A stretch of DNA of 37,885 nt from Spiroplasma poulsonii (GTDB taxonomy: Bacteria; Bacillota_I; Bacilli_A; Mycoplasmatales; Mycoplasmataceae), in NCBI RefSeq assembly GCF_009866525.1, contig NZ_CM020866.1, positions 156,586 to 194,470 on the forward strand, given 5' to 3'. A program made the position numbers and the translations under genes. The stretch's first letter is position 1; each line of letters opens with the position of its first letter. The notes below the pieces were generated by a model. That model ran no database searches, was not told the DNA's origin, and saw only the letters and a program-made list of their open reading frames with translations. Shown one piece after another: positions 1-37,885 of the stretch.

Positions 1-624
1 GTTTTCATTTAGAAAAAACATATACAAAAGGACAAGTTAACCGTGATAAAGGTTATAATTTTACTAATGTAAGTGGTTTAATTATTAATAAACAAGTATG
101 AGCATATCCAATTAATATGGATACTATTCAACAAGTTTTAGATAATGATACTGCTAACCCTAAATGAATTGGTAAAGTACAATATGCAACACAACAATTT
201 TATATCCAAAAAATGTAAAATTATTTTAGAAAAAGAACCAACAATTGAAGAAAGAACAGCAGCTTACAATAATTTAAATAAAACATTTAGAGTACCAGTT
301 GATTATGTAATTAATGAACCAACAACAAATAAAATTGATATTAGTAAAATTAATAAATTAGATAAACCAACTATTCATGTCACAGACCCAACAAAAGCAA
401 CAATCGAACAATTAAAACCACAATTTAAAGCTGTCGTTTTAAAAGCAGTAAAAGCGGTAGATAGTTCTTTAACTGAAAATGATTATGATTACTTTATTGA
501 AAGTAAGGGTGAAGATTGACCAATTGATATTACAAATGATAAAGCAATTTCAGTTCAGATTGAGGGTAAAAACAACGCTACTGGTCAAACAAATCCAATT
601 GATGTCGTAATTAAAAATACTTAA
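1..624 (+). pseudogene. 3' part of a phage protein with a spiralin-like C-terminal domain, frameshifted
   Basis: The gene enters from the left edge. It is open from base 3 with TGA read as Trp, stops at TAA 216-218, and continues without a break in the frame that ends at TAA 622-624. Adding one A to the A-run near 206-212 would join the two parts, so a one-base deletion (mutation or sequencing error) is the simplest reading. The last 85 or so residues (from about 360) resemble a spiralin repeat: a stretch like VLKAVKAVDSSLTENDYDY followed by alternating beta-type sequence. Spiralin is the main Spiroplasma surface lipoprotein. I infer a virion or surface protein of the DUF3688 type found in Spiroplasma phages, but the N-terminus is outside the window, so the family name is tentative. 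Confidence 0.6.
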
Positions 625-630
625 TAAACA

Positions 631-1548
631 ATGAACTTATTAATATTACGAATTTTAACTTTATTAGCAGAGAATTTAGGTAATAAATCAATAATAAATA
701 AATTTGTTAATTTAATTAATAAGGTTAACAAATTTGCTTCATATTATTCTAATCCGCTACAAAAAATTACAAATAAGATTGAAGATATTTATCAGTGGTT
801 AAATCCATTTACTTATTTAGATTTAATTAAAAAGGGTCATAAAAGAGAAATTCAACAAATATTAAGTCAATTAGAAAAAGATAATAATATTAAAAATAGA
901 GAACAATTTAAAAAAGAAAATTATCTAAATACTAATTGACAACCTTTAAATAGTAGTTGACTTGATAGTGGTATGTTTAATATTACAAATAAATTAACTT
1001 TAACAGGTAATTTAACTATTTTAATATATACAAAAACAGCAAAACACCCGAAGTTTTATGGTCCCTATGTTTATCCTAGTGTTCCAGTTGAAATTTGAAA
1101 ATTATTAAGTAATGCCGTTTCTAATGCGGGTACTTTATTTTGACGTTATTGATTAAGAAAATGATTACCTAGTCATTTAAGAAATTATATTAAAAAAAGA
1201 CTGCCAAGAGGATTAAAAGAAAAATATCCCAAAGGAACTACTAAATTAACATTACCAACAGTTCAAAAATTACAACAAATTAAAAAGTTTATTAATAATT
1301 TAAAGATTGGCCATTTTAATTTTAATTTTGCTGGTGAAATTAATAATAAAAAATGGTATCGAGAACGAAAAAGTGATGTTAAAAATATTAAGAATTTATA
1401 TAAATCACCAGTTAAAAATATGTTTTACAAAACTAATCAAACTATCAAAACAATTAAGAAAACAAAAACAAGAGTTAATAGTTATAAGCCAAGTAATTTA
1501 AAAAATAAATATCGTAATCAATTAAGAGGTGTTTTATATGGAAAATAA
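631..1548 (+). CDS. Phage protein with KTSC-like segment (305 aa)
   Basis: The frame is open with five or more TGA Trp codons and starts at ATG 631, six bases after the preceding stop. The first 90 residues are helical and lysine-rich. A central segment (residues about 125-185) reads like a KTSC domain: a Lys-Thr pair, a short Tyr-Gly-Pro-Tyr-Val-Tyr stretch, a Val-Pro, then an Asn-Ala plus Gly-x-x-Phe-Trp helix. KTSC domains are small domains of unknown function, common in phage proteins. The C-terminus is strongly basic, which fits nucleic-acid or virion contact. The next gene begins inside its last 11 bases, implying translational coupling. Structural role is inferred from context. Confidence 0.7.
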
Positions 1549-2740
1549 TTTAAGTAATTTGTTATTTATAACAGTTGAAGATGTGAAAGAAAGTAAACTT
1601 TGACAACCTATTAATGATAGAAAGCAATCTGCTTGTAATGATAACTTAATTTATAATGCTATTTTAAAAACTAGTTTATGAATGGATAGATTATCAGGTG
1701 GGACAATTTCAGATAAAATTAATAAAAAAGATTTGTTTCCTTGAGTAAAAAAAGATAATACTGGTTTAATTGAATATGATAAATGATTAAGTTATATTCA
1801 ATCGGCTTGTTTATTAGCAGTTATAAATTGATATTTACCAAAAGGAGTTAATGATTTAACTGGTAGTGCTTCATTTTCACAAGGTGGTGTAGCATATTCA
1901 CAAACTAATGACCCAGAAGCAAATGAAAATATTACTCGTGATGTTAAAAATGCTTTAAAATTAGCAGGTGAAATAATTGATATTATATCTAGTAAAACGG
2001 TATCTAGACCGTATAATTATCATTTAGGAAACTATTCTCATCCATGAGAAGAAGAATATAAATATATTACTAAAAAAACATTTTATCCAACATTATTATT
2101 TTGATTAAAAGAGCGATTGCAAACAGATGGTTCAATAAATATTACTTATCCAATTATTAATGATTTTTCTAAAATTGATTATAATGAATATATTAAATTA
2201 ATAGTTCCATTTGATAATAACACGATTTATTATGAAGATAATGTCTGAAAAGCAAAACAAAGTGGTGATATTCCATCATATGGTATTAAAGATAGTGATT
2301 TAAATAAAGATTATATTGATAAGCAAGATGATAAATATATTGTAAAAACATCACAAGATATTATTCTTAAACAAGATAAATTAGTAAGTGGGGAAAATAT
2401 TAAAACTATTAATGGTAATTCATTATTAGGTAATGGTGATATTTCTATTAGTGTTGGTAATGATTGAGAATTTGTAGATACTAGTGATTTTAAACCAGCA
2501 ACTGAATATCAAATTAAAGATTTTGATAGTTCTAAATTTAAATATAAAATATGATGTCAATTTTCAATTTTACCATATATGTTTGTAGAAACTTTTAAAG
2601 ATTTTGATATTGGTTGTGGAATTGTTGTATCATATAGTAAAGGTGTTTCAGGTTGGTATATTGACACAAATGGTCTTATTAGTTCTTATGATAATGTAAA
2701 TATAGGTAATTTAAAAATTGAAAGAAAATTGGTGAGTTAA
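1538..2740 (+). CDS. Phage protein with tail-fibre-type IKTINGxSLLGxG motif (400 aa)
   Basis: Read with TGA as Trp this is an uninterrupted 400-codon gene. Around residues 288-306 it carries KTINGNSLLGNGDIS, a motif common in phage tail fibres, receptor-binding proteins and baseplate proteins, where it marks the switch into the distal receptor-binding part. The N-terminal 150 residues contain several Trp codons and a Ser/Gly-rich turn; the C-terminal 100 residues after the motif are beta-rich, as expected for a binding tip. It overlaps the previous gene by 11 bases and precedes the next by two. I infer a minor virion protein involved in attachment. No full-length family is recognised with certainty. 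Confidence 0.7.
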
Positions 2741-2742
2741 TT

Positions 2743-3375
2743 ATGAAGCAAGATAAAACAACTTGATTAAAGGGGGCGTTACCTTGAAATTGATTTAAAA
2801 AAGACCCTATTCCAACTTATAATTGAACTCATAAAGATATTAGAGAATGAGAAAGAAAATATAAAATTCGTAGTTGAGTAGTTAGTTTTTATACATTGAT
2901 ATTTTTAGCATTAAATTGTTGGTTAGAATATGGAATGATTAATGCAATTAAAGATGATATTAATTGATATAATTATGGTCAATATTGAGGTAATGGCATT
3001 GCTATTTTATTAACACCTTTATTTACGTATGGAATTCAGGGCATATTTGTTGCTAGTAGTAAACCAAAAGTAGATATGAAAATTGATATACCAAGATTAA
3101 AAATATCTAAAATGGGATTAGTATTTACAATATTACCTTTAATTACTTTAATAATTTCTTTAATTATCATTTGAATTGATAAATCAAAATGAAAAAAAGA
3201 CCATTTAAGACATTGTTTAGATTGTCGGATTAATCCGCGTGTTATTCAACCAAGATTAGCAAAACAATGAAATAATTTAGATGGCATAACAGAAGAAATA
3301 TTTAAAAATATACAAAATGAAAATATTAAAAAACAAAAACAAGAAGAAAATAACAAAGAATTAAATTTAAAATAG
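2743..3375 (+). CDS. Phage multi-pass membrane protein (210 aa)
   Basis: ATG 2743 lies two bases after the upstream stop. The protein has about a dozen TGA-coded Trp residues, mostly in its first 60 residues. Three hydrophobic stretches are visible: about residues 47-62, 82-105 and 125-148. After the last one comes a Cys-Leu-Asp-Cys pair and a charged, Lys/Gln-rich tail of about 40 residues. Position in a phage structural block suggests a membrane-anchored virion or assembly protein, but no family is recognised. Confidence 0.65.
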
Positions 3376-3418
3376 ACTATATATAGGGGCGGTTGATATT
3401 TTTGGGTGGTTATATAGT
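3376..3418 (+). repeat. Stem-loop with G-rich loop between phage genes
   Basis: ACTATATA at 3376-3383 pairs with TATATAGT at 3411-3418. The loop is unusually G-rich for this genome (GGGG, GG, GGG and GG runs). It begins right after the stop of the preceding gene and lies 30-75 bases before the starts proposed for the next. It lacks a T-run, so a simple terminator is unlikely; an RNA or single-stranded DNA structure is possible. Confidence 0.4.
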
Positions 3419-3494
3419 TTAATTTATAAATTATTTTGTTCTGAAAGGATAGATGGCCACTGTTTTAGTAAGAATAAGAAAGGAATTAAATAAA

Positions 3495-3782
3495 ATGAAT
3501 GAAACATTAATGATTGCTTTACTTGTGTTAGCGGGTGCGGGTGGAATGGGTAGTCTTGGTATTCTAGGATTATCTGCTAAAAAAATTAAAAAATATAAAG
3601 CAGAAATCAGAGAATTAAGAACTGCTGTTATTGCCCACGAAAAACATTTACGAGGACCTGATTATGCAACAGAATTAGCATTAAAAACAGGTCAAATTAA
3701 AAATGTTAAAAAACAAGTTAAAGTTAATGATAAAAAACAAGCACAAAAAGATGCCATTAGACAATTAACAAATAATATTTAA
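3495..3782 (+). CDS. Small phage membrane protein, Gly-rich N-terminus and basic helical tail
   Basis: From ATG 3495 the product is 95 residues: a hydrophobic Gly-rich segment (about residues 5-27), then a long basic helix. I choose this start because AGAAAGGA lies about 10 bases upstream and because the hydrophobic segment then sits at the N-terminus. An in-frame ATG at 3453 would add 14 residues but has only two or three bases between its purine-rich site and the codon. It is the last gene before a strong terminator. Hydrophobic N-terminus plus basic C-terminus resembles minor capsid proteins of filamentous phages, but that is only an analogy. Confidence 0.6.
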   Translation: MNETLMIALLVLAGAGGMGSLGILGLSAKKIKKYKAEIRELRTAVIAHEKHLRGPDYATELALKTGQIKNVKKQVKVNDKKQAQKDAIRQLTNNI

Positions 3783-3815
3783 AAAAATAACCTTAATTGG
3801 TTATTTTTTATTTTT
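3781..3815 (+). terminator. Rho-independent terminator, end of plus-strand phage genes
   Basis: AAAATAACC and GGTTATTTT form a perfect stem around a TTAATT loop and are followed by T-rich sequence. It separates the plus-strand set from the minus-strand recombination genes that end at 3808, and can act in both directions because of the A-run on its left side. Confidence 0.8.
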
Positions 3816-3984
3816 CTTTATTGTGTGTTATATAAAAGTTTATAAGATATTCAATTCGTTGCGAATAAGTATTAAAATTTAATTCATTTCAAACTTGTTC
3901 TTCATTTTCATTTAAGTAAACATTTATATTCCGAATTTTACAAGAATAATATTTTCCTGTTTTTTGATTATATGAATGTTTCAT
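3808..3984 (-). CDS. Small ribbon-helix-helix-like protein (58 aa)
   Basis: The gene starts at ATG 3984, four bases beyond the stop of the RuvC-like gene, and has one TGA Trp codon. After about 18 residues there is a short beta-type strand (INVYL), then two helices (ENEEQVWNEL and SQRIEYLINFYI), the order seen in Arc/MetJ-type ribbon-helix-helix DNA-binding proteins. Phages often encode such regulators. The fold is inferred from this pattern alone; without a profile search the call is tentative. Confidence 0.5.
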
Positions 3985-3987
3985 AAA

Positions 3988-4488
3988 TTAACTTTCATAA
4001 TTAGCAATAATAATTGCATCTCGTAAATGATTACTTATTTTTTCATTATTATATTTTCAACTTTTACCATATTGATAAGTTAAATTAACATCTTTTTCAT
4101 ATTTTCATATATAACCATCATTATATTTACTTAAATTTTCCATATTTTTAACAACTGATTTTGTATGTTTTGGTGAAATAGTAGCAATATATCCTTGCGT
4201 TTCTAATGAACCTAATAATTTCAATAAATCATCTCTATCTTTTGAGCCATTGGCATTTGTATATAAACAATTTTCTATAAAAATTAAATATTCTAGTTTA
4301 TGATTATTTGATAATATTTTCCCAAATAGTTTTTCATTTTTCAAATAATTTATAATAAATTCATAATGTTCTTTTCAGCCTTTATTTGTAAATTCTTGTT
4401 TATCTATTAATTTATTATTTTTATAAACAACAATAGCCGTAGTACCAGTTCCTGATGGGTCAATACCTATTTTTATCAATTGGCTCAT
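3988..4488 (-). CDS. RuvC-like Holliday junction resolvase (166 aa)
   Basis: The protein has the layout of a RuvC/RNase H-fold endonuclease. It starts with an IKIGIDPSGTG strand that places the first catalytic acid at Asp10, has a second acid at Glu72 in LIFIEN, and ends with NHLRDAIIIA, which supplies the last acid, Asp157, with His154 nearby, as in RuvC. Length (166) fits the family. Such enzymes cut four-way DNA junctions. It overlaps the end of the recT gene by 16 bases, so the two are probably translated together and act on the same recombination intermediates. A free-standing phage RuvC beside RecT is known from tailed phages; here it lies in a plectrovirus-like setting. Confidence 0.8.
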
Positions 4489-5402
4489 TCTTCATCATTG
4501 TTATTATTAACTACTGGTACTACATTTGATATATCTTCTTCTTTAACTACATTATAGTTTATGTCCACTATTTCATCATTAGGTGGGGTATTATAATTTA
4601 AATTTATATTATTTGATAAAGTTTCATCGTTAATATGCCCATTATTTTGGATGAAAGTAGCATCATTATCAATATAAATCTTTTCATCATTAGTTGTAAT
4701 AACTGCTTGATCTGATTTATATGCTTGTTGTAATTCAACTGACATAATACCTCATTTTCTTAATAATGATGTTAATACTGTTTTAAGGGCCATTTCATCA
4801 AAACTAGCAATATAAAATGATTTATTTTTAGCATAAGTTTTAGAATATTTCATAAAATGATTTTCCATTTGCTCTTTTGTCATATATAAAGTTTTTTCAA
4901 AACCATTAACCATTTTAAAATATGCTACATAACCTATAATTGATAATTTTTCTCGTTCATCTTCATTTTGATTTCAATTAAAAGCAGTACCTTTTAAACG
5001 ATCATAATTTATTAATTCATTTGCTCTAACATCTGATACTGACATATCTAAATATTGGCCACTTCTTTGGGCTAATTGAATATAACCTTTATAACCCATT
5101 TGAAATTGGGCTTGATTAATTCATTCTTGGATTTCACGACCATTAATAATTCTTGTTATTTTTGTATTATATGGTACTACATAAGCATAACCGAATTGTT
5201 TTTCCATTGGTAAATTTAATAAAACACCTTGATAACAAGCAGTCATAATTGTTTTTGGATCTGCTTTTTGTAATAATTCATTACTATTTGATATTGCAAT
5301 TATATTACTTTTAAATCTTGCAATTTCATTTTCATTAGAAAATTTACTTTTTATTCAATCAGTTACCTTATCTGTTCTTAAAAATTCTACAATATTTGTC
5401 AT
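4473..5402 (-). CDS. recT: RecT-family single-strand annealing protein (309 aa)
   Basis: Read with TGA as Trp this is one gene. The RecT signature is clear: an ACYQGVLLNLP segment (about residues 55-65), a VVPYNT stretch, a GYKGYIQLAQRSG segment (103-115) and a MALKTVLTSLLRKWGIMS helix (204-221). The C-terminal 80 residues are acidic and Asn-rich, typical of low-complexity tails in this family. RecT binds single-stranded DNA and pairs complementary strands during phage recombination and replication. The start at 5402 has GGAGAA eight bases upstream. No exonuclease partner (RecE or YqaJ type) is visible next to it. Confidence 0.92.
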
Positions 5403-5403
5403 G

Positions 5404-6105
5404 TTATTTTTCTCCTTTATTTATTTTAAAATTAATACCTTTAACCCCAATTAAATTAATATCTTTATTACTATCTCATTGATCTTTAATTTCATTTTTA
5501 ACAATTTGTTCATCAACAGTTAAATAATTTTTAATAAGATTAATAAGTTCTAATTTATCAGCATTTTGTAAAAAATCATCATTAATACCAATAACCTCAA
5601 TATCTTTAATTAATAATTTTTCTTTCCGAAAATTACTAGTAATAATTTTTAATTCTTGTTCTTGTTTTGCTATACTTTTAATTTCTAAAAATTGCTCTTT
5701 TTTATGAGTTTCAATAATTTTATTTTGTTTTTGAAATTGAATATTAATGACACTATTTTTTAAAGAATCATGATTATTCTTAATATTATTTTCTAAATTT
5801 AAAATATCTTTTCTAATAAAATTTAATTCATCTTTAAAAGATTTTATTATTTCTAATGGTTCTCTAAAAATATAATCAATTTTTGAAACTACTAATTTTA
5901 AATCTTTTAGTGATTGTGATTTATATTCTCCATTTATTAATCAAGCTTGTTGTCGATATATAAATTCTGCTAATTCTTGTCCATTTTCATCAATTCACTT
6001 TTTAATTGTTAATGCTTTTAAGCTTAATTCTTTAAAATTATTTCCTTTTAAATAAAACGGATAAGTAATATTTTTAACTTCATTATTTAATTTTAAATCT
6101 TCCAT
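5404..6105 (-). CDS. Coiled-coil phage protein beside recT, possibly DUF1351-like (233 aa)
   Basis: The stop lies one base from the recT start, so the two are coupled. The N-terminus (NNFKELSLKALTIKKWID) resembles the beginning of DUF1351-type proteins, and residues about 80-165 form a long charged helix, again like that family. DUF1351 proteins are often found immediately before recombinases in phages of Gram-positive bacteria, where they may help load or support recombination. The match is by layout and position, not by a clear motif, so only the coiled coil and the location are certain. Confidence 0.6.
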
Positions 6106-6107
6106 AA

Positions 6108-6245
6108 TTAAATTTCCTCTAATTCCATTTCATTAATTAAATTATCAATATATTCATAAGCACTTTCTTCTGAATAACATTCATCTAATGCTAAATTAAA
6201 TAAATCTTCTTCTGTATAAACATAACCATTTTCATCTTTTCACAT
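6108..6245 (-). CDS. Small acidic phage protein (45 aa)
   Basis: ATG 6245 is followed at once by a TGA Trp codon and preceded by AAGGAGAT, a strong ribosome binding site. The product is very acidic with one predicted helix pair. It is two bases from the next gene in the recT set. Function unknown; small acidic proteins of this kind often bind host or phage enzymes. Confidence 0.6.
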
Positions 6246-6247
6246 AA

Positions 6248-6436
6248 TTATTTATCTCCTTGTCATTTAATATTGCTATCTTCTAAATCAATAATAGTTG
6301 TTAATCAATGATTTTCATTTTCAACATTAGCAGTAATCCTCGCTTCTTCTAATGTATAAAAAAAATCTGTTTTAAAAATAGTTGTTTTATCAAACAAATT
6401 ATTATATTTCATTATTAATACGTATCTTTTATTCAT
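6248..6436 (-). CDS. Small phage protein of unknown function (62 aa)
   Basis: A GGAGGAATTAAATT site lies before ATG 6436, and the stop is two bases from the following gene. The sequence alternates strand-like and helical parts (RYVLIMKYNN, then a Thr-Leu-Glu-Glu-Ala helix, then a second strand with Trp from TGA), a pattern seen in small alpha/beta phage proteins. No family is recognised. Confidence 0.6.
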
Positions 6437-6449
6437 AATTTAATTCCTC

Positions 6450-6608
6450 CTAATTTTGTTTCCCCAATGCTCAATGTTCATCAGTCATATCTTAAAATGA
6501 TACTGAATAACTTTTAAACATTAATTCTTGTAATTTGTTTTCTTGATTGCATTTTGAGCAATATCCTCAATATTTTTGTTTAAGACAAATTTTATTTAAC
6601 TTTTTCAT
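6450..6608 (-). pseudogene. Small zinc-ribbon-like phage gene with an in-frame stop
   Basis: A TAGGAGGTAAAT site precedes ATG 6608. The first 38 residues include a Cys-x-x-Cys pair (YCSKC) and end at TAA 6494-6492. Reading on in the same frame gives 13 further codons, including an ATG two codons after the TAA, to TAG at 6452-6450, just before the ribosome binding site of the next gene. The open frame beyond the stop suggests either an intact 38-residue protein or a longer one cut by a nonsense change. Only one Cys pair is present, so a complete zinc finger would need dimerisation. Confidence 0.5.
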
Positions 6609-7126
6609 ATTTACCTCCTAAATTATTTTTCCTATTTTTTAACTCGCTGGCACTCACTACCAAGTGAAAGTGCCAAAGCGAGAATTAGTTATATAAGTAT
6701 TGTATTTATCTATTTTATTTACTACGCCATCCGCTTCGCTGTGGGTGAGCGGTGGCGGTATGTTGTTAGTTAAATAATCGACAGTTGTTTTTTGTTTTTG
6801 TAGCCAGAGAGTTTTCTCTCTCTTCACCCGCACCATTTCAGGTCAAAGCGTTCAGTTTTTAAAATAAATCTACTTGCACCTTGAAGAGCCTAATGCTGAC
6901 TTTGTGGTTTTTAAACCGCTGTCACTTCTAAGAAGTAATATCTATCGCAAATTTATTTATAAAGTGACCATCTCTTTTGTTTATTGTGGTTCGATGTTGA
7001 CCGCGCACTTATCACCACTATCGCTTGTTAAAGCGTCTATTATTTCCGGACTGATTACCGCTGTGCTAGACCGCCTCCTGTGGAATAAAAACACTTAGTT
7101 ATTTAAAATAACCGTTCCACTCTGCA
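6609..7126. other. GC-rich intergenic region with three stem-loops, candidate phage origin
   Basis: This 500-base stretch is clearly richer in G and C than its surroundings. It holds three stem-loops: 6643-6682 (CTCGCT-GGCACT against AGTGCC-AGCGAG with an inner CAC/GTG pair), 6723-6760 (a CGCC..CCGCT arm against AGCGG-TGGCG) and 6806-6821 (AGAGAG-TTTT-CTCTCT). Filamentous phages keep their replication origins and packaging signal in such structured intergenic DNA. The only plausible gene is the doubtful one at 6874. Confidence 0.5.
6874..7098 (+). CDS. Doubtful small membrane protein in the GC-rich region (74 aa)
   Basis: The frame is open from a TTG codon at 6874 to TAG 7098, with a stop just upstream at 6865, no ATG and no ribosome binding site. 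The C-terminal 30 residues are hydrophobic enough for one membrane helix. Its Trp is coded by TGG rather than TGA and its GC content is high, unlike neighbouring phage genes. It may be a chance open frame in structured non-coding DNA, or an imported gene. Confidence 0.25.
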   Translation: MHLEEPNADFVVFKPLSLLRSNIYRKFIYKVTISFVYCGSMLTAHLSPLSLVKASIISGLITAVLDRLLWNKNT

Positions 7127-7366
7127 TTAAGTTGTTTTATAAAATCAAAGTTTTAAAAAACCAGTTTTATAATCAAAGATAATTTTTGAATTTTCTAAAC
7201 GTTTATAAAACCACTCTTGGTTTTTATCTTTTGTATGATTTAATAAATTTTTATGTTTTTCACAAGTTCATAAAACTTTATTTGATAAAAATTCTTTGGT
7301 AATGAATGATATTGATTTATAGCAATCAATAACATCACATATTTTTTGTTGTTTATTAATTTCCAT
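7127..7366 (-). CDS. Small phage protein, unknown function (79 aa)
   Basis: AAGGAG lies seven bases before ATG 7366. The product has TGA Trp codons, a Cys-Asp-Val-Ile-Asp-Cys stretch near the N-terminus and a basic middle. It is the first gene of the minus-strand set that leads into recT, but is separated from the rest by the structured region 6609-7126. No family recognised. Confidence 0.6.
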
Positions 7367-7608
7367 TACTTACTCCTTCTTTTATTAAGTTTTTTTATTT
7401 ATTAACAAACTAATTAACTGAAACAAAGAAAAGACAACACCTTAAATTAGGAGAAAAAACAGGTACACTTTGTAAAAATTTCTAAGATATTTATAAATGT
7501 GTAAACAACTTAAAGAGGGTATCAGAAAGTTGTGTAAAAAGTTTCTATTTTAAGAATTTAAGATGCTGTCCTTTCTCTGAATCAATTAATAATTTTGGTT
7601 TTACAAAT
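7367..7608. other. Intergenic region between two minus-strand phage gene sets
   Basis: No gene of convincing length is visible. Two related sequences, ACTTTGTAAAAATTTCTAAG (7469-7488) and the similar GTTGTGTAAAAAGTTTCTA (about 7529-7547), form an imperfect direct repeat that could be a protein-binding or promoter element for the gene starting at 7366. Nothing more can be said from sequence. Confidence 0.3.
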
Positions 7609-7634
7609 AAAAAAACCATTTTAGTAAATGGTTT
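7609..7634 (-). terminator. Terminator after the virion block
   Basis: On the minus strand AAACCATTT pairs with AAATGGTTT around a short loop, followed by a run of T. It overlaps the stop of the gene at 7633 and closes the minus-strand set that begins near 12,036. Confidence 0.8.
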
Positions 7635-8064
7635 AATTTATTATTCTTATTCAATTTCCGAGTTTTTTTCCAAAACCCCAATATTTTTTATACGACCTAT
7701 ATTTAGCATAAGTATCTCAATTTTTATATAAATCCATAAACTCATCACTAGGCTTATCAAATGAAATCCCAGTTGAATAACTATCCTTTAAAAAGTCTAA
7801 ATATCATTTATCATTATAAGTTAATGTTTGTAATGTTTTTAAAGTTGGGTTAATAAAATAATTTGTTTCTGACCAGTTTTCAAAAAAACTACTGCGTAAA
7901 AACATTGTATTAATAAAATCAGTTTCATTCATTCCCGTTGTTTGTTGATTAACAGTATAATTCTGCTGATTTAAGGGTTTAAATGCTGTTAAAGTAATAA
8001 ATGGAATAATTAAACCTAAAATACCTAAAATAGATATCGCAAATAAAGATAATGACTTACGCAT
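7633..8064 (-). CDS. Phage protein with N-terminal membrane anchor (143 aa)
   Basis: The first 28 residues form a hydrophobic segment after MRKS, which may be a signal anchor; the rest is polar with many aromatic residues and four TGA Trp codons. It overlaps the upstream gene by eight bases and is the last gene before the terminator. In filamentous phages such one-anchor proteins are minor virion proteins, but no specific family is recognised. Confidence 0.65.
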
Positions 8065-8359
8065 TATTCTTTACCACCTTATTTTTTTTATTTTCTTTTA
8101 TTAATTTAATAATTTGATTAAATAAATAACCATAAAAATAATGAATTACTAAAATATATCATAATATATCAAATCATAAACCATAAATTATATAACCATT
8201 TATACCAGCATATTTCTCTTTTAATTCATCAATAGTTGAAACTGTATCTAATACACATATAAGGGTTAACAAAAAACTTATAACAAGATACAAAATTAAA
8301 TCAACCCAAGAAATAAATAAACCATTTTCTTTTTGTTTCTTTTCATTTTTATTATCCAT
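8057..8359 (-). CDS. Phage membrane protein, two segments (100 aa)
   Basis: ATG 8359 starts a short charged N-terminus, followed by hydrophobic residues about 15-38, a loop and a second hydrophobic region at about 60-80, then a Lys/Asn-rich tail. Trp codons are TGA. The end overlaps the next start by eight bases. Likely a virion or assembly membrane protein of the plectrovirus. Confidence 0.65.
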
Positions 8360-8370
8360 AAATTCAACTC

Positions 8371-8607
8371 CTAACTATATAATGTTTTTGAAACAATAAA
8401 ACCTAAAATATATAAACTTGATATTGTAAGCATTAACGGATGACTAAACAAAATTGCCATTTTACCAAATAAAGAAAGTAAAAAAGTATCTGAGTTATAT
8501 AAATCCATAATGATATTTTTTGCTGATGTTAATTGATTTATAATCACCGTAATAAAACCAGTACCAAAAATAGCGATTGCCGCAACCAATAAAACTAATC
8601 TAATCAT
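8371..8607 (-). CDS. Small phage membrane protein (78 aa)
   Basis: Two hydrophobic segments (about residues 3-25 and 53-74) flank a short polar middle. The start codon shares its first base with the stop of the preceding gene (TAATG), showing translational coupling. Size, hydrophobicity and place beside the coat and assembly genes fit a minor plectrovirus coat protein. Confidence 0.65.
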
Positions 8608-9005
8608 TATTTATTCACTCTCCGATATCCTTGTTCTCTTGTTTTTGCTTGTTTTGCTAAACTTGATAATTGTTGTTTATTACGATTAATTTTAAACTGT
8701 TTATGCTCTTTAAAATGTTTTTGCATACCTTGTTTAGTATCGGATACTCCACGAGAAGTCGTAGAATAAATATTTGATACCCCCGTTTGTACTGTTGAAC
8801 CTAATTCGTTATATTGGGTTCTTGTTCCGTGAATAGCATAAATCGATAACTTAACAACCATAAAAAAGATAATAAAATAAGCAATTGTTGTATTTGTCAT
8901 TGGCAATTTAGTATTTCAAATTACATCAAAAATAAACAAAAATACATCAAAAATAAAACTAAAAATTTTATCTCAATTACTACTTTCTGATAATAAATTA
9001 ATCAT
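8607..9005 (-). CDS. Phage membrane protein with basic tail (132 aa)
   Basis: I start it at ATG 9005, not at the internal ATG 8906, because the frame is open through two TGA Trp codons and GGAAGTGG precedes 9005. The first 60 residues contain two hydrophobic stretches; the remaining 70 are polar and end in a Lys/Arg/Gln-rich region suited to contact with DNA. It overlaps the end of the Zot-like gene by eight bases. Likely a virion protein; no named family. Confidence 0.65.
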
Positions 9006-10011
9006 CTTTACCACTTCCTTTTTCTTTTTTAGGTTTTAAATTCTTTTTCAAAATATCAATATCAAACAATGTTAAACGCTCTTTAACACTTAATTTAGTA
9101 ATTTCTGACCAATAATATTCTTTTTTATTAACTATTTCATCATTTTTTAAATCACGAACAAACTTTAATCATTGACTATCATATTTCTGTGCAAATTCTA
9201 ACGGAATAATTATCTTAAAAAACCTGATTCCTAAACCAACATCAGATTTATGTTTTGCTCGTTTACCTTCTGCTGTTCGTTCTACTGATTTTGTCTTTCA
9301 AATTTCATAATCCGTAATATCTTGAAAAATACCAATTCGCATAATAAAGAAACGATTAAAAAAATTAAACCCTTTTTTAACAATAGGTTTTTTCAATGAA
9401 ATTGGAATAATAATACCACTTGCTAATTGCCGAATATTGTTCCAAATCATACCCTCACGCTGAGCAGTAAACAAAGCACGATTACCAAAATGTCTTGCTA
9501 AAACAATTCACGGAATCTTACCACTATGAACTTTTTTCTCATCGTGGGGACTAGTTCCATCAATATATAAATAACTTTCATCAAATAAAATAACACTATC
9601 ATCAGGAGGAACCGGTTTTGTTCTATCTGTAAAATCTAAATTTTTAAATGTTAAAACCTTAACTTTATCATCTTCTAACGGATAATTACTATAAATCTTA
9701 TCTGTTAATAATTTCATAGTTTGTGATAAATAAGTTAAAAGTAAAGTTTTACCCGTTCCTAACTTACCAATAATTACCGATAACGGATTATCTCAAACAA
9801 AATTAACTAACCGAAAAGCATTCAACTGATAAAATATGTTTTTTCATACTCATCAAACAAAATAAACACATTGTAAAGCAAATAATAATCAAAATATTAA
9901 ACCAGTATAATTTAATGAAATTATCCAAAGTAATAAATCAATTAAACTAAACAAAATCATTGAACAACTAATATAACAATAATTTTTTAAGAAAAATATG
10001 AACTTTTTCAT
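8998..10011 (-). CDS. Zot-like phage assembly ATPase (337 aa)
   Basis: This is the morphogenesis ATPase of filamentous phages (Zot / gene I type), which sits in the inner membrane and drives virion extrusion. Two hydrophobic segments occupy residues about 15-57. A P-loop GKLGTGKT lies at 83-89 and a Walker B strand SVILFDE at 139-145. The following part (ARHFGNRALFTAQ, about 172-184) matches the region where Zot proteins carry their conserved His/Arg and Gln residues. The C-terminus is basic. TGA Trp codons occur throughout. Its neighbours are small membrane proteins and, further upstream, the major coat protein, the usual arrangement. Confidence 0.87.
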
Positions 10012-10044
10012 TTTACCTCCAATAGTTATTTATAATTAAACTAG

Positions 10045-10352
10045 TATTATTATGGTTTTCTCTCCCCACAAATCAAAAAAGAAAGTGATAAAAATTAAGA
10101 AAATTTTAAAAATAATTTCAATATTATTGCCTATTATTGGAATTATAAACTTTTTAATCAATCCTATCGAGAAATTAATTACTACAATTAATTTTGTAAA
10201 ATGAATATTTAAAAATATTAGTCAAATAAATGCAAAAGAAATATTTTTTACAACATTATTTATATTAATAATTATTGCATTCATAATAAAAATATATATT
10301 ATATTCAAAAAAAGATTTTAAAATTTTGTGGGGAGAGAAAACCATAATAATA
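10045..10352. repeat. 28-bp perfect inverted repeat enclosing a small gene
   Basis: The arms 10045-10072 and 10325-10352 are perfect reverse complements, separated by 252 bp. The left arm contains the start codon (10052) of the plus-strand gene and the first seven codons; the right arm read on the minus strand carries the same start region. The whole 308-bp cassette lies between two minus-strand virion genes. It could be an invertible segment, a small mobile unit, or a long-range hairpin in phage RNA or single-stranded DNA. Confidence 0.85.
10052..10321 (+). CDS. Small basic two-segment membrane protein in an inverted-repeat cassette (89 aa)
   Basis: The gene runs against the surrounding virion genes. 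After a basic start (KSKKKVIKIKK) there are two hydrophobic segments (about residues 22-38 and 67-84) and a basic end. Its only Trp is TGA, so it is adapted to this host. No ribosome binding site is seen; TATAAT at 10031-10036 lies 15 bases before the ATG, which could give a nearly leaderless mRNA. In an RNA covering both arms the start codon would be paired with the distant right arm. Small cationic membrane proteins can be toxins or lysis proteins, but here this is only a possibility. Confidence 0.6.
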
Positions 10353-10363
10353 ACAAAATTTAA

Positions 10364-10567
10364 TTATTTAAAACAACTAACTATTTTAAAAACCATTCAC
10401 AATAAAAACCACGTTAAAAATAAAATTACAATTCAAATACCAATCATAAGAGTTAAATATTCATTTTGTGTTAAATTTCAAGTTGTAATACTTTCAACGT
10501 TAAATTTGTCAATAAACAAAAATATATGAATAAAAAACTCTTTTAATTTTTCTCAATCATTTTGCAT
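10364..10567 (-). CDS. Small phage membrane protein (67 aa)
   Basis: GGAG lies nine bases before ATG 10567. It has an amphipathic N-terminal half and a hydrophobic segment (about residues 40-62) rich in Trp, mostly TGA. Its start overlaps the preceding stop by a few bases. Likely one of the minor virion proteins of the plectrovirus. Confidence 0.6.
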
Positions 10568-10569
10568 TT

Positions 10570-10719
10570 TTAAAAACTCCACATTTTTTGAATAAGTTTA
10601 AAAAATATTCCAAAAAATAAAACAATAAATAATACAAAAGATATAACATATAAAAATTCAGGGGCATTTGAACCAATAATATAACTAACAAATTGAACTC
10701 AATAGTCATATAAACTCAT
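10570..10719 (-). CDS. Small phage membrane protein (49 aa)
   Basis: ATG 10719 lies right after the stop of the upstream gene (TAA ATG without a gap). A single hydrophobic stretch covers residues about 22-42 with a short basic end. Position between the 144-residue protein and other small membrane proteins suggests a minor virion protein. Confidence 0.6.
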
Positions 10720-11154
10720 TTAATTTAAACTTTCTAGGTCTTTAATTAATTGTTGTTCTTTTTCATCACTTCAATTTGTTAAATTATTGTTAGTCGTTTT
10801 TACTTTTTTAGGTTCATTTTGAAATAAAGCTTTTTTCATTTGTGTAAAATAATTTTGTTTATATTGATTGTATAAATTTATTAATTCTGTTCCAGTTAAA
10901 TACTTTCATACATGACGTTTTAAATTTTCATCATATTTTACAATAGGATAAGAATTATCATAAATCAAACCGATTGCTACTTGTTCTGAGTGTTTTTCAC
11001 TCGGATAAATAAACTTATTACTCAATCAAAAACCAATATGGCGATTATGATTAGGTAAATTTATAAAACTTGCTTTTTCTGTTTCAAAAACTATCAATTC
11101 TTTACGAATAAAATAATTTTCTACATTTTGATTTTTCTTAACAAAATTACTCAA
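10720..11154 (-). CDS. Soluble phage protein of the virion block, TTG start (144 aa)
   Basis: No ATG is available near the beginning; TTG 11154 follows AAGGAG by eight bases and gives a gene of 145 codons with two or more TGA Trp codons. A second TTG nine bases earlier would overlap the ribosome binding site. The protein is polar with a central alpha/beta part and a Lys/Asn-rich tail. It lies between the coat gene and the assembly genes. No family is recognised; a virion assembly or single-strand-binding role would fit its place but is unproven. Confidence 0.65.
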
Positions 11155-11169
11155 TTTTATCAACTCCTT

Positions 11170-11265
11170 AATAAACATTGTTTCTAATTAACAATGTTAT
11201 AAATATTGTTAAATATTGCTTATCTATTGTTAAATAAACACTGTTAATAAACATTGTTAAATATA
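11170..11265. repeat. Cluster of ATTGTTAA-type short repeats
   Basis: At least five copies of a core close to ATTGTTAAATA (near 11174, 11203, 11213, 11225 and 11253), plus one in reverse orientation at 11189-11198 forming an AACATTGT/ACAATGTT pair, lie just upstream of the TTG-start gene. Spacing is irregular. Such clusters act as iterons (replication-protein sites) or repressor sites. Confidence 0.5.
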
Positions 11266-11280
11266 AAAATGATAAAAATT

Positions 11281-11385
11281 GGCACACTGAAAAATACTAT
11301 TAAGTTTAAAATAATAGTTATATAAAATAATAAATTAATAAAATATAAATAAACTAGTGTGCCTTAACTAATACAAATAATTAGT
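11281..11385. repeat. Nested stem-loops downstream of the coat gene
   Basis: GGCACACT (11281-11288) pairs with AGTGTGCC (11356-11363), enclosing a second pair ACTATTA/TAATAGT; a further stem TAACTAAT/ATTAGTTA follows at 11364-11385. They begin about 12 bases beyond the coat gene stop on the minus strand and lack a T-run. They may protect the 3' end of the highly expressed coat mRNA or reduce read-through. Confidence 0.55.
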
Positions 11386-11396
11386 TATAATAAATA

Positions 11397-11645
11397 TTAA
11401 AATCCTTTAACCATAACACGGAAAAAGTTTAAAATCTTAATGATAACAAAAATACCAAATGGAATTAAAATAATTCACGCATCACCTAAAAAGGTCATTA
11501 ATTGTGGTAATACAGCATAAATTGCTTCTTTAACTTTCATCATTGCTTGTCCTAATCCACTTCAAATAGAACCCATTCCATCTGAAATAGTAGGCGTATC
11601 TGCTGCTAAAAAATTAACCGCTGTTGTTAAATACATACCTAACAT
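11397..11645 (-). CDS. Plectrovirus major coat protein (82 aa)
   Basis: The product is short, starts MLGMYLTTAVNFL and ends in a hydrophobic segment (residues about 52-72: AWIILIPFGIFVIIK) followed by a basic tail FFRVMVKGF. A hydrophobic N-terminal part, a polar middle and a membrane segment followed by basic residues that contact DNA are typical of filamentous-phage major coat proteins, and the sequence matches what I recall of the SpV1-type coat protein. Thousands of copies would form the rod. TAAGGAGGATAAAAAATA just before the ATG contains a very strong ribosome binding site. It is flanked by stem-loops, consistent with high expression. Confidence 0.85.
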
Positions 11646-11794
11646 TATTTTTTATCCTCCTTACTTTCAATTTCTTTTTTATCTTTTTTCTTTCCTCGAA
11701 TTTGACGAATTTTTTGATAAATCGATAAACCAATTCAAGCAAAAATACCTAATATAATAACAACACTAAATATTGTCGTTAATCAACCTGTCAT
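11645..11794 (-). CDS. Small phage membrane protein with charged tail (49 aa)
   Basis: GAAAGGAGAT precedes ATG 11794. One hydrophobic segment (residues about 4-24) is followed by a long Lys/Glu-rich tail. Its stop shares a base with the coat gene start region, so the two are translated together. Probably a minor virion protein made with the coat protein. Confidence 0.65.
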
Positions 11795-11881
11795 AATATA
11801 TCTCCTTTCAATAAATTAAAAAATTGAAATTTGCAAACTCGCTCCGCTCGTTGTCGCTTTGCTCCATTAAAAAACATTATT

Positions 11882-11923
11882 GAATAAATTATCCGCTAAT
11901 AAATTACGCGGAATAATTTATTC
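11882..11923 (-). terminator. Strong stem-loop after the first minus-strand phage gene
   Basis: GAATAAATTA-TCCGC pairs with GCGGA-A-TAATTTATTC across an 11-base loop. On the minus strand it comes directly after the stop at 11926 and is followed about 15 bases later by a T-run, so it can attenuate transcription between the 36-residue gene and the coat operon. A role as phage single-strand structure is also possible. Confidence 0.6.
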
Positions 11924-11925
11924 TT

Positions 11926-12036
11926 TTACTTTTTAATTTCAATATCTTTTGCAATCTTATTGACAGTATTAATAACATTATCTTTACCGTACTTTTTCAC
12001 TAACGACCGCAAAATCAAATATTGCTTTGTTTGCAT
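11926..12036 (-). CDS. Small basic helical phage protein (36 aa)
   Basis: AAGGAGTTGAAATT precedes ATG 12036. The product is short, basic and helical (LRSLVKKYGKDNVINTVNKI). First gene of the minus-strand block; such peptides can be regulators. Confidence rests on the ribosome binding site. Confidence 0.5.
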   Translation of the reverse strand: MQTKQYLILRSLVKKYGKDNVINTVNKIAKDIEIKK

Positions 12037-12062
12037 AATTTCAACTCCTTAAAACTAACTTA

Positions 12063-12094
12063 AAAAAGTTAACTAAATTGATAGTTAACTTTTT
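12063..12094. promoter_or_regulatory. Palindromic stem-loop (AAAAAGTTAACT / AGTTAACTTTTT)
   Basis: A perfect 12-bp stem around an 8-base loop lies before the first minus-strand phage gene. With a T-run on its right it can end plus-strand transcripts, and as a symmetric site it could bind a regulator. Its right arm overlaps the 34-bp direct repeat that begins at 12085. Confidence 0.6.
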
Positions 12095-12118
12095 ATGGTT
12101 TGGCATTTACAATTTACA
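12085..12118 (+). repeat. 34-bp direct repeat, left copy
   Basis: This 34-bp sequence, containing TATGGTTTGGCATTTAC, is identical to 14200-14233. The two copies enclose a 2.1-kb segment with phage fragment, IS copy and IS30-type transposase. The right copy ends about 30 bp from the truncated chromosomal permease, so the repeat may mark a phage end or attachment site. Confidence 0.8.
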
Positions 12119-12278
12119 ATTAAAAATTATTTTAACTACTTTGAAAGATGATTTTTATTTAACTTGATGAAATCAAAGTCAAAATGGTAATAATCCTAAC
12201 CCATATAATCAATTTTATTGAAAACCGGATAAGGGTAGTAGTGTTAGTGAAGCGATAGGCTTTAAAATTTTATTTAAT
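12119..12278 (+). pseudogene. Phage gene fragment interrupted by an IS element
   Basis: The frame entering from about 12,090 is open through several TGA Trp codons and encodes an aromatic, Asn-rich stretch (FYLTWWNQSQNGNNPNPYN, then NQFYWKPDKG). It ends where the IS copy begins and has no start. Composition resembles large SpV1-type structural proteins, possibly the missing part of the gene at 1-624, though this cannot be shown here. Confidence 0.45.
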
Positions 12279-13344
12279 AGACTTCTTGCGATACCCCTTT
12301 TTATTAAAATATTATTATAAAATATAATTTATGAGGACATAAAAATATGAAAAATAATAAATTTAATACTCTTAATGATAGAGAATGGTTAAGATTAACA
12401 GAAATAAAAAAATCCACTTTTAATAAAATGTTAGATATTTTAAAAGTTGCTGAAATAGAAAAACTTAAAAAAGGTGGTAAAACTAATAAATTATCATTAG
12501 AAAATAGATTATTGATGACTTTATTATATTGACGAGAATATCAGACTTATTTTCATCTTGGTAAAAGTTTTGATATTAGTGAGGCTAATTGTTATCGTAA
12601 TATTAAGTGAATTGAAGATATTTTAATTAAAAACTCTGATTTTCAACAACTTGCTGGTAAAAAAGCACTAATAAATGATTATTTTAATGATAAAACTATT
12701 ATTATTGATGCTACCGAAACTCCAATCCAACGCCCAAAAAAAGACAAAAACAATCTTATTCTGGTAAAAAGAAAAAACACACGATCAAAACACAAGTAAT
12801 TATCGAACAAGAAACCAAAAAAATTATTGCAACAAGTTTTTCGCTCGGAAAAAAACATGATTATGCTTTATTTAAAGAATCAAAAATCCCAATTTTAAAA
12901 ATACCAAATTAATAGTTGATAGTGGTTATCAAGGAATACAAAAAAATCACAATAATGTTCTAATACCTACAAATAAAACAAAGAAAAACCCTTTAAACAA
13001 AGAACAAAAGCAATATAATAGACTAGTTTCAAAAATGAGAATTATTATTGAAAATATTTTTGCTATTCTTAAAAAATTTAAAATTATTACAGAAAAATAT
13101 CGTAATCGAAGAAAAAGATTTGGTTTAAGATTTAATTTAATTGCCTCAATTTATAATTTACAATTATTATATTTAACATAAAATATTTATTTAAAATTAA
13201 ATAATTTAAATAATAAATTAATTTTTCGTTGTGGAAAAATATTAAATTTTTAAATAAAAAACATAATTAATTAAAATTATATTTTTCTATTAGTATCTTT
13301 TTTACAAATATTTGCAATTTTTTAACAAGTAATGCAAGAAATCT
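12279..13344 (+). mobile_element. IS5-family element, copy A (1,066 bp, degenerate)
   Basis: Ends AGACTTCTTGC and GCAAGAAATCT form an imperfect 11-bp terminal inverted repeat. AAT flanks both sides (12276-12278 and 13345-13347), a 3-bp target duplication of ANT type as described for the ISL2 group of IS5. It is one base shorter than the other copies because an A is missing near 12,895-12,901, and its right terminus has a G-to-A change. It is probably the oldest or a non-autonomous copy. Confidence 0.9.
12347..13181 (+). pseudogene. IS5-family transposase, copy A, frameshifted
   Basis: The first frame starts MKNNKFNTLNDREW and runs to the normal slippery A-run (12,735-12,745). The second frame then carries an extra one-base deletion in TTTTAAAAATACC, so the DDE domain between the first and second catalytic Asp cannot be completed. 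The helix-turn-helix part and the C-terminal YRNRRKRFGLRFN segment are still recognisable. Confidence 0.85.
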
Positions 13345-13346
13345 AA

Positions 13347-14054
13347 TATAATAATTTTGGTCGTTCTCCACAAAATATTATTATGTCTTATGAATTACAA
13401 TATAATGTAAAATTTGGTGTGTGTTTTAAAACAATGTATAAATATATTAGATTAGGTTATTTTAATTTATCAAAAGATAATTTGTATTTTAAAAATAAAA
13501 AACGAAAAACAAAAAATGGTGAAAAAAATGATAATCGTGGTGTATTGCTTAATATTAGAGATTATAAGCAATTTTTAAATGATTATGGTGATGATTTTAG
13601 TTTTAGTGGAATTTGAGAAATGGATACTCTTGATTGTGGTAATTTTCATTTATTAGTTTTAGTAAATAGGAAATCTAAAATAGTTTTTTATGATATTTTA
13701 TTTACTAAAAAAGCAAGTATTGTGTTAATGGTTTTAATGAAAATGATTAAACAAATTGGTATTAGTAAATTTAGTTGTATTTTAACAGATAGAGGAAAAG
13801 AATTTTATAAATGAAAAACAATAGAAAAACATTTTAAAATAAGAGTTTATTTTTGTGACCCTGGTAAACCAAAACAAAAAGCATTAGTTGAACGGATAAA
13901 TAGGGATTTAAGGCGTTGATTTGACCAAAATGAACCGTTAATTAATATTCGTAGTAAATTAAAATCTGTTTTAGATATATTAAATACTACAATTAGACCG
14001 TGTTTGGGATATTTTACATCAAAGCAATATTTTAAAAAAGTTTTTGTAAATTAA
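13347..14054 (+). pseudogene. IS30-type transposase (SpV1 phage type), N-terminus missing
   Basis: The open frame from 13,347 (first ATG 13,383) encodes about 223 residues, whereas IS30 transposases are 300-350. The DDE core is complete: EMDTLDCGN gives the first Asp, ILTDRGKEF the second, and KQKALVERINRDLRRWF the Glu. The N-terminal DNA-binding domain is absent. A stop lies immediately upstream both now and when the IS copy is removed, so the loss predates the IS insertion. SpV1 phages encode this transposase type and it is thought to drive their integration. TGA Trp codons occur twice or more. Confidence 0.8.
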
Positions 14055-14199
14055 ACTAATATTTTAATGTATAAGATTAATAAAGTTTATTTTTTGTTGT
14101 GCTTATTTTTATAATTTTGAAAATAAATATTAAAAATAATATTTTGTTTTAATATTTTTTGTAATTATTGATTTTTATTTTTAATTTGTTATAATTTTA
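14055..14199. other. AT-rich sequence without a gene
   Basis: Very AT-rich DNA between the transposase remnant and the right 34-bp repeat. I see no gene, ribosome binding site or strong stem-loop. Confidence 0.5.
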
Positions 14200-14233
14200 T
14201 TAACTTTTTATGGTTTGGCATTTACAATTTACA
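14200..14233 (+). repeat. 34-bp direct repeat, right copy at the phage/chromosome edge
   Basis: Identical to 12085-12118. Phage-type sequence lies to the left; to the right, after 30 bases, the remains of a chromosomal permease gene begin. The position suggests a prophage end. Confidence 0.8.
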
Positions 14234-14263
14234 CATAATAGAAAACCACAGTAATTAAATTAA

Positions 14264-14575
14264 TTAATAGTTTTTGAAAAAAATACTAGTACGACTAAAA
14301 GGTTTTGTTGTTATTAAGAGGAATGATGATTCTAAAATGGGACAATTAAAAATGATAATATTAAGATTTCCTAGAAATAAAAATGGAAAGACAAAAAAAT
14401 TGACTGCAAAGAATAAATAGGAAATAAAAAATAAATCAATATATTTGTTATCTTTGTTAAAAGAAATTGCCCCAACTAGAAAGACACTTATTGATAAAAT
14501 CATTAGGATTATTAATGTTACTCAAAAACTAATTGCTCTTTTAAGCAGAAAGAAGTCCATTTTTAAGATTCGCAT
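14264..14575 (-). pseudogene. ABC transporter permease, truncated by the phage segment (103 aa left)
   Basis: ATG 14575 overlaps the stop of the ABC ATPase gene (TAATG), the usual coupling of ATPase and permease. Two long hydrophobic regions (about residues 14-36 and 44-72) are present, but ABC-2 type permeases have six segments and more than 230 residues. The frame ends at TAA 14266-14264, just 30 bp from the 34-bp repeat, so the 3' part was probably lost when phage DNA arrived. Confidence 0.7.
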
Positions 14576-15336
14576 TATTCTTCACTCATTTCCTTTATTT
14601 TTTGATATATATTTGATTTATCAAAGGCATAGTATTTTTCATATTCTGCTTGAATATCTCAGACTATTTCATTATTTTTTTCTTTTTCTACAACAATTTG
14701 ACCATGATCCAAAATAATAAAGTGATCAATATAATCAGCAAATTCATTAAGAATGTGGGTAACAATAATAATTGTTTTACCATTTTTATGTAAACTAACT
14801 AATAAATCAATTACAATCTTTCGGGTCATAGCATCTAAACCGGTGGTTGGTTCATCTAAAATATAAATGTTATGTTTTAATAAAAAACATTGTGCTAAAA
14901 GAACCTTCTTGGCCATTCCTGTTGATAAAATATTTAAGGATTGGAATGCTTCTAACTTAAAAAAATCAATAATATCTTTAATTTTTTCTTTTTTAATTTT
15001 TTCTTGCTCTAATATACATCACATTTGCAGATAATCAAATATATAAATTTTAGATAGGAAAACAACTTTTTCTGGGATATAACCAATTTTTTGCTTTGAT
15101 AAAGGGTTGGTGTTGTTTAATCTGTTGATATAAATGTTTTCTTTTTGATGGGGAAATACCCCAAGAATTGTCTTAATTAATGTTGTTTTTCCAGCCCCAT
15201 TATGTCCTAAGATTCCAAAAAAACTTCCTTTGGGAATAGTAAGATTCATGTTAGTAAAAATTGTTTTTTTTAAAAATGATTGAGATAAATTTGTGATATT
15301 AACTGCTGGTTCTGTAAAAGTTATTGTTTTTTCCAT
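14575..15336 (-). CDS. ABC transporter ATP-binding protein (253 aa)
   Basis: A complete nucleotide-binding domain: Walker A GHNGAGKTT (residues 44-52), a signature LSTGM (137-141, in place of LSGGQ), Walker B IYILDEPTTGLD (about 157-168) and the switch His in IIIVTH. The layout with a one-gene permease downstream is that of CcmA/NatA-type exporters. I start at ATG 15336, eight bases after AGAGG, rather than at the in-frame ATG 15381. Two TGA Trp codons. With its permease broken, the protein may have lost its partner unless it works with another one. Confidence 0.88.
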
Positions 15337-15352
15337 AAAAACCTCTTTTCTA

Positions 15353-15526
15353 TTAATCATCAATTGTTTCAAATCAATCATCTGTTACTGTTTTATAAAT
15401 TGTGTATGGTGGTGTTTTTGGATAACAATCCATTCCTATCTTACGTTCAGCAACAATTCGATAATTTCAACGATCTGCCTCTAACTCTGTTTCATAGACA
15501 TACTTTAACTTCCTTTCAGAAACATA
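15353..15526 (-). pseudogene. Possible gene remnant upstream of the ABC ATPase
   Basis: A frame of 57 codons is open without a start codon and ends at TAA 15355-15353, nine bases before the ribosome binding site of the ATPase gene. The sequence looks like real protein (ETELEADRWNYRIVAE, then YPKTPPYTIYK) and uses TGA for Trp. It may be the last part of a small gene whose 5' end is lost or shifted. No family recognised. Confidence 0.4.
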
Positions 15527-15810
15527 TTATTGAATTATTGGAATTTTTATTTTAAAGTAATTAGCATTTCAAGTTTTTAAATAGACAACATAGCTTTTAT
15601 ACTTAAATTATATCAATAAAGTTTTATTTTTAAGATTGTAATACTTTACAAAAGCATAAATAATTTTTGAATGAGAATTATAGGGACATTTTTAAATAAT
15701 TTATTATAAAAATAGTATAATATTTATATTGCTAGTAATCATTTTTAGGTTTTAAAAAGATTTCTAATTTTATTTTTTGTAAAAATCAACCAATTAGAGG
15801 GAGTAAATAA
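15527..15810. promoter_or_regulatory. Divergent promoter region
   Basis: TATAAT at 15716-15721 on the plus strand is the likely -10 box of the Clp-like operon, about 90 bases before the ATG. On the minus strand TATAAT (15614-15609) can serve the ABC genes. No clear -35 box is seen on either side, common for Mollicutes. A site GAGGGAG (15797-15803) is the ribosome binding site of the gene at 15811. No other gene is present. Confidence 0.5.
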
Positions 15811-17631
15811 ATGAGTGTTAAAAGTAATTTAGACAAATTAAAGAACCAAATTGGGATTAAACGTTGTGTTATTCTTGAAGGAAATGTTAATGATATTTAT
15901 CAAATAAATAACGGTTATGTTGGTTTAAAAGATAAGTTACGTGGTTTACTAAAAGAAAAAGGTTTTAATGACATTTTTACTTGAGATCGGATTGATGGTT
16001 TAACTGGTGGAAATATTAAGAACTTAACTTTAACAGCTGAACCACAACAAAAAAGTAAAGAAGGTGAAGCTTATGATTTTGGTCAAGAAGTGATTAATAA
16101 TGCTAATAACCAAGATAATGGTCCAACTGGACAGTTTCCAACTTTAGCAGAGTTTTTTGCTATTGTTCGTCGTAATATGCTAACACCAAGTCCCAAAAAA
16201 ATTGCTTTTGTTGCTGATTTTTCAGATTATTTATTTTCAAATGAGCAATCATTAAGCGAAGAAGAACGTGTTAATTTAATTTCCTTAAGTAAGGCTTTTC
16301 GTGATAAAAAATTTGACCAATCAGAAATAGTTGATTTTGATACTGCGATTATCTTTATTACCAATAGTGTTGGAAAGTTACCAACATCATTTTATTTAAA
16401 TAATCCGGATGTTACAACAATTACTTTAACGAAACCAAATCGGGAAGAACGTGAAAAATTTATTTTAACTAACAAGAGTTTTTTTAAGATTACTGAAGAT
16501 TTAAGTACTGATGTTTTAAAATTACAAGATATTTATGATACGATGGAGGGATGAACTTTGAAAGAAGTTTATCAATTAATTAAATTCTCAAACAATATTG
16601 CTGAACGATTACCGTTTGAAAAGTTATTAAATTCTTATCAATATGGTGACAAAGTTTCACCTTGAGAAGAAATGAATTATGATAAATTAGCAACAATCGA
16701 AACAGAGTTAAAAAAACGAGTTATTGGGCAAGACCATGCGATTGTTAAAGTAAAAAATGTTGTTTATAAAGCCTTTACGGGGTTGTCTGGCGTGCAATAT
16801 TCTTCAAAACGAACAAAACCCAAGGGAACGTTATTTTTTGTTGGTCCAACGGGGGTTGGAAAAACTGAATTAGCAAAAGCTTTAGCAAAGTTTTTATTTG
16901 GGGATGAAAAAAACTGTATTCGTTTTGATATGTCAGAATATAACCAGGAAGCTAGTGATCAAAAATTAATCGGAGCACCGCCAGGTTATGTTGGTTATGA
17001 AGAAGGCGGTCAATTAACTAATGCAATTAAAGAAAAACCTTTTAGTGTTTTATTATTTGATGAGATTGAAAAAGCACACCCACGAATTTTAGATAAGTTT
17101 TTACAAATTTTAGAAGATGGGCGTTTAACAGATAATAAGGGACAAACTGTTAGTTTTTCTGATTCCTTCATTATTTTTACTTCAAATATTGGTGCTGCTG
17201 AAGTTGATGATAGTTTATCATTCTTAGAAATTGAAAAACAATTTATTCAAAAAGTTTCTGATCATTTTCGCACCGAATTAAGACGTCCAGAATTATTGGG
17301 GCGAATTGGAAATAATATTATTCCGTTTAACTTTATTAAGGATATTAGTTTTAAGGCAAAATTAATTACTCAAAAATTACGTCCAATTCAAGTAGCGATA
17401 TGAGAAAAATACAAGGTAAAATTAGAATTTATTCAGTTAGAACAAATTTTGCCAATCATTATTCAAGATGCCGATGATAAAAAGGGGGGGCGTGATTTGT
17501 TAAATAGTATTGAAAAACATGTCGTTGATGGGTTAAGCTCCTTTATTTTTGCCAATCAAACTAGTTTTAAAGCGGGTCAAACAATCTTGGCACAAGCTAA
17601 TGGTCAACAAATTGAATATAATTTAAAATAA
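15811..17631 (+). CDS. Clp-type AAA+ ATPase with a degenerate N-terminal AAA-like domain (606 aa)
   Basis: The C-terminal half is a ClpB/ClpC-type second ATPase domain: Walker A GPTGVGKTE (345-353), pore loop GYVGYEEGG (392-400), Walker B VLLFDE (413-418), sensor FTSNIG (456-461), arginine finger in RPELLGRI (492-499) and GGRD sensor 2 (559-562). The N-terminal 250 residues look like a degenerate AAA domain: there is a Walker-B-like IAFVADFSD (131-139) and sensor-like IIFITNSVG (180-188), but no P-loop. No ClpP-binding loop or Clp N-domain is evident. Four bases separate it from the radical SAM gene. I infer an unfoldase or remodelling machine with a dedicated client; the client is unknown. 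Confidence 0.85.
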
Positions 17632-17634
17632 ACT

Positions 17635-18258
17635 ATGAGTAATTTAATTAATTTTAATCGGTTTGTTTCTTTTACAACAATTGAAGGTCCGGGAAACCGG
17701 TTTGCCTTATGAATGCAAGGATGCATTATTAATTGCAAAGGATGTAGTAACCAAGAGATGATTCCTTTAATTAATCGGAATGTAATGGAAGTTAGTGAAC
17801 TTTTCAAAGCAATTAAAGATGCGCAAGAGCGCTTTCAAATTGAAGGAATTACAATTTTGGGGGGCGAACCGTTTATTCAACCACGGGCATTATTGGAATT
17901 AGTGACGTTGTGTCAAGCAAACAATTTAACAGTAATTGTTTTTTCCGGTTTTTTATACGAACTATTGCAAGAAAAACACCCGGAAATTTTAACTAAAATC
18001 GATATCCTAATTGATGGGCCATTTATTATTGAAAAACTAGACAAAAAACGGCGTTTAATTGGTTCAACCAATCAACGAGTAATTAAACTAAGTGATACTT
18101 ATCAAAATAATGATTATTTTGAACAAAATATTATTGAAGCTGAATTTACTGTTACTAAAAATAATAGTATGATTATTAATGGCGATGGTGCACACCTCGT
18201 CAACAATGAGAAAACAATTTTAACAAAAGAGGAGGACAAAGAAGATGGGAACATTTAA
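17635..18258 (+). CDS. Radical SAM activating-enzyme-like protein (207 aa)
   Basis: Cys30, Cys34 and Cys37 form the C-x3-C-x2-C site for a 4Fe-4S cluster that cleaves S-adenosylmethionine, in MQGCIINCKGC. GGEP at 76-79 is the SAM-binding motif. Short length and TIEGPGNRFALW before the cluster are typical of activating enzymes such as NrdG and PflA, which put a glycyl radical on a partner enzyme. No such partner gene (nrdD or pflB type) lies in this window; its neighbours are a Clp-like ATPase and a thiol peroxidase. The stop overlaps the next start by 14 bases. Fe-S cluster supply from the suf operon nearby would be needed. The substrate is unknown. Confidence 0.85.
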
Positions 18259-18745
18259 ACTAGATGGTGATGTGTTTTTACATATTAAACAAGATATTAT
18301 TAAAGTTGGGGATAAATTAGAATTTAAAGCAATAAATGGTGATATGAGTGATTTTCATATCGATGATGTTAGAGCAAAATATAAAGTTATTTCGTCAATT
18401 CCAAGCATTGATACTAGTGTTTGTTATACTCAAACAGTTAAGTTTAATGAAAGTATGAAAGATTATAATAATGCTCGTTTAATTACGATTTCAAGAGATT
18501 TACCATTTGCGCAAGAAAGATGTTGTAAATCATTTAAAGATGAAGCACATTTCTTAATTTCAGATTATAATTATCGAGACTTTGGGGCAAAATCAGGATT
18601 AGTTTTCACTGATTCACAAATTTTACCATGAGCTGTAATAATTTTAAACGAAGACAATATTGTTGAATATCTTGAAGTTGTGAATCCGGTTGGTAATGAA
18701 TCAAATTACCAAGCAGTATATGACTTTTTAAGTAGTAAAAAATAA
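18245..18745 (+). CDS. tpx: Thiol peroxidase, Tpx type (166 aa)
   Basis: An atypical 2-Cys peroxiredoxin that reduces hydroperoxides with electrons from thioredoxin. The peroxidatic site is IPSIDTSVC, with Cys60 and the Thr three residues before it. The resolving Cys lies in LPFAQERCCKSF (Cys93; an extra Cys94 follows). Length matches the family (165-170). GAGGAC is the ribosome binding site inside the radical SAM gene, and the start overlaps that gene by 14 bases, so expression is coupled. Its presence points to oxidative stress protection, perhaps of the oxygen-sensitive cluster of its operon partner. Confidence 0.92.
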
Positions 18746-18773
18746 AAAAAGTATTGATAAAATACTTTTTTTA
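18744..18773. terminator. Bidirectional terminator between tpx and HIT genes
   Basis: AAAAAAAGTATT and AATACTTTTTTT pair around GATAA. A-run and T-run on the two sides allow termination in both directions between the converging genes. Confidence 0.85.
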
Positions 18774-19187
18774 TTTTAAAGTTAAAAGTTCTTTGATCTC
18801 ATCAAGGTCCCGTAGCTTTTCTTTATCAATGTTTAGTTTAAAACCATAGCCTTCTTCTTTTTTATATTTTGGAATAACATGAAGATGATAGTGAAAGACT
18901 TGTTGAAAAGCTTCACTTTTTTCATTAATAACGTAGTTAATTCCAACAGGTTTTAAAACTTGATACATTTTTTGGGCAACTTTTTTTCCAACTTTTGCAA
19001 CAGCAGCTAAATGTTCATCATCTGTTTCACTATAATAATCAAAGTGTTTTTTTGGAATTATTAAGGTGTGACCATCACTATTTGGAAATAAATCTAAAAA
19101 AGCGTAAACAAGATCATTTTCATAGATTTTTTTACTCGGAATTTCTTGGGCAATAATTTTACAAAAGATGCAATCACTTTTGTTCAT
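18771..19187 (-). CDS. HIT-family nucleotide hydrolase (138 aa)
   Basis: The histidine triad H-x-H-x-H lies at His99, His101 and His103 in FHYHLHVIP. An N-terminal CIFC (Cys6, Cys9) is typical of the Hint/HinT branch. These enzymes hydrolyse AMP from amino groups, such as aminoacyl-adenylates and phosphoramidates. Length is normal. AAGGAG lies ten bases before the ATG and a TATAAT (19218-19213, minus strand) about 25 bases upstream is a good -10 box. Confidence 0.92.
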   Translation of the reverse strand: MNKSDCIFCKIIAQEIPSKKIYENDLVYAFLDLFPNSDGHTLIIPKKHFDYYSETDDEHLAAVAKVGKKVAQKMYQVLKPVGINYVINEKSEAFQQVFHYHLHVIPKYKKEEGYGFKLNIDKEKLRDLDEIKELLTLK

Positions 19188-19365
19188 TTTTACATCAGCT
19201 CCTTATGAAATAATTATAGCAAACTTATAAGGCGAGTTATAGCATCTTTGCTTTTGGGAAAGGAAAAATAAATAGTTAAAAATTTCTAACTTTTTTAAAA
19301 AATTTATTATTTTTCTGTTATAATTAATGGCTATAAATCATCTAATAATTCCTTAAATTTTGTGA

Positions 19366-19371
19366 TATAAT
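19366..19371 (+). promoter_or_regulatory. Extended -10 box (TGATATAAT)
   Basis: TGATATAAT, a -10 box with the upstream TG, lies 38 bases before the small gene at 19409. GAGAGGAGAT is its ribosome binding site. Confidence 0.6.
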
Positions 19372-19408
19372 ATATATGTAGCAAACAGAATGAGAGGAGA
19401 TGATTATA

Positions 19409-19629
19409 ATGGAAGATAATCGTACAAAAACAGCTCATGATGAAGCTAAAGAAATTGTTGGGCGATACCGTATGTTAGGGGAAGATATTTATGAATATCT
19501 TGAAGTATTAAAACATCAAATTAGCCAACGAAAAAAAGTATTGAACCTAATGATTTAAAACAAGCAGCCTACTTTGAAGAGTTACTAGTATCTGTCAAAA
19601 AAATCTGAAATGAAAAATACCAGGACTAA
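19409..19629 (+). pseudogene. Small helical protein gene, frameshifted in an A-run (about 73 aa if intact)
   Basis: ATG 19409 opens a frame of 49 codons that ends soon after an A-run at about 19,541-19,547. Continuing in the next frame gives EPNDLKQAAYFEELLVSVKK and a natural end at TAA 19629, before a terminator. One additional A in the run would restore a 73-residue, mostly helical, charged protein. Promoter, ribosome binding site and terminator are intact, which favours a recent mutation or a sequencing error. Function unknown. Confidence 0.7.
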
Positions 19630-19648
19630 GTAAAGCTCTTATTTTATG

Positions 19649-19672
19649 AAAGCAAAGCAGTTTGCTTTTTTT
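19649..19672 (+). terminator. Terminator of the small helical gene
   Basis: AAAGCAAA and TTTGCTTT form the stem with a GCAG loop, followed by a T-run. Confidence 0.85.
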
Positions 19673-19673
19673 A

Positions 19674-19702
19674 ATAAAAAAAGAAGATTTTTAATCTTCT
19701 TT
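19674..19702 (-). terminator. Terminator of the lipoprotein genes
   Basis: AAAGAAGAT pairs with ATCTTCTTT; on the minus strand a T-run follows. The lipoprotein stop codon lies inside the stem. Confidence 0.8.
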
Positions 19703-21385
19703 AACAATAAATGATTCAATTGCATCAAATAAAGTTTGCGAGTAAACATTTTCTGGATTATAACCAAAGGCTAATGAATATAGTCTTGTTTTTGCTGCGG
19801 TTTGCAAATCACTAAACTGAGCAAAAGTATATTCAATTCACTTTAAGATTTGTCCTTTAACATTTGGCACGTTTGTTGGAATTCCGTCTTTATCATAAAG
19901 GGCATTTCCATTTTCATCATATGTTCCTAAATAACCTGTTTGATTATATAATCATGATAATGAACGTTTAGCGCCTCCTTGTTGTGATACTCATGCTTGG
20001 TCTAGGTTGGCTGGTGTTCCTCCTGACCCATATCAAGTTAATGATAATGGTTTGTTATTTGTCTTAGTATTTTGATAATTAATGTTCATATTTTTCATTA
20101 AGTCAATTGTATAAATTGGTAAGACTAGAACAACTGATCCATATCTTCGGTTAGCATCTAAAAACTGATAACTTGAAGGACTTGTTCCTTCCCCTGATTT
20201 AATAATCCCTGGTGTTGCGGTTTCAATAATTTTTTGTTTATATGCATCAGCATTATTTAGGGTTGTAAAGATTTCATTTTTACTTTTATTGATTCCAACA
20301 AAACCTTTAAAGCCACTAAGGCCAAAGATTGGGTCAATTCCTTCGTTAATCATATTTTTAAATTCATCACCATTTTTGGCATTAAACATATTTTTTAAGT
20401 TAGCTGTTAGAATATCTTCTTTGTTTGTTAAATCAGTATTTAAAGTTGCAACATTTTCTAATGCTCCACCAGTCTCGAATAGTTTATCTAAACTAGCTTT
20501 ATCTAATTTTAATTCTCAAACCATCTTAACATATGAATTTCAACGAGCACCACTAATTGTGTCTCATGATTGAATGGCATTAAATAAGGCACTGTTACGA
20601 TTTAAATAAATTTCTGTATTATCACCACTACCATAACGTTTAATTTCGTTTTGGTGTAAATAGGTTGCAGTAATAATTTTATCAATTACAGCTGGGACTT
20701 CAACATGTTTATAATAATCATTAAAACGAATTTTTAAAGCAATTTTCTTTTCATCTTCTGTCATTTTATTGAAGTCAGTATAGTCATTTCCTGCAGGTTT
20801 AATTTTAATCTCAAAGTTATTTTCCCCTTGATCTTTTTGTGATTTCGTATAATCAGGTGATATTGTGGTTGATTTTCAGAAATATGATTGGACTCCTCCA
20901 ACAAATCATTTTTCTGATTGGTAATCAGGTGCATATCCTTGGCCAGCAATTATTAATTCTAATGGTGTATAATTTGATATTCCAGTTAAATATTTCGTGT
21001 ACAAATTATCAAGAGCAACTTGTTCCACAAAACTAACAATTTGTTTTGCTAATTCATTTTCTGGCTTACTAACATCAATTGTTACTCCAGTATAACGAGC
21101 TCTTGTTGCTTCTTCTGAGGCATAGAAGAATTTCGAAATATTAGTATCTAATAATCGGACAGCCATTGTTTTTAGGTCCGCTTTTGTAAAAATATCATTA
21201 AATGAATATTTTACGTAACTTGATTGATTTTCTGAATCAATTTGGGCAATAATTCAACGTTTAACTTCAACAGCAATTGCTGGGTCAGTAAAACGCTCAA
21301 AGTTCTTTTTCCCACAAGCAACAACAGTGGTGCTGGCAGAAGTAACAATTGTTATTGCACCTAAGATGCTTAATAATTTTTTCAT
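19691..21385 (-). CDS. Large lipoprotein, second gene of the pair (564 aa)
   Basis: The N-terminus has the form of a Spiroplasma lipoprotein signal: two Lys, a hydrophobic core and a lipobox ending in VVACGKK, with the modified Cys at residue 24. The rest is a long polar, Asn/Lys/Ser-rich extracellular domain with many TGA Trp codons and no known motif. ATG 21385 shares a base with the stop of the upstream lipoprotein gene (TAATG). Such proteins sit on the outside of the membrane in these wall-less bacteria and may bind ligands, host factors or transporter subunits; which of these applies cannot be read from sequence. Confidence 0.85.
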
Positions 21386-23658
21386 TATCTTCTACCTCCT
21401 ATTGTGCTAAAGTCATCACGATATCAATTTTGATCACCATTATTATAATATTTTGTTTTATCTTTTTCTCAAGTTTTAAATTGATGTAATCAAAAGGCAG
21501 TTTGAGTAGAGCTAGTATGAAGTCCTGAATAATTTGTTTTAATTTGTTCATCTCAATATTTTGATTGAGCAATTTTATCGACAATAGCTTTTGTTTTAAT
21601 TTCTGCGGCGGGTCCACCAGTTTTATAGCCTTGAATCGTTTTGTTTTCTGCTTCAAAACTACTATATAAACGTTGAACTGCTCCTCCTGATAAGTTTGTT
21701 GTCATTGCGCTAATAATTAACGTAAATCAATCAGCATTATCGTGTCCTTCACCATCTTTAAAAGTAATAAAGTTTTTTAATCATTGGTCAGGACCTGCTC
21801 CATTTTGTAAAATTTTATTATTGAAAAAGTCATAAGTTCAGAATCATCATGTTTTATCATCAGCTGAACCAGAAGATGAAGACAATGTCGCGTATTTCTT
21901 AACCTCGTCTAAAACTTTAAATTTAAGTTTGCTAGTACTATCGTTATTAACTAAACTACGGTTTGTTAAATACCATAAATATTGGGCATTAGCAAATTGT
22001 GTATTCATTTTTTGTTGTGCTTTATCTGTTGTCATAATTTGTGATTTATCAGACATTGCTTTATATGAAATGTTTGAATAATTTAAACTTTTAAATTGTC
22101 AATCACTATTATAAGGACTATATAATGTTGCGGTTGCGTCAGCTAAATATTCACGACCATCAAGATGAACTAAATTTAGTCCATTTGTGTCAAAGAAGGC
22201 AACTACCATATCTTTAGTGTTACCGACTGTTCAGTTTCCACTAATTGAATCGGCAGTAGCTTTTCTCCCAATAGCAGTTACTGCTGCATCTAAATCAACA
22301 ACTGGTGCTGTTGATGTAGCGCCAATACTATCATAAACACTTGCTTTTAAAATATTCGATTTAACAGCATCCGCTTGTGTACTTAATGTTAATAAGTCTG
22401 TTGATGGTGTTGCAGTTCCTTTACTATTGTTAATAAAATCATCTCAACTTGGTGCGGTTTTTAAAGCAGTTAAATCAGTATTAATTTGATTTTGGGTGTT
22501 TTCATCAAAACTATCTTTTGTAAAACCAGTATCAGTTGGTGTTACTCCCGATTTAAAGGCATAAGTTATTTTTGAAATAGCTAGCGGTTTTTCGTTTTGG
22601 AATCAGTTTTCAATAAGATATTTTTGAAATAATGAATATTGTCCAGAATCATATGATTGTGATAAAAATGGTTTTCCAATTGATGTTTTACTTGCATCAG
22701 CAAAAACAGGTGTTGCTACTGGTGGGAATTTAACCATATATTTAGTAACATCATAACCTTCTGTTTTTAAATTTCCGGCAATTGTGTCTAAACGAGTATT
22801 AATTGCATCAATTGTTAATTGACTTAAATCTGCACCAAAACTTCCACTTGTATTATCTCAACTAAAAGCTAAAGCTACTTGTGTTCGTGAGTTTTGATCA
22901 CTAGTATTTCAATCTTTTGCTTGTCCTCCGCCTTTAAGAAAATCAGCGAAAGAACTTAATTTAATTACTGATGTATCAGTTGTATTAGTTTGATATGTTC
23001 GCATATTATTATTTAATAGAATGTTAGTTAACATTTGTGTTCCACTAATTCCTCCATCAGCACCGGTTGTCATAATAGTGGCTTTATAATTCTGCTCTTC
23101 AATCTCATATTTTTTATTTCCACTAGCACCAGTAATATCTTTATAATTTAAATCTAAAAAATCATGATATTTTTTTTCTCAATTTTTTTGGTCGCTATCT
23201 TTAAAACTTTGTTTCTTTTTCTCAACAATATTGTTTGTGTTTTGAACTAATAAATTTCATTGGTCTTTTAAAATGTCTTTTAAATCTTTATAGTCTGCAA
23301 TATCACCAACTGTTGTTTGAGCAGTTGGAAAAAATTTATCTGGATTAGCTAAAGCTGCCACATTTAAAATTTGCGTTAATTGCACTGACATTTTAGTTCT
23401 TGTTGGTCCATCTCATTGTGATGGATCATTTGTTCATGTTCCATTCCCCGCATCAACAAAGGGATTTGCTAAAACACTTCAAATATCAGGGGAAGTAATT
23501 TGTTTTCCACCATAAATTCCTGGGAGTCAAGCTCAAATACTATCACCATTCCCATTTTTATGTTGATTGTTATTTTCTTTATTACTACATGCCACTACCC
23601 CAGAAGTTGTTGCCCCGACTATTACCACACTGCTAAGTACTGATAAAAGTTTCTTCAT
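21385..23658 (-). CDS. Large lipoprotein, first gene of the pair (757 aa)
   Basis: Signal peptide with lipobox VVACSNKE, Cys24 being the lipid anchor, at the same place as in the following gene. The mature part is long, rich in Thr, Ser, Asn and Asp. It includes short stretches such as WAWLPGIYGGKQIT near the N-terminus and a Gly-rich DGGISGTQML segment in the middle, reminiscent of loops in secreted binding proteins, but no family can be named. AAGGAAGGATG lies just upstream of the ATG. The pair of overlapping lipoprotein genes is transcribed away from the suf operon from a promoter inside the palindrome region at 23,738-23,782. Confidence 0.85.
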
Positions 23659-23740
23659 TTTGGTTCATCCTTCCTTTTGACTTATTATTTTTTGTACTTT
23701 TTGATAAAAAAATACTAAGTACATTCTATTAAAAATTTAT

Positions 23741-23782
23741 AATAAAGTCTACTTTTATTGTACAATAAAAGTAGACTTTATT
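23741..23782. promoter_or_regulatory. 42-bp perfect palindrome between lipoprotein and suf genes
   Basis: Each 21-base half (AATAAAGTCTACTTTTATTGT) is the exact reverse complement of the other. On the minus strand its centre supplies TTGTAC as a -35 box, 18 bases before a TATAAA -10 box, for the lipoprotein pair. On the plus strand TATAAT (23738-23743) overlaps its left edge, so suf mRNA made from there would carry it as a hairpin. It may be a regulator's site, a transcription-blocking hairpin, or both. Confidence 0.75.
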
Positions 23783-23847
23783 TTTAAAAAAATAAAGATA
23801 TTTCACTTGAAAATAACGAAAGAAGCTCTTATAAAGGAGGAGTAAAA

Positions 23848-24663
23848 ATGCAAAAGATTGAGATAAAAGATTTATTTGTTTCTGCTGATAATGAGATGAT
23901 TTTAAATGGTTTAAATTTGACTGTTAATATTAATGAAATTCACGCTTTAATGGGGCCAAATGGAAATGGAAAATCAACTTTGTTATCAACAATTATGGGA
24001 CACCCTAGTTACACGGTGGAAAGTGGGGATATTTTAATTGATGGTGAAAGTATTTTAAATAAAACAGTTGATGAACGCAGCAAAATGGGTGTCTTTTTTG
24101 CAATGCAGTCACCAGTTGAAATTTCTGGAGTTTTAAATTTAGACTTTTTAAAAGTAATTATTAATGCTCATCGCGATGCTCCAATTAAGTTACCACAATT
24201 ATATAATGACATTAATCATAATATTAAAAATTTAAAAATTGATGATAGCATGATTCGCCGTTATTTAAATACTGGTTTTTCTGGTGGAGAAAAGAAAAAA
24301 AATGAAATTTTACAATTAAACTTATTAAAACCAACATTGGCTTTAATCGATGAAATTGATTCGGGGTTAGATGTTGATGCTTTGAATGTTGTTAGTGCTG
24401 AATTAAATAAAATGCGGCAAGAAAATTTTTCAGCAATTATTGTTTCACATTATGATCGTTTTTTTAATTTGGTCCAGCCAACCCATGCCCATGTCATTGT
24501 TAAAGGGAAAATTGTTAAAAGTGGTGATTATAGTTTAGTTAAAAAGATTAATGAAGAGGGTTATGAATGATTATTGCAGGAATTAAACTTAACATTTGAT
24601 AATAAAAAAGCAGAAGCAAAACCTTTGACGGGGATTGGCTGTGCTGCGCAAAAAGGAAAATAA
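23848..24663 (+). CDS. sufC: SufC, ATPase of the iron-sulfur cluster scaffold (271 aa)
   Basis: ABC-type ATPase with Walker A GPNGNGKST (36-44), Q-loop in FFAMQSPVEISG (about 83-94), signature FSGGE (144-148), Walker B ALIDEIDSGLD (165-175) and switch His in IVSHYDR. The SufC hallmark GEKKKNE is present. SufC powers the SufB-SufD scaffold on which 4Fe-4S clusters are built. The frame continues through a TGA Trp codon at 24568, giving about 30 extra C-terminal residues that end GIGCAAQKGK. AAAGGAGGAG is a perfect ribosome binding site. First gene of sufCDSUB. Confidence 0.95.
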
Positions 24664-24665
24664 CA

Positions 24666-25499
24666 ATGCGAGTTTTACTGAATCAGCAAGAAGAAATTAT
24701 TAGTGATAATCTTTTGATTAATGATACAACACAAAACTTAACGATTGAAAATACTAATCCTGGGCAAGTTATTAATCTTAATTTTTCAACTAATCTTTCT
24801 AATAAAACTTTTTTAATTTTTTTAAATTTAACTGCCGAAGCAACCATTAACTATAATATTCCTGCTCAAGATCAAATTAACATTATTAATATTTATAAAA
24901 ATCGTGAATGTGAGCAAGTTGCTAATCTTTTTTATAATGTGCTAGAAAAAACCCATGTTAATGTTTATAATTTAAACATTGTTAATAGTAATATTACCGA
25001 AAATGTTACTTTTAATTTACAAGGCAAGCGTAGTACGCTTAAATATTATCTCGCAAGTTTGGTAACGCATGATTATCAAAAAAATGCAATTATTTATGCA
25101 CACCATTTAGCGCCCGCAACTGAAAGTGATATTAAAACATATTCAATCGCAAAGGATAATTCATTACAAACCATTAAATGTACTAGTCACATTGAGAAAA
25201 CAATGAGTAAATCAGAGGCTCATCAAGAGTTACGATTATTAGTTTTTGATAAGACTTCAAAAGCAATTTCTGATCCAATTTTATTGATTGATGAAAACGA
25301 CATTAAGGCAAGCCATGCCAATGCTGTGGGAATGTTAGACCCTGACCAAATCTTTTATTTACAAACAAGAGGTTTAACAGTTAATCAGGCACGAAAATTA
25401 ATTTGCATGGGTTATTTTAAAAATGTGATTGATGCAATTGAGGATGAAACAGTACAAAAAAATATTATTGATGAAATTGATAAAGAAATTGGAGAATAA
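24666..25499 (+). CDS. sufD: SufD-like scaffold protein (277 aa)
   Basis: Short for a SufD (usually 400 or more), but its C-terminal half has the SufB/SufD core: a beta-helix-type region, then ASHANAVGMLDPDQIFYLQTRGL (split over residues 217-239), where the His and the LQTRGL turn are conserved, and a closing helix DEIDKEIGE. The N-terminal region common in other bacteria is reduced. It begins two bases after sufC and ends two bases before sufS. SufD pairs with SufB in the SufBC2D complex and helps iron entry. Confidence 0.87.
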   Translation: MRVLLNQQEEIISDNLLINDTTQNLTIENTNPGQVINLNFSTNLSNKTFLIFLNLTAEATINYNIPAQDQINIINIYKNRECEQVANLFYNVLEKTHVNVYNLNIVNSNITENVTFNLQGKRSTLKYYLASLVTHDYQKNAIIYAHHLAPATESDIKTYSIAKDNSLQTIKCTSHIEKTMSKSEAHQELRLLVFDKTSKAISDPILLIDENDIKASHANAVGMLDPDQIFYLQTRGLTVNQARKLICMGYFKNVIDAIEDETVQKNIIDEIDKEIGE

Positions 25500-25501
25500 A
25501 T

Positions 25502-26731
25502 ATGATTGATTATAAAAAAATTAGAGCAGAATTTCCTTTTTTTAAAAATAATGCTGATCAAATTTATCTTGATAGTTCAGCAACTAGTTTAAAACCACAA
25601 GTTGTGATTGATGCGATTAATAATTATTATACTCACTATGGAACTAATCCTCATAATACTGATAGTGATTTAGGGTATGAAACAAATGTGCAATATGAAA
25701 CAATTCGTGGTAAGATTAAGCATTTTATTAATGCTAAAAAAGATCAAGAAATTATTTTTACGTCGGGAACAACATATAGTTTAAACCAAATAGCTTATGG
25801 GTTAAGCGACCTTATTCATGCCGGAGATGAAATTTTAATTACAAAACAAGAACATGGGGCAAATATTTTACCATGGTATCGTTTAGCATCAGAAAAAAAG
25901 GGTTATGTTAAATTTTTACCAGAAAAAAATTTTAGCATCGATTTAGAACAATTATCAAAAGTGATTACTGCTAAGACAAAAATAGTTTCTTTTGCTAATG
26001 TTCCCAATATTTTAGGTTATGAAAATAATCCGATGGTAATTATTGCAATGATTAAAAAAATTAATCCTGAAATAATTGTTGTGGTTGATTGTGCGCAAGG
26101 AATTATTCATATGCCAACTGATGTTCAAAAATGAAATGCTGATTTTATTACTTTTTCTGCTCATAAAATTTTTGGGCCAACTGGAATTGGAATTTTATGA
26201 GGAAAAGAAGAATTATTATTGAAACTAAAACCATTAATTGTTGGTGGCGGAATGAATGCTCGGATTGAAGGCAACGGGTCAGATTATCTTTTAAAGGGAT
26301 TACCAGACCGATTAGAAGCGGGATCACCTAATATTGCTGATATTTTTGGTTTTGGAGCAGCGATTGATTTTGTTAATCGACTTACATTAAAAGAAATTAT
26401 TAGTTACACTCATCAGTTAAAACAATATGCGCTTGAGCAATTTAATCAAAAATTAAAAGATAAGGTTATTATTTATAATGCTGATGCTAAAGCGGGAACA
26501 TTGGTGTTTAATGTAAAAGATGTTTTTTGTCAAGATGTTGCGACGCATATCGGTAGTCGTAACAAAATTACAGTTCGAAGCGGTGATCATTGTGCTCGGT
26601 TAATTGGAGAAATTATTCCGGATAAAAATACAATTCGTGTTAGTTTTTCAATTTACAACAGTTATGAAGATATTGATTTATTAGTAACAGCCCTTGCTAA
26701 TGAAACCGCTTTTTTGGGAAGGTTGGTTTAA
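25502..26731 (+). CDS. sufS: SufS cysteine desulfurase (409 aa)
   Basis: A PLP-dependent group II desulfurase that takes sulfur from cysteine. The PLP Lys is Lys222 in FSAHKIFGPTG, after a TGA Trp at 211. Other family features are DSSATSLKPQ at the start, FTSGTTYSLN, EHGANILPW and DCAQG. The catalytic Cys364 lies in RSGDHCAR. Length is normal. It ends directly before the sufU ATG with no gap. The SufU partner follows, as in Gram-positive relatives. Confidence 0.95.
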
Positions 26732-27187
26732 ATGGAATTTGATAAAAATGATCCAATGTTTTTACGGCAAATTATTATGGAACATTATTCAGAACCACAA
26801 TATAAGGGGTTAACGAAAGAAGCCAGCGCACACTCAATTCATCAAGCTTCAGAATCATGTATTGATGATATTCATTTAGAATTAATAGTGGCCGACCAAA
26901 AAATTATGATGGCACGATTTGATGATGTTGGTTGTGCAATTTCAACTGCATCAACAGATATTATGGCGCAGGAATTAGAAGGAAAAACCATTCGTGATGG
27001 TTTAGCGATTATTGATAATTATTTTGCAATGGTTTTTGATAAACCATATGATGAGACAAAGTTAAACGAACTAGTTGCATTTATTAATATTGCAAAACAA
27101 CCTAACCGAATTAAATGTGCTACAATTGGTGTCACTGGTTTTCAAACTTTATTATTAAATTTATTAGATCCAAGTAACAAAAAATAA
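26732..27187 (+). CDS. sufU: SufU, zinc-dependent sulfur transfer protein (151 aa)
   Basis: The zinc ligands expected in SufU are present: Cys43 and Asp45 (in SESCIDDI), Cys68 (VGCAIS) and Cys129 (RIKCAT). The usual CGDRI is changed to CIDDI, retaining Cys and Asp. The 18-20 residue insert that separates SufU from IscU is present (about residues 85-105). SufU takes the persulfide from SufS and passes it to SufB. The gene starts immediately after the sufS stop. Confidence 0.93.
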   Translation: MEFDKNDPMFLRQIIMEHYSEPQYKGLTKEASAHSIHQASESCIDDIHLELIVADQKIMMARFDDVGCAISTASTDIMAQELEGKTIRDGLAIIDNYFAMVFDKPYDETKLNELVAFINIAKQPNRIKCATIGVTGFQTLLLNLLDPSNKK

Positions 27188-27201
27188 AGGAGGTGTTATT
27201 A

Positions 27202-28614
27202 ATGTCAAAGTTAAAACAAGAAAAACAAATTAAAGAAATTTCTAATTATAAATATGGTTTTAATGACGGAGATATTTCTTACTATAACACGGGGAAAGGT
27301 CTTAATGAAGATATTATTAATGAAATTTCAGATCATAAAAATGAACCAGCGTGAATGCGCGAATATCGCTTACAATCATATAGTAATTTCTTAAAAATTA
27401 ATAACCCAAGTTGGGGACCAAATTTAGAATTTATGAATTTTGATGATTATGTTTACTATATTAAACCAACTGATCACATTGCTACAAAATGAGAAGAAGT
27501 ACCAGAAAAAATTAAAAATACTTTTGATCGGTTGGGATTACCAGCAGCGGAACGAGATTATTTAGCAGGGATAAAAGCTCAATATGATAGTGAGCCGGTT
27601 TATGGTAGTATGTTAAAAGAAGTTGAAGAAAAAGGGGTTATCTTTTTAGATTGTGATACGGCGTTGCGTGAACATCCTGAGTTATTTAAGAAATACTTTG
27701 GGACATTAGTTCCAAATACAGATAATAAATATGCCGCTTTAAATAGTGCCGTGTGGTCAGGCGGTTCATTTATTTATGTTCCGAAAGGAGTTAAATTGGA
27801 AAAACCATTACAAGCTTATTTCCGAATTAATTACGAGAACAGTGGACAGTTCGAACGAACATTAATTATTGTTGAAGATGATGCTGAATTAAATTATATT
27901 GAAGGATGTACTGCGCCAATTTATTCTCGTGATTCTTTGCATGCCGCAATTGTTGAAATTTTTGTTGGGAAAAATGCTAAAATGCGTTATACAACAGTTC
28001 AAAATTGAAGTGACAATGTTTTAAACTTAGTAACAAAACGAAGCATTATTGAAGAAAATGGCCAAATGGAATGAATCGACGGTAATATTGGGTCAAAAAT
28101 TAATATGAAATATCCAAGTGTTATTTTGAAAGGAAACAATAGTAAAGGACAGTGTATTTCGATTGCTGTTGCAAAAGAAAATGTCATTCAAGATGCCGGT
28201 TCAAAAATGATTCATTTGGGGAAAAATACTTCTTCAAAAATTATTTCAAAATCAATGACCTTTAATGGTGGAACAGCAAATTATCGTGGTTTAGTTCACA
28301 TTGGACCAAAAGCTCAATATTCAAAAGCACGGGTTGAATGTGACACCTTAATTTTAGATGGGAAATCACATTCAGATACAATTCCACAAAATAAAGTTTA
28401 TAATAATGAATCACAAATTGAACATGAAGCTACTGTTAGTAAAGTTTCTGAAGAACAATTATTTTATTTACAAAGTCGCGGGTTATCGGAACAAGAAGCT
28501 TTAGAAATGATTATAATGGGGTTTTTAGAACCTTTTACAAGAGAATTACCAATGGAATATGCTGTTGAATTGAATCAATTAATTAAGATGGATATGGAAG
28601 GCAGTGTTGGTTAA
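27202..28614 (+). CDS. sufB: SufB scaffold protein (470 aa)
   Basis: Core scaffold on which the cluster forms. AAAGGAGGTG precedes the ATG. Typical SufB segments are seen in order: YKYGFNDGD near the N-terminus, [26 protein letters not shown] (Cys of the conserved EGC motif), RYTTVQNW (Trp as TGA), and near the end [20 protein letters not shown]. Full length for the family. Five genes in the order C, D, S, U, B, with almost no gaps, make a complete SUF system, needed among others by the radical SAM protein at 17,635. Confidence 0.95.
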
Positions 28615-28770
28615 TGGCCGTTGTTGATAAACAATAGATTCGACAAGAAAAGCTGCTGGCTCGGCAAAACATTGCTTTATCATTACGTCATCAAAAAGAG
28701 CAACAAATTTTTGATTGTTTTTTTAATAATAATATGATCCAAAATAGTAAAAATATTGCCCTTTATTATT
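28614..28770 (+). pseudogene. 5-formyltetrahydrofolate cyclo-ligase-like gene, 5' fragment
   Basis: ATG 28614 overlaps the last base of sufB. A TAG stop occurs after seven codons, but the frame then continues with IRQEKLLARQNIALSLRHQ and ends KNIALYY at the IS insertion. Arg-x-x-x-Leu-x-x-Arg near the start and an IALY strand are the opening of 5-formyl-THF cyclo-ligase (about 180 residues). Only some 50 codons remain; the rest was not found beyond the IS pair. The gene is therefore broken by a stop, an insertion and a deletion. Confidence 0.6.
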
Positions 28771-29706
28771 AGACTTCTTGCGATACCCTTTTTATTAAAA
28801 TATTATTATAAAATATAATTTATGAGGACATAAAAATATGAACAATAATAAATTTAATACTCTTAATGATAGAGAATGGTTAAGATTAACAGGAATAAAA
28901 AAATCCACTTTTAATAAAATGTTAGATATTTTAAAAGTTGCTGAAATAGAAAAATTTAAAAAAGGTGGTAAAACTAATAAATTATCATTAGAAAATAGAT
29001 TATTGATGACTTTATTATATTGACGAGAATATCAGACTTATTTTCATCTTGGTAAAAGTTTTGATATTAGTGAGGCTAATTGTTATCGTAATATTAAGTG
29101 AATTGAATATATTTTAATTAAAAACTCTGATTTTCAACAACTTGCTGGTAAAAAAGCACTAATAAATGATTATTTTAATGATAAAACTATTATTATTGAT
29201 GCTACCGAAACTCCAATCCAACGCCCAAAAAAAGACAAAAACAATCTTATTCTGGTAAAAAGAAAAAACACACGATCAAAACACAAGTAATTATCGAACA
29301 AGAAACCAAAAAAATTATTGCAACAAGTTTTTCGCTCGGAAAAAAACATGATTATGCTTTATTTAAAGAATCAAAAATCCCAATTTTAAAAAATACCAAA
29401 TTAATAGTTGATAGTGGTTATCAAGGAATACAAAAAAATCACAATAATGTTCTAATACCTACAAAGAAAACAAAGAAAAACCCTTTAAACAAAGAACAAA
29501 AGCAATATAATAGACTAGTTTCAAAAATGAGAATTATTATTGAAAATATTTTTGCTATTCTTAAAAAATTTAAAATTATTACAGAAAAATATCGTAATCG
29601 AAGAAAAAGATTTGGTTTAAGATTTAATTTAATTGCCTCAATTTATAATTTACAATTATTATATTTAACATAAAATATTTATTTAAAATTAAATAATTTA
29701 AATAAT
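28771..29706 (+). mobile_element. IS5-family element, copy B (936 bp, right end missing)
   Basis: Left end AGACTTCTTGCGATACC is intact and flanked by ATT (28768-28770). About 130 bp of the right end, including the terminal repeat, are absent: at 29,707 the inverted copy C begins directly. The transposase gene is complete, so copy B may supply enzyme but could not move as a unit. Confidence 0.9.
28838..29673 (+). CDS. IS5-family transposase, copy B (two frames joined by -1 frameshift)
   Basis: Same organisation as the transposase of copy D at 31,283, where it is described in full. Both frames are intact here; one difference is Tyr in place of Asp in the KWIEDIL helix (codon TAT). Confidence 0.88.
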
Positions 29707-30773
29707 AGACTTCTTGCATTACTTGTTAAAAAATTGCAAATATTTGTAAAAAAGATACTAATAGAAAAATATAATTTTAATTAATTATGTTTTTTATTTA
29801 AAAATTTAATATTTTTCCACAACGAAAAATTAATTTATTATTTAAATTATTTAATTTTAAATAAATATTTTATGTTAAATATAATAATTGTAAATTATAA
29901 ATTGAGGCAATTAAATTAAATCTTAAACCAAATCTTTTTCTTCGATTACGATATTTTTCTGTAATAATTTTAAATTTTTTAAGAATAGCAAAAATATTTT
30001 CAATAATAATTCTCATTTTTGAAACTAGTCTATTATATTGCTTTTGTTCTTTGTTTAAAGGGTTTTTCTTTGTTTTCTTTGTAGGTATTAGAACATTATT
30101 GTGATTTTTTTGTATTCCTTGATAACCACTATCAACTATTAATTTGGTATTTTTTAAAATTGGGATTTTTGATTCTTTAAATAAAGCATAATCATGTTTT
30201 TTTCCGAGCGAAAAACTTGTTGCAATAATTTTTTTGGTTTCTTGTTCGATAATTACTTGTGTTTTGATCGTGTGTTTTTTCTTTTTACCAGAATAAGATT
30301 GTTTTTGTCTTTTTTTGGGCGTTGGATTGGAGTTTCGGTAGCATCAATAATAATAGTTTTATCATTAAAATAATCATTTATTAGTGCTTTTTTACCAGCA
30401 AGTTGTTGAAAATCAGAGTTTTTAATTAAAATATCTTCAATTCACTTAATATTACGATAACAATTAGCCTCACTAATATCAAAACTTTTACCAAGATGAA
30501 AATAAGTCTGATATTCTCGTCAATATAATAAAGTCATCAATAATCTATTTTCTAATGATAATTTATTAGTTTTACCACCTTTTTTAAATTTTTCTATTTC
30601 AGCAACTTTTAAAATATCTAACATTTTATTAAAAGTGGATTTTTTTATTCCTGTTAATCTTAACCATTCTCTATCATTAAGAGTATTAAATTTATTATTG
30701 TTCATATTTTTATGTCCTCATAAATTATATTTTATAATAATATTTTAATAAAAAATGGTATCGCAAGAAGTCT
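29707..30773 (-). mobile_element. IS5-family element, copy C (1,067 bp)
   Basis: Full-length copy in minus orientation, with both 11-bp terminal repeats. Its outer side is flanked by ATT (30774-30776), which matches the ATT left of copy B, whereas its inner end joins the interior of copy B. So the B-C pair behaves as one insertion at a single ATT site. Confidence 0.92.
29870..30705 (-). CDS. IS5-family transposase, copy C
   Basis: Intact frames with the slippery A7-G site, as in copy D. Confidence 0.88.
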
Positions 30774-30808
30774 ATTTAATAAAAAATAAAAACTAATTTG
30801 AATTACAA

Positions 30809-30979
30809 CTAAAAAACAATTGCCAAGGTTTTTTTAACTTTTATTTTTAAAACAGAAAGATTAGTAATATATGAAGCAAGATAAAGAACCGCAAAAAAAA
30901 CTAAGATTTTAACAATAAAAAGTAATAATGCTAAATCAAGATATTTAAACCCCAAAAGTGTAGAAATTAATTTGTCCAT
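30809..30979 (-). CDS. Small membrane protein (56 aa)
   Basis: ATG 30979 begins a short protein with one long hydrophobic region (about residues 14-40) and a basic end. It uses no TGA. The ribosome binding site AAGG is weak. It lies between two IS pairs and may be an intact small gene or the N-terminal part of a longer one. No family recognised. Confidence 0.45.
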   Translation of the reverse strand: MDKLISTLLGFKYLDLALLLFIVKILVFFAVLYLASYITNLSVLKIKVKKTLAIVF

Positions 30980-31077
30980 TTTTATACCTTGTCTTTTTCA
31001 AATTCTTTCCGGCATTTTTTATTATTATATATATTTATTTACAAAAATGCAAAAAATTTTTTTAAAAAAATAAATGT

Positions 31078-31137
31078 TATAATTAAAATGCAGTTGATAA
31101 TTTAAAAAATTATTAACATTAAAAGGATTCAGGAGGT
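31078..31137 (+). promoter_or_regulatory. Promoter and ribosome binding site of the IS-split gene
   Basis: TGTTATAAT (31075-31083) is an extended -10 box; CAGGAGG (31131-31137) lies 11 bases before ATG 31149. Expression signals of the interrupted gene are therefore intact. Confidence 0.6.
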
Positions 31138-31214
31138 ATAAAAAATAAATGTTACCAGAAAAAATTGATATTTTTATTGACGAACATATTGATAAACCTT
31201 TATCAGAATATATT

Positions 31215-32281
31215 AGACTTCTTGCGATACCCTTTTTTATTAAAATATTATTATAAAATATAATTTATGAGGACATAAAAATATGAACAATAATAAATTT
31301 AATACTCTTAATGATAGAGAATGGTTAAGATTAACAGGAATAAAAAAATCCACTTTTAATAAAATGTTAGATATTTTAAAAGTTGCTGAAATAGAAAAAT
31401 TTAAAAAAGGTGGTAAAACTAATAAATTATCATTAGAAAATAGATTATTGATGACTTTATTATATTGACGAGAATATCAGACTTATTTTCATCTTGGTAA
31501 AAGTTTTGATATTAGTGAGGCTAATTGTTATCGTAATATTAAGTGAATTGAAGATATTTTAATTAAAAACTCTGATTTTCAACAACTCGCTGGTAAAAAA
31601 GCACTAATAAATGATTATTTTAATGATAAAACTATTATTATTGATGCTACCGAAACTCCATTCCAACGCCCAAAAAAAGACAAAAACAATCTTATTCTGG
31701 TAAAAAGAAAAAACACACGATCAAAACACAAGTAATTATCGAACAAGAAACCAAAAAAATTATTGCAACAAGTTTTTCGCTCGGAAAAAAACATGATTAT
31801 GCTTTATTTAAAGAATCAAAAATCCCAATTTTAAAAAATACCAAATTAATAGTTGATAGTGGTTATCAAGGAATACAAAAAAATCACAATAATGTTCTAA
31901 TACCTACAAAGAAAACAAAGAAAAACCCTTTAAACAAAGAACAAAAGCAATATAATAGACTAGTTTCAAAAATGAGAATTATTATTGAAAATATTTTTGC
32001 TATTCTTAAAAAATTTAAAATTATTACAGAAAAATATCGTAATCGAAGAAAAAGATTTGGTTTAAGATTTAATTTAATTGCCTCAATTTATAATTTACAA
32101 TTATTATATTTAACATAAAATATTTATTTAAAATTAAATAATTTAAATAATAAATTAATTTTTCGTTGTGGAAAAATATTAAATTTTTAAATAAAAAACA
32201 TAATTAATTAAAATTATATTTTTCTATTAGTATCTTTTTTACAAATATTTGCAATTTTTTAACAAGTAATGCAAGAAGTCT
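31215..32281 (+). mobile_element. IS5-family element, copy D (1,067 bp, complete)
   Basis: Ends AGACTTCTTGC and GCAAGAAGTCT are perfect 11-bp inverted repeats, with ATT on both sides (31212-31214, 32282-32284). The 3-bp ANT duplication and the two-frame transposase fit the ISL2-like branch of IS5. About 150 bp of AT-rich DNA lie between the transposase stop and the right end. Confidence 0.95.
31283..32118 (+). CDS. IS5-family DDE transposase made by -1 frameshifting (278 aa)
   Basis: The first frame (31283-31735) encodes 150 residues: an N-terminal helical DNA-binding part (NDREWLRLTGIKKSTFNKM) and the first catalytic Asp in IIIDATETP. The second frame carries SYSGKKKKHTIKTQVII, the second Asp in LIVDSGYQGI and the Glu in RIIIENIFAILKKF. 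They meet at A-AAA-AAA-G in codons CCA AAA AAA GAC, a classic slippery site for -1 frameshifting. The fused protein is of normal length for the family. This copy has Phe for Ile in the TPIQRP stretch. TGA is read as Trp in LLYWREYQTYF. Confidence 0.92.
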
Positions 32282-32428
32282 ATTAAAGAAAATCCACGGT
32301 TTATTTTAGAGTTTGTTAATAATTTAAACTGAGAAGAAAAATTTGAATTAATTTCTGATTATGTTGCAACAAACGAAGAAATTGAAAAAGCAATTAACAC
32401 ATTAAATAAATATATATTTTTATTTATT

Positions 32429-33495
32429 AGACTTCTTGCATTACTTGTTAAAAAATTGCAAATATTTGTAAAAAAGATACTAATAGAAAAATATAATTTT
32501 AATTAATTATGTTTTTTATTTAAAAATTTAATATTTTTCCACAACGAAAAATTAATTTATTATTTAAATTATTTAATTTTAAATAAATATTTTATGTTAA
32601 ATATAATAATTGTAAATTATAAATTGAGGCAATTAAATTAAATCTTAAACCAAATCTTTTTCTTCGATTACGATATTTTTCTGTAATAATTTTAAATTTT
32701 TTAAGAATAGCAAAAATATTTTCAATAATAATTCTCATTTTTGAAACTAGTCTATTATATTGCTTTTGTTCTTTGTTTAAAGGGTTTTTCTTTGTTTTCT
32801 TTGTAGGTATTAGAACATTATTGTGATTTTTTTGTATTCCTCGATAACCACTATCAACTATTAATTTGGTATTTTTTAAAATTGGGATTTTTGATTCTTT
32901 AAATAAAGCATAATCATGTTTTTTTCCGAGCGAAAAACTTGTTGCAATAATTTTTTTGGTTTCTTGTTCGATAATTACTTGTGTTTTGATCGTGTGTTTT
33001 TTCTTTTTACCAGAATAAGATTGTTTTTGTCTTTTTTTGGGCGTTGGATTGGAGTTTCGGTAGCATCAATAATAATAGTTTTATCATTAAAATAATCATT
33101 TATTAGTGCTTTTTTACCAGCAAGTTGTTGAAAATCAGAGTTTTTAATTAAAATATCTTCAATTCACTTAATATTACGATAACAATTAGCCTCACTAATA
33201 TCAAAACTTTTACCAAGATGAAAATAAGTCGGATATTCTCGTCAATATAATAAAGTCATCAATAATCTATTTTCTAATGATAATTTATTAGTTTTACCAC
33301 CTTTTTTAAATTTTTCTATTTCAGCAACTTTTAAAATATCTAACATTTTATTAAAAGTGGATTTTTTTATTCCTGTTAATCTTAACCATTCTCTATCATT
33401 AAGAGTATTAAATTTATTATTGTTCATATTTTTATGTCCTCATAAATTATATTTTATAATAATATTTTAATAAAAAAGGGTATCGCAAGAAGTCT
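32429..33495 (-). mobile_element. IS5-family element, copy E (1,067 bp, complete)
   Basis: Complete copy in minus orientation with both terminal repeats and ATT on each side (32426-32428, 33496-33498). It differs from copies C and D at only a few positions, so the burst of transposition is recent. Confidence 0.95.
32592..33427 (-). CDS. IS5-family transposase, copy E
   Basis: Both frames are intact, including the slippery site; a few substitutions relative to copy C (for example in the YQTYF and GYQGI regions). Otherwise as copy D. Confidence 0.88.
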
Positions 33496-33632
33496 ATTGA
33501 AGATGAAATTAAAGAACGTGTCATCCAAAATATTTCAGAAGAAGAATATTTACGCCATAAAGCAATTATCGAAATATATGAAAAAGCTAAAAATGAATTA
33601 GAATTGAGTAAAAAAGGAAATTCTAATTAATA

Positions 33633-33657
33633 AATAATACTAAATGTATTATTTTTT
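33633..33657 (+). terminator. Terminator of the IS-split gene
   Basis: AATAATAC pairs with GTATTATT across TAAAT and is followed by a T-run, two bases after the stop at 33630. Confidence 0.85.
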
Positions 33658-33928
33658 ATTTATTAATTTAAGATAATTACAACCGATTGCTTTTAAATTT
33701 TCTTCCAAATAACTAAATTGTATAATTAAAAATGAGAAAAAATCTCATTATAATGCACAATTATTTAGTTTTTATTTTAAGCAAATAAAAACTAAATTTA
33801 ATTAAATTAAGAAAAATAATTTAAAAATTAAAGAATAAAAGACATAATTTTAGATTTTTAAGTTAAAATAATACTAAGTGTATTTTACACAGATATAAAT
33901 GGTCAAACATACCAGAAAGGTTCTAAAT
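33658..33928. other. Intergenic region with a promoter-like box and stem-loops
   Basis: ATGAGA/TCTCAT forms a small hairpin right before TATAAT (33749-33754). A perfect 15-bp inverted repeat follows (33763-33777 with 33783-33797, starting ATTTAGTTTTTATTT). The gene at 33929 starts 130 bases later with GAAAGG as ribosome binding site, so a structured leader of over 150 bases is possible. No open frame of note. Confidence 0.5.
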
Positions 33929-34174
33929 ATGAAAAAAACTGAGAAAAGAAAATTAAAGTTATGACATAAAATTACAATCTGAGGAATATTAAATGCTTAT
34001 GCTTTAGCAATGTTAATTGCTGTTTTAGCATTACCACAAACACCTTGACATTGTCGTTTATTTGCATTTATTAATATCTTTGTTGTATTGTTAATCCAAG
34101 TGGTTTATTATACTCGTCTTTATGTTAAAAATAAAAAGAAATCTATCAAAAGTAAAACCGTTGAATTAAAATAA
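33929..34174 (+). CDS. Small two-segment membrane protein (81 aa)
   Basis: Three TGA Trp codons. A basic N-terminus (KKTEKRKLKLW) is followed by hydrophobic segments at about residues 18-37 and 46-62, and a very basic tail. AGAAAGG lies about ten bases before the ATG. Both ends face the cytoplasm by the positive-inside rule. No family recognised. Confidence 0.65.
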
Positions 34175-34185
34175 TTTTGCACCAT

Positions 34186-34217
34186 AAAAAAACACACTTA
34201 TAAAAGTGTGTTTTTTT
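34186..34217. terminator. Bidirectional terminator before tyrS end
   Basis: AAAAAACACACTT pairs with AAGTGTGTTTTTT around ATAA, between two converging genes. Confidence 0.9.
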
Positions 34218-34233
34218 AATTTTAAATACTCAA

Positions 34234-35484
34234 CTATTCACAAGAAATTAAATGATATTTTCGTTTTCCACGACGAACAATTAAGTATTTATTAAATAAA
34301 AATTTATCTTTTGTAACAGTCCATGTTTCTTCATTAATAACAATGCCATTCACGGTGATTGCTCCTTGTGTTAAAAACTCCCGCCCTTCTCGTTTTGATG
34401 AAACGATTTCTGCTTGAACTAATAAATCAAGAATTGATAAATCAAAAGTTGATAATGAAAAAAACGGTAAACTAGTTTGTAACTGATCCAACTGTTGATC
34501 TGATAACTGGTGCAAATTACCATTAAATAATGCTTCACTCACAATTTGTGCTGTTTTCAAACCGTCTGCTTGATGCACAAATAATGTTACTGCTTCAGCT
34601 AATTTTTTTTGTGCAATTCGCTTTGCTGGTTCTTTTTGGTGTTCTTTTTCAATTGCAATAATTTCTGCTTCTGTTAACATTGTCAAATAACGTAATAATT
34701 TCCCGGTTTCTTGATCATCTTGATTAAAGAAAAATTGGTAAAATTCATATGGTGATGTTTTTTTTGGATCTAACCAAACGGCTCCTGATTCTGTTTTTCC
34801 AAATTTTGTCCCATCAGCTTTTGTTAATAAGTTCATTGTTAAACCACAAGCTAAATTATCTTCGCCAATTTGTTTATGAATATAGTCTGTCCCTGAAGTA
34901 ATATTTCCTCATTGGTCACTTCCTCCGGTTTGAACAGCACAATCATAATTAACATATAATTGATAAAAATCATATGCTTGTAATAAAGTATAAGCAAACT
35001 CAGTATACGATAAACCAACTTCAATTCTTGTCGCGATATTTTCTTTTGCCAACAAATAACTAATATTAAAATCTTTTCCAACAGTTCGTAAAAAATCAAT
35101 TAAAGTCATTTTTTGTAATCAATCAGTATTATTAACCATTCGGACATTTTTTCCAATTAATTGTTGCATTTGTTTACTTATTGCTTGGACATTGTACATA
35201 ATTGTCTCATCATTTAATAATACACGTTCTGCTTTCTTACCACTTGGGTCACCAATCATTCCAGTTCCGCCACCAATAATTGCAATTGGTTGAAAACCAA
35301 ACATTTCAAACCGTTTTAATAACATGATTTGAATTAAATGCCCAACATGTAATGAATCACCTGTCGGATCAAAACCACAATAAACCCCTTTTTTTAAAGT
35401 TTGAGCTTTTAATAATTTTGTCTCATTAGTTACTTGTTTTAATAGACCTCGTCATTTTAATTCTTCTATAATATCTTTTACCAT
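34234..35484 (-). CDS. tyrS: Tyrosyl-tRNA synthetase (416 aa)
   Basis: Class I synthetase that charges tRNA-Tyr. The HIGH motif is HVGH (46-49) after YCGFDPTGDSL, the tyrosine site includes TGMIGDPSGK and QTGGSDQWGN (Trp as TGA), and KFGKT (227-231) is the KMSKS equivalent of the bacterial TyrRS type. A C-terminal S4 domain (about 345-416, with REFLTQGAITVNG) binds the tRNA. Length is normal. The start at 35484 is followed by MVKDIIEELKWRG, the standard beginning. Confidence 0.96.
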
Positions 35485-35504
35485 CTTTTATTTCCTCTAC
35501 TATT

Positions 35505-35529
35505 TAAAAAACTCTAAATTGTTAGAGTT
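35505..35529 (-). terminator. Terminator between the YtxH-like gene and tyrS
   Basis: On the minus strand AACTCTA and TAGAGTT pair around a six-base loop, followed by T. The stop of the upstream gene lies at its edge, so tyrS probably has its own promoter or partial read-through. Confidence 0.7.
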
Positions 35530-36034
35530 ATTCTTTATCGACTTTTGCGATTTTTTTAAGTTGATTAGGTTTTTCCTCTTCAATAATTTTTTCTGAAATT
35601 GACGCTGATGTTTTTTTCAGATCTTCTGTTACTTTAATTCCCGCATCAATAGCAGAAACTGTTATTTTAGCTAAGTCTTTCGCAACAGCACGAACATTTG
35701 GTGATTTTGCGGCAGCTTTAATTAATTTTACTGTCCCAACATCAATTTTCTTTAATGCTTTATAAGCCATTTCTTTTGTTGAAGCAGAATCTAAAATTTC
35801 TACCGCACCCTTAACATCTTTGATTCGTAATTCAATATCAGCTGCTACTTCGTCTGATTCAATTCCTTGTGATTTTTCTCACACAATTTCAATTTTATTA
35901 ACCATTTTTTTCAATTGTGGATTATATTTTTTAACTAAATTAATAAAATCTTGGCGTAATTCTGATCCTTTTTTAGGGGCAATAAGCATCCCCGCTACCA
36001 TAATTGCTAATGTTTTAACAAATTTAAAAGCCAT
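35528..36034 (-). CDS. YtxH-like protein (168 aa)
   Basis: A short hydrophobic N-terminus followed by APKKGSELRQDF, the Gly-Ser-Glu-Leu-Arg pattern of YtxH proteins (general stress-type, membrane-anchored, helical). Most of the rest is amphipathic helix with an acidic then basic tail. One TGA Trp codon, so it is a single gene from 36034 rather than from the internal ATG 35770. It starts two bases after the stop of the DUF948-like gene, and YtxG/YtxH-type pairs are common in Firmicutes. Confidence 0.7.
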
Positions 36035-36036
36035 AA

Positions 36037-36399
36037 TTATTCCTTCTCATCAGAATTAGCAAAATCTTTTAATTTATCAACAATTCGATAAGCAATATCT
36101 TTATTACGGGCAATAACTTTTACTCATGCTTTAACATTCCGTTTCGCAAAAGCTTCAAAAACATCAATATAATTTGAAACTTTAACAACTGTATCAACAG
36201 TCGAGTTTAACATTTCTGATTTATAAGTTAAGTCTTCAACAAAATAATCAAATTTCTTAGCAGCAATTGCAACTTTCCGTGCAGCAATAATTCCATAACA
36301 ACAAAATACAATTGCTAAAAATAATAAAACAATAATTAAAATTGTTTGTGAAATTAATAAATCGTCACTAGTTGCTAAGATATATATCATTTTTTCCAC
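36037..36399 (-). CDS. DUF948/YtxG-like membrane protein (120 aa)
   Basis: N-terminal hydrophobic helix (residues about 16-38) and then a long heptad-like helix (KFDYFVEDLTYKSEMLNST), as in DUF948 proteins. It ends in a basic tail with a TGA Trp. GGGTGG precedes the ATG. Coupled with the YtxH-like gene; both probably sit at the membrane. The family assignment is by shape and pairing. Confidence 0.6.
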
Positions 36400-36432
36400 C
36401 CTTTTTTCTAATCAAATAAATATTACTTTTAC

Positions 36433-36459
36433 ATTATAACTTATTTTATTTAATATCAA
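36433..36459 (-). promoter_or_regulatory. Promoter of the DUF948-YtxH-like pair
   Basis: On the minus strand TTGATA (36459-36454) and TATAAT (36438-36433) are separated by 15 bases, slightly short, about 35 bases before the ATG. Confidence 0.55.
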
Positions 36460-36470
36460 AATAAAAATCC

Positions 36471-37547
36471 TTATTTATTCTCATCTTTATCAAAATTTTT
36501 ACTTTCATTAATTTGGGTTTTAATTCGTTCTTTGCGTTTTTCCTCAGCTTCTCGCGTAGTTCGTTCTTCCATTTCTAACATCCGTGATAAATATGGATTG
36601 CGTTTAGTATAATAGTCATTAACATGTTTTGTTTCTGAATCGGAATCTTCTTTTCGCAAATCATGCAAGTTTTTATGATACTGTGCAATTGGTTTTGAAC
36701 GACGCAAAAATTGATTGTTTACATTACTTTCTTGTAAATTAAGTGATGTTTTAAATCTAACTGCTCCCGCTTTAGTTGAGTTCTGTTGAATTAAACGACG
36801 GCGTTGATCTAATGGCATATCCTCGGAAAAATTATCATCAATTTGATTGGCTTTTGCAATCGCTTGGCGAATTTGTTCATTAATTAGTTTTTGTTCTTCT
36901 ATTCCTTCAAACAATGCTGTTTGTTCATATTCATCAACTTGATGGCGTGGTTTTGGGTTACTAATTTTCTCTTTAATTTGTTCTAATTCTAACGTTAATT
37001 CATTTGTTCGCTCCCCAAAAATATTTTCCCCATTTTTACGTTGTTTAAATAAAAATGACACTGTTTGAGCTGCTTGTTCTGATAATTTATTGCGATTTTT
37101 TAAAGTTGATTTAATTTTGTTGCTATCTGTCAATGGATCATATTTTTTTAAAATATTGTTCAACATTAGCCTTTTCAGCATCTGAAATTTTTTCTTCCAC
37201 AACATAAATTTTTGCTAATTCAGCTTTTTCTCAACAATTTTTTGTTCAATAATTTCATTAATTGAATTTGAAGCAGCATTTTCGAGTTCATCATGTAAAT
37301 TATCTTCATAACTACTTATTGTGTGTTTAAATTCATTAGCTCCATCAAGTTTTTTCCCATACAAAGGTGAAATAACTTCTCCTATTGGATTTAAAGGAGG
37401 CTTTTTCTCAACCTGATGCTCAACACTAGTTGTTTCTGGTATTTCTTCTTGTTGTTGCTGTGCTTTTTGTTCACGTTTTAGATGAGGATAAGCATCATCA
37501 TGATTATAATAGGATTCGATTTTTTGGTTTTTATTTTCACTCATCAT
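36471..37547 (-). pseudogene. Charged coiled-coil protein gene with two compensating frameshifts (about 358 aa)
   Basis: The outer parts, 37547 to about 37225 and about 37150 to 36471, are in the same frame. Between them that frame has a stop (TAG 37217-37215), while the neighbouring frame encodes a natural-looking helix, AELAKIYVVEEKISDAEKAN. One base lost in the GAGAAAAAG run and one gained in a run of seven A would explain this. The product is polar, with Gln-rich and Glu/Lys/Arg-rich helices and no membrane segment or known domain. AAGGGGG precedes the ATG pair at 37547/37544. If the second part is made alone it would start at ATG 37205. It may be a cytoskeletal or scaffold-type protein, but that is a guess. 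Confidence 0.6.
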
Positions 37548-37586
37548 GAAAACCCCCTTTATTTACCTAATATTATAAAACATTTC

Positions 37587-37885
37587 TTACTTTTTAACTA
37601 GTCGATTTGAAATAATGTTATGACGACCAACTTTGGCTTGATCAATACCATTTAATTGTACAGCATCACCAGTAAAACCAAATTAATTTTTGCTAAAGAT
37701 TGACCAACCCCATAGATATCTACTGGCACCCCTTCCGTCTCAAATTCAATAATTTTTTGAACATTAAATCCTGAAGAAACAATAATTTTAACATAATCAT
37801 AACCTTGCTGATTTAACGCTTGTCGCAGGGCCCAAACTAAATGTTTATTGACCCCCCTAATTTCATCAACGGAGTATTGTTTTTC
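37587..37885 (-). pseudogene. pncB: Nicotinate phosphoribosyltransferase, 3' part with a frameshift
   Basis: The gene enters from the right edge. The segments VNKHLVWALRQALNQQG, VKIIVSSGFNVQKI and GVPVDIYGVGQSL match the C-terminal barrel of nicotinate phosphoribosyltransferase, the first enzyme of NAD salvage from nicotinate. The ending AKVGRHN is also typical. After LAKIN the frame shifts by one base (near 37,685): one more T in AATTTGG would restore FGFTGDAVQLNG and the stop at 37587. The catalytic part lies outside the window. Whether the frameshift is real cannot be decided here. Confidence 0.75.

What the first reader, a model, noticed from the sequence alone, without database searches (positions are those of the whole stretch)
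23738..23782. 42-bp perfect palindrome shared by the suf operon and lipoprotein promoters
Such a long exact palindrome is very unlikely by chance. Its centre coincides with a -35 box for the lipoproteins and it would lie in the suf leader. It could link Fe-S supply and surface lipoprotein expression through one regulator, for example a metal- or redox-sensing one. No known operator motif is matched.
Basis: partly seen in the sequence, partly recalled or inferred. Interest (0 to 1): 0.55.

Follow-up and report, generated by a model that had tools for sequence, protein, structure and literature searches.

The report
Hyperconserved Spiroplasma palindrome between divergent operons
A long mirror-image DNA site between the genes that build iron-sulfur clusters and a set of surface lipoprotein genes is letter-for-letter the same in every species of this Spiroplasma genus that was examined and occurs once per genome, so it is probably a switch that controls one or both gene sets, although the protein that would bind it is unknown.

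Summary
A 42-bp perfect palindrome lies at window 23741-23782, between divergent sufC (+) and a lipoprotein gene (-). Its 32-bp core is present without mismatch, exactly once, in 14 of 14 genomes of the genus, always upstream of sufC, and in 0 of 306 other genomes of the order (up to 3 mismatches). A 37-bp block is identical in all 14; the next longest block shared by the fourteen 16-kb neighbourhoods is 15 bp, while the flanking lipoprotein falls to 46% identity. No palindrome pair covaries, so the DNA letters are constrained, not just a hairpin. The operons are suf (sufCDSUB) and a hit-type locus (two lipoproteins, then HinT). Best reading: a single-site operator of one or both operons. Sister genera keep the gene pair but lack the site. 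The regulator is unidentified: no Rrf2 or TetR protein passes its cut-off in 60 family genomes; Fur is present but not genus-specific. Length alone is not special here: other perfect palindromes in this genome look like terminators.

The parts
23741..23782 (.). 42-bp perfect palindrome (two 21-nt arms, no spacer), proposed operator
23746..23782 (.). 37-bp block identical in 14 of 14 species of the genus
23746..23751 (-). outer-arm TAGACT, -35-like hexamer of the lipoprotein (hit) operon
   Evidence: consensus match only
23723..23728 (-). TAGAAT, -10-like hexamer of the lipoprotein operon, 17 nt from the TAGACT
   Evidence: partner at 17 nt in 12 of 14, at 16 nt in 2 of 14
23772..23777 (+). outer-arm TAGACT pointing at suf, possible -35-like hexamer
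   Evidence: inference; -10-like partner with 5 of 6 matches in 7 of 14 only, spacing 16-19
23797..23802 (+). GATATT, weak -10-like hexamer on the suf side
   Evidence: inference
23848..24663 (+). sufC, first gene of the suf operon
   Evidence: TIGR01978 above cut-off
24666..28614 (+). sufD, sufS, sufU, sufB
21385..23658 (-). 757-aa lipoprotein gene (position of hitA/P80), divergent to sufC
   Evidence: start chosen by its ribosome-binding site
19691..21385 (-). 564-aa lipoprotein gene (position of hitB/P60)
18771..19187 (-). HinT (histidine-triad) gene

Best explanation
The palindrome is a DNA operator: a single-site, perfectly symmetric binding site for a sequence-specific regulator, most likely one or two protein dimers across about 3.5 helical turns. 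It controls the divergent suf (Fe-S cluster assembly) and hit (two lipoproteins plus HinT) operons, or at least one of them. Shown by calculation: existence, position, single copy, invariance across the genus, absence of covariation, absence from sister genera. Inferred: that a protein binds it; that bound protein covers the outward -35-like TAGACT of the hit promoter and so represses it, while sitting upstream of the suf start where it could repress or activate; that both operons answer to it.
For: The 32-bp core is exact and single-copy in 14 of 14 genus genomes. Thirty-seven of 37 columns are invariant, against 44 of 126 other ungapped intergenic columns (Fisher p about 3e-14, treating columns as independent). 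It is the longest exact block shared by all fourteen 16-kb neighbourhoods, the next being 15 bp, while the adjacent lipoprotein falls to 46% and SufC to 74% identity. It lies between divergent starts in 14 of 14. No pair in the palindrome covaries; apart from outer A-T pairs lost in two genomes, all are unchanged. The outer-arm TAGACT has a -10-like partner at 16-17 nt in 14 of 14. In G004 an 11-bp tandem duplication (about one helical turn) in the left arm keeps both an intact 32-bp palindrome and a TAGACT 17 nt from its -10. A comparable 42-bp palindrome of the same genome is found in only 2 of 14 genomes.
Against: No regulator was identified and no binding or expression data were seen. Invariance of every base over 37 bp, the centre included, is more than most dimer operators show (general knowledge). 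The half-site mixes G and C, unlike the predicted regulator sites of S. melliferum other than HrcA's as described in PMC5138195 (section 16). The suf-side promoter is poorly conserved, so control of suf is less well supported than control of hit. One site per genome means a regulator with one target, and no regulator gene was recognised among the neighbours scanned.
Confidence: 0.62

Rival explanations
1. It is a bidirectional intrinsic terminator that stops read-through between the two operons, as other perfect palindromes in this genome appear to be.
For: The scan calls a terminator-like hairpin on the minus strand; stable RNA hairpin, z -4.3; three of seven other long perfect palindromes in 400 kb lie between convergent genes.
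Against: It lies between divergent starts in 14 of 14, with no gene end to terminate. The T tract is poor and not conserved. Terminators do not need fixed letters, yet no pair covaries.
Confidence: 0.08
2. It is an RNA hairpin in a leader (stability element, processing site or attenuator) of suf or hit mRNA.
For: 19-bp stem with a 4-nt loop, -25.7 kcal/mol for a 126-nt stretch against a shuffle mean of -12.9.
Against: The -10-like hexamers found lie outside the palindrome on both sides, so it would not be transcribed from them (consensus only). No covariation in 14 species. No Rfam match in the window.
Confidence: 0.12
3. It is a chromosome-maintenance site (parS-like centromere, dif-like recombination site or similar) that happens to lie in this promoter region.
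For: Exactly one copy per genome; within 16% of the contig length from dnaA in 13 of 14.
Against: In G011 it lies 43% of the contig away from dnaA, still in front of suf. It is in the suf-hit promoter region in 14 of 14. It was not found outside the genus. It matches neither the parS nor the dif consensus that I recall. ParB was not searched.
Confidence: 0.06
4. Cruciform extrusion of a supercoil-sensitive palindrome controls the two promoters without a dedicated protein.
For: Spacer-free perfect palindrome with a strong single-strand DNA fold, z -6.8.
Against: Extrusion needs pairing, not fixed letters (general knowledge); the letters are invariant.
Confidence: 0.05
5. It is a mobile-element or phage remnant.
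For: The window and genome are rich in IS copies and phage-like genes; another 56-bp palindrome in the genome occurs as two copies with the same flanks.
Against: No copy elsewhere in the genome; none in viral contigs; fixed position in 14 of 14 species.
Confidence: 0.02

Closest known systems
QacR IR1 operator (TetR family, Staphylococcus)
   Same: A large inverted repeat beside a divergent gene pair, bound by two dimers (passages of PMC3617543); its length of about 36 bp is recalled.
   Different: No TetR_N match reaches its cut-off in any of 60 family genomes, including all 14 of the genus. QacR is encoded next to its operator; no regulator gene was recognised here.
CIRCE / HrcA
   Same: A conserved inverted repeat at promoters; HrcA sites are known in Mollicutes (PMC5138195, sections 12 and 16 read).
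   Different: Different letters; CIRCE as recalled has 9-bp arms with a 9-bp spacer, here 16-21-bp arms and no spacer.
IscR / Rrf2 control of suf operons
   Same: Regulation of Fe-S assembly operons (general knowledge).
   Different: No Rrf2 match over the cut-off in any of 60 family genomes.
hitABL locus (P80-P60-HinT) of Mycoplasma hominis and relatives
   Same: Two membrane or lipoprotein genes followed by HinT (abstract and passages of PMC1173108).
   Different: Here it is divergent to suf and carries the palindrome; no sequence comparison with P80/P60 was run, so the match rests on gene order and HinT.
Terminator-like palindromes of this genome
   Same: Perfect palindromes of 36-42 bp.
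   Different: Those lie between convergent genes; this one lies between divergent starts and is invariant across species.

Membership tests
Protein-bound operator (general) | Symmetric site overlapping or adjoining a promoter | tested here: inconclusive
   symmetry met; promoter assignment by consensus only, and the scan's one hit is at chance level
Protein-bound operator (general) | Sequence conserved beyond its surroundings in relatives | tested here: met
Protein-bound operator (general) | Binds a regulator | not testable with these tools
   needs EMSA, pull-down or ChIP
QacR-type TetR operator | A TetR-family regulator is encoded in the genome | tested here: not met
   0 of 60 over cut-off; 5 of 60 weak, 2 of them in the genus
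Rrf2/IscR regulon | An Rrf2-family regulator is encoded | tested here: not met
   0 of 60 over cut-off
Fur/PerR regulon | A Fur-family regulator is encoded | tested here: met
   57 of 60 genomes, 14 of 14 in the genus
Fur/PerR regulon | Odd-centred 7-1-7 box (recalled) | tested here: not met
   sequence: even-centred palindrome without that box
CIRCE/HrcA | TTAGCACTC-N9-GAGTGCTAA (recalled) | tested here: not met
   sequence
Intrinsic terminator | Lies at the end of a gene | tested here: not met
   between divergent starts in 14 of 14
Intrinsic terminator | Stem followed by a T run | tested here: inconclusive
   reported on the minus strand only, tail ATAAATTTTT
parS / dif | Fixed place relative to origin or terminus | tested here: not met
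   5-16% of the contig from dnaA in 13, 43% in G011
hit locus (hitABL) | Two membrane or lipoprotein genes upstream of hinT | tested here: met
   both lipoproteins in 14 of 14; HinT downstream of them within the 16-kb stretch in 13 of 14 (farther off in G008, G010, G012), not found there in G011

The most novel reading that the evidence does not exclude
A genus-specific regulator of a kind not yet described for Fe-S control, with one invariant 37-bp target per genome, ties Fe-S cluster assembly to a HinT-linked surface lipoprotein complex. The link was added once, at the base of this genus, onto an older divergent gene pair.
Probability: 0.3. Interest if true: 0.65.

Novelty: new member of a known kind. 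Interest (0 to 1): 0.5.

Why it matters
Few regulators are known in Mollicutes, and no Rrf2 regulator was found here, so how Spiroplasma controls Fe-S assembly is open. An invariant, single-copy DNA site is a ready bait for isolating the missing protein, and it suggests that surface lipoproteins and Fe-S supply may be switched together. Its absence in sister genera that keep the same gene pair makes the gain of a regulatory link traceable.

Tried and rejected
Regulon search: half-site with up to 2 mismatches in the own genome; GTCTAC-N18-GTAGAC with up to 2 mismatches and the 20-bp core with up to 3 in 14 genomes. In one search, nine places other than the suf site matched, against 27 for the reversed-pattern control; the other matches all have 2 mismatches, do not resemble the palindrome in the middle (apart from one overlapping the G004 duplication) and are below the control. 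They were not followed further. One search used the wrong spacing (20 instead of 18) and is no test.

Named records: the 36-mer scan of genome contigs returned only two records, both titled Spiroplasma phoeniceum; their lengths equal contigs of G007 and G008. The other species of the genus did not appear; the tool says near records may be left out, so only absence from the records it searched can be read from it. A plasmid search with 301 bp gave nothing.

Regulator search: Rrf2, Fur and TetR_N in 60 family genomes. MarR, GntR, ArsR, Xre, MerR and ParB were not searched. Neighbouring proteins scanned include no recognisable regulator; DNA-binding domains seen were transposase and integrase ones.

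Sister genera: of 30 genomes searched, 21 had a SufC match at E <= 1e-60. These 21 loci have no such palindrome; L050 has an unrelated 26-bp perfect one and L070 an imperfect one. Their best match to the half-site is 4-6 mismatches, as in shuffles.

Literature: searches on Spiroplasma with suf, SufC, Fe-S cluster, palindrome and promoter, operator and transcription starts, and on divergent promoters in Mollicutes, and one for a 24-letter stretch of the palindrome (0 papers), showed no description of it in their listings. Read: PMC5138195 (outline, passages, sections 12, 14, 16), and passages of PMC1173108, PMC3617543 and PMC5282649. The supplementary tables of PMC5138195, which should hold mapped S. 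melliferum starts, could not be read.

Full report
What is there. The window holds a 42-bp perfect palindrome at 23741-23782, between sufC (start 23848, +) and a 757-aa lipoprotein gene (start 23658, -). To the right the operon is sufC-D-S-U-B. To the left are two lipoprotein genes and HinT, the gene order of the hit locus of other Mollicutes (abstract and passages of PMC1173108; homology of the lipoproteins to P80/P60 was not tested).

Chance. By base composition, a perfect palindrome of this length is expected about 3e-5 times in 2 Mb. That figure overstates the surprise: seven other perfect palindromes with arms of 18-28 occur in 400 kb sampled from the same genome. Three lie between convergent genes, two are copies of one 56-bp repeat, and two lie in other settings. 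Long palindromes are thus a habit of this genome. One of the seven, 42 bp long, was looked for in the genus and found in 2 of 14 genomes.

Conservation. All 14 genomes of the genus have sufC. The 32-bp core was found without mismatch, once per genome, in 14 of 14, and in none of the other 306 genomes of the order with up to 3 mismatches (320 searched). A 37-bp block is shared exactly by all fourteen 16-kb neighbourhoods; the next longest shared block is 15 bp, in suf coding sequence. In the intergenic alignment 37 of 37 palindrome columns are invariant, against 44 of 126 others; pairwise identity of the rest averages 75% and falls to 54% (columns are not independent and species are related, so the p-value is only a guide). 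The lipoprotein falls to 46% and SufC to 74% identity. One genome, G004, has an 11-bp tandem duplication in the left arm and still keeps the 32-bp palindrome.

DNA rather than RNA. RNAalifold shows no covarying pair in the palindrome; the inner pairs are unchanged in 14 of 14 and only outer A-T pairs are lost, in two genomes. A hairpin alone would tolerate compensatory change. The single strand does fold strongly, so a hairpin is not excluded.

Promoters. On the lipoprotein side the palindrome's outer TAGACT has a -10-like hexamer with 5 of 6 matches at 17 nt in 12 genomes (including G004, through its duplicated copy) and at 16 nt in two. On the suf side a partner of TAGACT with 5 of 6 matches is present in 7 of 14, at 16-19 nt, and a second TATAAT-like site 56-57 nt from the centre in 8 of 14. 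The site therefore probably overlaps the hit promoter and adjoins the suf promoter. No transcription start was seen. This is consensus matching only, and the promoter scan by itself is at chance level (1 found, 1.5 expected).

Single site. No second copy or convincing near copy was found in the genus. A regulator using it would have one target.

Origin. In sister genera of the family, 21 of 30 genomes searched have a SufC match at E <= 1e-60. In 20 of these 21 a distant relative of the lipoprotein (22-27% identity) lies upstream on the opposite strand. None has the palindrome. The gene pair is therefore probably older than the site.

Regulator. No Rrf2 or TetR_N protein passes the cut-off in 60 family genomes. 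A Fur homologue is present in 14 of 14 genus genomes and in 57 of 60 overall, so its distribution does not match that of the site, and the palindrome is even-centred, unlike Fur boxes (recalled). The regulator is unknown.

Chromosome site. The palindrome lies 5-16% of the contig length from dnaA in 13 genomes and 43% in G011, which speaks against an origin- or terminus-bound role.

Verdict. It is a real, strongly selected cis-element, most likely an operator for an unidentified regulator of the hit and probably the suf operon. It is a known kind of thing with unusual strictness and an unknown partner.

Noticed in passing
window 28614-28775: Directly after sufB the start of a 5-formyltetrahydrofolate cyclo-ligase gene is readable (my reading against the intact G009 protein) but has an in-frame stop and ends at an IS copy; G009 and G003 have an intact gene there.
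   Followed up: partly
window 28770-33500: A cluster of nearly identical IS copies (150-aa HTH_Tnp_4 protein) in both orientations with ends reading GACTTCTTGC.
   Followed up: no
L109:16262-16303: Another 42-bp perfect palindrome, found in 2 of 14 genus genomes; possibly a younger operator or a terminator.
   Followed up: partly
L111:6881-6936 and L102:8898-8953: A 56-bp perfect palindrome present as two copies with identical flanks, possibly part of a repeated mobile or phage-like element.
   Followed up: no
L106:5064-5105, L102:13092-13129, L109:5651-5686: Perfect spacer-free palindromes between convergent genes, suggesting bidirectional terminators of this form in the genome.
   Followed up: partly
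window 17635-18745: An NrdG-like radical SAM activase and a thiol peroxidase lie convergent to HinT, so Fe-S and redox genes lie on both sides of the lipoprotein operon.
   Followed up: no
L011 (G004) upstream of sufC: An 11-bp tandem duplication, about one helical turn, inside the left arm of the palindrome.
   Followed up: yes
L086 (G011): Neither HinT nor a proper SufB match was found in the 16-kb stretch of G011, the genome in which the locus also lies far from dnaA, so this region looks rearranged there.
   Followed up: no
window 4476-5402 and 7636-8064: A RecT-family gene and a fragment of a Spiroplasma phage ORF1-like gene, pointing to phage remnants.
   Followed up: no
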